DNA from: Asticcacaulis aquaticus
GTDB taxonomy: Bacteria > Pseudomonadota > Alphaproteobacteria > Caulobacterales > Caulobacteraceae
Length of the DNA: 64,000 bases
Assembly: GCF_028550415.1 (NCBI RefSeq)
Contig: NZ_JAQQKX010000015.1
Span: forward strand, 1-64,000
Reading direction: 5' to 3'
Under the pieces are notes generated by a model, which saw nothing but the letters and a program-made list of their open reading frames with translations, had not been told where the DNA came from and did not search any database. How positions within the stretch are numbered: the stretch's first letter is position 1; every line of letters begins with the position of its first letter. A program made the translations under genes and the position numbers. Shown piece after piece: positions 1-64,000 of the stretch.

Positions 1-2
1 TC

Positions 3-80
3 GTCGCCGTCATGCGTAAGCTTATTGAAGCCGCAAACATCGTGCTTAAGCGACAATCACTCTGGATACAGCGCGCTTAA
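3..80 (+). CDS. IS110-family transposase, C-terminal end (partial)
   Basis: The frame is open from the left edge and encodes 25 residues ending at TAA (78-80). It contains VAVMRKLIEAANIVLK, which resembles the conserved C-terminal tail of IS110-family transposases. The catalytic DEDD and serine regions would lie outside the window, so I cannot tell whether the element is intact. No clear end repeat is visible after the stop, as expected for IS110 elements, which usually lack terminal inverted repeats. The call rests on a short tail only. Confidence 0.5.
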   Translation, partial: VAVMRKLIEAANIVLKRQSLWIQRA

Positions 81-92
81 CTCACATGGTTG

Positions 93-113
93 CTCCCCAT
101 CAGAGATGGGGAG
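93..113. repeat. Short palindromic repeat (CTCCCCATC/GATGGGGAG)
   Basis: Nine-base perfect arms surround an AGA loop between the transposase tail and the methyltransferase gene. The same 21-base core recurs at 10605-10637, where the arms reach 15 bases. It belongs to the CTCCCC/GGGGAG palindrome family seen repeatedly in gaps of this window. Confidence 0.7.
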
Positions 114-159
114 GAATGAGATATAGCCATACCCGCCCCTTTGTGTCATAGGCTCGCCC

Positions 160-1182
160 ATGATCGATCCTGTATTAGACACCCTGCTCCTGCCGTTCGA
201 TGACGGCCTTATCGACTGGCCGCAAAGCCCCGCCCTGTTTCTGCGCGCGCGCTATGGCCACGCCCTGCAAAGCCTCGACAAGACGAAGCTGATCGCCGAT
301 CAGAGCTTCCGGCCCGATTTCGAGACCCTGAAACGCGCAGGCTTCACCGTGCGCGACCACGACGACGGCGCAACCTATCCCCTCGTCCTCGTCCTGCCGC
401 CGCGTCAGCGCGAGGAATACCGCGCGCTTCTGGCCCGCGCGATCAAGGCGACGCAACCGGGCGGCATCGTGCTGGCCTGCGTGTCCAATCTCGAAGGCGC
501 CAAGACCGTTGAGAACGACCTGAAAGCCCTCACCGGCAATATCGCCAGCCTGTCGAAGAACAAGTGCCGCGCCTTCTGGGCGACGGTCGATGAGGGCCGC
601 GACACCGACCTGATCGAGGCCTGGTCGCAACTTGATGCCCCCCGCCCCGTGGTGGACGGTCGCTTCATAAGCCGCCCCGGCCTGTTCGCCTGGGACCGGC
701 TGGACGACGGTTCGCAGTTTCTGGTTAAAAACCTGCCGGTGTTGTCGGGGGTCGGGGCCGATCTCGGCGGCGGCTTCGGCTATCTGACCGACGAGATGCT
801 GCGCGCCTCGCCCGACGTCACCCGCATCGACCTGTACGAGGCCGAGCGCCGGGCGCTGGATAGCGCGGCGGAGAACCTCAAAACCTTCGGCGACCGCGTC
901 ACCCTGCACTGGGCCGATGTCACGAAAGGCATTACCGGAGGCCTCGATTTCATCGTCGCCAATCCGCCGTTCCACACCGGGCGCGCCGACCGCAACGAAC
1001 TGGGTCAGGCCTTTATTCGCTCGGCGGCTGCCGCGCTGAAACCCGGCGGGGCGTTCTATATGGTCGCCAATCGCCACCTGCCCTACGAAGAGACGCTGAA
1101 GGCGGCATTCCGGACCGCCGTGCTGCTGGCCGAAAACACCCATTACAAGGTGTATAAGGCGATCAAGGGCAGCGCGAAGTAA
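160..1182 (+). CDS. Class I SAM-dependent methyltransferase, RsmC-like (16S rRNA guanine-N2)
   Basis: The 340-residue product has the two-part layout of RsmC/RlmG proteins: a degenerate N-terminal methyltransferase-like half and a C-terminal catalytic half. The SAM-binding region (around residue 200, GVGADLGGGFGYLTDE) is followed by an acidic strand end (IDLYEAE). The NPPFHTG motif near residue 267 is the signature of N2-guanine and N6-adenine methyltransferases. RsmC modifies G1207 of 16S rRNA in E. coli; that exact substrate is an inference here. The ATG at 160 has no obvious Shine-Dalgarno sequence. The gene stands alone between repeats, 192 bases before rsuA, another 16S rRNA modification gene on the same strand. 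Confidence 0.8.
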   Translation: MIDPVLDTLLLPFDDGLIDWPQSPALFLRARYGHALQSLDKTKLIADQSFRPDFETLKRAGFTVRDHDDGATYPLVLVLPPRQREEYRALLARAIKATQPGGIVLACVSNLEGAKTVENDLKALTGNIASLSKNKCRAFWATVDEGRDTDLIEAWSQLDAPRPVVDGRFISRPGLFAWDRLDDGSQFLVKNLPVLSGVGADLGGGFGYLTDEMLRASPDVTRIDLYEAERRALDSAAENLKTFGDRVTLHWADVTKGITGGLDFIVANPPFHTGRADRNELGQAFIRSAAAALKPGGAFYMVANRHLPYEETLKAAFRTAVLLAENTHYKVYKAIKGSAK

Positions 1183-1192
1183 ACTTATAATC

Positions 1193-1361
1193 ATACCTCC
1201 CCAACTTGTTGGGGAGGGGGACCGCACGACGCGCGAAGCGCTAGATGCGGTGGTGGGGGTTCTTGCTTAAAACCGCCCTCACTGTTTGTAAGAAAGTAAG
1301 ACACCCCACCACCCCGCCTTTCAGGCGCGGTCCCCCTCCCCAGCAAGCTGGGGAGGTATAA
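1193..1361. repeat. Long palindromic intergenic repeat, family A
   Basis: This 169-base element fills the gap between the methyltransferase gene and rsuA. It begins with ATACCTCCCC and ends with GGGGAGGTATA. Each end carries its own short hairpin (CCCCAACTTGTTGGGG on the left, CCCCAGCAAGCTGGGG on the right). Inside these, GGGGGACCGC and GGTGGTGGGG on the left are mirrored by their complements on the right. The transcript could fold into one long cruciform. Related copies lie at 26189-26341, 36128-36288 and 50448-50635. Confidence 0.75.
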
Positions 1362-1374
1362 GGTTGAATATCCC

Positions 1375-2079
1375 ATGCGCCTGATCAAACTCCTGTCAAA
1401 CCTCGGCTACGGTTCGCGCAAAGAGGTGCAGAAGTATATCCGCATGGGCATCGTCACCGACGCCGAGGGCACCGTCCTGAAAGACGACGCCAGGACCGCG
1501 CATGAGGATATCCGTTTCAACGAGCGCAGGCTCGATCCGGCGCATGGCGTGGTGCTGATGCTCAACAAACCGACAGGTTATGTCTGCTCGCTCAAGGATA
1601 CCGGCAAGCTGGTCTATGAGCTTTTGCCGTCGCGCTTTGCCGAGCGTAAACCCGTCCTGTCGACCGTCGGGCGGCTGGATGCCGCCACGTCGGGCCTTTT
1701 GCTATTTACCGACGACGGCGATTACCTGCACCGGATCATCTCACCCAAAAACCACGTGGCTAAGATCTACGAGGTCACACTGGCCCGCCCCCTCGAAGGC
1801 CACGAAGCGGCGATCTTCGCCTCGGGGGAGCTGATACTGGACTCGGAAAAGACACCGCTCAAGCCGGCGCAGATGGAACAGACCGGCGAAAAAACGGCCC
1901 GTCTGACGCTATATGAGGGCCGCTACCATCAGGTGCGCCGCATGTTCGCCGCCGTCGGCAACCATGTCGAGGCCCTCCACCGGGCGCAGATGGGTGATCT
2001 GACGCTCGGGGGGCTTGAGCCCGGCAAATGGCGGTTGCTGACGGCAGACGAACGCGACGGTCTTCTAAAGACTACTTAG
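1375..2079 (+). CDS. rsuA: Pseudouridine synthase, RsuA/RluB/E/F family
   Basis: This 234-residue protein has an N-terminal S4 RNA-binding domain (residues 1-50, MRLIKLLSNLGYGSRKEVQK) followed by the RsuA-type catalytic domain. The motif GRLDAATSGLLLFTDDGD, near residue 100, contains the catalytic aspartate. The C-terminal YEGRYHQVRRMFAAVGNHV is the second family signature. RsuA makes pseudouridine 516 in 16S rRNA. Length and sequence favour RsuA over the longer RluB, but RluE/F-type specificity cannot be excluded. No strong ribosome site precedes the ATG. The 3' end overlaps the convergent EF-hand gene by 8 bases. Confidence 0.85.
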   Translation: MRLIKLLSNLGYGSRKEVQKYIRMGIVTDAEGTVLKDDARTAHEDIRFNERRLDPAHGVVLMLNKPTGYVCSLKDTGKLVYELLPSRFAERKPVLSTVGRLDAATSGLLLFTDDGDYLHRIISPKNHVAKIYEVTLARPLEGHEAAIFASGELILDSEKTPLKPAQMEQTGEKTARLTLYEGRYHQVRRMFAAVGNHVEALHRAQMGDLTLGGLEPGKWRLLTADERDGLLKTT

Positions 2080-2512
2080 GGCCACAGGCGCCGGGCGGGG
2101 GGCCGCGATGCTCACCACCCGAACCTTTACCACCGGGGCCTTTGCCGCCCTGACGGCCCCGCATACCTTCACCGCGCGCAGGCTTTTCATCGCCATCGAT
2201 AAAGCCGTTCTTATTGGCGTCGATCTCGGCGAAATGGGCCTTGGCCGGTGCAAGGAACTCATCCAGCGACACCTTACCGTCGGCATTGGCGTCGATCTTT
2301 GGCGGGCCGCAGTGGGTGTCGGCAAAAGCCTTGAACTCGTCCGGCGTCAGCTTGCCGTCCTTGTTCGTATCGATGTCCTCGAAGGCGGGCGGATGCGGCA
2401 GCCGATCCGGCTTCGGCGGGGCCGGTTGCGCCACAGCGGGCAGGACGAAAACCGGCACGGCCAGCACCGGCACGGCGACCGCCGCGGCGGCCATAAACAG
2501 ACGTTTCAACAT
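2072..2512 (-). CDS. Secreted EF-hand calcium-binding protein
   Basis: The start is set at 2512 because an AGGAGGA Shine-Dalgarno sequence lies just upstream; an in-frame ATG at 2536 would precede it. The 146-residue product opens with a signal peptide (MLKRLFMAAAAVAVPVLAV, ending near AVAQP). Three EF-hand loops follow: DTNKDGKLTPDE, DANADGKVSLDE and DANKNGFIDGDE, each with Asp, Asn or Gly at the metal-ligand positions and a terminal acidic residue. The C-terminus is a Gly/Arg/Pro-rich tail. It is transcribed away from the two-component pair at 2723-5193, so it is a candidate target or ligand-binding partner of that system. Function is not known. Confidence 0.85.
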   Translation of the reverse strand: MLKRLFMAAAAVAVPVLAVPVFVLPAVAQPAPPKPDRLPHPPAFEDIDTNKDGKLTPDEFKAFADTHCGPPKIDANADGKVSLDEFLAPAKAHFAEIDANKNGFIDGDEKPARGEGMRGRQGGKGPGGKGSGGEHRGPPPGACGPK

Positions 2513-2722
2513 TGGGAACTTCCTCCTAAAGCGCATGTTGAATCCATGCGCGACACCCGAAGATGGGAGCGTTCACATTAGGCGCGGCACATTGCCGGGG
2601 CATTTCACAAAACGCTGTAATTTGTTCGAAATATGGCGCATTATGTCGGTACAGACATTCAAAAGTCGTTGTCATGGGGCATAAAGGCCACATCTGTAAC
2701 CGCATTATCCGAGTTCTTGTCC

Positions 2723-3472
2723 ATGCCGCTCGACGCTGCTCAGGTCGCCTCCGACCCTGCCACCCTGCCCTCCTCCCGTATCCTCGTCGTCGATGACGAT
2801 CTCGACCTGCGCGAACTGATCAGCGGCTTCCTCAGCCAGAACGGGTTCGAAGTCCACACCGCCGCCTCTGGCCGCGACATGGACAAGGTGCTGATGCGCG
2901 GCGATATCGGCCTGATCGTGCTCGACTACATGATGCCGGGCGAAGACGGTCTGTCGATCTGCAAGCGCCTCAACCAGAAGAGCGGCCCGCCGGTCATCAT
3001 GCTGTCGGCCAAGGGCGAGGAAGTCGATCGCATCGTCGGCCTCGAACTGGGGGCCGATGACTATCTGGCCAAGCCGTTCCACCCGCGTGAGCTTCTGGCC
3101 CGTATCCGCGCCGTGCTGCGCCGGGGCGAAGGTCGCGGCAACGGGGACAAATCGCCGCTGACCTCGTTCTTCGGCTGGCAACTGGACAATATCAAGCGCA
3201 CCCTGATCCGTCCGGACGGCGTGCAGGTCGCCCTGTCCAACGCCGAATTCGAACTGCTGCGCGTTTTCCTCGACCGCCCGGGCCGCGCCCTGACCCGCGA
3301 CCAGATTCTCGACTATCTGCACGGCCCGAATTCCGAGAATTTCGACCGGGCCATCGACGTGCAGATTTCGCGCCTGCGCCGCAAGCTGAACGACGACAGC
3401 GCCAATGCTGACGGTGAGGAAATCATCCGCACCATCCGCGGCATCGGCTACATGTTCCGGCCGCTCAAATAG
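2723..3472 (+). CDS. OmpR/PhoB-family response regulator
   Basis: The protein has a receiver domain (ILVVDDDLDLRELISGFL; phospho-acceptor Asp in LIVLDYMMPGEDG; conserved Lys in DDYLAKPFHPREL) and a C-terminal winged-helix domain (LSNAEFELLRVFLDRPGRALTRD, then IDVQISRLRRKL). I place the start at the ATG at 2723 (249 residues), because an upstream ATG at 2633 adds 30 residues with no family similarity; neither has a strong ribosome site. It is followed 8 bases later by its sensor kinase. The DNA-binding targets are unknown, but the divergent EF-hand gene is the obvious first candidate. Confidence 0.9.
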   Translation: MPLDAAQVASDPATLPSSRILVVDDDLDLRELISGFLSQNGFEVHTAASGRDMDKVLMRGDIGLIVLDYMMPGEDGLSICKRLNQKSGPPVIMLSAKGEEVDRIVGLELGADDYLAKPFHPRELLARIRAVLRRGEGRGNGDKSPLTSFFGWQLDNIKRTLIRPDGVQVALSNAEFELLRVFLDRPGRALTRDQILDYLHGPNSENFDRAIDVQISRLRRKLNDDSANADGEEIIRTIRGIGYMFRPLK

Positions 3473-3480
3473 TCGATTCC

Positions 3481-5193
3481 ATGCCTTTGTCTCCGTCCCC
3501 GAAGCGTCTGTGGCCCCGCCTGCGCTTCCCCGGTTTTCTGCGTGGCCTGCCGGTCTTCTCGCACGTCATCGCCCTGTGCCTGTTCGTCCTGCTGGCCGCC
3601 ATGACCATCAATACGCTGGTCGTCATCTTCATGCCGCAGCCCAAGCCCTCCGGGTTTACGGTCACGGAGGTAACTAAGGCGCTGAAGACCGGTTCGGAGA
3701 AACTGCCCAATGGTCGCATCCTGAAGGCCGAAACGCTTAAAACCGCACCGGCCTTCATCACGCGCAGTGAAACCGAGCAAAGGCAGGGCTGGGGCGGACC
3801 GGGAGCCAATTCGTTCGAAACCTTCTTCCGGCAGCGTCTGGCGCAATCGCTGGGCGTGAAGGAAGCCGATGTCTTCGTCGGGCGCCCGCCGGAATACCGC
3901 AACCGCTATCGTAACGGCCCTCGTCAGGACGATCGGCCGCCGGGTGCCGGGGAACCCCGTCAGGTCATTAGATTCAATCCGGAGATGATGGGCCCCGATA
4001 CGAATCGGCCCGACGAACTCAGAGGGCCCGGCGATCGTTTTGGCCCGATGCCCAATTCCATGCCCGGGCCCCCGAACAGCCCTGTGAACGGCCCCATGCC
4101 CCCCGGAGATGGCCGCAAAGGTCCGGCCTTTGCGGGGGGGCCAATGGACCAACCTCGCGGTGGCCCGCAAGGCCCGGGGCAGCGTCAGGGGCCCTTTCCC
4201 CAATCTAATCTGCCCGCGAACTTTAACGATCAGGTGACCTTCCCCGCCTTCGAGGTTGCATGGAAGATGCCCGACGGCACCTATCGCAGCCTGATCCGGC
4301 ACCACCGCTGGCTTGAACCGTGGCAGGTCAACCTGCTCACCGGGTTCGGTCTGACGGCGCTGCTGATCGCCCCGTTCGCGTGGCTTCTGTCGCGCCGCCT
4401 GAGCAAGCCGATCATCGCCCTGGCCGAAGGCGCCGAGGAACTGGGCTTCGACGCTCAGGCCCGTCCGATCAAGGAGCGCGGCCCCGCCGAGGTGCGTCAG
4501 GCGACCCACGTCCTCAACGCCATGCAGGTTCGCATCCGCAAGCATGTCGAAAGCCGCACCGCCGTCATCGCCGCCATCGCCCACGACCTGAAAACGCCGC
4601 TGGCGCGGTTGCGCCTGCGCATCGAGACCCTACCCGCCAAAGACCGTGAAAAGATCGCGCAGGACATCAACCACATGGACAGCCTGATCCGGTCGGCACT
4701 GAACTTCGCCACCGCCGATCGCATGGCCCAGCAGGTCGTGCGCCTCGACCTCAGTTCGCTGACCGAGTCGCTGGCCGAAGACATGGCCGGGCTTCACAAC
4801 CTCACCCTCGGCCTCATCGAGCCCGGCGGCACCGTCATGGCCGACAGCGTGGCGATGAAACGCATCCTGTGCAACCTGTTCGAAAACGCGCACCGCTATG
4901 CGGGCGGGGCGCGGGTCGCCCTGCGCCACGAAGGCGACTGGGTCGTGGTGACCGTCAGCGACGATGGCCCCGGCGTGCCGGACGCCGATCTGGAAACCGT
5001 GTTCGAGCCCTTCCACCGGCTGGAATCCTCACGCAACCGCGATACCGGCGGCGCCGGTCTGGGGCTCAGCGTTGCCCGGGCTCTGGCCGAGGCGCACAAG
5101 GGAACGCTGACCCTGCGCAACCGCCATGCCGGCAATGCGCCGGACGGGGCCATAGAGGGGCTGACCGCCGTATTGAAACTGCCGGCGGCCTAA
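3481..5193 (+). CDS. EnvZ-type sensor histidine kinase with Pro/Gly-rich periplasmic region
   Basis: This 570-residue membrane kinase is cotranscribed with the regulator before it. TM1 is near residues 24-45 and TM2 near 280-300. Between them lies an unusual ~230-residue periplasmic stretch whose second half is dominated by Pro, Gly, Met, Arg and Asn (for example GPMPNSMPGPPNSPVNG). A HAMP segment (RRLSKPIIALAEGAEELG) is followed by the HisKA box AHDLKTPLARLRLR. The ATPase domain has NLFENAHRYA (N box), DDGPGVP (G1), FEPFHRLESSRN (F box) and GGAGLGLSVARA (G2). All catalytic motifs look intact. The low-complexity sensor region is not a fold I recognise, so the stimulus is unknown. Confidence 0.9.
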   Translation: MPLSPSPKRLWPRLRFPGFLRGLPVFSHVIALCLFVLLAAMTINTLVVIFMPQPKPSGFTVTEVTKALKTGSEKLPNGRILKAETLKTAPAFITRSETEQRQGWGGPGANSFETFFRQRLAQSLGVKEADVFVGRPPEYRNRYRNGPRQDDRPPGAGEPRQVIRFNPEMMGPDTNRPDELRGPGDRFGPMPNSMPGPPNSPVNGPMPPGDGRKGPAFAGGPMDQPRGGPQGPGQRQGPFPQSNLPANFNDQVTFPAFEVAWKMPDGTYRSLIRHHRWLEPWQVNLLTGFGLTALLIAPFAWLLSRRLSKPIIALAEGAEELGFDAQARPIKERGPAEVRQATHVLNAMQVRIRKHVESRTAVIAAIAHDLKTPLARLRLRIETLPAKDREKIAQDINHMDSLIRSALNFATADRMAQQVVRLDLSSLTESLAEDMAGLHNLTLGLIEPGGTVMADSVAMKRILCNLFENAHRYAGGARVALRHEGDWVVVTVSDDGPGVPDADLETVFEPFHRLESSRNRDTGGAGLGLSVARALAEAHKGTLTLRNRHAGNAPDGAIEGLTAVLKLPAA

Positions 5194-5237
5194 GCGATGC
5201 GCCAAAAGTGCGAAGCGGTTTTTGGCGACTGCATCGC
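5194..5237. repeat. Dispersed palindrome, family D, copy 1
   Basis: This imperfect palindrome overlaps the kinase stop codon. Its arms are GCGATGC-GCCAAAA and TTTTTGGC-GACT-GCATCGC around AGTGCGAAGCGG. The CCAAAA...AGCGGTTTTTGG core is shared with copies at 21056-21099 and, less closely, 11354-11396 and 53205-53249. Confidence 0.65.
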
Positions 5238-5313
5238 GATCAAATCATCCTCTTTCCTCATTTTTTTCTTACGGGCGCATGACTACCCCTTAGCCGTCAC
5301 CTGAGGAAATCCC

Positions 5314-6612
5314 ATGCGCGCCGCCCCCGTACTGCTCATTGCGTCCCTGGCGCTCACCGCCTGTGGCGAGACCGCCCAGTTGAGTGTCGAAAAGGGTCAG
5401 GGCACCAATCCCGAGCTTCCCGCCCCGAAAAAGACGCTGATCCCCACCGTCAAGGTCGCCGACGCCACCGGCTGGAGCGCCGGAGACATGCCGACTGCGG
5501 CACAGGGCCTCACCGTCACGGCGTTTGCGTCCAATCTCGACCACCCGCGTTGGCTCTACGTCCTGCCCAACGGTGATGTGCTGGTGGCCGAAACCAATGC
5601 GCCGCCTAAGCCCGAAGACGGTAAGGGCATCAAGGGCTTCGTCATGGGACTGACCATGAAAAAGGCTGGGGCGATGACCAAATCCGCCAACCGCCTGACC
5701 CTGCTGCGCGATGCCGACGGCGATGGCATGGCCGAGGTGCGCACGGTCTTCGTCGACGGCCTGAGTTCGCCCTTCGGCATGGCGCTGGTCGGCGACCGGC
5801 TCTACATCGCCAACGCCGATGCGGTGGTCAGCGTCCCCTACGCAACGGGCGACCTGAAAGCGACCGGCGCGCCGCAGAAACTAACCGACCTGCCCGGCGG
5901 GCCGATCAACCACCACTGGACCAAGAGCCTTGTCGCTTCGAAGGACGGCAAATATCTCTATGCCGGGATCGGGTCGAACTCCAATGTCGGCGAAAACGGC
6001 ATGGCGGCGGAAACAGACCGCGCCGCCATATTGCAGATCGATGTCGCGACCGGCGCGCGAACGGTCTATGCGTCGGGCCTGCGCAACCCCGTCGGCATGG
6101 ACTGGAACCCGGTGTCGGGCGCGCTATGGGTATCGGTCAATGAGCGCGACGAGATCGGTTCGGACCTTGTGCCGGACTATATGACCTCGGTGAGACCGGG
6201 CGGCTTCTACGGCTGGCCCTATAGCTATTACGGCCCGCACGTCGATGTCCGCGTCAAACCGCAAAACCCGGCGCTGGTCGCGAAGGCGATCAAGCCCGAC
6301 TACGCGCTGGGGCCGCACACCGCGTCGCTGGGCCTGTCGTTCTATACCGCTGACCTGCTGCCGCAATATAAGGGCGGTGCGCTGATCGGTCAGCACGGGT
6401 CATGGAACCGTAATCCGCCGTCGGGTTACAAGGTCGTCTTCGTGCCGTTCACCGGTGCGACGCCCGCCGGTCCGCCGCAGGACGTCCTGACGGGTTTCCT
6501 CAGCGCCGACGGCAAGGCCAAAGGCCGCCCGGTCGGCGTCACGGTGGATGCCAAAGGCGCGATTCTGGTCGCCGATGATGTCGGCAATATCGTCTGGCGC
6601 GTGACGAAATAA
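5314..6612 (+). CDS. Sorbosone dehydrogenase-family lipoprotein (beta-propeller)
   Basis: The 432-residue product starts with a lipoprotein signal peptide (MRAAPVLLIASLALTACGE; lipobox LTAC). It continues as a beta-propeller of the L-sorbosone dehydrogenase / PQQ-dependent glucose dehydrogenase-like family. Typical motifs are DHPRWLYVLPNGDVLVAET near residue 80, NHHWTKSLVASKDGKYLYAGIGSNSNVGENG near 205, the ASGLRNPVGMDWNP loop, and a C-terminal IGQHGSWNRNPPSGYKV. A TGAGGAA ribosome site precedes the ATG. The family is predicted to oxidise sugars or polyols with PQQ in the periplasm; substrate and cofactor are not shown by the sequence. It follows the kinase gene but has its own gap, so coregulation is uncertain. 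Confidence 0.8.
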   Translation: MRAAPVLLIASLALTACGETAQLSVEKGQGTNPELPAPKKTLIPTVKVADATGWSAGDMPTAAQGLTVTAFASNLDHPRWLYVLPNGDVLVAETNAPPKPEDGKGIKGFVMGLTMKKAGAMTKSANRLTLLRDADGDGMAEVRTVFVDGLSSPFGMALVGDRLYIANADAVVSVPYATGDLKATGAPQKLTDLPGGPINHHWTKSLVASKDGKYLYAGIGSNSNVGENGMAAETDRAAILQIDVATGARTVYASGLRNPVGMDWNPVSGALWVSVNERDEIGSDLVPDYMTSVRPGGFYGWPYSYYGPHVDVRVKPQNPALVAKAIKPDYALGPHTASLGLSFYTADLLPQYKGGALIGQHGSWNRNPPSGYKVVFVPFTGATPAGPPQDVLTGFLSADGKAKGRPVGVTVDAKGAILVADDVGNIVWRVTK

Positions 6613-6762
6613 GTCGACATGAAGCCTGAAGGCGATACCGTTACCATATTCCGCATATTGGCATTTTGGGCTTGACTTGACGCCTTTTAGGCTCAAAACC
6701 GAAAGCGCAAAAATGCGATGACGCCGCCCCTTTTGGCGGCCCGGAATATAGGAAACTGGCAC

Positions 6763-7785
6763 ATGACGTTACGTGTGGCGATTAACGGATTTGGTCGTAT
6801 CGGCCGTCTGGTTTTGCGTTCGATCATCGAGAACAACCGCTCGGATATCGAGGTGGTGGCAATCAACGATCTCGGTCCGGTCGAGACCAACGCGCACCTG
6901 CTCCGTTACGACTCCGTACACGGCAAGTTCCCCGCCGAGGTAAAGGTCGACGGCGATAACCTCGTCATCACCGCCAACGGCAAGACCTATACGCCCATCA
7001 AGGTCACCGCGATCAAAAACCCGGCGGAACTGCCGCACAAGGCGCTGAACGTCGATATCGCGTTCGAGTGCACGGGCATCTTCACCTCGAAGGAAAAGGC
7101 TTCGGCTCACCTTGAGGCCGGTGCGAAGAAGGTCATCATCTCGGCCCCCGGCGACAATGCCGACAAGACGATCGTCTACGGCGTCAACCACGACACCCTG
7201 TCGGCCGAAGACACCGTCATCTCGAACGCCTCGTGCACCACGAACTGCCTGTCGCCGGTCGCCAAGGTCCTCTCGGACCTGTGCGGCATCGAGCGCGGCT
7301 ATATGACAACGATCCACTCCTATACGGGCGATCAGCCGACGCTCGACACCATGCACAAGGACCTCTACCGCGCCCGCGCAGCGGCCCTTTCCATGATCCC
7401 GACCTCGACCGGCGCCGCCAAGGCCGTCGGCCTCGTCCTGCCGCACCTCAAGGGCAAGCTGGACGGCTCGTCGATCCGCGTGCCGACTCCGAACGTCTCG
7501 GTGGTCGATCTCAAGATCGTGCCCTCACGCCCGGTGACCAAGGAAGAGATCAATGCCGCCATCATCGCCGCCGCCGACGGCCCGATGAAGGGCGTGCTGG
7601 CCTATACGGATGAGCCGCTGGTCTCGTCGGACTTCAACCACAACCCGGCGTCCTCGACCTTCGCGCTGAACCAGACTCAGGTCATCGACGGTCAGTTCGT
7701 GCGTATCCTGACCTGGTACGACAATGAATGGGGCTTCTCGACGCGCATGGCCGACACGGCTCTGGCGTTTGCCAAGTTCCTGTAA
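6763..7785 (+). CDS. gap: Type I glyceraldehyde-3-phosphate dehydrogenase
   Basis: The 340-residue enzyme converts glyceraldehyde 3-phosphate, phosphate and NAD(P)+ to 1,3-bisphosphoglycerate. The Rossmann start [16 protein letters not shown] and the active-site motif [12 protein letters not shown] with its catalytic Cys are present, as is the C-terminal [16 protein letters not shown]. The start is set at the ATG at 6763, with GGAAAC upstream. An in-frame ATG at 6718 would add 15 residues not typical of the family. It begins the glycolytic cluster gap-pgk-fba, although a strong terminator follows it directly. Confidence 0.97.
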
Positions 7786-7791
7786 GACAAC

Positions 7792-7823
7792 AAAACCCCG
7801 CTGGATTGCTCCGGCGGGGTTTT
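7792..7823 (+). terminator. Rho-independent terminator after gap
   Basis: The hairpin AAAACCCCGC...GCGGGGTTTT, with a loop of about 11 bases, begins 6 bases after the gap stop codon and ends in a short T run. It should separate most gap transcription from the genes that follow. Confidence 0.85.
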
Positions 7824-7833
7824 ACACGCCAAA

Positions 7834-7859
7834 CACCTCCTCTGATTTCAGGGGAGGTG
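7834..7859. repeat. Small palindrome of the CCTCC/GGAGG type
   Basis: CACCTCC and its near-complement GGGAGGTG flank TCTGATTTCAG. It resembles the core of the family A repeats and sits between the gap terminator and the small membrane protein gene. Confidence 0.5.
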
Positions 7860-7878
7860 CCATTGAGGACCAACTTGA

Positions 7879-8238
7879 TTGGAAGTCGAAAAAGCAAAAT
7901 TCAAACGCCAGCAAGAAGCGCTTGTACGAAGCTATATCTGGTGGTTTGTCGGTGCTTTAATCGCAGGCACACCGTTTTTAGCCTCACTTATTTCCATTCT
8001 GCTATTCACGCCTCTGGCTGCCTTGTTCGTTGCGACAGCGATCATCCCGGTCGTGTTTTTGATTGTGTTTCAGAAATACTTTGTCGATGGCAATGCGGTC
8101 CATTTGAAACAGGCGAATAATTGGCTTTCCAATACCACTGTCCTATATACGATCCTGATTTTGACCATGCTGGCCGGTAGTGTCATCGGCTTTGTGATTT
8201 ATTCAAAAATCGTCGGTTCTTTCCTGATCCGCTTTTGA
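7879..8238 (+). CDS. Small membrane protein of unknown function
   Basis: This 119-residue product starts at a TTG codon with TGAGGA nine bases upstream. The first 20 residues are highly charged (Lys, Arg, Gln, Glu). Three hydrophobic spans follow: two close together near residues 25-65 (FVGALIAGTPFLASLIS and ALFVATAIIPVVFLIVF) and one near 88-112 (LYTILILTMLAGSVIGFVIY). The DNA is clearly more AT-rich than the flanking glycolytic genes, which suggests later acquisition. It sits between gap and pgk, and its stop is 18 bases before the pgk start, so the two are probably cotranscribed. I do not recognise a family. Confidence 0.6.
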   Translation: MEVEKAKFKRQQEALVRSYIWWFVGALIAGTPFLASLISILLFTPLAALFVATAIIPVVFLIVFQKYFVDGNAVHLKQANNWLSNTTVLYTILILTMLAGSVIGFVIYSKIVGSFLIRF

Positions 8239-8256
8239 CCTGAAAACGAGATTTCC

Positions 8257-9450
8257 ATGACCTTCAAGACCCTCGACGATCTCTCCGACCTCAACGGTAA
8301 AACCGCGCTGGTGCGCGTCGATTTCAACGTGCCGGTCGAAGACGGCCGGATCACCGACGACACCCGCCTCAAGGTCGCGCTGCCGACGATCGAAAAGCTG
8401 CAAAAGCTGGGTGCAAAGGTCGCCCTGCTGGCCCACTTCGACCGCCCCAAGGGCAAGGTCGTCCCGGAAATGTCGCTGAAATTCGTGGCCCCCGCCCTGT
8501 CGGCTCTGCTCGGCACCACGGTCGCCTTCGCCGATGACTGCGTGGGTGACGATGCGGCTGACGTGATGAAACTGCTGCCCGCCGGGGGCGTGGCGCTCTT
8601 GGAAAACGTCCGCTTCCACGCGGGCGAAGAAAAGAACGATCCGGCCTTTGCGCAGCAGTTGGCCGATCTCGGCGATATCTATGTCAATGACGCCTTTTCC
8701 GCCGCGCACCGCGCCCACGCCTCGACCGAAGGCGTCGCGCGCCTGCTCCCGGCCTATGCCGGTGAGTCGATGCGCCGCGAACTCGACGCGCTGAACGCCG
8801 CGCTCGGTGCGCCGGTGAAGCCGACCATCGGCATCGTCGGCGGCTCAAAGGTCTCGACCAAGCTCGACCTGCTGAAAAACCTTGTCGGCAAGCTGGATGC
8901 GCTGGCCATCGGCGGCGGCATGGCCAACACCTTCCTCTACGCCCAGGGGCACGAGGTCGGCGGTAGCTTGTGCGAGAAAGATCTGAAAGACACCGCGCTC
9001 GACATCCTGAAAGAAGCCGAAGCGAAGGGGTGCAAAATCCTGCTGCCGGTCGATCTGGTCGTGGCGACAGAATTCAAGGCCCACGCCGCCAACCGTACCG
9101 TCGATCTGGGCGCGGACCTCAGCGCCGACGACAAGATTTTCGACGCGGGCCCCAAGACCGTCGCCATCCTGAAAGACGTGATCGCCAACTCGAAGACGCT
9201 CATCTGGAACGGTCCTCTGGGCGTGTTCGAACTGCCGCCCTTCGATACCGCTACCGTCGAAGCGGCCAAATTCGTTGCCGAACAAACTAAATCAGGTAAA
9301 CTGGTTGCGGTTGCGGGCGGTGGTGATACGGTCGCCGCGCTCAACCATGCGGGAACCGCGGCCGACATGACCTTCGTGTCTACGGCGGGCGGCGCGTTCC
9401 TCGAATGGATGGAAGGCAAGGAATTACCGGGCGTGAAAGCGCTTGGCTGA
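8257..9450 (+). CDS. pgk: Phosphoglycerate kinase
   Basis: The 397-residue enzyme transfers phosphate from 1,3-bisphosphoglycerate to ADP. N-domain motifs include [20 protein letters not shown] near residue 12, [10 protein letters not shown], and [15 protein letters not shown] near 120. The hinge and C-domain carry [18 protein letters not shown], and the nucleotide-binding end has [11 protein letters not shown] and [19 protein letters not shown]. Length is normal. It lies second in the gap - (small membrane gene) - pgk - fba cluster. Confidence 0.97.
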
Positions 9451-9557
9451 AACATATAACAACACGATTTTTAAAGACATTTGCGGAAACCGGTCATAAA
9501 AAGCCGTTAATCGACCGAAGGCCGGTCTTCCGCGCAGACTATTAAAGGAAAATCTTC

Positions 9558-10598
9558 ATGGCCCGCATCAGCTTGCGTCAGCTTCTCGACCACGCCGCCG
9601 AAAACGAATACGGCGTACCGGCGTTCAACATCAACAATATGGAACAGGGCCTCGCCGTCATGGACGCGGCCCGCAAGGCCGAGAGCCCCGTCATCATTCA
9701 GGCGTCGCGCGGCGCGCGCAACTATGCGCACGATACCATGCTGACCAAGATGATCGACGCTCTGGTCGAAATCTACCCGGAACTGCCGATCGTCATGCAC
9801 CAGGACCACGGCAATTCGCCGGCGACCTGTGCCACGGCGATCCAGAACGGCTTCACCTCGGTCATGATGGACGGCTCGCTGATGGCCGACGCCAAGACCC
9901 CGGCCGACTTCGACTATAACGTCAACGTCACCAAAACCGTCGTCGACTTCGCCCACGCCTGCGGCGTCTCGGTCGAAGGCGAACTGGGCGTGCTGGGCTC
10001 GCTGGAAACCGGTATGGGCGAAGCCGAAGACGGTCACGGTGCCGAAGGCGTGCTCGACCACTCGCAACTGCTGACCGACCCGGATCAGGCCGTCGATTTC
10101 GTCGCCAAGACCGGCGTCGACGCCCTGGCCATCGCGATGGGCACCTCGCACGGCGCCTACAAGTTCTCGCGCAAGCCGGACGGCGAAGTGCTGGCCATGC
10201 ACGTCATCGCCGAAATCCACAAGCGCCTGCCCGACACCCACCTCGTCATGCACGGCTCGTCCTCGGTGCCGCAGGAGCTTCAGGACCTGATCAACGCCTA
10301 TGGCGGCGCGATGCCGCAAACCTACGGCGTTCCGGTCGAAGAGCTGCAAAAAGCCATCAAGATCGGCGTGCGCAAGATCAATATCGACACCGATTGCCGC
10401 ATGGCCATCACCGGCACGATCCGCAAATACTTCCTTGAAAACCCGGAAGGCTTCGACCCACGCTCGTATCTGAAGCCCGCCAAGGAAGCCATGCAACAGG
10501 TCTGCTACGACCGCTTCGTGCAGTTCGGCACCGCCGGTAATGCCTCGAAGATCAAGGCCAAGCCGCTGGCCAGCATGGCGAAGTATTATCTGTCGTAA
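9558..10598 (+). CDS. fba: Class II fructose-bisphosphate aldolase
   Basis: The 346-residue Zn-dependent aldolase cleaves fructose 1,6-bisphosphate into dihydroxyacetone phosphate and glyceraldehyde 3-phosphate. The zinc-site motif [11 protein letters not shown] appears near residue 83, [12 protein letters not shown] in the middle, GTSHGAYKF near 195 and [10 protein letters not shown] near 230. The length and the [16 protein letters not shown] region match the CbbA/Calvin-cycle-type subgroup common in alphaproteobacteria. No Rubisco or phosphoribulokinase gene is visible here, so a glycolytic or gluconeogenic role is the simpler reading. AAAGGAAAA precedes the ATG. Confidence 0.95.
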
Positions 10599-10604
10599 TC
10601 CATC

Positions 10605-10637
10605 TTATACCTCCCCATCAGAGATGGGGAGGTATAA
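10605..10637. repeat. Perfect 15-bp-arm palindrome (family A core)
   Basis: TTATACCTCCCCATC and GATGGGGAGGTATAA flank an AGA loop, giving a perfect 33-base palindrome 6 bases after the fba stop. Its core is identical to 93-113. It stands alone, without the long interior of family A elements. Confidence 0.8.
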
Positions 10638-10645
10638 TTTTCAAA

Positions 10646-10681
10646 AGAGCGCAAGGCCCCCGGCCCTGCGCTCTTTTTTTT
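10646..10681 (+). terminator. Rho-independent terminator after fba
   Basis: The stem AGAGCGC...GCGCTCT is closed by a GC-rich loop and followed by TTTTTTT. It ends the pgk-fba transcript. Confidence 0.85.
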
Positions 10682-10691
10682 CCACACCCCT

Positions 10692-10719
10692 CTTGAAGAG
10701 GCTTAACCTCTCCCCAAAT
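10692..10719 (+). promoter_or_regulatory. Candidate sigma-32 heat-shock promoter of the hsp20 gene
   Basis: CTTGAA (10692-10697) and CCCCAAAT (10712-10719) are separated by 14 bases. This closely matches the sigma-32 consensus (CTTGAA, 13-15 bases, CCCCAT-T). It lies about 135 bases upstream of the Hsp20 start, just after the fba terminator, so the expected transcript has a leader long enough for an RNA thermometer. Confidence 0.7.
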
Positions 10720-10830
10720 CTATTCCTGTGAGGCGCCGATACCGGGCCTTGCCTGGACCGTTTCATCGCCCGTGACCGGGGATGCGAAAACGATCCAAAC
10801 CTCAACCTAAGGCAGCTCACGCGTTGCCGA

Positions 10831-10849
10831 TCTCGCTTAGCTAAGGAGA
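10831..10849 (+). promoter_or_regulatory. ROSE-like RNA thermometer hairpin over the hsp20 ribosome site
   Basis: In RNA, UCUCGCUU (10831-10838) pairs with AAGGAGA (10843-10849) across the loop AGCU, leaving one unpaired G. The UCGCU segment matches the conserved U(U/C)GCU of ROSE elements, which pairs with the Shine-Dalgarno AGGA with a G left over. The ribosome site AAGGAG is fully inside the stem, 5 bases from the ATG. ROSE elements are typical of alphaproteobacterial small heat-shock genes. Confidence 0.75.
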
Positions 10850-10854
10850 CTTTC

Positions 10855-11346
10855 ATGCGTACCCAAATCGATTTCTCGCCCCTGTACCGTAGCGCCGTCG
10901 GCTTCGACCGTCTGGTCAGCCTGCTCGACAGTGCCGCCGCGACCTCTCAGGCCCCGGGCTGGCCGCCGTACAATATCGAGCGCCTCCCCAAGGCCGATGA
11001 GGCCGCCAAAGACGGTGATGGCGATTCCTACCGCATCGAAGTGGCCGTCGCTGGCTTCCGTCCCGATCAGCTTAGCATCGAAGTCAAGGAAAACGTCCTG
11101 ACCGTATCGGGCAAGAAGGACCCGGAAGACACCAGCCGTACGTTCCTGCATCGCGGTCTGGCCGAGCGCAGTTTTGAGCGCCGCTTCCAGCTGGCCGACC
11201 ACATCCGCGTCACCGAAGCCGAACTGGCCAACGGGCTTCTGACGATCGACCTGACGATCGAAATCCCCGAAGCCAAGAAGCCGAAACAGATCGCGATCAA
11301 GTCCGCCTCGCCCGCCGCGCCGCAAATCCTTGAGGCCGCCGAGTAA
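10855..11346 (+). CDS. Small heat-shock protein, Hsp20/IbpA family
   Basis: This 163-residue chaperone has the N-terminal pattern of alphaproteobacterial class A small Hsps (SPLYRSAVGFDRL, then PPYNIER). Its alpha-crystallin domain spans about residues 55-150, with RIEVAVAGFRPDQLSIEV, LTVSGKK, FLHRGLAERSFERRFQLAD and LANGLLTIDLTIEIPE. The C-terminal I-x-I-type tail is represented by KQIAIKS. Family members bind unfolding proteins and prevent aggregation. A sigma-32-type promoter and a ROSE-like hairpin upstream indicate control by heat at both transcription and translation. Confidence 0.93.
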   Translation: MRTQIDFSPLYRSAVGFDRLVSLLDSAAATSQAPGWPPYNIERLPKADEAAKDGDGDSYRIEVAVAGFRPDQLSIEVKENVLTVSGKKDPEDTSRTFLHRGLAERSFERRFQLADHIRVTEAELANGLLTIDLTIEIPEAKKPKQIAIKSASPAAPQILEAAE

Positions 11347-11353
11347 GGACCAA

Positions 11354-11396
11354 GCGCAACCCAATACGTGGTTACCGGTTTTTGGATCAGTTGCGC
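11354..11396. repeat. Dispersed palindrome, family D, copy 2
   Basis: GCGCAACCCAA and TTTTTGGATCAGTTGCGC flank TACGTGGTTACCGG. Outer arms and TTTTTGGATCAG closely match the copy at 21056-21099. It begins 8 bases after the hsp20 stop. Confidence 0.6.
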
Positions 11397-11507
11397 GGCT
11401 CAAAATGTAAAGCGTTAGCTTAAGACGTACTGAATTCCCGCCACCCTTCGATCGGGGTGTTTCAGTGCCCACGGCGCCGGTTTCGGTGCCAACTCTCCGA
11501 TCGGAAA

Positions 11508-11547
11508 GGGGCCGCGTCTGCGTAACTCTCTGACGCGGACGCGGCCC
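11508..11547 (+). terminator. Strong GC hairpin, possible terminator
   Basis: GGGCCGCGTC...GACGCGGCCC-type arms (GGGGCCGCGTCTGCGTAA and TGACGCGGACGCGGCCC) form a long stem in the 265-base gap between hsp20 and the convergent VOC gene. A pyrimidine-rich tract with only short T runs follows, so termination is plausible but not certain. Confidence 0.4.
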
Positions 11548-11612
11548 TCCCTGTCTCTCTTTCTCCCCTCCAAACTCACGCCGGATGCGCCTCCCCTCGC
11601 TTCCGGCGTTTT

Positions 11613-11948
11613 TTATGCGCAGAACACGTGCAGACGGTGACCGTCCGGGTCTTCGGCCCAGAAATCCATCTTGTAGTTCTGGCCATTCGCCCCGCGCGTC
11701 GGGATTTGCGTCAGGCGCACGCCCTTGTCCCACCAATGTTCGTAGGTCGAGATCACCGCCGCTTCGTGCCGCAGCCGGATGCCGACTTCGTTGCGGCTGC
11801 CCTCACCCGCGCACAGCCGCAGACGCTGCCCGCCGAAGCGAAAGGCCACCGCGCCATCATCGTTTTCGGCCTCGATGTTCAGCAGCCCCGCATAGAAGGC
11901 CGCGCTCTTTTGCGGATCGCGAACGTTCAGGATAATGGCGTCGGTCAT
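11613..11948 (-). CDS. VOC-family (glyoxalase/bleomycin-resistance fold) protein
   Basis: This 111-residue single-module VOC protein begins MTDAIILNVRDPQKSAAFYAGLLNIEAE, the typical first strand and helix of the fold. It ends with KMDFWAEDPDGHRLHVF, where the DPDGH-type motif supplies a usual metal-ligand region. Members range from glyoxalase and dioxygenase to antibiotic-binding proteins, and the sequence does not choose between them. It lies 30 bases downstream of a WYL regulator gene on the same strand, so the regulator probably controls it or shares its signal. Confidence 0.8.
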   Translation of the reverse strand: MTDAIILNVRDPQKSAAFYAGLLNIEAENDDGAVAFRFGGQRLRLCAGEGSRNEVGIRLRHEAAVISTYEHWWDKGVRLTQIPTRGANGQNYKMDFWAEDPDGHRLHVFCA

Positions 11949-11978
11949 AATCTATCCCCTTTTGGTGCGGGGACAGAT

Positions 11979-12749
11979 TTACGCGGGTTGCCTGTCAGTT
12001 CCTGTCAGTACCGCGGCCTCCTCAGTCCCCCGTTCTTCCGCACGATGGCGGGCATAGATCGCGTCCTCAACCTCGCGCCACTGCTTGAGCAGGGTCAGCC
12101 GTCGCGTGGGATATCGCTCGTCGCAGACGCGCATGTCCCGGATGCGGTCCGAACGGAAATGACGGAAATCGCCGCGCAACTCGCACCAGCCGACCAGCAG
12201 CCGCGACCGCTCGTAAAAGCCCAGCGCAATCGGCCAGACGATGCGCGCCGTAACGACTTCATTGACATCGCCATAGTCCATTTCCAGCTTACGCTCGGAT
12301 TTCATCGCCTGACGGATGAGGCGCAGATGACCGTCCTCGAACTCGCTGACGCGGGCGTCGCGCCATTGCGGCGGCACGATCAGGCCGGTCGTTTGCAGGC
12401 TGTCGCGCATATCGTCGGGCAGGACGGCGCTGATCTTGGCCAGGGCATTGAGCGCCGCCGAGGACAGGCTGGTGTCGGTGCGGCTGGCCACCCATTTGAC
12501 ACCCAGCGCGATGGCTTCGATCTCTTCGTGCGACAGCATCAGCGGCGGCAGCATGAACCCGGGCCGGAGCAGAAACCCGACCCCCGCCTCGGCTTCGATA
12601 TCCGCACCCTGTCCCCGCAAGGCATCGATATCGCGGTATAATGTGCGCAGCGAAATATCGAGTTCCTGCGCCAGCGCTTCGCCCGTCACCGGATAGCGGT
12701 GCCGCCGCAGAATTTGCAAAAGATCGAGAAGGCGCGCCGCCCGCGACAT
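11979..12749 (-). CDS. YafY-type transcriptional regulator with HTH and WYL domains
   Basis: The 256-residue protein has a DeoR-like HTH_11 domain (residues 1-60; LLDLLQILRRHRYPV, then LDISLRTLYRDIDALR) and a WYL domain from about residue 130 (MDYGDVNEVVTARIVWPIALGFYERSRLLVGWC). WYL domains sense ligands, often nucleic-acid fragments or nucleotides, and modulate DNA binding. The gene precedes the VOC gene in a likely two-gene operon. Its own target site is not evident; the 145-base upstream gap has only a weak CCGAAAA/TTTTCGG repeat. Confidence 0.88.
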   Translation of the reverse strand: MSRAARLLDLLQILRRHRYPVTGEALAQELDISLRTLYRDIDALRGQGADIEAEAGVGFLLRPGFMLPPLMLSHEEIEAIALGVKWVASRTDTSLSSAALNALAKISAVLPDDMRDSLQTTGLIVPPQWRDARVSEFEDGHLRLIRQAMKSERKLEMDYGDVNEVVTARIVWPIALGFYERSRLLVGWCELRGDFRHFRSDRIRDMRVCDERYPTRRLTLLKQWREVEDAIYARHRAEERGTEEAAVLTGTDRQPA

Positions 12750-12894
12750 GATATTTGTCCCCTATCCGGCACGAGTCCCTTCGCCACCGAATGTGTCCAG
12801 ATATCGCAAATTTGAGAACTTTTCCAGAACAAAAGCAATTTTGTTATCGCGATATTGTAGCCGAAAACCGCAAAACACTTTTCGGCATATCGCT

Positions 12895-14148
12895 TTACGC
12901 GGCAATTTTGCCCTTCAGACCCACACACACCACGTTGAGCAGGCTTTCGAGGTTCATCTGCGCCCGGTCGAGGTTCGAGCGCGACAGGTCCGCCCCGTCC
13001 AGCTTGACCATGCGCATGTTCGCCTCTTGCAGATTGACACCGCGCACACGGGCCTCGCTCAGATCGGCCGGGAACAGGCGGTCATTGCCGAGGTTCAGCG
13101 GCCCCAGATTGGCACCTTCGAGGTTCGAGCCGTCCAGCCGCGCCCCCTTCATCTGCACGCCGCGCAGGTCGGCGCCGCGCAGATCGCAGTTGCGCAGATC
13201 GGCGCCCTGAAGCTGCGCCCCCTGAAGCTGAACGCCGCGCATATCGAGGCCGTAAAACACCGCGCCCTTCGCCGACAAGGCCGTGAGGTTCAGGCCCTTG
13301 ATCGATTTCAACGCGCGCAAATCGGCCTTGTCGAAGGTCGAGGGCTTGCCCTCTTTCCCCACGCTGTCGACCCATATGGCGTGGTCCTGGATCATCTGGT
13401 CATAGGGCAGGCTGGTGATATCGGTGCCGGCGGCCTTGTCGGTCAGGATGCCGCTGAGATCGGCCTTGCTGGCGTTCCAGCCCTCGTTCTTGGTGCCGAT
13501 CATCACCGCGTCCTTGAGCGAGGCCCCGGTGACGTCGGCCCCGGACATATCCGCGCCTGACAGGTCGCAGTTTTCCATGATCGCCTGTTTCAGATTGGCC
13601 CGGACCAGCTTGCACGACTTCATGATGGCGTCGGTGAAGTCAGCCTTCATGGCCTGAATGCCCGACAGTTTCGAGCGCTCCAGATTAGCCCCGCGCAGAT
13701 TGGTGAACCCGGCGTCCGATATCCGCGCCGAGACCTCGACATAGGCCAGACCCGACGCCTTGTCGGGCAGGGCCAGCGCCCCTTCGCGCAGGTCGGCCTC
13801 GAACAGATCGACGTCCGACAGGTTGGCCCCGCGCAGACACGCCCCGCGCAAGTCCGTCCGCCGCAGAGAGGCGCGGCTGAGATTGGCCATCTGCATATCG
13901 ACGCAGTAGAGGTTGGACTGATCGAGTTTCGCCCCGCTGAGGTCGGTGCCCACCATGATCGCGGCAGTGAAATCGGCGTCGCTGAGATCGCGGTTCCTGA
14001 GGTCGAGGCCGGAAATATCCGACCACGCGAAAACGGCCCGCGCGCCCCCCGGCTTCATGGCCTTGAGACGCTCGTGCTTCTGGCAAATCTGATCGACCTG
14101 GGCCTGGGTCAGCTTGGCGTAGCGTGACTGGCCGGACGTTGCACTCAT
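12895..14148 (-). CDS. Pentapeptide-repeat protein, paralogue 1
   Basis: This 417-residue protein is built largely of A(D/N)LXX pentapeptides. A short N-terminal helix (residues 1-35) precedes block 1 (about 45-125). A linker containing DLREGALALPDKASGL leads to block 2 (about 145-230), then a non-repeat insert with LPYDQMIQDHAIWVDSVGKEGK (about 245-275), then block 3 starting at LKSIKGLNLTALSAKGAVFYGLD. Such repeats fold into a right-handed quadrilateral beta-helix; some mimic DNA and protect gyrase, others are scaffolds. It has the same architecture as the product of 29181-30377. No signal peptide is seen. Function is unknown. Confidence 0.9.
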   Translation of the reverse strand: MSATSGQSRYAKLTQAQVDQICQKHERLKAMKPGGARAVFAWSDISGLDLRNRDLSDADFTAAIMVGTDLSGAKLDQSNLYCVDMQMANLSRASLRRTDLRGACLRGANLSDVDLFEADLREGALALPDKASGLAYVEVSARISDAGFTNLRGANLERSKLSGIQAMKADFTDAIMKSCKLVRANLKQAIMENCDLSGADMSGADVTGASLKDAVMIGTKNEGWNASKADLSGILTDKAAGTDITSLPYDQMIQDHAIWVDSVGKEGKPSTFDKADLRALKSIKGLNLTALSAKGAVFYGLDMRGVQLQGAQLQGADLRNCDLRGADLRGVQMKGARLDGSNLEGANLGPLNLGNDRLFPADLSEARVRGVNLQEANMRMVKLDGADLSRSNLDRAQMNLESLLNVVCVGLKGKIAA

Positions 14149-14203
14149 GGCACTGAACGGTTTCGCGTTAAAACAGAGGCTTAGATTAAACGTAAAATGT
14201 AAC

Positions 14204-15166
14204 TCAGCGCTTAACCGGCAGGTTTTTCACGAAATCGGCGATGAGCGCCGCGCATTCGTCGGCCATCAGGCCCGTTTCGACCTCTATCCCGGCAGCTTTC
14301 AGCCGCTCGGTGCCGATGTGCGAGGCATAGGGCGACGGGTCTTCGCAGGCGAACACGACCCGTTTGACCTTGGCCTCGACCAGACGCTGCGAGCAGGAAC
14401 AGGCACCATTCGAGCGCTCGCCACACGGTTCCAGCGTGACATAGGCAGTCGCACCTTCGGCCTCACCGCCCAACGCCGCCAATGCGGCCTCTTCGGCATG
14501 AGGCCGCCCGCCGTCACCGGTCGCGCCCTCGGCGATGACCACGCCATCACGGACGATGACGCAGCCGACCGAAGGGTTGGGCACGGTTTTGCCCAGTTGA
14601 GAGAGACCGAGGCCAAGAGCGCGCTGCATGAACGTCGAGTCCGTGGTCCTCCCCCTCACCCGGCCCGTTGGGCCACCCTCTCCCTCAAGGGAGAGGGATA
14701 AATAGACATTCCCTCTCCCTTGAGGGAGAGGGTGGCGTCCAATCCGTGAGGATTGGATGACGGGTGAGGGGGACGCCGGATGAAATTGAAACTCACGCGA
14801 GTCAACGCGCTCGAAAATTCGCCCGTCGATAATCGCTGATAAGGTCTCCAGAACAGTATCCAGCCCGTTCAACACATCTGCATACCAGAACCGTGCAATG
14901 GACCAGCCTTCGCTCACCATGAAAGCATCGCGAACAACGTCATGCGCGGAATCGATATGCTGGCTGCCATCGACCTCAACGACAAGTCGTTTATCCCAGC
15001 AGGCAAAATCCGCGAAGTAGGGCCCAATCGGTTGCTGACGGCGAAATTTCAGATCCTGAAACTGACGGTTACGCAGACACCACCACAGTCGCTCTTCAGC
15101 CGTGTTGTCGACCTGCCGCAAAGATCGTGCACGCTTAACATGCGAAGGTGTCGGTGTGTCTGACAT
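14204..15166 (-). CDS. DUF559 endonuclease-like domain fused in frame to RibD-like deaminase
   Basis: One open frame of 320 residues joins two unrelated parts. Residues 1-120 form a DUF559 (Vsr-like nuclease fold) domain: FRRQQPIGPYFADFAC, KRLVVEVDGSQH and GWSIARFWYADVL. Residues about 130-178 (HPLPQGRGNVYLSLSLEGEG) are translated from a palindromic repeat. From Met 180 (ATG at 14629) to the end is a deaminase resembling the N-terminal half of RibD: TVPNPSVGCVIVRDG, zinc ligands in PHAEEAAL and LEPCGERSNGACSCS, and CEDPSPYASHIGTERLKAAGIEV. The RibD reductase half is absent. The deaminase may be translated separately from 14629. Whether a fused protein is made is unknown. Confidence 0.75.
   Translation of the reverse strand: MSDTPTPSHVKRARSLRQVDNTAEERLWWCLRNRQFQDLKFRRQQPIGPYFADFACWDKRLVVEVDGSQHIDSAHDVVRDAFMVSEGWSIARFWYADVLNGLDTVLETLSAIIDGRIFERVDSREFQFHPASPSPVIQSSRIGRHPLPQGRGNVYLSLSLEGEGGPTGRVRGRTTDSTFMQRALGLGLSQLGKTVPNPSVGCVIVRDGVVIAEGATGDGGRPHAEEAALAALGGEAEGATAYVTLEPCGERSNGACSCSQRLVEAKVKRVVFACEDPSPYASHIGTERLKAAGIEVETGLMADECAALIADFVKNLPVKR
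14647..14773. repeat. Inverted pair of family B palindromic repeats inside the fusion ORF
   Basis: The left unit reads CCCCCTCACCCGGCCCGTTGG and then CCCTCTCCCTCAAGGGAGAGGG. The right unit is roughly its reverse complement and ends GGGTGAGGGGGAC. Together they form a 127-base near-palindrome. It lies between the DUF559 and deaminase segments and contributes about 42 codons of low-complexity linker without a stop. Confidence 0.8.
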
Positions 15167-15167
15167 A

Positions 15168-15213
15168 TCCCCCTCACCCGGCCCGTTGGGCCACCCTCTC
15201 CCTCAGGGAGAGG
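15168..15213. repeat. Family B palindromic repeat upstream of the DUF559 start
   Basis: CCCCCTCACCCGGCCCGTTGGGCCACCCTCTCCCTCAGGGAGAGG-type sequence starts 1-2 bases before the DUF559 ATG (on the complementary strand). It matches the left unit of 14647-14773 over about 40 bases, so the DUF559 gene is bracketed by family B copies. Confidence 0.75.
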
Positions 15214-15225
15214 AAATTTTAAGCG

Positions 15226-15963
15226 TTACGCCTCTTTCGGGACGCCGTGTTCGGCCAGGACCGGCACCGGATTGGCACGGCCCTCGTCGAGATACTTCGC
15301 CGCCAGAGGCTTCAACGCCGCGTCCAGTTCGATGACCAGCGGGTTCGAGGTCGGCACCTCGATCTCAAGAATCTCCGCCTCACCCAGATTGAACAAAAGC
15401 TTGATAATAGCGCGGATCGAATTGCCGTGCGCCGCCACCAGCACCGTATCCCCCGACTTCAGGGCCGGCGCGATATCGCTTTCCCAGAACGGCAGGACGC
15501 GGTCGAGTGTCGTCTTCAGGCTTTCGGTCACCGGCAGGGTCGCGCCCGTATAGCGGCGGTCCTTGGCGAAGGCGTATTCGCTTTCGGCGCTCAGATCGGG
15601 CGGCGGCACGTCGTAGGACCGACGCCAGATCTTGACCTGATCCTCACCATGCAGGGCCGCCGTCTCGGCCTTGTCGAGGCCCGTCAGACCGCCATAGTGC
15701 CGCTCATTCAGACGCCAGTCCTTGATCACCGGCACATAGGATTGACCCGCCGCATCGAGCGCCAGATTGCAGGTGCGGATAGCGCGCGTCAGGACCGAGG
15801 TGAAGGCGCGCGAAATCTCAAGCCCTTCGGCCTTGATCAGTTCGCCGCCCTTGATCGCCTGCTGCTCGCCCTCGGCGGTCAGGTTGACATCGACCCAGCC
15901 GGTAAAACGGTTTTCGAGGTTCCACTGGCTCTGGCCGTGGCGAAGCAGAATGAGTTTGGGCAT
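15226..15963 (-). CDS. gpmA: 2,3-bisphosphoglycerate-dependent phosphoglycerate mutase
   Basis: The 245-residue enzyme interconverts 3- and 2-phosphoglycerate. The phospho-histidine motif [17 protein letters not shown] is at the N-terminus, with [16 protein letters not shown] near residue 85 and the second catalytic His in [15 protein letters not shown] near 180. Length is normal for the cofactor-dependent family. It is one of several glycolytic genes in the window but lies on the opposite strand to gap-pgk-fba, in a minus-strand run that also holds the deaminase fusion and MOSC genes. Confidence 0.94.
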
Positions 15964-16008
15964 CCGGACACCTGTAAATATCTGAGGAATATCCTCAAAC
16001 CTATAGGA

Positions 16009-16803
16009 TCACTCGACCAGAGGGTCAACCGGATCACCCGTGCTAATCCGCCCGCCCTCGATAATCCGGCAATAGATACCGCAATCACGATGGCCGTAGT
16101 GTTCCCACAGCGCGGTAACGATCTCCGCGTCGCGCTCAGCGGTGTCCGGGTTCACATGCGTCGCCACGCAGCGCACGATGGGCTTGAGCACCTCCAGCAA
16201 CGGGCCGTCATCACCGAGGCGTATCTGCTTACCGACCCACTGATGATCTTCGAACGCGGCCCAGCCCTCGACCCAGATATTGGCGCGCAACCGTTGCGGG
16301 TCCAAGTCTCGGCCCATCCGTTGCGATAGGTCGCGCAAGGAATTCAAGTTGAGGATAGACACGAAGCCTTTTGCCGAATCCGTGAAGCGATAATGGTCGA
16401 TCGCGCCTTCGCGGATATCGAGAAAGCGCAGGGGCTGGGCGACCGGGTCGTAATCCTCGTGCGCCGCCAGCACGGTCTCGACGTGACGCTCCAGCGCATG
16501 CCGCCCGGCGTCGGTGGTCAGGTCGAAGGCGCGATCCTCTATATAGAGCCGCTCGGTAACCTCATCATAGTGGGTGCGCAGCCGCGCCACGGCGGGATAG
16601 CGCGCCAGCACGGCGTATTTCATCTTGGACAGGAACTTCGGCTCGGCCTTGTCGTAGCCGGAATGCCCGACCTCCAGCGCGAAGATGCGGTCGAACGGAA
16701 AGAAATGATCGCTGACCAGACAGGTGTCCTCGATCCGTTCGGGCGTAAAGCCCTTGATCGGATACCGCCACAGGGAATCGATGGTGCCATTGGTAGGGTG
16801 CAT
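16009..16803 (-). CDS. MOSC domain-containing protein
   Basis: The 264-residue product starts with a MOSC N-terminal beta-barrel (GTIDSLWRYPIKGFTPERIEDTCL, then PFDRIFALEVG). A MOSC domain follows from about residue 125, with FVSILNLNSLRDLSQRMG, LRANIWVEGWAAFEDHQWVGKQIRLGD, and VRCVATHVNPDTAERD. The conserved Cys in the IVRCVATHVNP motif is the residue proposed to handle sulfur or molybdenum cofactor. MOSC proteins include molybdenum-cofactor sulfurases and YiiM-type reductases; the substrate here is unknown. It lies 60 bases downstream of prfA, past a small hairpin. Confidence 0.85.
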   Translation of the reverse strand: MHPTNGTIDSLWRYPIKGFTPERIEDTCLVSDHFFPFDRIFALEVGHSGYDKAEPKFLSKMKYAVLARYPAVARLRTHYDEVTERLYIEDRAFDLTTDAGRHALERHVETVLAAHEDYDPVAQPLRFLDIREGAIDHYRFTDSAKGFVSILNLNSLRDLSQRMGRDLDPQRLRANIWVEGWAAFEDHQWVGKQIRLGDDGPLLEVLKPIVRCVATHVNPDTAERDAEIVTALWEHYGHRDCGIYCRIIEGGRISTGDPVDPLVE

Positions 16804-16825
16804 CCGTTCCGCTCCAACATCCGGG

Positions 16826-16846
16826 TGCAGGGGCCGAGCCCCTGCA
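16826..16846. terminator. Perfect 9-bp hairpin between prfA and the MOSC gene
   Basis: TGCAGGGGC and GCCCCTGCA flank CGA. No T tract follows on the minus strand, so it could be a weak terminator, an mRNA stability element or a repeat. Confidence 0.4.
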
Positions 16847-16863
16847 TCTAATTTCTACCGGGC

Positions 16864-17940
16864 TTAGCCCAGTTCTTCCGCCAGCATGGCCAGACGCGCG
16901 GCCTGATCGTCGGCAATCAGGGCATTGATCATCTGGTCCATATCGCCTTCCATGAACAACGACAGATTATAGAGCGTCAGATTGATGCGGTGGTCCGACA
17001 CGCGGCCCTGCGGATAGTTATAGGTGCGAATGCGCTCCGAGCGGTCGCCGGAGCCGACCTGCGACTTGCGGGCGTCCGAGCGCGCCGTGTCGAGCGCCTG
17101 ACGCTGGATGTCGTAAAGCCGCGCCTTCAGGTTGCGCATGGCGATCTGACGGTTCATGTGCTGCGACTTTTCCGAAGAGGTCGCGACGATCCCCGACGGC
17201 AGGTGGGTGATGCGCACCGCCGAGTCGGTCTTGTTGACGTGCTGCCCGCCGGAGCCCGAGGCGCGGTAGGTGTCGATGCGGATATCCTTGTCGAGGATTT
17301 CGATTTCGACGTCCTCGGCTTCGGGCAGGACGGCGACGGTGGCGGCCGAGGTATGGATACGGCCGCCCGCTTCGGTGGCGGGGACACGCTGGACGCGATG
17401 GACGCCGGATTCGAACTTCAACTTGCCGAACACGCCTTCGCCGGTCACCGAGGCGATGATTTCCTTGTAGCCACCGGCGTCGCCCTCAGAGATCGAGTCG
17501 ATCTCGACGCGCCAGCCTTGCGCCGCCGCATAGCGCGAATACATGCGGAACAGGTCGCCCGCAAAGATCGCGGCCTCGTCGCCACCGGTCCCGGCGCGCA
17601 CTTCGAGGATGGCCGAGGCGTTCTCGTCCTTGTCCTTGGGCGCCAGCAGGAGCGCCACGCCGTGTTCCAGTTCGGGCAGCTTTTCCTTCAGTTCCTGAAA
17701 CTCTTCCTGCGCCAGCGGCGACAGTTCGGGATCGTTGAGCGCGATCAGTTCCTCAAGCTCGGGGCCCGAGGCGCGCGCCTTGAGCAACGCCGTCACCGCA
17801 TTGACCACGGGCTTAAGCTCGGCGTGTTCCTTCGACAGCTTGACGATCTCGGTGCCGTCGGTCGCCGATTCCATGCGCGCCTCGATCATTTTGAAGCGAT
17901 CGACGACCTGATCGAGTTTGGCCTGCGGCAGATGTATCAA
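16864..17940 (-). CDS. prfA: Peptide chain release factor 1
   Basis: The 358-residue factor recognises UAA and UAG and triggers peptide release. The GGQ motif is in [19 protein letters not shown] near residue 225, and the flanking [21 protein letters not shown] is typical. I set the start at TTG 17940, giving the N-terminus (M)[19 protein letters not shown] lies 8 bases upstream, and homologues begin here. A longer ATG start at 17985 would add 15 atypical residues. The usual downstream prmC methyltransferase gene is not present; a MOSC gene follows instead. Confidence 0.95.
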
Positions 17941-17975
17941 CGGAAAAACCTCAACAAAGCACCAGGGGATACATT

Positions 17976-18014
17976 TCCCCCTCACCCCAGCCCTCTCCCT
18001 CAGGGAGAGGGGGT
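17976..18014. repeat. Family B palindromic repeat
   Basis: TTCCCCCTCACCCCAGCCC is followed by a CTCTCCCTCAGGGAGAG hairpin between the prfA and glutathione S-transferase genes. It matches the units at 14647-14773 and 15168-15213. Confidence 0.65.
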
Positions 18015-18033
18015 AAAGAGGCGCTTATTACCC

Positions 18034-18636
18034 CTAAGACGGATAGGTGTCGATAAAGGATTGCCGTTTTTCCAGCGTCGCGGTCAGGGCCGCGATTTTC
18101 GGTGCGTTAGCCAGCCAGTCGATATCGGGAAACCGAAACGCCGCATAGGTCGCGGCGATGGCCACCGACATCTCGGCCAGACCGTATTCGGCGGCCCCGG
18201 TCACCTCCGGGCAAACCGCTTCGATGGCCGCAAAACCACGGTGTATCCCGTCTTCCCACCGTTTCAGCCAGAAGGCCGAGCGCTCGCTTTCCGGGCGGCG
18301 GGTCTCGATGACGCGCTTGACGCTGGCCTCCAGCACGCCCTGCGTCAGGGCCATGAGTTGCCGCGCGGCCCAGTAGGCCTCGCCCTCCGGATAGAGCGCA
18401 AACCCACCATAATGCGCCGCCAGCCACTCGCAGATCAGGGTCGAGTCGATGAAAGTCTCACCTGTATCGGTGATCAATGCCGGAATCTGGGCGAAAGGGT
18501 TAACGGCGACGTGGTCGGGCGCGCTGTCGGTGGTCACCACCGACACCATGTCCACCCGGTCGGTCAGGCCCAGTTCATGGACCACGATGCGGCACTTTCG
18601 CGCGAACGGTGATCCGGAATTGATAAACAGCTTCAT
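18034..18636 (-). CDS. Glutathione S-transferase family protein
   Basis: The 200-residue protein starts MKLFINSGSPFARKCRIVVHELGL, the thioredoxin-like N-domain with Ser and Cys at the usual glutathione-activating position. ALITDTGETFIDSTLICEWL (near residue 55) contains the conserved ES/DS glutathione-gamma-glutamyl contact. The C-terminal half is helical (VLEASVKRVIETRRPE). The start at 18636 has GGAGG five bases upstream, which rules out longer in-frame starts. It faces the cyclic-di-GMP gene across a 187-base gap. Substrate unknown. Confidence 0.88.
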   Translation of the reverse strand: MKLFINSGSPFARKCRIVVHELGLTDRVDMVSVVTTDSAPDHVAVNPFAQIPALITDTGETFIDSTLICEWLAAHYGGFALYPEGEAYWAARQLMALTQGVLEASVKRVIETRRPESERSAFWLKRWEDGIHRGFAAIEAVCPEVTGAAEYGLAEMSVAIAATYAAFRFPDIDWLANAPKIAALTATLEKRQSFIDTYPS

Positions 18637-18823
18637 GGCAGCCTCCGTGGCAATCAAGGCGTAAATGCGGCGCAACCCTTTGCACGTCAAGGGAAAGCTT
18701 TTGCCCCCACCCTGTCCATAACTCCGCAAACCCTTCAAAATTAAATGTTTTTCATTTGTCATAATTTTAAGAGTTTGCCGGTACAGTGGCGTATCAGTTC
18801 CCGTAACTCAGAATGAGATCCTC

Positions 18824-21052
18824 GTGAAACGAGACCGGAGTGAATTAAGACTTTTGACCCCCATGGCTATCGTGGTGGTCGCGGCGGTGTGCGCCCTGAT
18901 CGGCTCCCTGTGGATGTGGGCCGTGCAAACCGACAAGGCCAGTCTGGCGCGTGAGGAAAACCTCGTGCGGGTCGGCCTGTCGGTCTATGCCGAGAACAAT
19001 GCCCGTCTCATGGCACCGATGACGATCTGGAGCACGGCGGTCGAGAACACCGCCGTCAATTTCAACCATACCTGGGTCGCCGACAATTACGGCAGCTATT
19101 TCGAGGAATATCTGGCCTATGAGCGCACCTTCGTGCTCGATGCCGCCAACCGGCCGGTCTTCGTCTGGCACGAAAAGGCCGAGCTGAGCCCCGAACACTA
19201 TGGCGAATTCCAGGGTCCGGTTCAGGCCATGGCCACGGCTCTGCGCCAGAAGTACAAACAGCAGCGCGCCGCGGGCCAGCCGTTCAAGTCGCGCAGCAAT
19301 TCCATGTCCAGTCTGGCCGTCGCCGACGGGCAGATCTACATGCTCGGTGCCAGCCTCGTCCTGCCGGACGAGCACGACGCCCGCCTGAGCCGCTATACCC
19401 CCTATATGGTGGTGGGCGTACACATGATCACGCCGGCCGAGCTGGTCGAGCTGTCGCATCAGCACATGCTGTCCGAGATTTCGATGGTCCGCAAAGGCCA
19501 GGTGCTCGACCCGTCGGCCGCCAAGCTTATGCTGGTCAACGACAATGACGAGGCCAGGGCCGAACTGACCTGGATGCCCGACCGCCCGGGTCAGGCCATG
19601 TTCGTCCGGGCGCTGGCCCCGGTGCTGTTCGTCGGCTTCAGCCTCGGCGCCATCGCCTTGCTTCTGCTCTATCAGACCAACAAGACCGCCCGCAGCCTGA
19701 TCGCGTCGGAAGCGCGCGCCAAGCACATGGCGCTGCACGACGCCCTCACCGGCCTGCCGAACCGCACCCTGTTCGCCGACCGTCTGACGCAGGCGACCGA
19801 GCGTCTGCGCCGTCAGGGCGGTCACGTCGCGGTCTTCTGCATCGGCCTCGACCGCTTCAAGGACGTCAACGACACGCTGGGCCATTCGGCGGGCGACGAA
19901 CTGATCCGGGTCAGCGCCAACCGCATCGCCGGCATGATCCGCACGGGCGACACGCTGGCGCGTCTGGGCGGCGACGAATTCGTCATCATCCAGACCGATA
20001 CCGAACCGCATTCCGCCGCGGCCCTGGCCAAGCGCGTGCTGGAAAACCTCAGCGGCAATGTCGCGCTGGAAAGCGGACAGGTCTATTCGTCGTGCTCGAT
20101 CGGCGTGACCCTGCTGCACGAAGCCGATATCGATGCCGCCGAAGCCCTACGTCAGGCCGATCTGGCCCTTTACCGCGCCAAGGAGCTGGGCCGCGCGCAG
20201 TTCGCCTTCTTCGAAGTCGAGATGGACGCCACGATCAAGCTGCGCAAGCAACTGGAGACCGGGCTTCGCGAAGCGCTTCACGTCGAGGCCATCGAGGTCG
20301 TCTATCAGCCGCAGGTCGATCATTACGGTCACATCGTCGGCGTCGAGGCGCTGGCCCGCTGGACGCACCCGACGCGCGGTCCGATCAGCCCGGCCTATTT
20401 CGTGCCGCTGGCCGAAGAGTGCGGTTTGATGATGGAGTTGGGTACGCTGATCATGAAGCGCGCCATGCTCGATTCGAAGCGCTGGCCGGGGCTCAAGGTC
20501 GCCATCAACGTTTCGGCCACCCAACTGCGGTCACCGCGCTTCCTGCCGGAGCTGAAGGCGCTGCTGGCGGAAACCCATGTCGAGCCGCGTCACATCGAGA
20601 TCGAGATCACCGAAGGCGTCCTGCTCAACGACGATACCTCGACCCAGCACACCCTGAACGCCCTGCGCCATATGGGCTTCTCGATCGCGCTGGACGATTT
20701 CGGCACCGGCTATTCGTCGCTGGGTTACCTCAGCCGCTATCCGGTCGACAAGATCAAGATCGACCGCTCCTTCGTGTCGAATCTGGGGGTCGATCCGGAC
20801 GCCGAAGCCGTGATCCGCGCCATCATCAAGCTGGCCAAGGCGCTCAATCTCAATATTGTCGCCGAGGGCGTGGAAACCAAGGCCCAGCGCAATATCCTAC
20901 GTCAGGCGGGCTGCGCCATCATTCAGGGCTATCTGTTCTCCAAGCCCGTCCCGGTCGGCGAGATCGACCTGATGCGCGACGCCCAGCCTCAGGCCCAGGT
21001 GACGCACATCAACCGCGCCCGCGCCCGTCATGTGGGGGTGCTGCGGGGGTAA
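18824..21052 (+). CDS. Membrane GGDEF-EAL protein with CHASE4-like sensor
   Basis: This 742-residue protein starts at GTG. TM1 (MAIVVVAAVCALIGSLWMW) and TM2 (VLFVGFSLGAIALLLLY, near residue 270) bracket an extracytoplasmic CHASE4-like region. The GGDEF domain has an intact LGGDEF active site, and an RxxD inhibitory site (RTGD) five residues before it. The EAL domain keeps GVEALARW, NVSATQL, DDFGTGYSSLGYL, KIDRSFV and EGVET. Both diguanylate cyclase and phosphodiesterase activities are therefore possible, controlled by a periplasmic signal. Single gene; start chosen because the first TM follows closely and no upstream alternative exists. Confidence 0.92.
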   Translation: MKRDRSELRLLTPMAIVVVAAVCALIGSLWMWAVQTDKASLAREENLVRVGLSVYAENNARLMAPMTIWSTAVENTAVNFNHTWVADNYGSYFEEYLAYERTFVLDAANRPVFVWHEKAELSPEHYGEFQGPVQAMATALRQKYKQQRAAGQPFKSRSNSMSSLAVADGQIYMLGASLVLPDEHDARLSRYTPYMVVGVHMITPAELVELSHQHMLSEISMVRKGQVLDPSAAKLMLVNDNDEARAELTWMPDRPGQAMFVRALAPVLFVGFSLGAIALLLLYQTNKTARSLIASEARAKHMALHDALTGLPNRTLFADRLTQATERLRRQGGHVAVFCIGLDRFKDVNDTLGHSAGDELIRVSANRIAGMIRTGDTLARLGGDEFVIIQTDTEPHSAAALAKRVLENLSGNVALESGQVYSSCSIGVTLLHEADIDAAEALRQADLALYRAKELGRAQFAFFEVEMDATIKLRKQLETGLREALHVEAIEVVYQPQVDHYGHIVGVEALARWTHPTRGPISPAYFVPLAEECGLMMELGTLIMKRAMLDSKRWPGLKVAINVSATQLRSPRFLPELKALLAETHVEPRHIEIEITEGVLLNDDTSTQHTLNALRHMGFSIALDDFGTGYSSLGYLSRYPVDKIKIDRSFVSNLGVDPDAEAVIRAIIKLAKALNLNIVAEGVETKAQRNILRQAGCAIIQGYLFSKPVPVGEIDLMRDAQPQAQVTHINRARARHVGVLRG

Positions 21053-21055
21053 CAA

Positions 21056-21099
21056 GCGCATCCCAAAAAGTGTGCAGCGGTTTTTGGAATCAGATGCGC
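21056..21099. repeat. Dispersed palindrome, family D, copy 3
   Basis: GCGCATCCCAAAAA and TTTTTGGAATCAGATGCGC flank GTGTGCAGCGG, three bases after the GGDEF-EAL stop. This is the cleanest copy of the family in the window and may also end transcription. Confidence 0.7.
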
Positions 21100-21178
21100 G
21101 CCAGATAACTGCCTTTGTAACACGACGTTATGCGAAAAGCGGATATGCTCAGGGTCATTCCAATAAGAGGAAACACCC

Positions 21179-21562
21179 ATGCGCAAATCCGCTTTTTCCG
21201 TCTGTATGCTCGGCCTTGCCCTTCTGTCGGGTTGTTCCAGCTATATTCAGGGCGGCGACCTGATCCGCCCCAACGAGCCGACCGGCACGCTGCGCCTGAG
21301 TAACGATACCGGTGCGCCCATCGGGGTCGTGCTGGTCTCGAACTGCAACCATTCGACCTATGGCCTTAACCGCCTGCCCAAGGGATATGAAATCCCCACC
21401 GGCGGCCATTACGACTTCAAGGTTTCGGCCGGGTGCTGGGACGTCAGCGCCGGGCGCGTACTGGGCCACAACAGCTGGTCCGAAGGCCGCAAGCGCGTGA
21501 CGGTCAATGCCAACAGCGTCACCAACCTGACCTCGCAGACCATGTCTGAAAAGCGGAATTGA
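21179..21562 (+). CDS. Small lipoprotein of unknown function
   Basis: The 127-residue product has a lipoprotein signal (MRKSAFSVCMLGLALLSGCSS; lipobox LSGC). A compact beta-rich domain follows, with GTLRLSNDTGAPIGVVLVSNCNHSTYG and VSAGCWDVSAG, and two further cysteines that may form a disulfide. The C-terminal VTVNANSVTNLTSQ is polar. AAGAGGAAA lies upstream of the ATG. No family is recognised. It ends just before the ParDE operator. Confidence 0.75.
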   Translation: MRKSAFSVCMLGLALLSGCSSYIQGGDLIRPNEPTGTLRLSNDTGAPIGVVLVSNCNHSTYGLNRLPKGYEIPTGGHYDFKVSAGCWDVSAGRVLGHNSWSEGRKRVTVNANSVTNLTSQTMSEKRN

Positions 21563-21613
21563 TTGACGTTCTCCGATATTCATATATATTCATTATGAAT
21601 ATCGGAGAACGTC
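21563..21613 (+). promoter_or_regulatory. ParDE promoter embedded in a perfect 19-bp inverted repeat (operator)
   Basis: GACGTTCTCCGATATTCAT (21565-21583) is perfectly repeated in inverse at 21595-21613, with an 11-base AT-rich spacer. TTGACG (21563-21568) and TATATT (21585-21590), 16 bases apart, form a good housekeeping promoter within it. The right arm ends directly at the parD ATG and contains the ribosome site GGAG. This is the expected layout for ParD autorepression. Confidence 0.85.
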
Positions 21614-21856
21614 ATGGCCTCAACCAGTCTGTCACTCGGCGATCATTGGGAAGCTTTTATCAAGACCGAAGTAAACAGCGGTCGTTATGGCTCGGCCAGT
21701 GAAGTGGTGCGCGACGGTTTACGAGCGCTGGAAGATCGAAAAACGAAACTGGAGGCTTTGCGCGCCCATCTTGCCGAAGGGGCAGAACAAGCGCGACGCG
21801 GTGAGTTTGTCGATTACGACCTCGACAGCTTTATTGCCGAGATGGATGACGAATGA
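21614..21856 (+). CDS. parD: ParD-family antitoxin (type II)
   Basis: The 80-residue antitoxin begins with a ribbon-helix-helix domain (STSLSLGDHWEAFIKTEV, then GRYGSASEVVRDGLRALE), which should dimerise and bind the palindromic operator directly upstream. Its acidic C-terminal tail ([20 protein letters not shown]) is the part that usually wraps the toxin. It overlaps the toxin start by four bases (ATGA), giving translational coupling. Confidence 0.93.
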   Translation: MASTSLSLGDHWEAFIKTEVNSGRYGSASEVVRDGLRALEDRKTKLEALRAHLAEGAEQARRGEFVDYDLDSFIAEMDDE

Positions 21857-22146
21857 GCGGCTTTCGACTGACCGCCCGCGCCAAGACCGACTTACGTCAT
21901 ATCAGCCGTTATACCGAAATACAGTGGGGCAAGAGTCAGAGAAACATCTACTTGGCGGCGTTGGATACACGTTTCAGGTGGCTGGCGGAAAATCCCGATC
22001 ACGGGCGTCCGCGAGAAGATATCGCTTCGGGTTACCGCAGTTTCCGACATCAAAACCACATCATCTTTTACATGGTTCAGGAAGATCTGATTACCATTAT
22101 CGGCATACCCCACGCTCGCATGGATGCGGCTGAGTACTTTAGTTAA
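21853..22146 (+). CDS. parE: ParE/RelE-superfamily toxin
   Basis: The 97-residue toxin has a typical ParE sequence: [19 protein letters not shown] at the N-terminus, then [36 protein letters not shown], ending with [16 protein letters not shown]. ParE toxins inhibit DNA gyrase; the related RelE proteins cut mRNA, and this sequence fits ParE better. It is translationally coupled to parD. The 3' end overlaps convergent ispG by four bases. Confidence 0.92.
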
Positions 22147-23258
22147 ACCACCGCTGCCTTGGCGGCATGGGCTTCGACCAGCTCGACGATGTGCTCGATC
22201 ATATCGTCATTGCCGATCTTGTGATCCGGCTTACCCGCCATATAGACCATGCCCGCCCCGGCCCCGCCGCCGGTGAAGCCGACATCGGTATAGAGCGCCT
22301 CGCCCGGGCCGTTGACGACGCAGCCGATAATCGACAGCGACATCGGCGTCGAGATATGGGCCAGCCGCTCCTCCAGCTTCGCCACCGTGTCGATGACGTT
22401 GAACCCCTGACGGGCGCAGGACGGACAGGCGATGATATTGACGCCGCGGTGACGCAGGCCCAGGCTTTTCAGGATATCGAAGCCGACCTTGATCTCCTCA
22501 ACCGGATCGGCGGCCAGAGAGACGCGGATCGTGTCGCCGATCCCGGCCCACAGCAGGTTGCCGAGCCCGATGGCCGACTTGATCGTGCCGGTTCGCAGCG
22601 GCCCGGCCTCGGTCACGCCGATATGCAGCGGGCAGTCGATAGCGTCGGCCAGCGCCTGATAGGCGGCGACGGTCAGGAAGACGTCCGACGCCTTGACCGA
22701 AATCTTGAACTCGTGGAAGTCGTTGTCGCGCAGGATATTGGCGTGGAACAGGGCGCTGTCGACCATGGCGTCCGGGCACGGCTCGCCGTACTTTTCCAGC
22801 AGGTCCTTTTCCAGCGAACCGGCATTGACGCCGATGCGCATCGAACAACCGTAGTCCTTGGCCGCCTTGATCACTTCGCGCACACGGTCGGCCGAGCCGA
22901 TATTGCCGGGATTGATGCGCAGGCACGCGGCACCGGCCATGGCCGCCTCGATGCCGCGTTTGTAGTGGAAGTGGATATCGGCGACGATCGGTACATTGAC
23001 CTGACGGACGATCTCTTTCAGCGCGACCGTCGATTCGACATCCGGGCACGAGACGCGGACGATATCGGCCCCGGCCTCTTCCAAAGCATGGATCTGACGC
23101 ACCGTCGCATCGACATCGTGCGTCCGCGTGTTGGTCATCGACTGCACGGTGATCGGGGCATCGCCGCCGACCAGCACCTTGCCCACCCGGATCTGACGGC
23201 TCTTGCGGCGCTCGATCATGCGCCAGGGGCGGACGTGCGTATGGTCGTGGGCACTCAT
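22143..23258 (-). CDS. ispG: (E)-4-hydroxy-3-methylbut-2-enyl-diphosphate synthase
   Basis: The 371-residue enzyme carries out the penultimate step of the MEP isoprenoid pathway, converting MEcPP to HMBPP with a 4Fe-4S cluster. Motifs include [15 protein letters not shown] at the N-terminus, [17 protein letters not shown] near residue 115, the cluster ligands [12 protein letters not shown] near 275, and [11 protein letters not shown] near 310. Length is normal for the short bacterial type. It follows the RodZ-like gene by 73 bases on the same strand, an arrangement found in many proteobacteria. Confidence 0.96.
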
Positions 23259-23331
23259 GCAGATACATTTCAGCTATAGGACGATGGGCCCTATTTAGGC
23301 GTTAATACACGCCTGCGCCACTATTAGTTCG

Positions 23332-24621
23332 TTAATTTTGCGGCGGCGTCTGGGCCGGGCTTTCCGGCGCGGGCTGGATCACGATGGGCTTTTGCGCCGG
23401 GACGTAGGGTAACGGCCCGTCGCGCTGTTCGGGCTGAGGCGTCTGGATCGGTGCCGGTGCGGCCTCGCTGGACGATGCCGCGCCTGCCGGTTTGAGGGGC
23501 TGACGCGTCCCGCCGGCAACATTACCGGGCTGGGCATCCATCAGTTTGGCGGTGGCCGCAGCCTTGGCGTTGAGCTTCGAGATCGGGGTGGCGTTCAGAC
23601 TGCCTGCTCCGCCGGAATAGGCATCCATGGTCCCGGCGAATTCGCCATTATAATAGACTTCGAAGGCCTTGGGGTCGCCGACATCGACGATCAGGGCCAC
23701 GCTGGACACCTGAGGAATGCGGTAGGCCTCCCCCGCCCCCAGCTGACGCGCGAAATAGACGGTGCCGTCGGGTCCGCGCATGACGAGGTTGACGCTTTTC
23801 GAGGCCTGAATCGTCACGGCGGAGTCCGCCGGGGTCGCGCCATAGACCGCACCGCGCGGGTTGAAGGCCTTACGCATCTGAAGCGCTTCGGCGGCGGGGG
23901 CGGCCTGATTGTTCTGGGCCGCGCGCTCGGCGTCGATGGCGGCAAAGCCTTCCTCAAGCCCCGGCGTATAGTAGGGCACCGGCACGTCCTGATCCTTGGG
24001 CGCCGCCGCCGACTGCGTCAGTTGCAGGGCGTCGCGCACCAATGGCACCCCCGGCGACCACTGGCGCGACGTCAGGTCGTTCGCCGCTGCCGGGCCCGTC
24101 CCGCCTTCGGGCGTGCGCTGAAACAGGTTCCACGCCACGACCGCCACAATAACCGCCAGCGCGATGCCGCCATAGGTCTTGTAATTGGGTTTCAGATCCT
24201 CGAACGCGGAGCCCACCGGGGCGCGCAGCTTGTCCGACTGAGGGTCGGCGAAGGCGCGCTTGAACATGTCGGCCAGCATTTCCTCGTCCAGCCCCAGCGC
24301 CTTGGCATAGGCCTTGACGTAGCCGATGGAAAAGGCCCGCGACGGCAACTGATCGTAGGCGGTTTCTTCGAGCGCTTCGAGATAGGCGCGGCGCACGCGG
24401 GTGATGTCGGCGACCTGCGCCAGCGAATAACCCTGTGCTTCGCGCGTATAACGTAAAATGTGCGCCAGGGCGTGCGGATCGGCGCTCAGGTCTTCGGCGC
24501 GGGCGCGACCACCGGCCATGGCCTGACCCTGCGCGGCCGCGGCGGCGTCGCGTTCGGCGGTCAGGAACAGGCCCGTATAGGCCTCGTCCTCAAGCACCGT
24601 GATGTTGTCCTGCGTCGCCAT
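23332..24621 (-). CDS. RodZ-like protein: Cro-type HTH, one TM, periplasmic DUF4115 region
   Basis: The start is placed at ATG 24621 (MATQDNITVLED), 429 residues; an in-frame start at 24684 would add 21 residues. The cytoplasmic part has an HTH_25 domain (LRYTREAQGYSLAQVADITR, then LEALEETAYDQLPSRAFSIGYVKAYAKALG). A single TM (GGIALAVIVAVVAWNLF) follows near residue 150, and a periplasmic DUF4115 domain (VNLVMRGPDGTVYFARQLGAGE and FEVYYNGEFAG) near 290. The tail is Pro/Gln/Ala-rich. RodZ links MreB to the wall synthesis machinery, and its usual neighbour ispG is next to it here. Orthology is likely but not certain. Confidence 0.82.
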   Translation of the reverse strand: MATQDNITVLEDEAYTGLFLTAERDAAAAAQGQAMAGGRARAEDLSADPHALAHILRYTREAQGYSLAQVADITRVRRAYLEALEETAYDQLPSRAFSIGYVKAYAKALGLDEEMLADMFKRAFADPQSDKLRAPVGSAFEDLKPNYKTYGGIALAVIVAVVAWNLFQRTPEGGTGPAAANDLTSRQWSPGVPLVRDALQLTQSAAAPKDQDVPVPYYTPGLEEGFAAIDAERAAQNNQAAPAAEALQMRKAFNPRGAVYGATPADSAVTIQASKSVNLVMRGPDGTVYFARQLGAGEAYRIPQVSSVALIVDVGDPKAFEVYYNGEFAGTMDAYSGGAGSLNATPISKLNAKAAATAKLMDAQPGNVAGGTRQPLKPAGAASSSEAAPAPIQTPQPEQRDGPLPYVPAQKPIVIQPAPESPAQTPPQN

Positions 24622-24784
24622 TGAATCCGTCAAAAACTCATATTGCACTGCCGCGACCAAATCACAGCCCATGCCCCAAATCAATACGCCAGACTCCTAT
24701 TCGCACAGCGTGTGCAAAACCATTGCCGAATGTTCCAACTCGGCCTAGAAGAATCGAACTCAAATCCCTGCGTAAGGATGTTTC

Positions 24785-25201
24785 ATGCCCGCTGCTTTCG
24801 ACGATTTGTGGATCGGTCAGGTCGCCTCCATCGGCGCCGGCGTCGTCTCTCAGGAGGAACTGGACCGCTTCTGCGGCACCTATGCGCCCGGCTGGAACAC
24901 GCAGGACGGCCTGCCCGACGCCCTGATCTTTACCCTTTGGTCGCGACTGGAAACCGAAGCCGCCTCGACCTGGCCGCAGACCAAGCGTCTGGCGGTCGAT
25001 GCCCTACGCTGGTCACGCAATCCCCCGGCGGGCGAACTGCTGCGCGGGCGGCTGACCATCATGGGCAAGGACGCGGTCGGCGACACCAAGGGCGTCGTCA
25101 TCGCCCAGCACGATCTGCTTGATGAAGCGGGCCGTCTGGTCTTTTCGTGCCTGACGCGGACGGTGTTCCAGCGCAATCCGATGGCCCCCGAGGCCGATTG
25201 A
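24785..25201 (+). CDS. Hypothetical protein, possible hot-dog (MaoC-like) fold
   Basis: The product is 138 residues. Its middle part (RLAVDALRWSRNPPAGELLRGRLTIMGK, then GVVIAQHDLLDEAGRLVFSCLTRTVFQR) resembles the beta-strand pattern of MaoC/FabZ-type hot-dog enzymes, in which a 'P-x-G-ELLRGR' turn precedes a curved sheet. The catalytic Asp-His pair of hydratases is not obvious. TAAGGATG lies close to the ATG. It is divergent from the RodZ-like gene and convergent with the SapC gene across a bidirectional terminator. The fold assignment is tentative. Confidence 0.55.
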   Translation: MPAAFDDLWIGQVASIGAGVVSQEELDRFCGTYAPGWNTQDGLPDALIFTLWSRLETEAASTWPQTKRLAVDALRWSRNPPAGELLRGRLTIMGKDAVGDTKGVVIAQHDLLDEAGRLVFSCLTRTVFQRNPMAPEAD

Positions 25202-25226
25202 GCTTTAAGATTTGACCACGAAAAAC

Positions 25227-25258
25227 AAAACCCCGGAAGCGACCGCCTCCGGGGTTTG
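25227..25258. terminator. Bidirectional Rho-independent terminator
   Basis: AAAACCCCGGA and TCCGGGGTTT flank AGCGACCGCC between two convergent genes (24785-25201 and 25281-26075). Both strands end in short T runs. Confidence 0.85.
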
Positions 25259-25280
25259 TTATTTAGAACTGAAATCAGCC

Positions 25281-26075
25281 TTAGTTGACGGTCGCGTTGC
25301 CGAGGCCCTGGTTGCGCTCGATCGTCAGGGCGATCAGCTTGTCCCAGGCCAGCAGCGAGATCAGGTGCGCATAGATGTGCATCAGCGCACCGTTGTCGCG
25401 CAGCTCGACCAGCTTTTCCGCCGGCAGCTTGTTCAGCTTTTCCTCATCGACCGCGAAATATTCGGCGATCTTTTGGGGCTCGCCCGGCGTACCGTCCGGA
25501 TTGGCGGGACGGTAGATGGTTTCACGCGGCGCGAACAGGTCCAGTTCCTTCAGCAGGCCGACAAAGGACTCGGTGCGGCGGCGCTCGTTCTCGAAGTCCG
25601 AGCAGAACTGCATGGCGTTCTCGACGAAGGCCGACGGCTTGCCGCCTTCGAAGAAGGGGACGTCCGGATTGTTGGCGGTGACGACCGGCGATTGCGTGTC
25701 GACGCAGAGGATCAGGCGCTCGGCCTGCTCATCGTTGGCAAAAACGAACGGATAGCGGCGGGCAAATGCCGGCAGATAAGCGTCCGAACGGAAGACACCT
25801 TCGGCCGAGACGAACATGTTCTGACCGGCGGCCAGACCCATGGCCGCAACCGGCATCATCGATTCACCGATGAAGACGATCGGATAGCTCAGCGAGGCGG
25901 CCGGGAATTCGGCAACCGTCAGCGGCACGACATTGGTTTCCGCCACGAAGGCGTGCGGCGTGGCCGAGGCGCTGATGCCGAGCGAACCGTGGGCTTCCAC
26001 GCTCAGGGGTTCGGGGTTCTTGTAAAACAGCACGTTCCCTGTGAGGAGGTTTTGTTCAGACGGAGCTTGTTCCAT
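25281..26075 (-). CDS. SapC-family protein
   Basis: The 264-residue protein matches the SapC family seen in Caulobacterales and sphingomonads. It has GSLGISASATPHAFVAETNVVPLTVAEFPAASLSYPIVF-type sequence near residue 30, then AYLPAFARRYPFVFAN, and AEYFAVDEEKLNKLPAEKLVELRDNG near 205. There is no signal peptide. The name comes from Campylobacter S-layer protein homology; members often sit next to TonB receptor genes in alphaproteobacteria, as here (receptor at 26345-28363). A role linked to outer-membrane uptake is an inference from position only. Confidence 0.85.
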   Translation of the reverse strand: MEQAPSEQNLLTGNVLFYKNPEPLSVEAHGSLGISASATPHAFVAETNVVPLTVAEFPAASLSYPIVFIGESMMPVAAMGLAAGQNMFVSAEGVFRSDAYLPAFARRYPFVFANDEQAERLILCVDTQSPVVTANNPDVPFFEGGKPSAFVENAMQFCSDFENERRRTESFVGLLKELDLFAPRETIYRPANPDGTPGEPQKIAEYFAVDEEKLNKLPAEKLVELRDNGALMHIYAHLISLLAWDKLIALTIERNQGLGNATVN

Positions 26076-26188
26076 GGTCGCTCTTTATCGGTAAGGTTTA
26101 AAAACTGAAGGAACATCGCTTCTAGCCCATGCCCGCGGGGGGACGCAAGCGGCACATCGGTTTGAGAGAAGGCAAAATGCGAGATTCG

Positions 26189-26341
26189 CCTGCTCTCCTC
26201 CCTGTGCCGGAGGCATGGGGAGGTGGATTTTGGCGCGAAGCGACAAAAGACGGAGGGGGCGAAGCTTACGGCGTCATCCCCCTCCACCACTCGCTAACGC
26301 TCGCGGTCCCCCTCGCCATGCTTACGCACAGGGAGGAGAAG
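26189..26341. repeat. Long palindromic repeat, family A (diverged)
   Basis: The element starts with CTCCTCCCTGTGCCGGAGGCATGGGGAGG and ends with GTCCCCCTCGCCATGCTTACGCACAGGGAGGAG. The inner parts TCATCCCCCTCCACCACTCGC and GCGCGAAGCGAC are shared with 36128-36288 and 50448-50635. It occupies the gap between the SapC gene and the TonB receptor gene. Confidence 0.65.
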
Positions 26342-26344
26342 CCA

Positions 26345-28363
26345 TCAGAACCGATACGTCAGGCCCGCGCGCAGGTTGCGGGCCGCGCCGACCATGATGT
26401 CCTTCTGCACCGAGGTATGTTCGCGCACCTCTTCGTCGGTGGCGTTGCGCAGTTCGGCAAACAGCGACACATGCCTGTTGACCCAGTACGAACCGAACAG
26501 GTTGACCGTCGTATAGGCATCGGTCGGCCGTTCGAATTCGGCCAGGTCCTTATCGGCGGCCTGCACGTGGCGGACCTCGATGTGGTTCTTCCAGCGCTCG
26601 CCCTCATAGCCCAGCGTCGCCGTCAGGGCCGAGGGCGACAGGCGGGCGATATTGCCCAGATCGCTTTCGCCTTTCACATAGTCATAGGCCATATCCAACC
26701 GCACAGCGCGCGCGCCCTCGCTCCACAGATTGACGCCGCCCTCAAGTTCGAAACCGTAGAACTCGGCATCGGTCTGAACGTAGCGATAGACCGGCAGACC
26801 ATCCTCTTCGGCACCGGTCGGGCGCAGGTCGATAAAGCCGTCGAATTTCGAGGTATAGAGGTGCGCGTCGAAGGTGAAGGCCGAGTGCTGATCCATCAGC
26901 CAGTGGCCGGTAGCCTCAAGGCTGTAGCCGACTTCGGAATCCAACGTCCGGCTCCCGATCTCATAGGCGCCTGTCCCGGCGTGCGGTCCGTCGGCCAGCA
27001 GTTCGACATCCGACGGCGCGCGCTCGGACCGCGTCAGGCTGAGGCCGAAAAAGGCGTGATCCGAGGGCTTGTAAAACCCGCCCAGCGAGGCGGAGACGTT
27101 ATCGAAGTCCTTCGAGAACCCGGCAGCGCTGATCTCCTTACGGTCGAAGCGCGCCCCGCCCTCGACACCCCAACCGCCCTTGTCGAGGCGGTATTGCGCA
27201 TAGAGCCCGGCCTCGTCGGTGGTGGTCGAGGGCACGAAGGCCTCGGCCCCCACGGCCTCGAAATCGCGCGACAACAGGTTGAAGCCGATGGCGCCCGACA
27301 CGTCGCCCATCTTCGCGCGCAGCAGGTTGACGCGGACTTCATGCCCCGTCGAAAAGAATTGCGTGCCGGTATCGCTGCCTTCGAATTCGGTGTGGTGATA
27401 GTCGGTATAGCCCGCGTCGGCGGTCAGCTTGTTGAACCCTGCAAAGGCGACGTTGAACGACGAACGGAGATCGTAGCGCGTCTGTTTCAGGCCGATGGTG
27501 ACTGGACCTTCTTCGTCTTCCCCCTCGTGTTCATGGCCCGGCACGCCGTAAAGTGTATCGGTCTGCTTGACGCCGAAGCCGACAAAGCCGAAATCGCTGA
27601 TATAGGACAGGCCCGCGCCGTAGGTTTTCAGATCGACGGCGGAGTTTGCCTGATGATCCGAGGTATCCGGCGCTTCGCCTTCGGCATCGGTCAGGCGGCG
27701 CGATTCCGGCCCGACCGGGGTTTCATAGTCGTCGCTCTTGCGCTTCACGGCATCGACCGCGAAAACCCACGGCCCCTGCCCCAGTTTCGCATTCAGCCCC
27801 AGTTGCTTGCCGTTATCGACGCTGGAGGCCTGAGCGGTGAAACGGCCTTCGACGCCCTCTTTCGCTGGCGTGGTCGGAATGCGGTCGTCGATGATATTGA
27901 CGATGCCGCCGATGGCGTTACCGCCGTAGATCAGGGCCGACGGACCGCGCAGGACCTCGATGCGCTGGGCCTCCATCGGGTCGGTCGCCGTGGCGTGGTC
28001 GGGCGACACCGCCGAGGCGTCCACCGCCCCCATGCCGTTGTTGAGCACCAGCACGCGGAAGCCATCGAGGCCGCGGATGACCGGGCGGCTGGCGCCCGGC
28101 GCAAAGGCCGACGACCGCACACCCGGCAAGGTCGCCAGCATGTCGCCCAGGCCCTGCGCCGGTTTTTGATCGATCGCCGCGCGGTTCAGCACATCGACAT
28201 TGCTCATCAGGGCGTCCTTCGACACCCCATAGGCCGTACCGGTGACGATGACTTCGGTGATGTCGTCATCTTTCTGAGGCGTCGTCTGCGCAGCGGCAGC
28301 GGTCGCAAAGCCAAGGACAGTCAGGCTGGCCGTCAGTGTCAGCAGCGCACGGGAGGTAGGCAT
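26345..28363 (-). CDS. TonB-dependent outer-membrane receptor, ZnuD-like (zinc)
   Basis: The start at ATG 28363 has GGAG eight bases upstream and gives a clean signal peptide (MPTSRALLTLTASLTVLGFA, ending AAAAQ). The 672-residue product has a TonB box region (DDDITEVIVTGTA), a plug with PAQGLGDMLATLPGVRSSAF, VIRGLDGFRVLVLNNG and RIEVLRGPSALIYGGNAIGG, and a beta-barrel ending in LRAGLTYRF. An extracellular loop near residue 275 carries HEHEGEDEE, like the His-rich loops of ZnuD. It is divergent from a zur gene across a GTTAT/ATAAC palindrome. Together these point to zinc uptake under Zur repression. Confidence 0.88.
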   Translation of the reverse strand: MPTSRALLTLTASLTVLGFATAAAAQTTPQKDDDITEVIVTGTAYGVSKDALMSNVDVLNRAAIDQKPAQGLGDMLATLPGVRSSAFAPGASRPVIRGLDGFRVLVLNNGMGAVDASAVSPDHATATDPMEAQRIEVLRGPSALIYGGNAIGGIVNIIDDRIPTTPAKEGVEGRFTAQASSVDNGKQLGLNAKLGQGPWVFAVDAVKRKSDDYETPVGPESRRLTDAEGEAPDTSDHQANSAVDLKTYGAGLSYISDFGFVGFGVKQTDTLYGVPGHEHEGEDEEGPVTIGLKQTRYDLRSSFNVAFAGFNKLTADAGYTDYHHTEFEGSDTGTQFFSTGHEVRVNLLRAKMGDVSGAIGFNLLSRDFEAVGAEAFVPSTTTDEAGLYAQYRLDKGGWGVEGGARFDRKEISAAGFSKDFDNVSASLGGFYKPSDHAFFGLSLTRSERAPSDVELLADGPHAGTGAYEIGSRTLDSEVGYSLEATGHWLMDQHSAFTFDAHLYTSKFDGFIDLRPTGAEEDGLPVYRYVQTDAEFYGFELEGGVNLWSEGARAVRLDMAYDYVKGESDLGNIARLSPSALTATLGYEGERWKNHIEVRHVQAADKDLAEFERPTDAYTTVNLFGSYWVNRHVSLFAELRNATDEEVREHTSVQKDIMVGAARNLRAGLTYRF

Positions 28364-28428
28364 GAGGGAGGCTCCAGAAACAGCAGAAACGACGCAAACA
28401 CACAGATACGCCGTAGATTTGCGCAACT

Positions 28429-28441
28429 GTTATGTAATAAC
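28429..28441. promoter_or_regulatory. Candidate Zur-binding palindrome
   Basis: GTTATGTAATAAC is a 13-base palindrome (GTTAT-GTA-ATAAC) within the AT-rich divergent gap between the ZnuD-like receptor and zur. It resembles the TGTTATA-TATAACA core of proteobacterial Zur boxes. It lies 66 bases from the receptor start and 68 from the zur start, so one site could control both. Confidence 0.65.
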
Positions 28442-28509
28442 ATAATTCATGTCAAGCCACCTTTCGCCTGAATATTGCTTATGGGCGCGAGTCTCCCTAC
28501 ATTGGGCTC

Positions 28510-29004
28510 ATGAGCACGGCCTGCGATCACGATCATGACCACCACGACCACCATCTCGATGCCCACGGCGTCGAGGCGCGGCTGGCTGAGGCGCGTAAGC
28601 TGTGCGAGGCGCAGGGCGAGCGCATGACCGCGCCGCGTCAACGGACGCTGGAACTGATCCTCAGTCAGAACGCGCCGATGAAGGCCTATGACGTCATCGA
28701 CCGCTTCCATCCCGACGGCGCGGCCAAACCGCCGACGGTCTATCGTGCGCTGGGTTTCCTTGAGCAGATGGGCCTGATCCACCGCATCGAAAGCCTCAAC
28801 GCCTTCGTCGCCTGCCAAGGGCATGAACACGACCACGATCACCCGGAACCCCACTCGGCGGCGTTTCTTCTGTGCGAATGCTGCGGTCAGAGCGAGGAAG
28901 TCATGCTCGATCTCGGCAGCATCGACCGCAAGGCCGCCGCGAGCGGGTTCAAAGTCCGGCGCATCACGCTGGAAGCCAAGGGCCTGTGCAAGGCCTGCCA
29001 GTAG
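28510..29004 (+). CDS. zur: Fur-family zinc-uptake regulator
   Basis: The 164-residue protein has a His/Asp-rich N-terminus (DHDHDHHDHHLDAH), a winged helix (ERMTAPRQRTLELILSQNAPMKAYDVIDRF, PPTVYRALGFLEQMGLIHRIES) and a metal-binding dimerisation domain (GHEHDHDHPEPHSAAFLLCECCGQSEEV, ending CKAC). The two Cys pairs form the structural Zn site, and the overall pattern is Zur rather than Fur. With zinc bound it should repress the divergent receptor. The unusual His-rich head may be an extra zinc-sensing or storage segment. Confidence 0.9.
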   Translation: MSTACDHDHDHHDHHLDAHGVEARLAEARKLCEAQGERMTAPRQRTLELILSQNAPMKAYDVIDRFHPDGAAKPPTVYRALGFLEQMGLIHRIESLNAFVACQGHEHDHDHPEPHSAAFLLCECCGQSEEVMLDLGSIDRKAAASGFKVRRITLEAKGLCKACQ

Positions 29005-29180
29005 GTTTCATAGAAACTGGCGACGGATTTTCGCTTCTCAGGCGAATAAATCTCATTAGAGGCCTATCTTTTCTCATTATTTTCGGCGCAGTTGTGCGTG
29101 TAACGATCGATTTGTGCACTGCGTAAGAAAACCGTTCATCTATTTGAGCCTAAACTGCGATCACAGTCACGAAGGTGAAT

Positions 29181-30377
29181 ATGTCGGCCGCCACCCTGCA
29201 AACCCTGGATTCCGGTTCCTTGCGGACCATTCTGGACCTGCACGCCAAGTACAAGGCGGCGCGGGCGGGCGGGCAACTGGCCAATTTCGCCTATATCGAC
29301 CTGACCGGCGTCAATCTCGAAGGCGTCGACCTCAGCGATGCGATCCTGACGGGGGCCTGCCTCAACGGGGCCTCGCTGAAGGACGTCAACTTCACCCGCG
29401 CCAACCTGTTCGGCTGCGACCTGCGCAATGCCGACCTGCGCTTTGCCACGCTCGACCGGGCGGATCTGCGCGGGGCGTGCCTGCGCGGGGCCAATCTGAC
29501 GGGCGCCAGCCTGATCCGCTGCGACCTGCGCGAAGGCCAGATCGCGTTCAAGGACGAAAAGCACGGCCTGCGCCTGATGAAGCACGAAAAGCGCGCGGGA
29601 GAACTCGACTACGCCATCCTGTCGGGGGCCGACCTGTCCGGGGCGCGGATGACGGGCACCGCCGCCGTCTCGACCGATTTCCGCGACGCCCAGATGTCCG
29701 GCGCCATCCTCAGCCACGCCAAGCTGCGTAACGCTTCGCTCGACGGGGCCAACCTGACCGGGGCCAACATGTCTTCGGCCGACATTTCCGGGGCCTCGCT
29801 CAAGGGGGCGGTGATGGTCGACACCGACACCGCCGGGATGATGACGAAGGACGCCGACCTCAGCGACGTCCTCACCGCGCCGGTCAGCGTCTATATCGAC
29901 AACGCGCCGCTCGACGACCTGCTCGACGCCTACGAACTGTGGTGCAAGACCGGTGGCGCGAAAGGCGCGACCCAGACCTTCGGCGGTATCGATTTCCGCG
30001 CCACCAAAACCCTGACCGGGCGCAACCTGACGGCGGCGCAGATGGCCGGGGCCATTCTCTACGGCATGGATATGCGCGGCATTCAGCTTCAGGGGGCCAA
30101 CCTGTCGAACGCCGATCTGCGCGGGGCGAACCTCAGCGGGGCCGATCTGCGCGGCGCGCGGCTGACCGGGGCGAAACTGACCAAGGCCAATCTCGACGGC
30201 GCGGACCTGTCGCCGCTCAATCTGGGCGGCGACCGCCTGATGCGCACGGATATGACCGGCGCGATCCTGACCCACGCCAATCTGAGAAATGCCGACCTGA
30301 CGCGGGCGCGGCTGCTCGAAGCCCGCCTCGACGAGGTCCGCGATCAGGGGTGCAACTATACCCTGGCCGAGCGCTAA
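29181..30377 (+). CDS. Pentapeptide-repeat protein, paralogue 2
   Basis: The start at ATG 29181 has GAAGG five bases upstream; a GTG at 29175 would overlap it. The 398-residue product shares the layout of the protein at 12895-14148: a helical head (LRTILDLHAKYKAARAGG), block 1, a linker with CDLREGQIAFKDEKHGL, block 2, a non-repeat insert (LDDLLDAYELWCKTGGAKGA), and block 3 (IQLQGANLSNADLRGANLSG). A conserved LSPLNLGGDRLMRTDMTGA segment near residue 350 has its counterpart in LGPLNLGNDRLFPADLSEA of paralogue 1. The C-terminus differs (CNYTLAER). No signal peptide; function unknown. Confidence 0.9.
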   Translation: MSAATLQTLDSGSLRTILDLHAKYKAARAGGQLANFAYIDLTGVNLEGVDLSDAILTGACLNGASLKDVNFTRANLFGCDLRNADLRFATLDRADLRGACLRGANLTGASLIRCDLREGQIAFKDEKHGLRLMKHEKRAGELDYAILSGADLSGARMTGTAAVSTDFRDAQMSGAILSHAKLRNASLDGANLTGANMSSADISGASLKGAVMVDTDTAGMMTKDADLSDVLTAPVSVYIDNAPLDDLLDAYELWCKTGGAKGATQTFGGIDFRATKTLTGRNLTAAQMAGAILYGMDMRGIQLQGANLSNADLRGANLSGADLRGARLTGAKLTKANLDGADLSPLNLGGDRLMRTDMTGAILTHANLRNADLTRARLLEARLDEVRDQGCNYTLAER

Positions 30378-30383
30378 CTCACC

Positions 30384-32276
30384 CTATTTCTCGAACCGCG
30401 CATCGCCCCATGCGGTAGCCACCGCCGCGTCCTTATTGGCCCGCACGATCAGTTCGACGACCCTGACGCCGCTCACATCCGCCGTCAGGTCTGCCGCCGC
30501 GTCGCCATAGGTCACCGGCTTCGATTCCGTAAGCAAGCGCCCGTCACCATAGATTTGAAACGTCACCGCGGCCTTGCGGTTGCGCGTCGCTGCATCGACG
30601 CCGACTGACGCCACAAAGCGCCGATATTCGCCGTTGGCCTGTACTTCCATCCGCGAGCCGGACAGGACACCGATCCCATAGGCAAAAGCCTTTTCGCCGA
30701 CCGTCAGCTCCGTGCCGTACGGGCTGGCGTCGGCCTGCGCCCCGCCCCAGCCCGCATACATCGGCGTGTCGCCGCCGCGTCCGGCGCTGGCGCGGGTCGC
30801 CTGATAGATGTGCGGATCGCCTTCCGGGAACGGAATGCCGTCGGCGGCCACATTGATACGGCCCGGGATTTCCGACAGATAGGTCCCCTGCCCCAGCCGA
30901 TGCGTGCCCTCGGCCTCGAAGACCAGAGTCTCATGCGCGCCCAGCGTAAATCTCTGGCTGCCGGTAAAGGCGGGCAGCGTTTCCTTGCTCCACAGGTTGC
31001 GCAAGCCGATGGGTTTGGCGGCATCGAATTTCAGGTCACGCGCCGTCAGGGACACGGTTTTTGCCGCCTCGCTGCGATTGAACAGGGCGACGGCTTTTTT
31101 GCCATTACTCAGGGTCTTGACCAGAATCTGCACGTCATTAGACCGATAGGCTAGGACGGCCTGATGCCCGCCCTTGTCCTGATTGACGGCGACCAGATCG
31201 GCATTGCCCCAGATATCGATCAGATCCTTCGGTGCACCGCGCAGGTCGTAACCGATCAGCAGCGGCGCATTGAGCATGGCCCACAGGGCGAAGTGGCTTT
31301 TCGCCTCGGTCAGGTGATTGACGTCGAAATCGCCCTTGCCGACGAACAGCATGTCCGGATCGTTCCAGCGGCCCGGCCCGGCATATAGGGGCCGCGTCAC
31401 GGCGCTGTCGAAGGAATGCAGCATCGAGCCCCAGGTCGGGTTGATATCGTAGCTGGTTCGCCACAGATTGCCGACGTCCTTGCCCCAGGTCCGCACATCG
31501 GCGCGGCCCCACGAACAGATCGACAGGACGTAATCGTTGTCGGGATTGTATTTGCGTAAGCTATCGGCGACCTCGACATACATGGCCTTAAGGTCTTCGG
31601 CCTTGTCCAGCGCCGGGCGGTCGCGCGCGATCAGCGGTTCGCGGACGCGGTAACCCGGTGTCGTTATGACCTTGGCATTGGCCGTATAGTCGGCCACGCC
31701 GCAGGCATCGATCTTGATATAGTCGAAGCCCCAGTCGGTGAAGAACAGCTTCAGGTCCTGATCGACGTGGCCTTCGAGGCCAACCTCGCGTTCGGCCACC
31801 GTGCCTTCGGGCAGGTTCGGCGATTTCAGATCCCACGCCTGCGAACAGGCATTGCGACCGATCTCGGAATAGATCCCGGCCTTGAGACCCATCCTATGCA
31901 GGCGGTCGGTGAACGGCTTGAAACTGGTGTCTTTTCCCTTGATCGCCGCGCTGGGGAAGATCGAGGTGCGGATTTCCAGCCGCCCGTCCGTTTGTCGACG
32001 CTTGAGCCACCAGCCGTCGTCGATATTGACATAGACGTAGCCGAGTTTGGCCAGCCCGGTATCGACTAGCGCTTCGGCGGCGCCCATCACCTTGTCTTCG
32101 CTGACCTCGATGCGAAAGGCGTTGAACGAGTTCCAGCCCATCGGCGGCGTCTGGGCCTGACCGGTCTGGTGAGCGGTCCATTTCCCCGTAGGCGTCAGCG
32201 GATCGGTTTGGGCATGGGCCGCCGCCATAAGGCTCAACCCCACCAGCATTGACGTCGTGAACCAACGCAGCTTCAT
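30384..32276 (-). CDS. GH27-family alpha-galactosidase with C-terminal NPCBM domain
   Basis: The 630-residue secreted enzyme has a signal peptide (MKLRWFTTSMLVGLSLMAAA, ending HAQ). The GH27 barrel starts at TPPMGWNSFNAF and includes YVYVNIDDGWW near residue 88 and DWGFDYIKIDACG near 185, whose Asp is the expected nucleophile. WRTSYDINPTWGSMLH near 280 holds the likely acid/base region. A beta-sandwich domain follows, then an NPCBM-type carbohydrate-binding module (about 490-630; MYAGWGGAQADASPYG, AYGIGVLSGSRMEV). It probably releases alpha-galactose from plant polysaccharide in the periplasm. Related GH27 members act on beta-L-arabinopyranosides, which is an alternative. Confidence 0.9.
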   Translation of the reverse strand: MKLRWFTTSMLVGLSLMAAAHAQTDPLTPTGKWTAHQTGQAQTPPMGWNSFNAFRIEVSEDKVMGAAEALVDTGLAKLGYVYVNIDDGWWLKRRQTDGRLEIRTSIFPSAAIKGKDTSFKPFTDRLHRMGLKAGIYSEIGRNACSQAWDLKSPNLPEGTVAEREVGLEGHVDQDLKLFFTDWGFDYIKIDACGVADYTANAKVITTPGYRVREPLIARDRPALDKAEDLKAMYVEVADSLRKYNPDNDYVLSICSWGRADVRTWGKDVGNLWRTSYDINPTWGSMLHSFDSAVTRPLYAGPGRWNDPDMLFVGKGDFDVNHLTEAKSHFALWAMLNAPLLIGYDLRGAPKDLIDIWGNADLVAVNQDKGGHQAVLAYRSNDVQILVKTLSNGKKAVALFNRSEAAKTVSLTARDLKFDAAKPIGLRNLWSKETLPAFTGSQRFTLGAHETLVFEAEGTHRLGQGTYLSEIPGRINVAADGIPFPEGDPHIYQATRASAGRGGDTPMYAGWGGAQADASPYGTELTVGEKAFAYGIGVLSGSRMEVQANGEYRRFVASVGVDAATRNRKAAVTFQIYGDGRLLTESKPVTYGDAAADLTADVSGVRVVELIVRANKDAAVATAWGDARFEK

Positions 32277-32302
32277 ATCTCGCTCCCTTATCTTTTATCG
32301 TT

Positions 32303-32316
32303 GATAGATATTTATC
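32303..32316. promoter_or_regulatory. Weak GATA/TATC palindrome upstream of the alpha-galactosidase gene
   Basis: GATAGATATTTATC is a partly symmetric 14-base site in the AT-rich 65-base gap upstream of the glycosidase start at 32276. It could bind a repressor of the galactoside gene, but no regulator gene is adjacent, so this is tentative. Confidence 0.25.
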
Positions 32317-32341
32317 ATACAATAAATGGGAGTCGAGTCGA

Positions 32342-33349
32342 TTATAGCCAACCCTTGATGCGGAACCAGACCAGCGGCCCGACCGCCGAGGCGATCATCG
32401 CGCCGACCACCACCGGATAGGCCCAGGGCTGATGCAGTTCGGGCATATATTCAAAGTTCATCCCGTACAGCGATGCGATCAGGGTCGGCGGCAGGAAGGC
32501 CACCGAGGCCACCGAGACGATCTTGATCGTCGTGTTCTGCTCCAGATTGATCATGCCCAGCGCCGCCTCGTGCAGATAGGCGATATTGCCCGACACGAAA
32601 CCGGCATGGTCGTTGAGCGAAGCCACGTCCTTTTCCAGCGTACGCAGATGTTCGTGGAAAGCATCGTAGGCGTCCTTCGTGCCGATCAGGTCGAGCGGCA
32701 AACCGCGCGCATAGAGCAGCAACCGCCCCAGCGAGACGAGGCTGTCGCGGATGCGCGCCGTGTCGCTCTGGCAACCGCCCAGTTCGCGCAGGACCTTTTC
32801 GAGGTTGCGGCCCTTCTTGGGGGCGAAGATGCGCGAGGAAATGCCCTCGACCATGCCCGACGCACGCTCCAGCAGATCGGCCGTGCGATCGATCAGCACA
32901 TCAAGCAGATTGCCGAAGGCTTCGGCGGGATAGCTGCACAGGTCGGGCTGACGCACGACGCGGTCGGCGAAGATGGAGAAGGATTTCGGGTCGATATAGC
33001 GGATGGTGATCAGATGGTCTTCGTGCAGGACGAAGGTCACCGGCCCGGATTGCAGATTGTCCTGCCCGCCGTGGAAGGCCAGCAGCGCCGTCATGAAGGC
33101 CGCGCCCTTGTCGATATAAAGGCGCGACGAGAACTCGATCTCCTCCATATCCTCGCGCGTCGGCAGGTTGAGGTCCACCACGCCCTCGACATAGTGCTCC
33201 TCTTCGCGGTCGGGATTATACAGATCGATCCACACCATTTCCGGTGTGATGTCGCACCAGCCGGATTCGCCGCCCTCATCGGGCTCGATCGGATGCACGG
33301 CGGACATCGCACCTTCGGCAGCGTCGCTGCGGCTGTAGATATTGAGCAT
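32342..33349 (-). CDS. corA: CorA-family divalent metal ion transporter
   Basis: The 335-residue protein has a large cytoplasmic N-domain and two C-terminal TMs. The signature YGMNFEYMPELHQPWAYP, with the GMN selectivity motif near residue 305, lies between TM1 (VASVAFLPPTLIASL) and TM2 (VVVGAMIASAVGPLVWF). The stretch TADLLERASGMVEGISSRIF is typical of the CorA/ZntB cytoplasmic domain. It should import Mg2+ or Co2+, or export Zn2+ if ZntB-like. AGGGGG lies upstream of the ATG. Confidence 0.93.
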   Translation of the reverse strand: MLNIYSRSDAAEGAMSAVHPIEPDEGGESGWCDITPEMVWIDLYNPDREEEHYVEGVVDLNLPTREDMEEIEFSSRLYIDKGAAFMTALLAFHGGQDNLQSGPVTFVLHEDHLITIRYIDPKSFSIFADRVVRQPDLCSYPAEAFGNLLDVLIDRTADLLERASGMVEGISSRIFAPKKGRNLEKVLRELGGCQSDTARIRDSLVSLGRLLLYARGLPLDLIGTKDAYDAFHEHLRTLEKDVASLNDHAGFVSGNIAYLHEAALGMINLEQNTTIKIVSVASVAFLPPTLIASLYGMNFEYMPELHQPWAYPVVVGAMIASAVGPLVWFRIKGWL

Positions 33350-33421
33350 GGAACGCCCCCTGAATTACGCCTCAAGCCCTACAGGGAATCGATTGCCCCG
33401 CCAATGTAAATTGATCAATGC

Positions 33422-33451
33422 AAAACGCCGCCCGGAGACCGGACGGCGTTT
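33422..33451. terminator. Rho-independent terminator downstream of the CHAP gene
   Basis: AAACGCCGCCCGG and CCGGACGGCGTTT-type arms form a stem between the CHAP gene end (33472) and the corA start. On the minus strand it ends in TTTTG, consistent with terminating the CHAP transcript. Confidence 0.75.
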
Positions 33452-33471
33452 GAAAGCTTATACGCCTGAAC

Positions 33472-34461
33472 TCAGGCCTTTTTCTTGGTCGAGGCCTTCT
33501 CGTCCGCCTCGGCGACCTTCTTGGTCGCGGTCTTCGTTTTAGTCTGGGACTTGGCGGAGGTCTTCTCGGTCTTTTCCGAAGCGTCAGCGACCTTAGTGGC
33601 CTTCTTCGACGATTTCGGTTCGGACTTTTCAGCGACCTTGGTCTTGCTGGACGTCTTTTTAGCCGGGGCCTTTTCGGCCACTTCGGTCTTGGTGCCCTTT
33701 TTGGAAGACGTCTTTTCCGTCTTGGCCTCGGCCTTAACCGGGGTTTTCGCGGCGACGGCCTTTTCGGTGGTCTTCACCGGCGCGGCGGGCGCGTCTTCAC
33801 TCAGCTTCTGCGCCGCCAGTTCCTGGCCGCGCGGGGCGTCGGCATCGGCGATCAGCGCGGTGGCGAGCGGTTTGCTGGTGGTTTTGGCCGAGGTCTTGAT
33901 GACGCTCTTTGAGGTCTTGTCGATCTTGCTGACGGCGGGCTTATCCAGCACCTGCGTCACCAGATTCTGGCCCATTTCCTGGCCCTTTTGCGCGGCCTGA
34001 TAGATGAAGCCGTAGGTCGGATAGACCGTGGTGCCGAGGTCGGCGATCGGGCCATACCACACCTTGACCTTGGACCAGTCGCCCTTGTCCGAAACGTCGA
34101 CGACGGTGACGTCCTTTTCGACCTGACCGCGCGACCCGTTGATCGGCGACCAGTTGGCGTGGGTGATCTGGATAACGCGTTCGGTAACCACTTGCGAAAC
34201 GACGGCCACGTGGCCCAGTTTCATCTTGCCTTGGGGGCGGAAGACCAGAACCGCGCCGGCCTTAGGCGAAAAACCCTTGTCGTATTTGCCCGAAGCGCCT
34301 TCCCACCAGGTCCACGCGTCACCGAAGATATTCATGCCCGTGATCGAACGGGCGAAGGTGACACATTGCCAGTAGGGAGACTTCTTTTCGGCGGCCTGAG
34401 TGCCCGTGGCACCGAAAGCCAGAACCGCCGATAACGCCAATACGCTTAGTTTTTTCAGCAC
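33472..34461 (-). CDS. Secreted CHAP-domain (peptidoglycan amidase/peptidase) protein with Lys-rich tail
   Basis: The 329-residue product has a signal peptide (MLKKLSVLALSAVLAFGATG, ending TQAA). The CHAP domain has its catalytic Cys at residue 33 (PYWQCVTFARSITG), His in KLGHVAVVS and a polar third residue near THANWSP. WTWWEGASGKYDKGFSPKAGAVLVFR is typical of the fold. The last ~160 residues are low complexity, rich in Lys, Ala, Thr, Ser and Glu, with KTSSK-type repeats, and could hold the enzyme to the negatively charged wall. A perfect CtrA box at 34699 suggests cell-cycle control. Confidence 0.88.
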   Translation of the reverse strand: MLKKLSVLALSAVLAFGATGTQAAEKKSPYWQCVTFARSITGMNIFGDAWTWWEGASGKYDKGFSPKAGAVLVFRPQGKMKLGHVAVVSQVVTERVIQITHANWSPINGSRGQVEKDVTVVDVSDKGDWSKVKVWYGPIADLGTTVYPTYGFIYQAAQKGQEMGQNLVTQVLDKPAVSKIDKTSKSVIKTSAKTTSKPLATALIADADAPRGQELAAQKLSEDAPAAPVKTTEKAVAAKTPVKAEAKTEKTSSKKGTKTEVAEKAPAKKTSSKTKVAEKSEPKSSKKATKVADASEKTEKTSAKSQTKTKTATKKVAEADEKASTKKKA

Positions 34462-34698
34462 GCACGCACTCCATTTGGGGCCTGATCGAGTCCGTGCGCT
34501 GACAGCGTCTTCGGAGCTCTTAGGGGTCTTACAGGGGGTGGCTGCGGGTGGAAAAGTTAAGACGTAAACGCCCGCAACAGTTTTACTACGAGACTTTGAT
34601 ACATAACATGGACAAGTTTACAAAGTCTTTATTTTGGTTAACGTGGTAAAATTCCCACATTTACCCTCACCTCGCGGCCATATGTGGCGAAAATGTTG

Positions 34699-34713
34699 TT
34701 AAACATCAGTTAA
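34699..34713. promoter_or_regulatory. Perfect CtrA binding site (TTAA-N7-TTAA)
   Basis: TTAAACATCAGTTAA fits the full CtrA consensus exactly. It lies 238 bases upstream of the CHAP gene and downstream of the acyltransferase terminator, so the CHAP gene is the only reasonable target. The distance implies a long leader or an upstream activating position. Confidence 0.6.
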
Positions 34714-34744
34714 CTATAAATGCGGGTGCGTTGCGAAAAAATTT

Positions 34745-34779
34745 GGGGGCAATTTCACCGTTTTGGCGAAATCACCCCC
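34745..34779 (-). terminator. Rho-independent terminator after the acyltransferase gene
   Basis: On the minus strand GGGGGTGATTTCGCC pairs with GGTGAAATTGCCCCC, followed by AAATTTTTTCG. It lies 42 bases after the acyltransferase stop. Confidence 0.75.
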
Positions 34780-34820
34780 TCAAACTATGAAATTTTTATT
34801 TTTTCAGTGATCCCGCTTAT

Positions 34821-35942
34821 TTACCGGGCCAGCTGATAGGCGAGTCTGTAGCGGACCTTGTCGCCGATATGGCGGATGACCTTGCGGAACGGCAGTTCGA
34901 CCAGATGGTGCCCCAGCATGGCGACCGGCACGATGGCGACAAGACCCGCGAACCACCACATGAACGGCAGCGGCGCGTCCCCTGTCCCCAGCACCATGCC
35001 GGCGACATTGAGGTAGATCCACTTCCACGGCACATAGACCATGTACATGGCGAACGACACCTCGCCCAGATAGACCATGACGCGGTTGCCCATGATCCCG
35101 TCATTGCCGAGCCCGCCAACGCACAGCAGCATCAGGCCCAGCGCCACGACGATCAGGGCGTCGAACGGCAGCCACGTCGCCGCCACCAGCGCCGTCAGCG
35201 AAGCCGCTGCCGCGCCGATCATGGCGATGGTACGCGACGTGACCGCGCCCGACCGCCACAGGAGATAGAGCGAACAGCCGAGCATGAAGGCCGGAACGAT
35301 ACGCAGCGCCCCCCAGAAGACGGTCGCGCGCGTCAGCGGAAAGCCCATGAAGACTTCGAAAATGATATAGAGGCTGGTCAGGAAGGCGACGCTGAGCCCC
35401 AGAGCCAGCCACGGACGGCGCCGCATCGACCACGCCACGGTGCCGAAGACCGGGAACAGCAGATAGGCGAACCATTCCGCCGAGATCGACCACGAGGGGT
35501 GGTTGAAGGCGGCTTCCGGTGCCAGCCCCCAGGCCTGAACGAGGAACAGGTGCGCGGGCAAGGCTTCCCAGTTGACGAGGTTCTTGTCGACGCTCATGCC
35601 TTTGACGGTTGCCGCCGCCCACAGCAAGATGGCGAACAGCAGCGTCGCGATATGCAGCGGATAGATGCGCGCCAGCCGGTTGACGATAAACGGCCCATAC
35701 TGAAACCGCCCGTCACCGAGGCTCCCCAGATAAACGTGGCTCAGAATGAAACCGGACAGGACGAAGAACAGATCGACCCCCAGATAGCCCTTGTCGATGA
35801 TACCGAGCGGGATCGCCCCTTGCAGGGCGGGCCAGTAACTGAACAGGATCACCCAAACGGCGGCGAAAAAGCGCAGCGAGGTCAGGGGCTTGATGTCGGT
35901 CGCCGCGGCTTGGGCGACAGTGGCGCGGATCGAAGAGGTCAT
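34821..35942 (-). CDS. Acyltransferase 3 family membrane protein (OafA/YrhL-like)
   Basis: The 373-residue integral membrane protein has about ten TMs. The N-terminus PLTSLRFFAAVWVILFSYW contains the family's conserved R-F-x-A region, but the usual catalytic His after this segment appears replaced (LFSYWPAL). YLGVDLFFVLSGFILSHVY near residue 55 and NHPSWSISAEWFAYLLFPVFG near 150 are strong family motifs. Members O-acetylate sugars of LPS, exopolysaccharide or peptidoglycan. The altered His position is worth checking, because it could change or abolish transfer. Single gene with its own terminator. Confidence 0.88.
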   Translation of the reverse strand: MTSSIRATVAQAAATDIKPLTSLRFFAAVWVILFSYWPALQGAIPLGIIDKGYLGVDLFFVLSGFILSHVYLGSLGDGRFQYGPFIVNRLARIYPLHIATLLFAILLWAAATVKGMSVDKNLVNWEALPAHLFLVQAWGLAPEAAFNHPSWSISAEWFAYLLFPVFGTVAWSMRRRPWLALGLSVAFLTSLYIIFEVFMGFPLTRATVFWGALRIVPAFMLGCSLYLLWRSGAVTSRTIAMIGAAAASLTALVAATWLPFDALIVVALGLMLLCVGGLGNDGIMGNRVMVYLGEVSFAMYMVYVPWKWIYLNVAGMVLGTGDAPLPFMWWFAGLVAIVPVAMLGHHLVELPFRKVIRHIGDKVRYRLAYQLAR

Positions 35943-36065
35943 GGTGCGGGGGCCTCAGGTGGTGCCCGTTCCGGGCGGGTGACTGTTCCAAAATGCGCCG
36001 GTCAGGCGAATTTCAGTCGATACGTGCAGGTTTCATGCCCTTTTCAGGGGTAACGGACACGAAAA

Positions 36066-36094
36066 CGCCCTGTGCCGGACCATGGCACAGGGCG
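36066..36094 (-). terminator. Rho-independent terminator, minus strand
   Basis: CGCCCTGTGCC and GGCACAGGGCG flank GGACCAT. On the minus strand the stem is followed by TTTTCG. It probably ends the ydbH-ynbE-ydbL transcript after it passes the repeat at 36128-36288. Confidence 0.7.
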
Positions 36095-36127
36095 CTTAAG
36101 ATCGGATGAACCGGGGAGAACCTTACT

Positions 36128-36288
36128 TATACCTCCCCAGTTTACTGGGGAGGGGGACCGCGCCCGGAGGGCGTGGTGGTGGGGGTTCTTGCTTTCTTAC
36201 AGCAATGGACGTTGAACCTCCGCAAGACACCCCACCACCGCTCGCTCTGCTCACGGTCCCCCTCCCCGCGTAAGCACAGGGAGGCATA
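36128..36288. repeat. Long palindromic repeat, family A
   Basis: TATACCTCCCCAGTTTACTGGGGAGGGGG-type left end (hairpin CCCCAGTTTACTGGGG) and CGGTCCCCCTCCCC right end flank CCACCACCGCTCG and GGTGGTGGGGGTTCTTGC. The GGTTCTTGCTT stretch is shared with 1193-1361. It lies between ydbL and the terminator. Confidence 0.7.
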
Positions 36289-36326
36289 AAAGGAGCGGCT
36301 CCTCACTTTTGGGAGATGGATACCGC

Positions 36327-36704
36327 TTACTTCTGCTTCCAGCTACCGGAGTCGTCCTTGTAGAACTCACCGGCCTTGACCTTGGGCAGGATGATGTTGG
36401 TGAAGGCCGACGCCCCGGCCGCCGCCGGCGACACGCCGTTCTTGGCGGCGGCTTCGGCATAGACCTTGGCGCGACCGGCATTGATTTCATCGACCGCGTC
36501 CTTGGTCGCGCCGTCGGCCGAGCCCTTGACGAGGCCGAGATAGCCGTCCGACTGCTCACCGACGGTGCCCGCCGCCTTGGCGGCATCGACGGTCGCCTTG
36601 GCGGCGGATTGCGCATAGGCCGGGGTGTTCAACACCACAGCGCTGGTCAGAACGGCGGAAGAGACGACAACCGCGCTCAGAATAGAGAAGAGAGTCTTTT
36701 TCAT
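36327..36704 (-). CDS. ydbL: YdbL-family (DUF1318) periplasmic protein
   Basis: The 125-residue product has a signal peptide (MKKTLFSILSAVVVSSAVLTSA, ending AYAQ). The DUF1318 domain follows: KAAGTVGEQSDGYLGLVKGSADGATKDAVDEINAGRAKVYAEAAAKNGVSPAAAG-type sequence around residues 40-100, and a C-terminal AGEFYKDDSGSWKQK. It is the last gene of a ydbH-ynbE-ydbL operon, 12 bases after ynbE. In E. coli YdbL modulates the YdbH-YnbE intermembrane bridge. Confidence 0.9.
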   Translation of the reverse strand: MKKTLFSILSAVVVSSAVLTSAVVLNTPAYAQSAAKATVDAAKAAGTVGEQSDGYLGLVKGSADGATKDAVDEINAGRAKVYAEAAAKNGVSPAAAGASAFTNIILPKVKAGEFYKDDSGSWKQK

Positions 36705-36716
36705 CGTCTTATGTCC

Positions 36717-36914
36717 TTAGAACAGGTCGGGATTTTGCTTGACCAGCGTCTTGACGTCCTCATCGAGGCTGATGCGCACATTGTGGTCGAGCTTGGCATA
36801 GATGGTGATCGGCTCCACCTGGAGACGGATCGTAGGCGTGCACGCGGCGAGCATGGCCGCTCCGGCCAGAACGATGGCCGCCGCGCCCGCCCGCGCGGGG
36901 AACAATTTGGACAT
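36717..36914 (-). CDS. ynbE: YnbE-family outer-membrane lipoprotein
   Basis: The start at ATG 36914 has GGAG seven bases upstream. The 65-residue lipoprotein has the signal MSKLFPARAGAAAIVLAGA with lipobox LAAC, followed by TPTIRLQVEPITIYAKLDHNV and RISLDEDVKTLV, the short YnbE beta-strand region. In E. coli YnbE multimerises by beta-strand stacking onto the C-terminus of YdbH to form a lipid bridge to the outer membrane. Encoded between a small membrane protein gene and ydbL. Confidence 0.9.
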   Translation of the reverse strand: MSKLFPARAGAAAIVLAGAAMLAACTPTIRLQVEPITIYAKLDHNVRISLDEDVKTLVKQNPDLF

Positions 36915-37030
36915 GTAAAACTCCGTCTCAGGAAATGGCGTGAACATACATCTATAAGATATAGGCTGAACGCAGTCTGAATGGAAATTACATTTTCAGA
37001 CATGCCTCGTAGGCATCATTATGATCAGTT

Positions 37031-37222
37031 TTACAGATTAGCTTTATCGATTATCCAACCTACAGCCAGCATCAGCAGTACAAAAACACCATAAACCAGC
37101 ACCTTGTACATAAACCGCTTTTCTGCCGAGTCGCTAAAAGACGTAGGCATAAAATTTTGCACCACTCCGTTAGCTGCAAAGATCAAAGCAACAAAAACGC
37201 CTAATAAAACAATTTGAATCAT
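37031..37222 (-). CDS. Small two-TM membrane protein inserted in the ydbH operon
   Basis: The 63-residue product has two hydrophobic spans (IQIVLLGVFVALIFAANGVV and VLVYGVFVLLMLAVGWII) around a short polar loop (PTSFSDSAEKRFMYK). GGGGGAT lies upstream of the ATG. The DNA is much more AT-rich than its neighbours. It sits between ydbH and ynbE, which are normally adjacent. I recognise no family; the inference is a recent arrival or an added membrane subunit. Confidence 0.55.
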   Translation of the reverse strand: MIQIVLLGVFVALIFAANGVVQNFMPTSFSDSAEKRFMYKVLVYGVFVLLMLAVGWIIDKANL

Positions 37223-37332
37223 TCCCCGATCCCCCAGCTTCTAAACCGGTAGGCTGACAGCGATTTTAATTTGGCGCAACCACCATCAAATTAGGCAATT
37301 TTCCCGCAAGGAAAAATGTCGTCGCCTACTAT

Positions 37333-40300
37333 TTACTTCTTCGGACTCCAGTCGAAGCCGCCGCGTTTCTGAACCGCGATGACGTCGCTGAGGATCTGAC
37401 CCAGATTATAGTTGACGTCGAGGTTCAGATTGACCGGCGTATCCGACGGCAGGTCGATCGGCTGCTGGGCGATACGCCCGCGCAGGAATTCGAACAGCGG
37501 AATCTTCGCTTCCTTGCGTTCAGGCGGATCGTACTTGCCCTGAATGTGGAAGTTGAAGCCCAGAATGCCCTTGTCGTTGGTGCCGATATAGGCGTCTAGG
37601 TTCGAATAGGCGAGGTGTTCCATCGCCTGATAGGCGAAGTTTTCCAGCGTATTGGACGGGGCCGCCGTGGTGGTTTTCGCCCCCCCGGCCCCTTCGACGG
37701 TTTGGGTCACCTTGCCATCGGGCGTCACGTCCTGAAGACCCGCGCGCTTGATCGAGACGCGGCCCGGCCCGTCGCCCTTAAGGAAGCCCTTGGCGACCGT
37801 GATCTTGTTATCCTTGAATTCGAACGGCACGCGGCCCGAGACGCGGCCCACGAAATCGACATCCTTGCCGAACGCACTGGCCTCGACCACCTTGCCGAAG
37901 TCGACCTTCTCGAAATAGAGCGCGCCTTTAAGGCCTTTGGCGATGTCGAACGGCACGTCCATCGGCTCCAGCGCGAAGACACCGCCGGGGCTGGTCACAT
38001 CGGCGCGTTCCAGCTTCAGCGTCTCGCCCGCGAACTGCATCACCGCGGTAACGTCGGTGATCGGCACGAAGCTGGTCACCTTGTTGACCGTAATCGTCTG
38101 GCCCGGTGCGGAATTGAGCGGCGACAGGTTGTCGAAGACGATGCGCCCGTTCAGCCCTTCGGCCAGACCGGCGGGGCTGGTGAAGGTCAGATTCTGCAGC
38201 AGGACCGTGCCGCCGCTGACCGAGCCGTCCTTCGACCAGCCGACGAAGCCCGTGAAGTCGATATGACCGGTGGTGTCGCGCGCCATGACCCCGGCCACCA
38301 GCGGCGTCAGGTCGAGCGGTTGCAGCTTGTCCGGATTGAAGGTCAGGGTCGGGGTGGTGATATCCAGCCGCCCGGTCCCCGTCGCGAGGTCGGAGGTGAG
38401 GACCACATCGGCGACCGGGTCCGGCGCGCGTTTGCGCACGGCCGGATCGGCGGCATAGACCTTGAGCGTGCCATCCAACGTCTTGCGGCCCTGCGCGACG
38501 TCGCCGGTCACGACGACCGGGTGGAAGCGCGGAATCTCCAGCGCATCGGCGGCGGCGAGATTGTCCAGCGCGACTTTAAACCCGACGCCCTGAGTGTCAG
38601 AAAAGGTAAAGGCGTCGAAACGGCCCTTGCCGCCATTGAGCTTGACCTGAAAGTCGGGAGCGTCGGCGATCAGGCTATCGAACTGCCCCTGCGCCCGCCA
38701 CTGGCTGCCGGACATGCTGAACAGGGGGGCCGCGACCGGGCACAGGCGCGTCGTGACATGGGTCATCCGCCCGCCGATATCGGCGCGGTCGGCGGTGACG
38801 TCGGTGCACTGATCCAGTCGCACGTCGAGGCCGGTCGGCGTGGTGATAAAGCGCCCGTCGGCCTTCAGCTTCACGCCATAGGCCGGGGCGAAGTTGAACG
38901 CCGTCTCGACGTTCAGTTTTCCGGACACCGCGCCTTCGGAGCCTATGCCCATATCGGTCACGCGCGCCGTCAGGGCCGGCAGGTCGCCGCCCGCCATCGT
39001 CAGGATCAGGCCGCCACGCCCGCGCGACGAGATCAGCACTTGATTACCACCCAAAACAGAAATGGGTGCGACGCGGATTTCGCCTCCGCTTTTCGGGCGG
39101 ATGATCGCCGTTTTGGTCAGCTTCACGTCGAAGTCGTTATTGACCAGCGTGACGCGGACGCCTTCGGCCCTGAGGCTGAAACGGTCGACCGCCCGCACCA
39201 TGGCCACCATAATATCCGGCCCTTCCGGCGCGGCAGGCACCGGCGGCGTACCCGGCGGCAGACGCGTATTCGACAGTTCGGCGGCACGGCGCCCTTCGGC
39301 CAAAGCCTTGACGCGGTCGTCGGCCAGCGCGCCAAGCCCCTGATATCGACCGTCGGCGCTGTTGATGTCGGTATCGAGCGCCAGTTCAAAGCCCTGCGTG
39401 TTCGAACGCCCCTGCCCGTCCAGCCGTGCGGTCACCGTATCGAGAATCAGATCGTTCTGAGCGATGCGTGCGGCCTTGGCCTGACCGTGGAAATTGAACT
39501 CCAGCCCCTGCTCACCCTGCGCCAGCGAAAACTCCGGCAGGGTCACCGCCGCGTCTTTCAGGAACAAGGCATCTTGACGCAGCGCCCCGACCGTCCCATG
39601 CAGAGGGCCTTTGAGCGTCACCACCGCCGTCTCGTTGAGGTTCAGATCGGCCTTGAGCGCCAGATTTTGCCCTTCGAAGCTCAGAGCCCGGCTGTCGATG
39701 GTGCCGGTTTGCAGACTATCGGCGCGCGACAATAGGCGTGTCGTCCCGTCGAAGGTCAGGCGCGTGTTTTCAACGTCCATGCGGCCTTCGATCGCCGTAT
39801 TGGCTTCGAACACCGCCACATCGGCGGCGGCCCCCTGTATCCCGGCGGCGCGGACGGCAAAGCTTCCGCTGACCAGACCATCAAATCCCGACAACGGCGA
39901 TTTACGCGCGGCCTCGTCCGACAATTGCCGATAGGGGACGCGCAGATTGAGGTCGGTGTGGACGCCCTGCATGTGGGTGTCAGGATCGCCTTCGACGTCG
40001 GCGGTCTTGAGCACCAGATCTTCCGCCGACAACCGTGCCTCGATGCGCAGGGCCTCGCCCGCCTCAGCGTCCTTTTCAGCGCGGATACGGACATAGCCCG
40101 CCGACAGGTGGCCCTGCGCCATCTGTCCGTCGAGATCCGCCGGTTTCAGATTGAGGTCGAGCGCCGTCAGCCGCCCCCTGACCAGGTTGAGCCCGCCCGT
40201 CGCGCCGATCATGCCGTAGTCGGTGCGCACCCGGATGCGGGCGTCTTCGACCAGTATGTTTTCGGGCGGCGCGCCGCCGGGCCCGGCGCTGCCCTTGAGA

Positions 40301-40833
40301 AGTTTGTCCAGCGTGCCGAAGCCGAAACCCGACTTGTCGTAGGCGAAGGTCAGGTCGGGCTTGACCAGATGCACCGACCGCAGCCGCGTCAGGGGCTGGC
40401 CGAAATTGAAGAAATTGAGATCGTAATCGACGTCGAAGCGCTCGATGACCAGATCGGGCTTGCCTGCCGCACCCAGCACCGCACGCCCCGAGACGTTTTC
40501 CAGGCTTAGGCTATCGATGCGCAGTTCCGCCGGGATACCCTGCGCCTTGAGCCAGTTCTGCGCGACTTCGCGGGCGATGTCCTTGCGCGCCGCGTAGGAT
40601 ATGACGCCGACCGCCGCCGCACTCCAAAGGGTCAGCAGCAGCCAGCCACCGGCGCGCAGACGGCGCTTGCGGCGTTTGGGGCTGTTACCGGACGGGGGCG
40701 GGTTCGATCCGTCACCGCCCTCACCACCATTGCCACCGGATGCACCGCCCCCTCGCCTTTTGGACACGCTTTTCTTCCCCTGACCGACCACACGGGTGAA
40801 GCTGGAATGCGACGGCAGCCGGACGGGGAACAT
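37333..40833 (-). CDS. ydbH: YdbH-family AsmA-like intermembrane lipid transport protein
   Basis: The large product (1166 residues from ATG 40833; a TTG at 40884 would add 17) has a cytoplasmic Gly/Arg/Pro-rich head (KRRGGGASGGNGGEG). One TM (GWLLLTLWSAAAVGVISYAA) follows near residue 85, then a very long periplasmic region of beta-strand repeats of the AsmA/TamB type. The C-terminal FAYQAMEHLAYSNLDAYIG and GILGFNFHIQGKYDPPERK, ending in NLDVNYNLGQIL, match the YdbH/DUF748-like end that meets YnbE. It is a predicted bridge carrying phospholipid to the outer membrane, with ynbE and ydbL downstream. Confidence 0.88.
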   Translation of the reverse strand: MFPVRLPSHSSFTRVVGQGKKSVSKRRGGGASGGNGGEGGDGSNPPPSGNSPKRRKRRLRAGGWLLLTLWSAAAVGVISYAARKDIAREVAQNWLKAQGIPAELRIDSLSLENVSGRAVLGAAGKPDLVIERFDVDYDLNFFNFGQPLTRLRSVHLVKPDLTFAYDKSGFGFGTLDKLLKGSAGPGGAPPENILVEDARIRVRTDYGMIGATGGLNLVRGRLTALDLNLKPADLDGQMAQGHLSAGYVRIRAEKDAEAGEALRIEARLSAEDLVLKTADVEGDPDTHMQGVHTDLNLRVPYRQLSDEAARKSPLSGFDGLVSGSFAVRAAGIQGAAADVAVFEANTAIEGRMDVENTRLTFDGTTRLLSRADSLQTGTIDSRALSFEGQNLALKADLNLNETAVVTLKGPLHGTVGALRQDALFLKDAAVTLPEFSLAQGEQGLEFNFHGQAKAARIAQNDLILDTVTARLDGQGRSNTQGFELALDTDINSADGRYQGLGALADDRVKALAEGRRAAELSNTRLPPGTPPVPAAPEGPDIMVAMVRAVDRFSLRAEGVRVTLVNNDFDVKLTKTAIIRPKSGGEIRVAPISVLGGNQVLISSRGRGGLILTMAGGDLPALTARVTDMGIGSEGAVSGKLNVETAFNFAPAYGVKLKADGRFITTPTGLDVRLDQCTDVTADRADIGGRMTHVTTRLCPVAAPLFSMSGSQWRAQGQFDSLIADAPDFQVKLNGGKGRFDAFTFSDTQGVGFKVALDNLAAADALEIPRFHPVVVTGDVAQGRKTLDGTLKVYAADPAVRKRAPDPVADVVLTSDLATGTGRLDITTPTLTFNPDKLQPLDLTPLVAGVMARDTTGHIDFTGFVGWSKDGSVSGGTVLLQNLTFTSPAGLAEGLNGRIVFDNLSPLNSAPGQTITVNKVTSFVPITDVTAVMQFAGETLKLERADVTSPGGVFALEPMDVPFDIAKGLKGALYFEKVDFGKVVEASAFGKDVDFVGRVSGRVPFEFKDNKITVAKGFLKGDGPGRVSIKRAGLQDVTPDGKVTQTVEGAGGAKTTTAAPSNTLENFAYQAMEHLAYSNLDAYIGTNDKGILGFNFHIQGKYDPPERKEAKIPLFEFLRGRIAQQPIDLPSDTPVNLNLDVNYNLGQILSDVIAVQKRGGFDWSPKK

Positions 40834-41439
40834 CAGTTCATTCCCGTCTGTCGGCGAGTCGTATGGCAGGTCCAGAGTGCGCAAACAGGTGGTCTTCGTC
40901 TGTAAAAATAGCGGAAGGAAGGGTCACTATGCCACGCATGTCTTAAAAATTCCGGCCTTTTTCGATTCTTTTTTAACCCTGATGTCGCGTCGCTGACACT
41001 TACAATGACGTTAAGGCACCGAATCTGTTCCGTCATCGGATGGCCCGCACGCAAAACCTTAACGAATAGTGACTGGTTTTCGTCACTTAGAATGAATACC
41101 GCGATTATAAAAAACCCATAAAGGGGACATCAAAGCGCCGCGATTAAGGGCGATATTAACCTTCTCGGCCTATTGAGGATACCGGAATACCTGTATCCGG
41201 CTGCGGTTTTGCCGGCATAACGCCGCTGTGATTGCCTTATTCTCGCCTTATTTTGGCGTAAGCAGGGCCTTTAACACTTTCGGGACTCAGCCCATACCTG
41301 TCCACAGGTTTATTTGGCTGCGTCGTGTTTCCCCGAAATGGGGAATACCAGGAATACCTTTTGGGCGGTGGAGAAAACGGCTCCGCTTCGAGTAACAGCC
41401 CGCGTTGATGTAACCCTTGTATCCCGTTTACGGAATTAG
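40834..41439. other. 600-base gap with repeated GAATACC heptamers
   Basis: The divergent gap between ydbH and the M23 gene contains no convincing ORF. GAATACC occurs four times on the plus strand (41094, 41185, 41343, 41352), far more than chance predicts for a 7-mer in this length. Palindromes AGTGAC...GTCACT (41068-41087), GGATAC...GTATCC (about 41177-41199) and TTCCCC-GAAAT-GGGGAA (41329-41345) are also present. It is probably regulatory DNA for the wall hydrolase. Confidence 0.5.
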
Positions 41440-42897
41440 ATGGCTCAACTCGATCCCCGCCGACAACCTGTTCGTCTGACGCCGATGGTCTTTGTCACCG
41501 CGGCGGCCCTGACGGTCGGCACGCTTATCTGGCGCGTTTTCCAGCCCTTGCCCTCGACCCTGCCGGCGATGGACCCGTCCGCCGTGCTGGCGCTTGAGAC
41601 CCGCGCCCTGGCCGAAGCCGCCGCGCGCCCCGGTTTCGCGCAGCCGACCAATGTCCAGATCATGCTCCGCGCCGGTGAAACCCTGTCTCAGGCCCTGACG
41701 CGGTCGGGCGTTTCCAGCAAGGAGGCGCAGGACGCCGTGGCGCTTCTGTCGCAGGCCTTCGACGTCGTCAATCTCAACAAGGGCATGAGCGTTCAGGCCG
41801 CCATCGCGCGCCCCGAAGAAGGCCGCAAGCCCGCGCAGCTTCTGGGCCTCACCGTCCGCACCGGCCCCGCCAAGCAATTGACCCTGACCACCAGCCACGA
41901 CGGCACCATGCGCCTGCGGGCCCTTGAGGAATCCGTTCGTGACGAGCGCCGCGTGGCCATCGGCACGATCGACGGCTCGCTGATCACCTCGGCGACCGCG
42001 CTGGGGGCGACCCCGAACGTGACCGGTCAGGTGCTCAAGCTGTTTGCGCACAAGATCGACTTCGAACGCGATATTAAGGCGGGCGACACCTTCAAGCTGG
42101 TCTTCGACCGCAAGGTGACCGAAAGCGGCCGCGTGGTCGAATCCGGCAATCTGCTCTATGCCGAAATCAACGCCAAGGGCGGGGTGACGCGCTTCTATTC
42201 CTACAAGCGCAAGGGCGACAAGGACGCGCAGTTCTTCGACGAAGCGGGCAAGAATATCAAGGGCTTCCTGCTGGCCACCCCGGTCGCCGCTGCCCGCACC
42301 TCGTCGGGCTTCGGGATGCGCCGCCACCCGATTCAGGGCTTCATGAAGATGCACACCGGCATCGACTTCGCCGCCGGAACGGGGACGCCGATCTATGCCG
42401 CCGGTGACGGCGTGGTCGCCGACGCCAAGTGGTGGGGCGGCTATGGCCGCTGGGTCCGCATCGCCCACAACAAGGATTGGGCGACGGGCTATGCCCACAT
42501 GTCGCAGATCCGCGTCCGTCCGGGCCAGATGGTGCGTCAGGGCGATCTGATCGGCTATGTCGGCTCGACCGGCAATTCGACCGGCCCGCACCTGCATTTC
42601 GAGGTGTGGTACAAGAACCACCCGATGAACCCGAAGGACGCCAAGGTGCCGCAGGGCACGATCCTTGCCGGGAACGATCTGGTGGTGTTCAACGCGCGCA
42701 AGCACGAAATCGACTCGATGATCGCCATGGCCGATCAGAAGCGCACGCAGGATAATGCCGCGTCGCAAACCCTCGCCATGAAGGCCAGCCCCTATCAGTA
42801 CGAAGAGACCGGGGCGGCCAACAAGCTGGTCGCCAAGACCGAGCGCAAGAACATCCCACTGCGCCCGGCCCTGTCCTCGACGCGCGGCAGCAATTAG
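41440..42897 (+). CDS. M23-family (LytM) peptidoglycan DD-endopeptidase
   Basis: The 485-residue protein has an N-terminal TM anchor (MVFVTAAALTVGTLIW). A region with RAGETLSQALTRSGVSSKEAQDAV is a LysM/OapA-like helical pair, and an N-lobe domain follows. The M23 domain (residues about 290-400) has SGFGMRRHPIQGFMKMHTGIDFAAGTG (zinc ligands HxxxD), then GYAHMSQIRVRPGQMVRQGDLIGYVGSTG and the HLHFEVW motif. All zinc ligands are intact, so it should be an active enzyme that cuts peptide cross-links, of the MepM/ShyA type. The long upstream gap carries repeated heptamers. Confidence 0.93.
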   Translation: MAQLDPRRQPVRLTPMVFVTAAALTVGTLIWRVFQPLPSTLPAMDPSAVLALETRALAEAAARPGFAQPTNVQIMLRAGETLSQALTRSGVSSKEAQDAVALLSQAFDVVNLNKGMSVQAAIARPEEGRKPAQLLGLTVRTGPAKQLTLTTSHDGTMRLRALEESVRDERRVAIGTIDGSLITSATALGATPNVTGQVLKLFAHKIDFERDIKAGDTFKLVFDRKVTESGRVVESGNLLYAEINAKGGVTRFYSYKRKGDKDAQFFDEAGKNIKGFLLATPVAAARTSSGFGMRRHPIQGFMKMHTGIDFAAGTGTPIYAAGDGVVADAKWWGGYGRWVRIAHNKDWATGYAHMSQIRVRPGQMVRQGDLIGYVGSTGNSTGPHLHFEVWYKNHPMNPKDAKVPQGTILAGNDLVVFNARKHEIDSMIAMADQKRTQDNAASQTLAMKASPYQYEETGAANKLVAKTERKNIPLRPALSSTRGSN

Positions 42898-42912
42898 GCT
42901 GGTCCATCCTGA

Positions 42913-42941
42913 TTTTCCCTCTCCCTCAGTGAGAGGGAAAT
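42913..42941. repeat. Family B palindrome core
   Basis: TTTTCCCTCTC and GAGAGGGAAA flank CCTCAGT between the M23 gene and a convergent small gene. It also has features of a bidirectional terminator. Confidence 0.5.
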
Positions 42942-42964
42942 GAAGGCAAGTTCATATTCCGTGC

Positions 42965-43234
42965 TTACGCCCTGACTTTCAGATAATGGTCTTGCTCGGT
43001 TTTTTCCTCCTCGGTGTAAACGACATCCTCATCGTCCTCTATCGGCTGGTAATCACCATAACCAAGGCGTTCATTGCGCAATTGCATAGCCTGGTTCCAC
43101 GACGAGGCGTAAAGACTAAAGACAAGGCGTGCGTCCGGATTCATTCTTAGCCGAAATTGATCTGAGCCTTCTCTGACAGGCCCAAAGCTCCCACTCCCGT
43201 CGTCCTGCCAATATTCGTGCAGCAAGTCAGGCAT
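42965..43234 (-). CDS. Small acidic protein coupled to the MFS gene
   Basis: The 89-residue product begins MPDLLHEYWQDDGSG and ends with a strongly acidic tail (PIEDDEDVVYTEEEKTEQDHYLKVRA). It is soluble-looking, with aromatic residues in SLYASSWNQAMQLRNERLGYGDY. Its ATG lies 2 bases after the MFS stop codon (TAG CC ATG), so the two are translationally coupled. No family recognised. Confidence 0.65.
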   Translation of the reverse strand: MPDLLHEYWQDDGSGSFGPVREGSDQFRLRMNPDARLVFSLYASSWNQAMQLRNERLGYGDYQPIEDDEDVVYTEEEKTEQDHYLKVRA

Positions 43235-43236
43235 GG

Positions 43237-44535
43237 CTACTCCAGCTTGTCGACGCGATACAGCGCCGGGAACAGCTTGATCCATGCGCCGGTGACGAGG
43301 ATCGCCCCTACCCCGCCGAACAGCGCCGCACCGACCGGGCCGAGCAGACGCGTTGCGACGCCGCTTTCGAACTCGCCCAGTTCGTTCGACGCGCCGATAA
43401 ACAGGTAGGACACCGCCGCCACCCGCCCACGCATGGGGTCGGGCGTGACGATCTGCACCAGAGTCCCGCGCACAAAGACGCTGACCATGTCCGCGGCACC
43501 CAGTACCGCGAGCGCCGCCACCGACACCGCGATATTGGTCGATAGCCCGAAAATGACGGTCATCAGGCCGAACACGGCCACGCCGCCATACATCCACTTG
43601 CCCGCCTGATATTTCAGCGGTCTGCGCGCCAGCCAGATGGCGGTGAGCATGGCCCCGGCTGCGGGCGCCGCGCGCAAGGCTCCATAGCCGATTTCCCCTG
43701 CATGCAGCACGTCGCGCGCAAAGATCGGCAAAAGCGCCGTCGCCCCGCCCAGCAGCACCGCCGCCAGATCAAGCGACAAAGCGCCGAAGACGATCTTATT
43801 GGTCCAGATATAGATCAGCCCCTCCTTGACCATCTCCATCTTGGAGCCGGTCGGCGCATTGACGGGCCGCGTATCGACCTTCAGCGTGGCGATCAGTGCG
43901 CCGCCGATAACGAACAGCGCCGCTGACACCCCATAGGCGAACAGGGCCGAGACGCTGAGCAGGATACCGCTGACCGCGGCGCCGGAAATGCCGCCGATCT
44001 GAAAGGCCAGCGCGTTCGACGCAATGGCGCGCGGCAGGACCGATTTCGGGACCAGCATCGGGCCGATGGCGCTGGACGCCGGGGCGATGAAGGCCCGCGT
44101 CGCCCCAAGGAAGAACGAAAGGGCGATCAGACCGACGACCGGCGGATGGTCGAGCGCCGACAAACTCATATAGCCCAAGGCGATCAGGGCTTGCACCCCG
44201 ATGGTATAGCCCATGATCTTTTTGCGATCGTAGCGGTCGGCCACGATCCCCGCCGGGAGCGTAAAGGCGAACATGGCAAGGAACTGGGTCAGGCCCATAA
44301 TGCCGATATAGAGGGCCGCTTCGCCGATGCCGGAATCCTTGCGCGCGGTCTCGTATATCTGCCAGGCGATCACCGCGCTTTGCGAGGAATAACCGAACAC
44401 GGAACACAGGCGCGCGATCCAGAAATTGCGGTAGGCCGGTATTTTAAACGGGTTCTGCGGCTCCGGTTCGACCGGCGGTTCGGAAACGATTTCAGGCGAG
44501 ACAGGGTTGGTCAAGGCACGGCATCCGCTACACAA
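43237..44535 (-). CDS. MFS transporter (EntS/DUF894-like exporter)
   Basis: The 432-residue protein has about twelve TMs. FKIPAYRNFWIARLCSVFGYSSQSAVIAW near residue 35 is typical of the EntS-like exporter group, with PAGIVADRYDRKKIMGYT matching the cytoplasmic loop 2-3 motif. A VRGTLVQIVTPDPMRGRVAAVS segment near 370 is also characteristic. The substrate is unknown; siderophore, drug or metabolite are all possible. The start is uncertain, either TTG 44535 or TTG 44514; no strong ribosome site precedes either. It is coupled to a small acidic protein. Confidence 0.87.
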   Translation of the reverse strand: MCSGCRALTNPVSPEIVSEPPVEPEPQNPFKIPAYRNFWIARLCSVFGYSSQSAVIAWQIYETARKDSGIGEAALYIGIMGLTQFLAMFAFTLPAGIVADRYDRKKIMGYTIGVQALIALGYMSLSALDHPPVVGLIALSFFLGATRAFIAPASSAIGPMLVPKSVLPRAIASNALAFQIGGISGAAVSGILLSVSALFAYGVSAALFVIGGALIATLKVDTRPVNAPTGSKMEMVKEGLIYIWTNKIVFGALSLDLAAVLLGGATALLPIFARDVLHAGEIGYGALRAAPAAGAMLTAIWLARRPLKYQAGKWMYGGVAVFGLMTVIFGLSTNIAVSVAALAVLGAADMVSVFVRGTLVQIVTPDPMRGRVAAVSYLFIGASNELGEFESGVATRLLGPVGAALFGGVGAILVTGAWIKLFPALYRVDKLE

Positions 44536-44611
44536 AGTTCAGCTATCGTAAATCACGGCCCGTGTTCGTTTTTGCTTTTGTTTGGGCCCTATTGGTCTTA
44601 CACCACGCCGC

Positions 44612-45775
44612 ATGGCGAATATACAAAATCCTTATGAAAATTCCTTAGACCCTGTTGAGCTTACGCAGGCCCTGATCAACCACGCCTCGGTGACCCCGGT
44701 CGATGCCGGGGCGATGGACCGCGTGCAACGGACGCTGGAAGGGCTGGGCTTTGGCTGCGAGCGGCTGAAGTTCGGTGAGATCGAGAACCTCTATGCCCGT
44801 CGCGGCACCGCCGCGCCGAACCTGTGCTTCGCCGGTCATACCGACGTGGTGCCCGAAGGCGCTGCCGAGGGCTGGCGTTCCGATCCCTTCGCCGCGACGA
44901 TCGTCGATGGCGTCCTGACCGGGCGCGGGGCGGTGGACATGAAAGGTGGCATCGCCGCGTGGATCGCCGCCGTATCGCGTTTCAAGACCGTGCCGGGGTC
45001 TTTGTCGTTCCTGATCACCGGCGACGAGGAAGGCGAGGCCATCGACGGCACCAAGAAGGTCGTCGACCACCTGCAACAGACCGGCGAGGTCATCGACCAC
45101 TGCATCGTGGGCGAGCCGACCTCTTCGGCGGTGCTGGGCGATATGATCAAGGTCGGCCGCCGCGGCTCGATCAACGTCACCATCACCGTCACCGGCAAGC
45201 AGGGCCACGTCGCCTATCCGCAGCGCGCCTTGAACCCCGTCCCGGTGCTGGTCGCCATCATGGCCGAGCTGGACGCGCGGGTGCTGGATGAAGGTTACGA
45301 GCGCTTCCTGCCGTCGAACCTTGAGATCACCACGTTTGACGTGGCTAATAAGACGACCAATCTGATCCCGCAATCAGCGTCAGGCCGCATCAATATCCGC
45401 TTCAATCCGGCGCACACGGGTGCGTCTTTACAGGCGTGGATCGAAGGCGTCTGCGCCCGTCATGCCGAGCGCACCGGGGCCAAGGTCGAGGCCAAGACCG
45501 CCATTTCCGGCGAGGCCTTCCTGACCGAAGCCGGGCCGTTCGTTGACGTCATTCAGGACGCCATCCGCGACGTGTTGAAGGTTGAGGCCGATCCGTCGAC
45601 GACCGGCGGTACGTCGGATGCGCGCTTCATCCGCGCTTTGTGCCCGGTGGTCGAATTCGGTCTCGTGGGGCAAACCATGCACCAGGTCAACGAATCGACC
45701 CCGGTGCAGGATCTGCACGACCTGACGGATGCTTATGCGGCATTGATCGAACGGTATTTCAAGGTGTTTGCCTGA
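44612..45775 (+). CDS. dapE: Succinyl-diaminopimelate desuccinylase
   Basis: The 387-residue M20-type di-zinc hydrolase acts in lysine and meso-diaminopimelate synthesis. Motifs are FAGHTDVVPEG near residue 70, GRGAVDMKGGIAAW near 100, ITGDEEGEAIDGT with its catalytic Glu near 135, and GGTSDARFI near 345. The start is at ATG 44612 (MANIQNPYENSLDPVEL), as the upstream in-frame TTG at 44582 adds unlike residues. No ribosome site is seen, so it may be weakly initiated or leaderless. Confidence 0.93.
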   Translation: MANIQNPYENSLDPVELTQALINHASVTPVDAGAMDRVQRTLEGLGFGCERLKFGEIENLYARRGTAAPNLCFAGHTDVVPEGAAEGWRSDPFAATIVDGVLTGRGAVDMKGGIAAWIAAVSRFKTVPGSLSFLITGDEEGEAIDGTKKVVDHLQQTGEVIDHCIVGEPTSSAVLGDMIKVGRRGSINVTITVTGKQGHVAYPQRALNPVPVLVAIMAELDARVLDEGYERFLPSNLEITTFDVANKTTNLIPQSASGRINIRFNPAHTGASLQAWIEGVCARHAERTGAKVEAKTAISGEAFLTEAGPFVDVIQDAIRDVLKVEADPSTTGGTSDARFIRALCPVVEFGLVGQTMHQVNESTPVQDLHDLTDAYAALIERYFKVFA

Positions 45776-45780
45776 TTCAT

Positions 45781-45963
45781 CCTTCCCCGTTTACGGGGAA
45801 GCGGGGCTGCCCGTGCCGTGGCAGGGCAGCCGTCAGGCTGAACTGACGGAAGGGGGCCCCCCAAGTTTCTACACGCACCGTCATAGTTCTCATCTTCTAC
45901 TGTCTCCCCCTTCCGTCTCGTAATCTTCGATTACGATCCACCTTCCCCGTAAACAGGGAAGGA
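45781..45963. repeat. Long palindromic repeat, family C
   Basis: CCTTCCCCGTTTACGGGGAAG at the left end and CCTTCCCCGTAAACAGGGAAGG at the right end each form hairpins. GACGGAAGGGGG and CCCCCTTCCGTC lie inside in inverted order. The 183-base element fills the gap between dapE and truA. No other copy is seen in the window. Confidence 0.65.
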
Positions 45964-46001
45964 TATTTAGAGATTTAGCCCCGCTTGCGGGGAGAAGGAA
46001 A

Positions 46002-46775
46002 TCAGATCGAACTCCGGCCCTCGAAATCCGGATTTGCCTCGTATGTGACATGCGTCAGGTACAGCCCCTCCGGCGGGGCGACCGGCCCGCAGGCCTGACG
46101 GTCGCGCGCTTCCAAAGCCTCTTTCACGCGCCCGACCTCCCAGCGTCCGATACCGACCTCGGCCAGAGTCCCCGTCAGGGACCGCACCTGCCGATGCAGG
46201 AAGGAGCGCGACGCAAAAACCAGATGGATTTCGTCGCCGATGCGCTTGACGCGGGCGATATCCAGCGTCTTGACCGGCGAATTCGACTGACAACGTAGGT
46301 CGCGGAAGGTCGTGAAATCGTGCTTTCCGATCAGGCACTTCGCCGCCTCGATCATGGCGTCGGCATCGAGCGGTTTCTTGACGTGCCACACCCGGCCCTG
46401 ATCGATGGCGGGCGGGGCACGGCGGTTGAGGATGCGAAACAGGTACATCCGCCCGGTCGCCGAAAAGCGTGCCGAAAAGTCCGGATCGACCTGGGCCGCG
46501 TCAAGCACCGACACCGGTTCCGGCAACAGATAGGCGTTCATGGCATCGCGCACGACCCCGGCCTTGAAGGTCTTTTCCAGATCGAAGGTCACCACCTGAC
46601 CGGTCGCGTGAACGCCGGTATCGGTGCGCCCCGCCGTCGTCACGCGCACGGCTTCACCCGAAAAGCGCAGGATGGCGCGCTCCAGCGACGCCTGAACGGT
46701 CGGCAGGTCGCCCTGAGCCTGAAAGCCGCAATAGGGCCGGCCATCATATTCGACAAGAAGGCTATAGCGGGGCAT
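46002..46775 (-). CDS. truA: tRNA pseudouridine(38-40) synthase
   Basis: The 257-residue enzyme has the start YSLLVEYDGRPYCGFQAQ and the catalytic Asp in TAGRTDTGVHATGQVVTF near residue 50. FLHRQVRSLTGTLAEVGIGRW near 195 is the second family signature. It modifies the anticodon stem-loop. The ATG overlaps the fmt stop by one base (TGATG), so the genes are coupled in a def-fmt-truA series. Confidence 0.96.
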   Translation of the reverse strand: MPRYSLLVEYDGRPYCGFQAQGDLPTVQASLERAILRFSGEAVRVTTAGRTDTGVHATGQVVTFDLEKTFKAGVVRDAMNAYLLPEPVSVLDAAQVDPDFSARFSATGRMYLFRILNRRAPPAIDQGRVWHVKKPLDADAMIEAAKCLIGKHDFTTFRDLRCQSNSPVKTLDIARVKRIGDEIHLVFASRSFLHRQVRSLTGTLAEVGIGRWEVGRVKEALEARDRQACGPVAPPEGLYLTHVTYEANPDFEGRSSI

Positions 46776-47698
46776 CAGCCCAACACGTCCCCGGCGCTCA
46801 GACCTGCGCCATTGAGGAATTCGGTCGCGTCCTGCGCGCCCTTGCCTTCGCGCTGAACGCGGAGCAGTTCGATCACGCCGTCACCGGTGGCAACGGTCAG
46901 ACCGTCAAGCAGCGTTCCCGGCGCCTTGTCCGTAGCACCGCCGACGCGCGACATCAGCACCTTCAGCCGTTGTTCGCCCTTCGGTGTGTGAATCGTCGTC
47001 CATGCGCCTGGAAACGGCGACAGGCCGCGGATATGCCAGTCGAGTTCGCGCGCCGGACGGCTCCAGTCGATGTGCGCCTCTTCGGACGTAATTTTCTTGG
47101 CGTAGGTCACCTCGCCGACCTGTTCTTGCCCGTCCGGCTGGCTGCGTTCGATGGCCGCCAGCGCCACCGGCAAGAGCGACGCACCCAAGGCCGCCAGCTT
47201 GTCGTGCAGGGTCGCCGCCGTGTCGGTGGCGGTGATCTCGGTGCGACCAGACAGGATGATCGGGCCTTCATCGAGGCCTTCGGACATACGCATGACCTGC
47301 ACACCGGTATGGGTATCACCCGCCATGATCGCGCGCTGGATCGGCGCGGCCCCGCGCCAGCGCGGCAGCAGCGACGCGTGCAGATTGAAACAGCCAAGCG
47401 GCGGATGGTCCAGCACCTCGCGCTTCAGAATCTGGCCATAGGCGACGACGATCGCCGCGTCGATATCGAGCGCGGTGAAGTCGGCAATCGCCTCAGCCGC
47501 CTTCATCGATTTCGGCGTGCGCACCTCGATGCCGAGGCTTTCGGCAAACGCCTGCACCGGTGACGGCGTCAGCACCTGACCGCGGCCCTTGGGTGCGGGC
47601 GGCTGCGAATAGACGCAGACGACCTCATGCCCGGAAGCAACCAGTTCGGCCAGGGCCTTCACGGCAAATTCGGGCGTACCCATAAAGGCAAGACGCAT
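46775..47698 (-). CDS. fmt: Methionyl-tRNA formyltransferase
   Basis: The 307-residue enzyme formylates initiator Met-t[23 protein letters not shown] begins the formyltransferase domain; the folate-site Asn/His/Asp region is [26 protein letters not shown] near residue 105. [19 protein letters not shown] near 200 leads to the C-terminal OB fold ([12 protein letters not shown]-like). It is encoded after def and overlaps truA by one base. Confidence 0.96.
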
Positions 47699-47716
47699 GG
47701 AAACCTCAAAAACAAC

Positions 47717-47744
47717 AAAAGCGCATCCGACAGGACGCGCTTTT
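47717..47744 (-). terminator. Hairpin with T-rich tail between def and fmt
   Basis: AAAAGCGC and GCGCTTTT arms flank ATCCGACAGGAC; on the minus strand TTTTGTTGTTTTT follows. It could reduce read-through from def into fmt. Confidence 0.6.
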
Positions 47745-47769
47745 GGCTCAATTCAACAGGGGATGCAAG

Positions 47770-48306
47770 TTACGCCGCGCGTTTGATCTTCTTGACCTTG
47801 GTCACGGCGCGATCGCGTTTCAGCTTCGACAGGTGATCGATGAACAGCACGCCGTTCAGGTGATCCATCTCATGCTGAATGCAGGTCGCATACAAACCGT
47901 CGCAATCCTCTTCGACAGTGTCGCCCTGATAGTTCAGATAACGGATGCGCACGCGCGCCGGACGCTTCACCTCGTCATAGACTTCCGGCACCGACAGGCA
48001 GCCTTCGTCATAGACGGACAGTTCCTCGGACGCCGAAACGATTTCAGGATTGACGAAGAAGCGCGGATTTTTCACGCCTTCCGCATCTTCCGGGGCATCT
48101 TCCGGCTTCTCTTGCAGATCCATGACGATGATGCGGACCGGTTCGCCGATCTGGATCGCCGCCAGACCGATGCCCGGCGCGTCGTACATGGTCTCCAGCA
48201 TGTCGTCCATCAGCGCGCGCAGTTCATCGGTCACGCCCCCTTCGACGGGTTTGGACACTTGCTTCAACAGCGGGTTCGGAACGGTAATGATTTCACGTAT
48301 GGCCAT
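47770..48306 (-). CDS. def: Peptide deformylase
   Basis: The start is at ATG 48306 ([18 protein letters not shown]); an upstream in-frame start at 48333 adds nine unlike residues. The 178-residue metalloenzyme has the three motifs [20 protein letters not shown] and QHEMDHLNG, which hold the Fe/Zn ligands Cys, His and His. It removes the formyl group from nascent proteins. The C-terminus is basic ([18 protein letters not shown]). Confidence 0.96.
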
Positions 48307-48526
48307 GCCGCTAAAATAAGAGCCGCGGGCCACGGGGTCAAGGCATCGGCGCTTCGCGGCTGACGATTGCCGTCAAAACAATCACTTACCCCCTGCCATT
48401 CGCGAAGCGCGAACGGTTACGACGGTCATTCACGAAGAAACCGGCGCTTTCGGCGCATCGATCCGCCCCGGATCGGACCGGCGTTCTACATCGGGGTCAA
48501 CACCCACCCCAATCCCTGAGGTTCAC

Positions 48527-48931
48527 ATGTTCAAGCCGCTTCTGATCGCCGCCCTGTTGTCCGCCGCCGCCCTGCCCGTCGCCGCCGAAACCCTGACCGT
48601 CACCTTTACGAAAGCTCAGCCGAAAGGCGCGATCATGGTAGCGCTGTACAAGGGCGAAGACACCTATAATGGCGGCAAGCCGGTCAAGGCCGAAACCGTC
48701 ACGGTCACCGGCGACACGGCCACCGTGACCTTCGAAGTCGAACCCGGTCAGTACGGCATCAAGGCTTTCCACGACCTCAACGGCAACGGCAAGATGGACT
48801 TCAACCCTTTCGGCATGCCGACCGAGCCCTTTGCCTTCTCGAACAATGCCGTCGGCCGCATGGGCCCGGCCAAGTGGCCCGACGCGGCGTTTGACGTGTC
48901 TGGCCCGACCGTTCAGAACATCGCTTTCTAA
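48527..48931 (+). CDS. DUF2141 periplasmic protein
   Basis: The 134-residue product has a signal peptide (MFKPLLIAALLSAAALPVAA). The DUF2141 domain contains VEPGQYGIKAFHDLNGNGKMD near residue 75, a calcium-loop-like DLNGNGKMDFN, and FGMPTEPFAFSNNAVGRMGPAKWPDAAF. It precedes the carotenoid oxygenase gene by 12 bases. The function of this domain is unknown. The adjacency suggests a joint role in carotenoid-derived chemistry or binding. Confidence 0.87.
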   Translation: MFKPLLIAALLSAAALPVAAETLTVTFTKAQPKGAIMVALYKGEDTYNGGKPVKAETVTVTGDTATVTFEVEPGQYGIKAFHDLNGNGKMDFNPFGMPTEPFAFSNNAVGRMGPAKWPDAAFDVSGPTVQNIAF

Positions 48932-48943
48932 GGAACCGCGACC

Positions 48944-50443
48944 ATGACCGATCTGTCCCGTCGTTCGTTCTTGTCCGCCGTCACCGGTGCCGGCCTGATG
49001 GCCGCCGCGCCGAAATCCTGGGCCGCCGCCGCACCCTCAGCCTTATCTAAATTTGGGGGCGACTGGCGACTCGGCGTCGCCAATGCCCCTGCGGGAGGTT
49101 ATGCGCCGTCCGCCCTCACCCGCCTGCACGGTCAGATGCCCAAGGGCCTGAGCGGCACCTTGTACCGCAACGGCCCCGGCTGGTTCCGCTATGGCGACGA
49201 CGTTACCGGCCACTGGTTCGACGGCGACGGCATGATCCAGAAATACGACCTGACCGCCGCGGGCGTCTGCCATACGGGCCGTTTCGTCGACACCGTGAAA
49301 CACCGCGTCGAACAAAAAGCGCAGGCGATCGTCATGCCGGGCTTCGGCACCAAGGGCCGCGCCGACACCCCGGTCACCAGCAATGATGACGTCAATGCCG
49401 CCAATACCTCGGTCCTGCGCGTCGGTGACGAACTGTGGGCCCTGTGGGAAGGTGGCTCGCCCTATCGGTTGGACGCACAGACCCTGCTGACGCGTGGGCC
49501 GAAGACCTTCCGCGACGACCTGAAAGGCATGGCGTTCCTCGCCCACCCCAAGGTGGAGCCCTCAGGACGCATCTGGAGCGCCGGTTTCATGGGCGCCAGG
49601 GCGTGGATCTGGCAATTGTCGCCCAGCGGCGAGATGGAACAGGGCGCGATCATCGACCTCCCGGCTGCCGGTTATGCGCACGACTGGGTGGTGTCGGAGC
49701 GTTACCTGATCCTGCCCATGCAGCCGTGGGTCGCCAAAACCCGCACGCCACCGTTTGTCGACACGCTCGTCTGGGAAGCCGATCAGCCGATCCGTATTCT
49801 GGTGGTCGACAAGACGGACTTCTCCAAGCGCCGCCTGTATGAACTGCCTGCCGCCACCTATTTCCACACCGGCGATGCGTGGGAGGACCGCGACGGCACG
49901 ATCCGCTTCGACGTCTGTCTGGCGAAATCGCCTCAGTTCGGGGCGACCGGCGCACGCGACCTGGTCAAGGGGATTTACAAAGGCGACGAACATACCGAGG
50001 CGCATCTGGCCCTGATCACCCTGCGTCCGAACGGCAAGGCCGAGATGGAGCTGACCACCGCCTCAGCCGAGTTCCCGCAGACCGATCACCGCGTTCAGGG
50101 CTTGCGTCACGATCTGGTGGCTCACGTCGGCGGTTATCTGAAAGACCGTCCCGGCGCGCATATGTTGTCGACGCACAACTGGCGCACGGGTAAGTCCGAC
50201 ACGCACGATTTCGGCCACGACGCGATTGTCGAGGAAGCCCTGTTCGTGCCGCGTCCGGCCACGGCAGGCGGCACCGGCAAGGAAGCCGACGGCTGGTTTG
50301 TCGGGACAGTATTGAACCTGAAAGCCAAGGCGACCGAACTGCATGTGTTCGATGCGGGGAATCTCAGGGACGGCCCGGTGGCATCGTGGCGCTCGCACCA
50401 CGCAACACCGCTGGGGTTCCACGGCACGTTCGCGCAAACCTAA
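48944..50443 (+). CDS. Carotenoid oxygenase (RPE65/CCD family), Tat-exported
   Basis: The 499-residue enzyme begins with a Tat signal (MTDLSRRSFLSAVTGAGLMA). The beta-propeller family start LHGQMPKGLSGTLYRNGPGWFRYG follows near residue 65, with HWFDGDGMIQKYDL. Conserved His in KVEPSGRIWSAGFMG, AGYAHDWVVSERYLI, TYFHTGDAWEDRDG and the final HATPLGFHGTFAQT are the expected iron ligands. Family members cleave carotenoid or stilbene double bonds. Periplasmic export is uncommon for characterised members but supported by the twin-arginine motif. It forms an operon with the DUF2141 gene. Confidence 0.92.
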   Translation: MTDLSRRSFLSAVTGAGLMAAAPKSWAAAAPSALSKFGGDWRLGVANAPAGGYAPSALTRLHGQMPKGLSGTLYRNGPGWFRYGDDVTGHWFDGDGMIQKYDLTAAGVCHTGRFVDTVKHRVEQKAQAIVMPGFGTKGRADTPVTSNDDVNAANTSVLRVGDELWALWEGGSPYRLDAQTLLTRGPKTFRDDLKGMAFLAHPKVEPSGRIWSAGFMGARAWIWQLSPSGEMEQGAIIDLPAAGYAHDWVVSERYLILPMQPWVAKTRTPPFVDTLVWEADQPIRILVVDKTDFSKRRLYELPAATYFHTGDAWEDRDGTIRFDVCLAKSPQFGATGARDLVKGIYKGDEHTEAHLALITLRPNGKAEMELTTASAEFPQTDHRVQGLRHDLVAHVGGYLKDRPGAHMLSTHNWRTGKSDTHDFGHDAIVEEALFVPRPATAGGTGKEADGWFVGTVLNLKAKATELHVFDAGNLRDGPVASWRSHHATPLGFHGTFAQT

Positions 50444-50447
50444 AATC

Positions 50448-50635
50448 ATACCTCCCCACATAGTGGGGAGGGGGACCGCACGACGCGCGAAGCGCTAGCT
50501 GCGGTGGTGGGGGCCTGCGCTGTCGAAGCCTCACACTCATCGGGCCAGTCGATTTGTTTGCGTCATCGACGCAAGGCCCCCCTCCGTCTCGTCGCTTCGC
50601 GCCGATCCACCTCCCCCAGTAAACTGGGGGAGTAG
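50448..50635. repeat. Long palindromic repeat, family A
   Basis: The left end ATACCTCCCCACATAGTGGGGAGG is followed by GGGACCGCACGACGCGCGAAG, which is identical to part of 1193-1361. The right end is GCCGATCCACCTCCCCCAG and TAAACTGGGGGAG. The element lies between the convergent carotenoid oxygenase and rmuC genes. Confidence 0.75.
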
Positions 50636-50636
50636 G

Positions 50637-51905
50637 TTATTCGGTTCGGCTCCCCTCAACCACCGTCAACTTCGCCAAAGGTCGCGCCTGCACATCCAGT
50701 GGTGCCAGTTCCGGAATATCCTTGCCTTCGTGATTGACCTTGAGGTCCTCGAACCGCCGCGCTTGGGTCAGGACCTGCGATTCCAGCGACCCGACAAACT
50801 GATTATACTTGTCCACCGCGCTGCCAAGGTTTTTGCCGAGGCTGGCGACGTGGCCGCCCATGACCGACAGGCGGCTGTACAGTTCACGGCCTACCGTGGC
50901 CACCTCATGCGCATTGTGGATCTGCTCCTCGGCGCGCCAGCCATAGGCGACCGCCTTGCACAGGGCAAACAGGGTCGTCGGGGTGACGATGATTACCTTG
51001 CGGTCCATGGCCTCGGTCATCAGGTTCGGCATCCGCTCAAGCGCCATGCTCAGGATACCGTCGCCGGGGACGAACATGGCGACGAAGTCCGGCGACTGTT
51101 CGCGAAACTGATCCCAGTAGGCCTTGTTCGACAGGTCGCGCACGTGCTGCTGCAAGGCGCGGGCATGGCGCTGGAAAATCTCTTCGCGCAGCACGTCGTC
51201 TGTCGCTTCGATGGCCTCCAGATAGGCGGTCAGATTGACCTTGGCATCGATGACGAACACCCCGCCGGGCAGCTTCACCGTCACGTCCGGACGACGGCGT
51301 CCAGCTTCGGTTTCAAGGTTCAACTGCTCGACGAAATCGAAGCGCGTCAGACCCGCGGCCTCCAGCACATTGCGCAGAGTTTCCTCGCCCCAGCGGCCCT
51401 GTACGCCAGCCCCTCGGCGCAAGGCGTTGGCCAGTTTCTGCGTCACGTCGCGCGTCGCCGTCGACGCCGTCATCAGGCTGGCGATCTGTTCCTTGAGGCC
51501 GCCCGTATCCTTGGCGCGCGCCTCTTCCATGTCCTTCACCTGCGCCTCAAACCGCGTCAGGGTTTCGGCGACGGGTTTCAGCGTATGGCCCATCCGTTCC
51601 AGCGCCAACTTTTCCCGCGCCACGAAATTCTCCTCGGCGCGTTTCAGCAGCGCCTCGGTCGATTGCGCCAAGGCTTCCTGCGACGCCGCCTGAAAATGGG
51701 CGCTCATGGCGGACCGCGCGTCCTCAAGGTTTCGCGCTCGCTCACGCAGTTGCGACACCTCGGCGGCAGCGGCCAGAAGCTTATCCCCCAGTTCCTCGTT
51801 ACGTCCACGCAGACGGCGGCTTTCCTGAAAGGCCAGATAGTAGCCACCGGCCAGCACCAGCGCGGTCAGGAACACGACGATAAGGGCGATCGATTCAAGG
51901 TTCAT
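50637..51905 (-). CDS. rmuC: DNA recombination protein RmuC
   Basis: The start at ATG 51905 gives a 422-residue protein with an N-terminal TM (LIVVFLTALVLAGGYYLA) and a long coiled coil (RLRGRNEELGDKLLAAAAEVSQLRERARNLEDARSAM-type, residues 30-130). The RmuC nuclease-like domain includes RRGAGVQGRWGEETLRNVLEAAGLTRFDFVEQ, PDVTVKLPGGVFVIDAKVNLTAYLEA and FVPGDGILSMALERMPNLMTEAMDRKVIIVTPTTLFALCKAVAYGWR. It limits inversion recombination at short repeats, which is of interest in a genome full of palindromic repeats. A longer in-frame start at 52058 overlaps the VUT gene region and is not needed. Confidence 0.93.
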   Translation of the reverse strand: MNLESIALIVVFLTALVLAGGYYLAFQESRRLRGRNEELGDKLLAAAAEVSQLRERARNLEDARSAMSAHFQAASQEALAQSTEALLKRAEENFVAREKLALERMGHTLKPVAETLTRFEAQVKDMEEARAKDTGGLKEQIASLMTASTATRDVTQKLANALRRGAGVQGRWGEETLRNVLEAAGLTRFDFVEQLNLETEAGRRRPDVTVKLPGGVFVIDAKVNLTAYLEAIEATDDVLREEIFQRHARALQQHVRDLSNKAYWDQFREQSPDFVAMFVPGDGILSMALERMPNLMTEAMDRKVIIVTPTTLFALCKAVAYGWRAEEQIHNAHEVATVGRELYSRLSVMGGHVASLGKNLGSAVDKYNQFVGSLESQVLTQARRFEDLKVNHEGKDIPELAPLDVQARPLAKLTVVEGSRTE

Positions 51906-52014
51906 GAAATGTTCTTGCCACGACGAAGCGGATATGGCAAGCCTTGTGTCACGATTCATGCGGCTTGTCAGGTCGGCGCGGCGGCGTATAGTGCGGATGA
52001 AAACGGGGGCCGTC

Positions 52015-52581
52015 ATGGATTTCAAAAGCTTCGGCACAAAATTTATCACCGGCCGCACGCCGTGGACCTATCTCTACCTGGCGCTCATCCCGTTCATCAA
52101 CTGGTGCTTCGCCGCCGTCCCGCAAATCCCCCTGCCCGACCACGGCTCGTGGACGCCGATGTCGATTGTGACCGGCTTTGTGCTGGTCGTGCGTGACTTC
52201 GCCCAGCGCGAGATAAAACACTGGGTCATCGCGGCCCTGGGCGTCGGTCTGGCTCTGTCGTTCCTGACCTCCGACCCGGCGGTGGCATTGGGTTCGACCT
52301 GCGCCTTTGCGGTATCCGAGCTGATCGACTGGGCGATTTTCACCTTCATGAAGCGGCCCCTGTCGCAGCGTGTGGCCATTTCCACCGCGATCAGTTCGCC
52401 GGTCGATTCCGCCGTCTTCTACATGATCGCCTCGATCAGCATCCCCGGCATTTTCAACATCTGGTCGCTGACGACCTCGGTGTTGAGCAAGCTGGCCGGG
52501 GTATTGGTGGTCTATCTGGTCCTGCGGCAACATGAGACCAGACCTATCAATGAGCGGCAGGCTGCCAACACGTTCGACTAA
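52015..52581 (+). CDS. VUT-family transporter (queuosine precursor, YhhQ-like)
   Basis: The 188-residue membrane protein has about five to six TMs. SIVTGFVLVVRDFAQREI near residue 50, with Arg-Asp at the core of the family motif, and AFAVSELIDWAIFTFMKRP near 98 are typical of VUT/YhhQ. ATAISSPVDSAVFYMIA follows. Relatives import preQ0/preQ1 for queuosine synthesis, or other vitamins; the ligand is not shown here. GGGGG lies six bases before ATG 52015. It is divergent from rmuC. Confidence 0.85.
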   Translation: MDFKSFGTKFITGRTPWTYLYLALIPFINWCFAAVPQIPLPDHGSWTPMSIVTGFVLVVRDFAQREIKHWVIAALGVGLALSFLTSDPAVALGSTCAFAVSELIDWAIFTFMKRPLSQRVAISTAISSPVDSAVFYMIASISIPGIFNIWSLTTSVLSKLAGVLVVYLVLRQHETRPINERQAANTFD

Positions 52582-52584
52582 GGC

Positions 52585-53187
52585 TTATCTTCTGCTCTTA
52601 AATGCGTGGGCGATGGTCCCGTCGTCCAGCCAGTCGAGTTCGCCCCCAACCGGCACGCCGCGCGCCAGATAGGTCACCTGCACACCCTGAGCGATTTGTC
52701 GGACGCGGTCGGCGATATAGTGCGCGGTCGTCTGGCCTTCGACCGTGGCGGGCAGCGCCATGATCAGTTCCTCCACCTCGCCATCCAGCACACGCTGCAT
52801 CAGACCCGTCAGGCGCAAATCTTCGGGGCGCACGCCGTCCAGCGCCGACAGCAGTCCGCCCAGCACGTGATAGCGGCCTTTGAACGCGCCAACGCGTTCC
52901 ATGGCCCACAGGGCGGAGTCTTCCTCGACGACGCAGATCATCGTCCGGTCGCGCGCCGGATCGGCGCAGGTGGCGCACGGATCCTGAGTCGAAAGCGCCC
53001 CGCAGATATGGCACGAGGTCACCCGGTCGGCGGCGTCCTGCATGGCCGAGGTCAGGGGCAGCAGCAATTGCTCGCGCTTTTTTAGCAAGGCGAGCGCGGC
53101 CCGGCGCGCCGAACGCGGCCCCAGCCCCGGCAGCTTCGACAACAGCGCCATCAGACGTTCGATTTCAGGTCCGGCACCAGAGGCCAT
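52585..53187 (-). CDS. recR: Recombination protein RecR
   Basis: The 200-residue protein has a helix-hairpin-helix (MALLSKLPGLGPRSARRAALAL), a C4 zinc finger (CHICGALSTQDPCATC) and a TOPRIM domain (MICVVEEDSALWAMERVGAFKGRYHVL), ending in a Walker B-like GELDWLDDGTIAHAFKSRR. RecR loads RecA with RecO/RecF in gap repair. It is the last gene of the dnaX-ybaB-recR series, separated from ybaB by 197 bases holding two palindromes. Its stop is 3 bases from the VUT stop. Confidence 0.95.
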   Translation of the reverse strand: MASGAGPEIERLMALLSKLPGLGPRSARRAALALLKKREQLLLPLTSAMQDAADRVTSCHICGALSTQDPCATCADPARDRTMICVVEEDSALWAMERVGAFKGRYHVLGGLLSALDGVRPEDLRLTGLMQRVLDGEVEELIMALPATVEGQTTAHYIADRVRQIAQGVQVTYLARGVPVGGELDWLDDGTIAHAFKSRR

Positions 53188-53204
53188 CAAACATTCTCAC
53201 ATGA

Positions 53205-53249
53205 GCGATGTGTCGAAAAATGGACACCGGTTTTCGACAATACGATCGC
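53205..53249. repeat. Dispersed palindrome, family D, copy 4
   Basis: GCGATGTGTCGAAAAA and TTTTCGACAATACGATCGC flank TGGACACCGG. It shares the plan and the trailing GATCAA with copy 1 at 5194-5237, but the core is TCGAAAA rather than CCAAAA. Confidence 0.45.
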
Positions 53250-53266
53250 GATCAATGGCAACCAAC

Positions 53267-53383
53267 AATTCGCTGTGAGACGGCGAAAAGCCTTAGCTGG
53301 CGAGAAACGCAGCGCAGCGTACTTGAGTACGTGAGCAGCGTATCGCAGACAGATGAGGTTTTGCAGCCTCTCACAGTAGAATT
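53267..53383. repeat. Imperfect 117-bp inverted repeat between ybaB and recR
   Basis: AATTCGCTGTGAGACGGCGAAAAG at the left is mirrored by TTTTGCAGCCTCTCACAGTAGAATT at the right, with mismatches. Inside, a second palindrome AGCGTACTTGAGTACGTGAGCAGCG occurs. The structure separates ybaB from recR and could fold in the transcript. Confidence 0.55.
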
Positions 53384-53384
53384 G

Positions 53385-53705
53385 TCAGAAGAACTTCGGC
53401 ATGTTCGGCATATTACCGAACGGCCCCGCGGCTTCCTTCATCAGGGTCGACGAGGCTTCGTCCAGCTTTTTGCGGGCGTCGGCATGGGCGGCGACGATCA
53501 GATCGATCAGCACCTCGCCCTCGTCCGGCGTCAGCAGGCTGGGGTCGATGCGCAGACCCGCCAGAATGCCCGTGCCTCTCAACTCGACCGAGACGAGGCC
53601 CGCCCCGGCTTCACCGGTCACCGCCACGTCGTTCAGCTTGTCCTGCGCCTCGGCCAGCTTTTGCTGCATGGCCTGGGCCTGCTTCATCAGGGCATTCAAG
53701 TCCAT
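53385..53705 (-). CDS. ybaB: YbaB/EbfC nucleoid-associated protein
   Basis: This 106-residue DNA-binding protein has the family helix MDLNALMKQAQAMQQKLAEAQDKLNDV, then VELRGTGILAGLRIDPSLLTPDEGEVLIDLIVAAHADARKKLDE-type sequence. It forms dimers that bind DNA like tweezers. Its ATG overlaps the dnaX stop by one base (TGATG), giving coupling. This dnaX-ybaB-recR order is widely conserved. Confidence 0.94.
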   Translation of the reverse strand: MDLNALMKQAQAMQQKLAEAQDKLNDVAVTGEAGAGLVSVELRGTGILAGLRIDPSLLTPDEGEVLIDLIVAAHADARKKLDEASSTLMKEAAGPFGNMPNMPKFF

Positions 53706-55528
53706 CAGTCGTCGTCCTTATCGCTTATTTCATCAAGGTTTTCAGGTGCCGGCGCGTCCGGCACCGTCGCCACTACCGGCTTCGGTTTGGCGCGATAGCT
53801 GAGGATTTCCGTGCCCGGAAACGCCTTCATCAATCCTGAGATAAATGGATCGCCCTGCAGTTTTTGCAAGGCTTCGCGGCGTTCGCGCTCATCACGTTCG
53901 CGGATGGTCTCGGCCCCACCGCCGCCTTCGGTCGCAATCAGCCAGCGCTGACCGGTCCATTCCTTGAGGCGGCTCGACAGCTTGCGCACCAGATCGATCG
54001 GCGCGTGCGGCGCGGGCTCAAACGTGATCGCGCCTTGCCGGAACGAGATCAGCTTCACATAGCGTTCGACATCGACGCGCAGACCGATATCGCGCTTGTC
54101 CGAGATCAGGGCCAGCACATCGTCGAAGGTATTCAACTGAATCTGCGGCTCCTGCGCCAGCGCCTGAGGCCGCATCATCACGCCCTGCGCCGACACACCG
54201 CCGCCCCCGGCAGAACCGCCGCCGCCCATGCCGCCGCCCGGAGGACCGCCGCCGAGCAGGTCTTCGCCGTTTTGCAGACGCTTGAGCAGCGCTTCCGGCC
54301 CCGGCAGGTCCGAGGCATAGCAGAAACGGACCAGCGCCATTTCGGTCGCCGCCGCCGGATCGGGCGCACGACGGATTTCCTCGAACGCCTTGAGCATCAG
54401 GGTCCACAGCCGCGACAGGGTGCCCGCCGACAATTGCGCGCCGAGTGCCGCCACGCGACCAGCGGGCTCCTTGGGCAGGCGCGTGGCCTCGGCCCCCAGC
54501 ACCTTGGCGACCGACGTCGCGTGGCAATATTCGAGCAGGTCGCCCATGATCTGCGACGGATCGGCGCCGAAACCGTACAAGGTCCGGAACGCCAGAAGCG
54601 CCTCGGATATCTGGCCCGAGATGATATTTTCGAACAGGCCGAGCGTCGCCGAACGGTCAGCAAGGCCCAGCATATCGCGCACGACCTCGGCGGAAACGCT
54701 CTGCCCTTCTTCAGACTGCACCAATGCCTGATCGAGCAGGGACAGCGAGTCGCGCACCGAGCCTTCGGCGGCGCGCGCAATCAGGGCGATGGCGTCCGGC
54801 TCGATCCGCGCCCCTTCAAGACGGCAGATCTTCTCAAGGTGCGGCGTCAGGGTTTCCGGTTCGACGCGGCGCAGGTCGAAGCGCTGGCAACGCGACAGGA
54901 TGGTCACCGGCACCTTGCGGATTTCGGTGGTGGCGAAGATGAACTTGGCGTGCGGCGGCGGCTCTTCCAGCGTCTTGAGGAGCGCATTGAACGCGCCGGT
55001 CGACAGCATGTGGACTTCGTCGATGACATAGACCTTGTAGCGCGCCTCGACCGGGGCGTAGCGCACGCTCTCCAGCAGTTCGCGCATGGCGTCGACGCCC
55101 GTCCGCGAGGCGGCATCAAGCTCCAGCACGTCGATATGGCGGCCTTCGATGATCGCCTGACAATGGGCCCCGAAGGTTTTCAGATCGACGCTGGGGCCCC
55201 CTTTTTTCTCAGAAGAATTGGGAGTCTCGGATTCGTAGTTCAGCGCCCGCGCCAGAAGCCGCGCCGTTGTCGTCTTTCCCACACCGCGGACGCCGGTCAG
55301 CATGAAGGCGTGGGCGATGCGCCCGGTCGCAAAGGCGTTCGACAGGGTGCGCACCATCGCCTCCTGACCGATCAGGTCCTCGAAGGTGCGCGGGCGGTAT
55401 TTACGCGCCAGAACGGTATAGGCCGCATCCTTCTTGACCGGCGCAGGGACGCTGCCGCCGAACATATCGTCGGTATTGTCGTCGCGCTCGGTCGCGAACG
55501 GATCATCAAGGTCGGAAGGATCGGACAT
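53705..55528 (-). CDS. dnaX: DNA polymerase III subunit gamma/tau
   Basis: The 607-residue clamp-loader ATPase has YTVLARKYRPRTFEDLIGQEAM near residue 37, Walker A GVRGVGKTTTARLLARALN near 80, Walker B YVIDEVHML and sensor 1 FATTEIRKVP. The four-Cys zinc module of E. coli is reduced to a single Cys (FGAHCQAI), and a polar insert (SETPNSSEKKGGPS) lies before it. A Gly-rich linker (GGGPPGGGMGGGGSAGGGG) divides the loader part from the C-terminal tau domain that binds the polymerase. Single long product expected. SRP RNA is just upstream. Confidence 0.95.
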   Translation of the reverse strand: MSDPSDLDDPFATERDDNTDDMFGGSVPAPVKKDAAYTVLARKYRPRTFEDLIGQEAMVRTLSNAFATGRIAHAFMLTGVRGVGKTTTARLLARALNYESETPNSSEKKGGPSVDLKTFGAHCQAIIEGRHIDVLELDAASRTGVDAMRELLESVRYAPVEARYKVYVIDEVHMLSTGAFNALLKTLEEPPPHAKFIFATTEIRKVPVTILSRCQRFDLRRVEPETLTPHLEKICRLEGARIEPDAIALIARAAEGSVRDSLSLLDQALVQSEEGQSVSAEVVRDMLGLADRSATLGLFENIISGQISEALLAFRTLYGFGADPSQIMGDLLEYCHATSVAKVLGAEATRLPKEPAGRVAALGAQLSAGTLSRLWTLMLKAFEEIRRAPDPAAATEMALVRFCYASDLPGPEALLKRLQNGEDLLGGGPPGGGMGGGGSAGGGGVSAQGVMMRPQALAQEPQIQLNTFDDVLALISDKRDIGLRVDVERYVKLISFRQGAITFEPAPHAPIDLVRKLSSRLKEWTGQRWLIATEGGGGAETIRERDERERREALQKLQGDPFISGLMKAFPGTEILSYRAKPKPVVATVPDAPAPENLDEISDKDDD

Positions 55529-55617
55529 GGGGCGATTTTATAACCGTAAACGCACAGGTTTGCAGCCATAAAGCGCGATTCGCCCACAGCGTGCCAACAG
55601 GTTCTGTTTTAAGGGAA

Positions 55618-55712
55618 ACGGTGAGACCGCGCGACCCGAAGGTGAATTCGTTGTGGCTGCTGCCTTCCGGCCCTGACCAGATTGGCGAGGCCTTCGCCCG
55701 CGCGATCTCACG
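55618..55712 (-). ncRNA. ffs: Bacterial small signal recognition particle RNA (4.5S RNA)
   Basis: On the minus strand the sequence holds GGTCAGGGCCGGAAGGCAGCAGCC-like bases (55655-55678), the universal SRP domain IV, with a GGAA tetraloop. The 5' GTGAGATCGCGCG pairs with the 3' CGCGCGGTCTCAC, closing a single long hairpin of about 95 bases. It binds Ffh for cotranslational targeting. Ends are estimated from the stem. The position upstream of dnaX is common in bacteria. Confidence 0.95.
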
Positions 55713-55715
55713 GGC

Positions 55716-55744
55716 TATATGCGTAGTTTGCCGGACGATTGCAA
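55716..55744 (-). promoter_or_regulatory. Candidate promoter of the SRP RNA gene
   Basis: On the minus strand TTGCAA (55739-55744) and CATATA (55716-55721) are 17 bases apart, and the predicted RNA begins four to five bases after the -10 element. This fits a housekeeping promoter for the stable RNA. Confidence 0.6.
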
Positions 55745-55752
55745 GAGGGAAT

Positions 55753-56892
55753 CTAAAGCGCTTCCAGCCCCACGCGCAGACGCAGTCCGACGACCAGCGC
55801 ATCCTCGGTCATCGGATCGCCCGCGGGATGGCGGATATATTGCACATCCGGCTGCACGCTCAGGCCGCTTCTGATCTCGTAGCGGTAGGTCACTTCGATC
55901 GTGGTTTCCGGCACCAGACGCGTACCCAGACTTTCGGCATAGAGCCTGCCGAAACGCGCCTGAGCGACGGCCAGCCCCACGGCATCGGACTCCCGGCCGG
56001 GGAACGGTCCCGTATAGACCAGCCCGCCACCGACATAGGCTTCCACTGGCTGGAGCTCGCTATTGGCGACACCGGCGCGCAGCCAGCCGGCCAACCCCTG
56101 ATCATCGGTTCCTTCGCGGTAAAGGTCATACTTCACCTGAGCATAGTAACCGGAATTGTTCTGTTCCGGCCCCTGCCCGTCCAGCCGTTCGGCCTTCGCC
56201 GTATAGGTCCACGCCCCCAGCTTGACATAGCCGCGCGGAAAATTGTGCTCGGCCTCGGCCACCAGATGCGCGCCTTCGTCACGGCTCAGATGCAGGCCGA
56301 CAAAGCTGCTGGCACTGTCCGGATCGCCCGGCACGGCATCGAACACCCCGGCGCGCAACCGCGTTTCGTCGCTGAGCCGCCATTCGCCGACCGCCCCCAG
56401 ACCGGCAATCGGAAAGATCGACGGCCCCGTCTGGGCGTATTCTGGCCCGATACCGTGCGACGCGTTGAGAAACAGCCCGCCGGTCTCCTGAATATCGAAA
56501 ACGCCGTTGAGGTTGATGATCCCCGCGGTCAGGCTCAGATGCTCATCGGCCGTGCTGCGCTTCACCCAGGCCTCGAACAGACGCACGCCTTTCGGCGCGT
56601 CGATGTTCGACACCACCTGGGCGTCGCCGCTATAGGTCTCGGAAAAGCCGCCCCCGGCATCGACCAGTCCATAGGCGAAGGCTTCCCAGCCGTTGTCGCC
56701 GGACCACGCCGCCGACAGGTCGAGATTGCCCATGAGACGGGTGCCCTGACGCACGCCGCCGTGCGTATTGGACAAAAGATCGGCGGTCAGGACGGCATCG
56801 AAGCGGGTTTCGGCCATGGCAGGCGCCGCGATCGCCAGACCACAAAAGGCCATTATTTTCACAGGTGTATTTTTACCGCTCACGCCACGCAT
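55753..56892 (-). CDS. OprB-like carbohydrate porin
   Basis: The 379-residue outer-membrane protein has a signal peptide (VKIMAFCGLAIAAPAMA, cut before ETRFDAVLTAD). The opening LTADLLSNTHGGVRQGTRLMGNLDLSAAWSGD and later AGIINLNGVFDIQETGGLFLNASHGIGPEYA, then LLSVQPDVQYIRHPAGDPMTEDALVVGLRLRVGL-type C-terminus are typical of OprB. It should form a sugar-permeable beta-barrel. The start may be ATG 56892 or an internal ATG 13 codons on. Together with the alpha-galactosidase and TonB receptors it supports carbohydrate scavenging. Confidence 0.85.
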   Translation of the reverse strand: MRGVSGKNTPVKIMAFCGLAIAAPAMAETRFDAVLTADLLSNTHGGVRQGTRLMGNLDLSAAWSGDNGWEAFAYGLVDAGGGFSETYSGDAQVVSNIDAPKGVRLFEAWVKRSTADEHLSLTAGIINLNGVFDIQETGGLFLNASHGIGPEYAQTGPSIFPIAGLGAVGEWRLSDETRLRAGVFDAVPGDPDSASSFVGLHLSRDEGAHLVAEAEHNFPRGYVKLGAWTYTAKAERLDGQGPEQNNSGYYAQVKYDLYREGTDDQGLAGWLRAGVANSELQPVEAYVGGGLVYTGPFPGRESDAVGLAVAQARFGRLYAESLGTRLVPETTIEVTYRYEIRSGLSVQPDVQYIRHPAGDPMTEDALVVGLRLRVGLEAL

Positions 56893-57031
56893 ACCGTATA
56901 TTCCGAAAATTGTCAGTTCCCGAAACCTAGCAGAACATCGCTATATTAAGGTTTACATACAGGGTTAACCGCTTTTAAGGATGGCGCGGTTCTTGCCGGT
57001 TGGGCGTGATGTTTTTGGAGTATGTTCCGAT

Positions 57032-57319
57032 ATGAAACCTGTTCTGGTTCGCCCCATCCTGTCGCTTGTCCTGTCCGTGATCCTGTCTCTGGGCGCTCTG
57101 TCTTTGGAGGCTCAGGCGCAAGCTGCTGGCACGTCCGCCTATCGCGCCTGCCTGCGCGGCGCCCTGACGCCCGTTACCGCCACCTCCGCCTATCGCAACG
57201 GTTCGGTGCGCGAAAAACGCGCCCTGCTGAACAGCTACAAGGCCGAGGTCAGCCGCAACCGGGCGGCCTGCAAAGCCCAAGGTTACGCCTCAGGGTTAAG
57301 CCTCAGGGTTAAGCCTTAA
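57032..57319 (+). CDS. Small secreted protein of unknown function
   Basis: The 95-residue product starts at ATG 57032 (GGAG upstream) with a signal peptide ([20 protein letters not shown], ending AQAQA). The mature part is basic with two Cys ([21 protein letters not shown] and [17 protein letters not shown]). A 13-base tandem duplication at the 3' end creates the last residues (GLSLRVKP). It overlaps the convergent chemoreceptor stop by four bases. I do not recognise a family. Confidence 0.7.
57281..57315 (+). repeat. 13-bp tandem repeat at the end of the small secreted protein gene
   Basis: GGTTACGCCTCAG, GGTTAAGCCTCAG and GGTTAAGCC follow each other. Because 13 is not a multiple of three, a copy-number change would shift the frame and replace the C-terminus. 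Confidence 0.7.
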
Positions 57320-59268
57320 GCCGCCTCGACCACGCTGTTCATCTTGCTGAGGAAATCGGCCACACGGCCGCGCAGGATATTGGCCTGCTCGGACAGGTCC
57401 TGCGACGAGCCATAAAGCTGCGCCGAGGCTTCGCCCGTTTCGGTGGTCACGTTTGACACGTCGTGCAGGTTATTGCTGATCATCTGCGTGCCTTCGGCGG
57501 CAAAGGCCATGTTACGCGCAATATCCTGCGTGGTCGCCGACTGCTCCTCGACCGCCGACGCGACCGAGGTCGTTGCCGACGTAATATCGTCGACCGAGCC
57601 CTTGATACCCGACAGGGCGTCGATAATGTCGCGCGACGCCGAGCGCATTTCCTCGATCACGCCGTTGATTTCGCCGATCGACCGGTTGGTCTGGTTGGCC
57701 AGATTCTTGACCTCGCCCGCCACCACCGCAAAACCGCGCCCGGCTTCGCCTGCCCGCGCCGATTCGATGGTCGCGTTGAGCGCCAACAGATTGATCTGGC
57801 TTGAAATATCCGCAATCACCGTCGTGACTTCGTTGACGCGATCGGACGCCTTCGACAGTTTTTGCGCCAGCAGATCGGCGTTCTGCACCTTCGCATAGGA
57901 GTCGCGCACCAGACCGTTGGTGACCTGAATCTGTTGGGAAATTTCGCGTACCGAGGCCGAAAGCTCCTCGGCGGCGGCGGCGACCGTGTGGACGCTGGCG
58001 GTCGTCTGAATGGCCGCCGACGATGCCGACACGGCCAGACCGGCGCTACGTTTCAAATCCGCATTCATCGTCTCGGCAACGTGCGACAACTCTACCGCCG
58101 ACGACGCCAGACCCGACACCATATCCTGCACATTCAGCTCGAACTCCTGCGTCAGGTGCGCCTTGGCCGTCACCACGTCCCAGACCAGCATGGCGGCGAC
58201 ATAGTCCCCGTTCCGGTCATGAACCGCCGAAATCTGCAAATCGATCGAATCGCCACCGAGCCTGATCTTGGCGCGATGCGGCAGGTTCTTCGGATCGGAC
58301 AGAAGCCGGCGCTGATGTTCGGGATGCGCGTGGAAAATGTCGATCGACTGCCCGATAATCTCCTCGCTCCTGATCGGCAGATGGGCCTCAAGGCGCTTGA
58401 GCAGGCCCAGGGTCGAGGCATTGGCATAGTTGATACGCAGATTGTCCCTGACGTCCACCGACATGACCGAAGTCGGCATGCTCAGAACCATCTGGTTGAC
58501 CATGAAGGCTTCGCGCGCATTGTGACGCAGGGTTTCGGTGGCGCGCGCCAGAATCCCGATCTCGTCCCGGCGGTTAAGATAGTCGAGGTCGATATCGGTG
58601 TCGCCCTGAGCGATACGCGTGATCGTTCCGGCAGCGGCATTGAGCGGTTTCAGGAGGTCGCGCCACATAAGCCACGCCATCAGCACGACGCCCAGTACCG
58701 CCAGAGCCGACAACAGGCTGACGACGCGCTCCATGAATTCGCTGGCCGCGACCGCCTGCGCATCGGCGGCCTTCATCCAGGTGTCGATCTGATGCGACAA
58801 GGCTTCGTTGCTGGCTTCCATCGCCGAAAACTTCTGGTCGAAATCCGCCATCGTGCCCGTACCGGCGGCGACACCGTCCATGGCCGCTTCCCCCGCCGCC
58901 TTGTAGGCGTCGAGATTGGTCAGGGTCGCATCGAAGCTCTGTTTCAGATCTGCCGGCAGGTTCTCAGCCCGGTTGCTTTGCAGATTGGTGCGGAAATTGG
59001 CGGCATGGCTTTCAAAGGCCTCACGGGCCGCCGCCATCCCTGCCGCATCTCCGGCACCGTGGGCGACGACCGCACCGAGCACATCGGAGTTCATGGCGTC
59101 ATGCATCATGTCGCCTTCCATATGCCGCTGGGTAATCGTCGTAATGATCGAGGACTGCCGGATATGGGCTTCGGTCAGGTTCGAGGCGTGCCAGTTGACG
59201 CCCACCACGCTGACCACCAGACACGCACACACGGCCCCAAGGCCAACAAACCGGGTCTGCAAATTCAT
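57316..59268 (-). CDS. Methyl-accepting chemotaxis protein with PAS-like segment
   Basis: The start at ATG 59268 has GGAG seven bases upstream and gives 650 residues. TM1 ([18 protein letters not shown]) and TM2 ([18 protein letters not shown], near residue 190) enclose a four-helix sensor. A HAMP region ([23 protein letters not shown]) and a PAS-like segment ([37 protein letters not shown]-like) follow. The signalling domain has the hairpin tip [38 protein letters not shown], and a predicted glutamate methylation region. No pentapeptide tether is at the C-terminus. A perfect CtrA box lies 120 bases upstream. Confidence 0.92.
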
Positions 59269-59387
59269 CAGGGCACTCCGCCGCCTGTACCGGAACAGAG
59301 AGGCGGCCAAAGGCGTCCGGGCGCAGCCTCACGACCCGAACCAAACCTCAAAACGGTGCAGGCACGCCTTCTATGACGGCGTTATGC

Positions 59388-59402
59388 TTAATGCGACGTT
59401 AA
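59388..59402. promoter_or_regulatory. Perfect CtrA binding site upstream of the chemoreceptor gene
   Basis: TTAATGCGACGTTAA matches TTAA-N7-TTAA exactly. It lies 120 bases upstream of the chemoreceptor start (59268) and 156 bases upstream of the divergent 50-residue protein gene. Chemotaxis and motility genes in Caulobacter are known members of the CtrA-controlled programme, which supports the call. Confidence 0.7.
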
Positions 59403-59557
59403 GTCGTAACGCCGTTCGCTGGACCCGTTGTGGCTGAAAAATGCACCCTTTACCGCAGACGATTTTATCATCCCCTTACACGGCAGGCCTCTGCCTTCGT
59501 TTCAACCTTACGAAGAATGCGGTAATAATTCCCGATCATTTTTTCGCGAGGACCGCC

Positions 59558-59710
59558 ATGAACAGCTATAGTTCCGCTCACACCGCGCCCGGTCAGCCGA
59601 TCAAGGGCGCGCGCAACGCCGCCGAATGGAGCGCCCTTGTTCTCTCGCTCCTCGCCACGGGCGGGTTCGGCGTCTACGTCGTCTATTTCCTGACGGGGAT
59701 GCTGGGCTAA
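59558..59710 (+). CDS. 50-residue single-TM membrane protein
   Basis: ATG 59558 is preceded by GAGGA at five bases, a strong ribosome site that excludes longer in-frame starts. The product has a polar head (MNSYSSAHTAPGQPIKGARN) and one hydrophobic span (ALVLSLLATGGFGVYVVYFL). It is divergent from the chemoreceptor gene and could share the CtrA site. No family recognised. Confidence 0.65.
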   Translation: MNSYSSAHTAPGQPIKGARNAAEWSALVLSLLATGGFGVYVVYFLTGMLG

Positions 59711-59719
59711 ACCGGGTGC

Positions 59720-60601
59720 CTATACGGGTCGGGCACCGCTGATCGCCGCATAAAGGTCCGTACGACGGTCCCGGAAAAAGCCCCACGCCGCGCGGTGCGT
59801 ATTGAGGTAGTCGAGATCGAACGAGGCGACCAGCACGCCCTCTTCGTCGCGACCGAATTCCGCCACCTTGTCGCCGCGGTTATTGGCGATGAAGCTGTGA
59901 CCATAGAAGCTCTGGCCCGCCCCGCTTTGCGGCGAGATCAGGCTTTCGGTCCCGATGCGGTTAGAGGCCACGACCGGAATGACATTGGCCACGGCATGGC
60001 CCTGCATGACGCGCTGCCACGGGGCGGCGGTATCCAGTTCCGCGTCGTGCGGCTCCGAGCCGATGGCCGTCGGATAGAACAGCACCTCGGCCCCCAGCAG
60101 CGCCATGGCGCGGGCGGCTTCGGGATACCATTGATCCCAGCAGATACCGACGCCGACCTTCGCGAACTTCGTGTCCCACACCTTGAAGCCCGTATCGCCC
60201 GGACGGAAATAGTATTTTTCCTGATATCCCGGCCCGTCGGGGATATGGCTCTTGCGATAGACGCCCAGCAGGTCTCCGCCCGCGTCGATCATGACCAGGC
60301 TGTTGAAATAGTGCGGACCTTCCTTCTCATAGATCGAGGTCGGAATCACGACGTTCAGTTCCGCCGCCAGCCTTTGCATGGCCAGCACGCACGGATGGGT
60401 GCGCCATTCAAACGCCGTCGCGAACCACTTTTCTTCCTGCGACACGCAGAAATATTCGCCCTGAAACAGCTCCGACGGCAGGATGATCTGCGCGCCCTTC
60501 GCGGCGGCTTCGCGGACCAGGGTTTCGGTCTTCGCGATGTTCTCGGCCATATCGGGGCCATAGGCGGTTTGCAGCGCCGCCACGGAAACGGTACGGGTCA
60601 T
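59720..60601 (-). CDS. aguB: N-carbamoylputrescine amidase
   Basis: The start at ATG 60601 gives 293 residues. The nitrilase-superfamily triad is present: Glu in LPSELFQGEYFC, Lys in YRKSHIPDGPGYQEKYYFRPGDTG, and Cys in VGVGICWDQWYPEAARAMALLGAEV. The RKSHIPDGPGYQEK region is typical of AguB. It hydrolyses N-carbamoylputrescine to putrescine, CO2 and ammonia. It lies 29 bases downstream of aguA, so the two form an agmatine-to-putrescine operon. Confidence 0.95.
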   Translation of the reverse strand: MTRTVSVAALQTAYGPDMAENIAKTETLVREAAAKGAQIILPSELFQGEYFCVSQEEKWFATAFEWRTHPCVLAMQRLAAELNVVIPTSIYEKEGPHYFNSLVMIDAGGDLLGVYRKSHIPDGPGYQEKYYFRPGDTGFKVWDTKFAKVGVGICWDQWYPEAARAMALLGAEVLFYPTAIGSEPHDAELDTAAPWQRVMQGHAVANVIPVVASNRIGTESLISPQSGAGQSFYGHSFIANNRGDKVAEFGRDEEGVLVASFDLDYLNTHRAAWGFFRDRRTDLYAAISGARPV

Positions 60602-60630
60602 GGGGATTACCTGTATAGAAAGAACGCCGG

Positions 60631-61689
60631 TCAGGCCTTGATATGGGGGACTTGCTGGCTGATGCAATGGAACGAGCCGCCGCCGGTCAAAATTGCGTTC
60701 GACGACAGACCGAACACCTGACGCTCGGCGAACAGGGTTTGCAACGCTTCGACGGCCATCTGACCCGGCTTGTCGTTATAGATCGGCACCACGACGCAGT
60801 CATTGGCGATCAGGAAGTTCATGTGCGAGGCCGGGATGATCTCGCCGTCCTCGTCCACCGTCTTGCCCGGCGATGGGATGCGCACGACCTGCAAGGCGAC
60901 GCCGCGCGCGTCGGTCTGCTGGCTGAGGAACTTCGCCACGGCGTTGTACAGGTCGGCATTCGGATCGTCGGCACCGTAGGCGACCGGACAGACCACCACC
61001 CCCGGCGCCACAAAGCGCGCCAGATTGTCGATATGGCCGTCCGTATGATCGTTGAGCAGACCGTCATCGATCCAGATGACCTTGCGCGCCCCCAGACTGG
61101 CTTCGAGCGCGCGTTCGGCGATCGACTGCGTCCAGTCGGGGTTGCGGTTGGGGTTGAGCAGACACTGACGCGTGGTGATGATCGTGCCGAAGCCGTCGTG
61201 CTCCAGCGACCCGCCTTCGAGCACGAACTCCTCGGTCTGCGGCGTGAACCCGTCGTGCGCGGCGACCTGAGCGGCGACCTTGTCATCGTATTTCAGATGG
61301 TACTTGCCACCCCAGCCGTTGTTCAGGAAGGCCACCGGCAGGGTCTCATGGCGGTCGCGGGCGTCTTCGGCGCTGACATAGATCGGGCCGGTGTCGCGGA
61401 ACCAGATGTCGCCGAACTGCCCGTCGACGATCTCGATACGCTTCACATCCGACAGCAGGGACTGCGCCGCCTCGCGCGCTGCCTCGCCCATCACCATCAG
61501 CTTGACATGCTCGTCGCCGAATTCCGCCAGCACGCGCACCAGCGCGGCGACCTCGGCCTGCGCCTCGATCAGGTCGTCCTGCCACAGGTTTTCATGGCTG
61601 GGGAAGCCGATCCACATGGCCTTGTGGGGTTCCCACTCGGCAGGCACCAGACGGGAAATGTGCGGATTTTGGCTCGTGCCAGACGTCAT
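60631..61689 (-). CDS. aguA: Agmatine deiminase
   Basis: The start at ATG 61689 has GGGG upstream and gives 352 residues. The N-terminus RLVPAEWEPHKAMWIGFPSHENLW and the middle FVLEGGSLEHDGFGTIITTRQCLLNPNRNP hold conserved substrate contacts. The C-terminal GGGSFHCISQQVPH carries the catalytic Cys. It converts agmatine to N-carbamoylputrescine, the substrate of aguB directly downstream. Confidence 0.96.
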   Translation of the reverse strand: MTSGTSQNPHISRLVPAEWEPHKAMWIGFPSHENLWQDDLIEAQAEVAALVRVLAEFGDEHVKLMVMGEAAREAAQSLLSDVKRIEIVDGQFGDIWFRDTGPIYVSAEDARDRHETLPVAFLNNGWGGKYHLKYDDKVAAQVAAHDGFTPQTEEFVLEGGSLEHDGFGTIITTRQCLLNPNRNPDWTQSIAERALEASLGARKVIWIDDGLLNDHTDGHIDNLARFVAPGVVVCPVAYGADDPNADLYNAVAKFLSQQTDARGVALQVVRIPSPGKTVDEDGEIIPASHMNFLIANDCVVVPIYNDKPGQMAVEALQTLFAERQVFGLSSNAILTGGGSFHCISQQVPHIKA

Positions 61690-61791
61690 GCCAGACCCCA
61701 AAAAGCGTTGAAGCGATGGTTGCAACCTATCAGTCGCGGGTCTTTTACACAGCGTCAACCGCTTTGGCCATGATTGTTAACAACGACCAAC

Positions 61792-61829
61792 AAAAAAGCG
61801 GCCCTCCGTTGCCGGAGAGCCGCCTTTTT
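61792..61829 (-). terminator. Rho-independent terminator after the TonB receptor gene
   Basis: GCGGCCCTCCG and CGGAGAGCCGC flank TTGC, with AAAAAA on the left. On the minus strand the stem ends in TTTTTTG. It should separate the receptor from aguA. Confidence 0.85.
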
Positions 61830-61848
61830 AGTTTAGCTCAGGTTCGAC

Positions 61849-64000
61849 TTAGAACTTGGTGCCGATCGTGAACAGCGTCGTGATCGGCGCGCCCACCCAG
61901 TAGAACGAGGTGCTGGCGGTATCCGAGAACACGTTGCCGGTCGAAATCGCCGACATGTACTTCTCATTGAAGAGGTTCTTCACGTTCATCTGAACATAGG
62001 TATTTTTCATCGGACCGAAATCACCGACGCTGTAACGAACGTTCGCGTTCCACACCGTGTAACCCGGTGCATTTTCGATATTCTGCAGCGACGCATAACG
62101 CTTACCCGTGTACTTACCCGTGACCGAGAAGTCCCATGCACCGGTTTCATAGTTGACGTTGACCGCATACATCAGGGACGGAATCTTGCCCAGCTTCTTA
62201 CCCTTCACCAGGTTAACCTGAGTGGCCGAAGCACCGAACTTAACGTCGTTCAGCATTTCCGTGTCGGTGTACGAAGCCGAGGTGTAGATGTCGAGGCCTT
62301 CGACCGGGCGGAAGCCCAGTTCGGCGTTGATACCTTCCATCTTGGCCGCACCGACGTCGGTCGCCACCGAAGCGCCGATCGATTCGTCCCACGCAGTTTC
62401 AACGCGGTGTTCAAAGTCCGTCTTCCAAAGGGCGATGGAGCCGCTGACCAGAGGCGACGAATAACGGTAACCGATATCCGTGGTGCTGGAGGTTTCCGGC
62501 TCGATCGTGATGTCCAGACGGTCGTAGAGCGAGTCGGTACGCGGGGCCGAGATCGTTTCAGCATAAGAAGCGTAGACGGTTTGGTGATCGCTCAGCTTGT
62601 AGCTGATGCCCGCGTTCGGCAGAACCTTGTCGTAAGACACAGTCCACGAGGTCGGCTTCTTGGCCTGAATGGTCGTCGGCGTGCCGGTGGTGATAGGCGT
62701 TACGGGAACGACATTCGCACAGTAAGCCACCGAGGAAGAGGTCTGGTAACAGTAGTTGTTCAGTTCACGTTCGAACTTCGGGACGCGAACGCCAAGGTCG
62801 AACTTCAGCTTGCTCTCAAAATACGAGCCACCGTAGGTGATGGCGAACTGGTTGAGGTTGGCATAGGACTGACGGTTACGCTTCTGGATTTCTTCGCCGT
62901 TCTTGCCCTTGAGCCACAGGCTCGATTCTTCCGAGAACGGATCACCGATCCAGTTACCACCTTCGAGCAAGCTGTAACGGCCGGTTTGACGGTGGTTACC
63001 GCGATCGTAGGTATAGGCGAAACGCAGCGTATTTTGCGGATTGATGTACCAGATCAGCGACGAGTTGACCGTAACCCGGCGGGTCTTGGTAACGCTCGGG
63101 CTGAACACGTTGTAGGTCGACAGCTTGCCGTCCTTGTTGGCGTCGTAGCCGACCAGTTCACCCCAGGCAAAGCTGCTCGACGCGCTCAGCACGCCCGTCG
63201 TTTCGTTGATCGTCGTGACCTGCGTACCGCCGTCAGCCAGAGTATACTGGAAGCTGGGATCGACCGTCAGGACGAGGTTTTCGGTCAGGTGCTTCTTGAA
63301 CTGGCCACGGATGTTGCCGTTGTCAGTCGGGTTGATACGGTAGCCGTAGAAACCGGTGATACCCGAAGAGGTGGCGTTGGCCAGAACCGGGTCGATCGTC
63401 GCAGCGTAATCATCGCTCCAGAAGCCAGACATCAGTCGGCTGCGCGAGATGTTGTACATGTTGTTGTTGCGCGTTTCATTATAATAGAACGCAACCGAGG
63501 CAAAGTCGCCGTCGCCCAGCGGCTGGTAGATACGACCGTTAACCTGCATACGATCTTCGGTGCCGACGCCCTTGAACTTGTTGGCATTCAGGTTCGAAGC
63601 GGCGACGAAAGCCGTCGTACCCCAAGGACCGATTTCACCAGTGTCCACGCGGACATATTCACGAGCATATTCGTTGGTGCCGAAGGTGCCCTTGACGAAA
63701 ACGCCAAACTCTTTGTCCGGACGACGCGTCTGATAGTTGATGGTGCCACCACCAGCCGAGGCCGTCGGGCTGTCAACGTCCGTCGTACCGAGGTTGACGT
63801 CAACCTTCGAGTAGATTTCCGAGTCCGGGTTCATGGTGGGGTAGTAGGCATAGTTGCCGGTGTCGTTCAGCGGCATGCCGTCGAGCAGGAAAGCGATGCG
63901 CTGCTGATCGAAACCGCGCAGCGTAATATCGCCGCCGACCGAGCCCGAAGCAGTCTGGTCAGAGAAGTTTACGCCCGGCAGCAGGTTGATCGCTTCGAGG
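61849..64000 (-). CDS. TonB-dependent receptor, 5' end outside the window (partial)
   Basis: The frame runs from the right edge to 61849, 717 residues visible. It starts inside the plug (LEAINLLPGVNFSDQTASGS, LRGFDQQRIAFLLDGMPLNDTG) and continues as a long beta-barrel. RRPDKEFGVFVKGTFGTNEYAREYVR, YASYAETISAPRTDSLYDRLD and WNANVRYSVG are recognisable barrel motifs; the last residues VGAPITTLFTIGTKF end in the usual aromatic. The signal peptide, TonB box and any anti-sigma domain are not visible. The substrate is unknown; large receptors of this type in Caulobacterales often import oligosaccharides. Confidence 0.92.
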   Translation of the reverse strand, partial: LEAINLLPGVNFSDQTASGSVGGDITLRGFDQQRIAFLLDGMPLNDTGNYAYYPTMNPDSEIYSKVDVNLGTTDVDSPTASAGGGTINYQTRRPDKEFGVFVKGTFGTNEYAREYVRVDTGEIGPWGTTAFVAASNLNANKFKGVGTEDRMQVNGRIYQPLGDGDFASVAFYYNETRNNNMYNISRSRLMSGFWSDDYAATIDPVLANATSSGITGFYGYRINPTDNGNIRGQFKKHLTENLVLTVDPSFQYTLADGGTQVTTINETTGVLSASSSFAWGELVGYDANKDGKLSTYNVFSPSVTKTRRVTVNSSLIWYINPQNTLRFAYTYDRGNHRQTGRYSLLEGGNWIGDPFSEESSLWLKGKNGEEIQKRNRQSYANLNQFAITYGGSYFESKLKFDLGVRVPKFERELNNYCYQTSSSVAYCANVVPVTPITTGTPTTIQAKKPTSWTVSYDKVLPNAGISYKLSDHQTVYASYAETISAPRTDSLYDRLDITIEPETSSTTDIGYRYSSPLVSGSIALWKTDFEHRVETAWDESIGASVATDVGAAKMEGINAELGFRPVEGLDIYTSASYTDTEMLNDVKFGASATQVNLVKGKKLGKIPSLMYAVNVNYETGAWDFSVTGKYTGKRYASLQNIENAPGYTVWNANVRYSVGDFGPMKNTYVQMNVKNLFNEKYMSAISTGNVFSDTASTSFYWVGAPITTLFTIGTKF

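Follow-up and report, generated by a model that had tools for sequence, protein, structure and literature searches.

The window, that is, the 64,000-nucleotide stretch of Asticcacaulis aquaticus DNA that we analyzed, contains an open reading frame that joins a DUF559 nuclease to a RibD-type deaminase through a linker encoded by repeats. The features of this locus are:

14204..15166, minus strand: fused open reading frame (320 amino acids), identified from the open reading frame and profile matches, for a DUF559 nuclease, a repeat-encoded linker, and a RibD-type deaminase
14207..14629, minus strand: deaminase part (N-terminal half of RibD), whose homologue adjoins gpmA in 25 of the 25 genomes of the genus that were searched
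14650..14698, minus strand: outer 3' family-B unit, palindrome to palindrome with the inner unit and translated within the linker
14710..14773, plus strand: inner 3' family-B unit, inverted relative to the 5' unit, with its palindrome at 14711-14732, a long hairpin link, and a gene-facing tail at 14761-14773
14834..15136, minus strand: DUF559 (PF04480) domain, with the 15 invariant positions present and a predicted fold related to I-Bth0305I and Vsr
15168..15213, minus strand: 5' family-B unit of the cassette, with its palindrome outward (core 15197-15211), a TGG-hairpin link, and the gene-facing tail GGGTGAGGGGGA
15226..15963, minus strand: gpmA (phosphoglycerate mutase-like, PF00300), the upstream flank, which defines occupied versus empty sites

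In a search with domain profiles, PF04480 matched residues 11-111 of the 320-residue protein (E = 1.1e-30), and the score of 106.1 bits against a curated cutoff of 20.6 places the protein in DUF559. PF00383 (deaminase) matched residues 174-273 (E = 1.4e-16). The search reported no reductase domain in this reading frame, and TIGR00326 (RibD, from NCBIfam) aligned residues 180-314 to positions 1-134 of its 343, with a score below its cutoff. This agrees with the preliminary description of the locus, which proposed an in-frame fusion to a RibD-like deaminase that lacks the reductase half.

Along the minus strand, gpmA is followed by a family-B repeat, the start codon, DUF559, an inverted pair of repeats that serves as the linker, and the deaminase. 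The two units that adjoin the nuclease are mutually inverted, with their palindromes outward and their G-rich tails (GGGTGAGGGGGA) inward; this tail is common to all three units. Copies of family B thus bracket the gene, as described, at 15168-15213 and at the inverted pair (14650-14698 and 14710-14773). Some boundaries needed correction: the pair begins at 14650 instead of 14647, and the repeat at 15168 does not include the start codon (15166-15164), which is just beyond it rather than 1-2 bases inside. The reading frame does cross the inverted pair, but the DUF559 domain, which had been thought to end there, stops at 14834, about 60 bp short.

The palindrome TCTCCC-N0-14-GGGAGA occurs four times in the window, and three of these are at the locus. 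Shuffled sequences averaged 0.08 and none of 100 reached four, so chance is an unlikely source. A 126-nt probe from the locus gave 125 BLAST matches (E ≤ 10) in the host genome, which indicates that the family-B repeat is a genome-wide family. An extra family-B palindrome lies away from the locus, at 17994-18008. The window also contains units of another family, family 2 (core GGGGAGGGGGACCGC, with at most one mismatch), at 1211-1341, 36147-36267, and 50465-50479, and two of these places are inverted pairs about 100 bp apart. We rejected a known RNA family at the locus (none of 10 Rfam matches at E ≤ 1 reached the gathering score) and a known defense system (the sole PADLOC match, a weak one to dCTPase, falls in the deaminase part, and DUF559 had none).

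Among the 25 species of the genus, DUF559 lies between gpmA and the deaminase in 15 and is absent from 10. The 10 empty sites support the idea that a repeat-flanked cassette was inserted upstream of the deaminase gene. A single repeat had been predicted at such sites; instead, the two genes abut, with no repeat between them at any of the 10. All DUF559 copies from this site group in a single clade that spans the genus (support 100/98), which rejects a recent insertion in this strain only. Occupied sites are scattered across the host tree, with seven changes, a number that was as low in 147 of 500 shuffles. The conflict between the DUF559 tree and the host tree at this site is not significant (AU test, p = 0.21 and 0.13), so recent movement at the window site is unsupported, and we rejected the claim that tree conflict demonstrates homing. 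Most simply, the site has seen one old insertion and several clean losses. The 24 indels that separate G042 from G487 over about 100 kb include the cassette and several repeat units, each found in just one of the two genomes. Of the 11 indels between G497 and G485, two bear repeats: one is the cassette, and at the other some repeat occurs on both sides.

DUF559 is in frame with the deaminase at 13 of the 15 occupied sites (P = 3e-5 if each were free, but the copies are related by descent), and at one site (L226) the start of the domain is out of frame. Because most occupied sites are in frame and the copies form one clade, the fusion is old. It is also probably incidental. It is most readily explained as a side effect of insertion into the close junction between gpmA and the deaminase, with the in-frame state kept so that the deaminase is still made. 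A functional partnership of nuclease and deaminase was rejected: 10 of the 25 species have the deaminase without DUF559, and the linkers vary. At two occupied sites (L229 and L232), no repeat-like linker was seen by eye. The preliminary description had weighed against the cassette the possibility that the fused reading frame is conserved across distant genera with no repeat inside it; these two sites partly show this, but within one genus, with no distant genera.

The host genome has three DUF559 genes: the window gene, L002, and L003. All three are bracketed by inverted repeats, from three different families. L002 is bracketed by family 2, which has a like design in other letters (CCTCCCCATC-GATGGGGAGG with GGTGGTGGGGTTTC), and L003 by a further family of like design (CCTCCCCCGG-CCGGGGGAGG with ACGGAGGGGGGC).

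We scored bracketing by local alignment between the 400 bp on one side of each DUF559 domain and the 400 bp on the other, with a threshold of 18. Across the phylum, 161 of the 397 Pseudomonadota genomes searched contain DUF559. Inverted flank matches were found at 25 of 30 loci in our set from the host genome and the best matches in Caulobacteraceae, and at 12 of 29 loci in the set of best matches from the phylum. We also considered 60 further regions: 20 from Caulobacteraceae (including six from one genome and four at the gpmA site of the window gene), 20 from other Alphaproteobacteria, and 20 from other members of the phylum. The flanks matched in inverted orientation at 42 of these 60 regions, as compared to 12 of 3961 sliding windows of the same regions, which are mostly coding DNA. 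In any orientation, the counts were 43 of 60 (14, 16, and 13 of 20 in the three groups) and 82 of 3961. ParE control loci gave 0 of 25 inverted and 2 of 25 in any orientation. The expectation that DUF559 genes elsewhere would lie between such repeats was therefore borne out. Inverted bracketing was absent at the other 18 of the 60 loci, and no flanking pair was found at four f52 loci (L069, L071, L076, and L083).

A set of named loci, the best 80 of 571, reached ten phyla. Of these, 75 were usable, and L351 was also left out because of a run of Ns, which leaves 74. The flanks matched in inverted orientation at 52 and in any orientation at 61, versus 10 and 49 of 3981 sliding windows. By phylum, within these best 80 of 571:

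Pseudomonadota: 46 usable, 34 inverted, 38 in any orientation
Chloroflexota: 10 usable, 4 inverted, 7 in any orientation
Thermodesulfobacteriota: 6 usable, 4 inverted, 4 in any orientation
Melainabacteria: 3 usable, 3 inverted, 3 in any orientation
Planctomycetota: 2 usable, 2 inverted, 2 in any orientation
Rokuibacteriota, FCPU426, and Wirthbacteria: each 1 usable, 1 inverted, 1 in any orientation
Nitrospirota and Doudnaibacteriota: each 1 usable, 0 inverted, 1 in any orientation
Phylum not given: 2 usable, 2 inverted, 2 in any orientation

Three of the any-orientation matches (L292, L293, and L299) did not look palindromic by eye. Loci near contig ends were left out before counting: the first DUF559 set lost 3 of 33 (L039, L048, and L055), the GIY-YIG set 1 of 30, the ParE set 5 of 30, the Y1_Tnp set 7 of 30, and the named loci 5 of 80.

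Loci of Y1_Tnp (PF01797), which we had intended as a positive control, were inverted in 3 of 23 cases and matched in any orientation in 6 of 23; because PF01797 mixes IS200-type transposases with RAYTs, it is of limited use for this purpose. GIY-YIG loci, chosen as a negative control, were inverted in 9 of 29 cases (10 of 29 in any orientation), with a different type of repeat, so the association with repeats may not be peculiar to DUF559. GIY-YIG may be another nuclease family that has repeats of its own, and the result fits a wider class of such nucleases. The GIY-YIG loci that are bracketed by another palindromic repeat (for example, GTCATTCCCGCGAAAGCGGGAATCCAG) are L153, L157, L166, L169-L171, L175, L176, L179, and L180. 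Overall, the bracketing of DUF559 genes by repeats is real and general.

The repeats also have a regular architecture. Among family-B units in the host genome (L001 and L004-L033), 40 of 51 are paired with an inverted tail no more than 120 bp away, at 22-31 nt in 35 of them. The arms of these doublets are unequal in 15 of 19: one link is 13-20 nt and the other is 3-4 nt (L018, L021, L024, and L029 are the exceptions). In the window units, the tail GGGTGAGGG fits the arm GGGAGAGGG as an antiparallel third strand of the purine motif, and other telling pairs of arm and tail are GGGAGAAG with GGGAGTAG, AGAGAGGG with TGAGTGGG, and AAAGAGGG with TTAGAGGG. The third-strand fit was 0.885 for cognate tails versus 0.788 for noncognate tails (p = 0.003, n = 25 distinct purine arms). 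A perfect fit was found for 15 of 29 distinct arms in the antiparallel direction versus 3 of 29 in the parallel direction; some of these arms are not true repeats.

Judged by sequence, the repeats share the design of intrastrand-triplex (PIT/TM) elements, which consist of a hairpin and an antiparallel third strand (Holder et al. 2015, PMC4666352). The parts of that paper on which we draw report that all inverted PIT pairs in E. coli (5 of 5) join a type A unit to an unlike unit of type B; in the doublets described here, a unit with a long link is joined to one with a short link. Presence or absence between related strains is another likeness. The same parts report that triplexes formed in vitro on single strands of E. 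coli TM oligonucleotides, that DMS footprinting detected no stable triplex in vivo, and that triplex-motif loci show instability in E. coli. They report no functional class of gene that flanks PIT elements, whereas the repeat families described here go with clades of DUF559. The word "nuclease" is absent from the text of PMC4666352, even inside other words.

This coupling can be seen on a single contig, in G047, where DUF559 genes that are sisters are flanked by the same repeat family (L056/L093, L094/L095, and L096/L097/L098); L093, L096, and L098 have the repeat on one side only. L002, from another genus, has the same repeat family as L096-L098. More broadly, protein similarity predicts the similarity of the flanking repeats, both across 6973 pairs from different genera (Mantel r = 0.29, 0 of 500 permutations) and across 927 pairs from Caulobacteraceae (r = 0.39, 0 of 500 permutations). 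Copies at the gpmA site in the genus, other than the window's, were left out of this comparison. There are exceptions: L002 and L003 are sister proteins with dissimilar flanks, the close proteins L034 and L099 reach a flank score of only 16.5, and L056 and L096, which are not sisters, reach 19.5.

We then counted two repeat families, DUF559 clade 2, and other DUF559 genes in 99 Caulobacteraceae genomes; the cutoff for clade 2 (108 bits) was picked after the scores were seen and does not fall in a wide gap. Across all 99 genomes, the partial rank correlations of each family with its own group versus the other group were 0.55 versus 0.22 and 0.61 versus 0.19. Within genera, family 2 was correlated with clade 2 (r = 0.32, 11 of 5000 permutations) but not with other DUF559 (-0.01), whereas the TCTCCC family was correlated with other DUF559 (r = 0.36, 1 of 5000 permutations) but not with clade 2 (0.00). 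Repeat family and DUF559 clade are thus associated: at the within-genus level, either family follows a single DUF559 group and is uncorrelated with the other. Some genomes have many repeats though no DUF559 was detected, both TCTCCC palindromes (97 in G001, 159 in G081, and 36 in G080) and family-2 cores (42 in G080 and 29 in G036).

As to the enzyme itself, 15 positions are invariant in a 44-sequence alignment (A2) that includes the window protein. The nearest solved structure by sequence is 3hrl, a DUF559-like protein (E = 3.5e-39). The second, and the best outside DUF559, is 3r3p, the domain of the homing endonuclease I-Bth0305I (E = 5.3e-4), which belongs to the EDxHD class. Three enterotoxin chains (E of about 0.08-0.09) were taken as chance matches. 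A predicted model (mean pLDDT 85) was matched by Foldseek to 3hrl, to 3r3p (E = 4.5e-4), then to mitoribosomal proteins, and more weakly to Vsr (E = 0.012).

A DUF559 protein of Caulobacter crescentus, VsrA, has been studied; according to the sections of PMC12907096 that we used, it is required for the SOS response of cells without the methylase ScmA, it is induced in the DNA damage response, its gene is not linked to that of the methylase, and its authors propose a role in mismatch repair. The LexA box of vsrA is placed about 133 bp inside the annotated gene (PMC12907096), so the annotated start may be too far upstream. Of 141 loci that we scanned, seven, all from Caulobacteraceae (L042, L045, L052, L054, L055, L056, and L093), have an SOS-type box (GTTC-N7-GTTC) 33-65 bp before the DUF559 domain, and one more (L097) has it in reverse. 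In L056, the box overlaps the likely start codon.

We think it probable that DUF559 enzymes are the dedicated nucleases of PIT repeats, much as RAYTs are for REP sequences, with an unrelated enzyme. The window gene would then be the nuclease-bearing member of a repeat family. The dispersed element would be a doublet of about 110 bp (palindrome, link, and tail; a spacer of about 25 nt; then tail, link, and palindrome), and the DUF559 cassette would be such a doublet with the nuclease gene in place of the spacer. In each unit, the palindrome would fold into a hairpin and the tail may lie along it as a third strand, giving an intrastrand triplex. Each DUF559 clade would recognize its own repeat family, most likely as a hairpin or triplex on single strands during replication or repair, and would nick or cut at the folded repeat. 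Repair of the break would then copy, convert, or remove repeat units and, rarely, the cassette, so that the moving entity would be the unit or the doublet. Such a process would resemble the action of RAYT on REP/REPIN, with an enzyme of the Vsr/homing-endonuclease fold.

The likeness to REP/REPIN and RAYT (TnpAREP), or "REPtrons," had already been suggested for this locus, and it holds in anatomy (inverted flanking repeats) and in cognate coupling. In both, one nuclease gene lies between inverted copies of its own dispersed palindromic repeat, there are dispersed inverted doublets, and each of several repeat families has a gene to itself (as given for REPtrons in portions of PMC3733652). In contrast, the DUF559 enzyme is PD-(D/E)XK/Vsr-like rather than HUH/Y1; its repeats have the tail GGGTGAGGGG or similar (GGGTGAGGGGGA in the window units) rather than GTAG; the tail fits as the third strand of a triplex; and the arms are mostly unequal. 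PF01797 has no match in the host genome, and the window enzyme belongs to PF04480. The DUF559 system would work like REP/RAYT but is not a member, as it has no Y1 transposase and no GTAG tag.

Of the alternatives, the one that survives best, though we consider it unlikely, is that DUF559 serves the host as a structure-specific nuclease that removes or repairs triplex or hairpin damage at PIT repeats, with the bracketing due to repeated co-copying or to regulation. The SOS-type boxes at the seven Caulobacteraceae loci (and the reversed one), the damage induction of VsrA described in parts of PMC12907096, and the instability of triplex-motif loci in E. coli described in parts of PMC4666352 are all consistent with this. 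However, a role in repair alone does not explain the bracketing or why each repeat family goes with one clade in a genome, and repeats are more numerous where the cognate gene is present, while a clean-up enzyme should lower their number.

Less likely still is a free-standing homing endonuclease that cuts empty allelic sites, with the repeats as landing pads or by-stander homology arms. I-Bth0305I is related to the window protein in sequence and fold, and each gene is present or absent at one site; the DUF559 clade at the gpmA site occupies 15 of 25 species that are scattered over the host tree. But no intron or intein was seen at the DUF559 locus, the tree discordance is not significant, bracketing also occurs in many other genomes and phyla, and homing leaves the genome-wide numbers of the repeats that bracket the gene unexplained.

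It is improbable that DUF559 acts in very-short-patch repair, nicking T:G mismatches beside methylated cytosines as Vsr does, with the repeats a coincidence. The predicted fold is related to that of Vsr, if more weakly, VsrA is itself a DUF559 protein, and (in the sections of PMC12907096 cited above) VsrA causes the SOS response of C. crescentus without ScmA. At the window locus, the gene adjoins gpmA and a pentapeptide-repeat gene and no methylase, but vsrA is also unlinked to its methylase. The link that we see is to repeats rather than to a methylation motif, and mismatch repair does not explain the coupling to cognate repeat families. Finally, a passive association, with DUF559 genes tolerated in repeat-rich intergenic DNA, would account for repeats in genomes without detected DUF559, but it is very improbable given the ParE loci (0 of 25 inverted), the sliding controls (0.3%), and the double dissociation of clades and repeat families within genera.

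PRK09767 (an NCBIfam model of the DUF559 family) matches the window protein below its cutoff. YcjD of E. coli K-12 is annotated as a DUF559 protein, and its gene lies between fabI and sapF. An exact match to the PIT core lies about 180 bp past the 3' end of ycjD, and the end of ycjD itself is overlapped by a second PIT-like unit, which strain S1-SRB-02-B has in full. No PIT unit was seen on the 5' side of ycjD, so its bracketing is one-sided. On that side, a long inverted repeat (CACCTCATTCTGACA ... TGTCAGAATGAGGTG) overlaps the start codon (L385:6759-6801, from K-12).

PF04480 had no match in one E. coli control genome, which implies that the species is polymorphic for ycjD; a 601-bp ycjD stretch was covered to 80% in 3364 of 5426 E. 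coli genomes. In two strains without ycjD (L386 and L387), fabI is followed by genes for a TetR regulator and RND efflux, in the place that ycjD and sapF take in K-12. We sampled 60 records down the ranking, many of them near relatives, and left out one partial record (H100). The 37 records with ycjD had a median of 23 PIT-matching places (range 15-32, with the ycjD place counted), as compared to 6 (range 2-20) in the 22 without. Sampled E. coli with ycjD hold more PIT elements, in a contrast that is confounded by phylogroup.

We tentatively suggest a broader reading, which is rather less secure than the dedicated role itself: DUF559 and its cognate triplex-forming repeats may constitute a widespread class of minimal mobile element that moves when a nuclease of the Vsr fold cuts a triplex-folded repeat, with nuclease-bearing and nonautonomous forms. 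The PIT elements of E. coli might then be nonautonomous members, and YcjD their nuclease. In the open-license literature of PubMed Central, we found no paper that pairs DUF559 or ycjD with "intrastrand triplex," and DUF559 occurs together with "palindromic" only in PMC8861277 and PMC9454445. No paper on DUF559 or COG2852 there is on repeats by its title, and neither the titles nor the starts of the abstracts, among the matches listed, link DUF559 to repeats, which does not prove absence.

A dedicated, co-diversifying nuclease would give the unexplained PIT repeats an owner, and it would offer a role for DUF559, a small predicted DNA-cutting enzyme whose role is unsettled. It also suggests a rereading of work that treats DUF559 proteins as mismatch repair enzymes. 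Because E. coli K-12 has both ycjD and PIT elements, the question can be tested there. More generally, such a nuclease would show that an unrelated enzyme may have given rise to the lifestyle seen in REP/RAYT.
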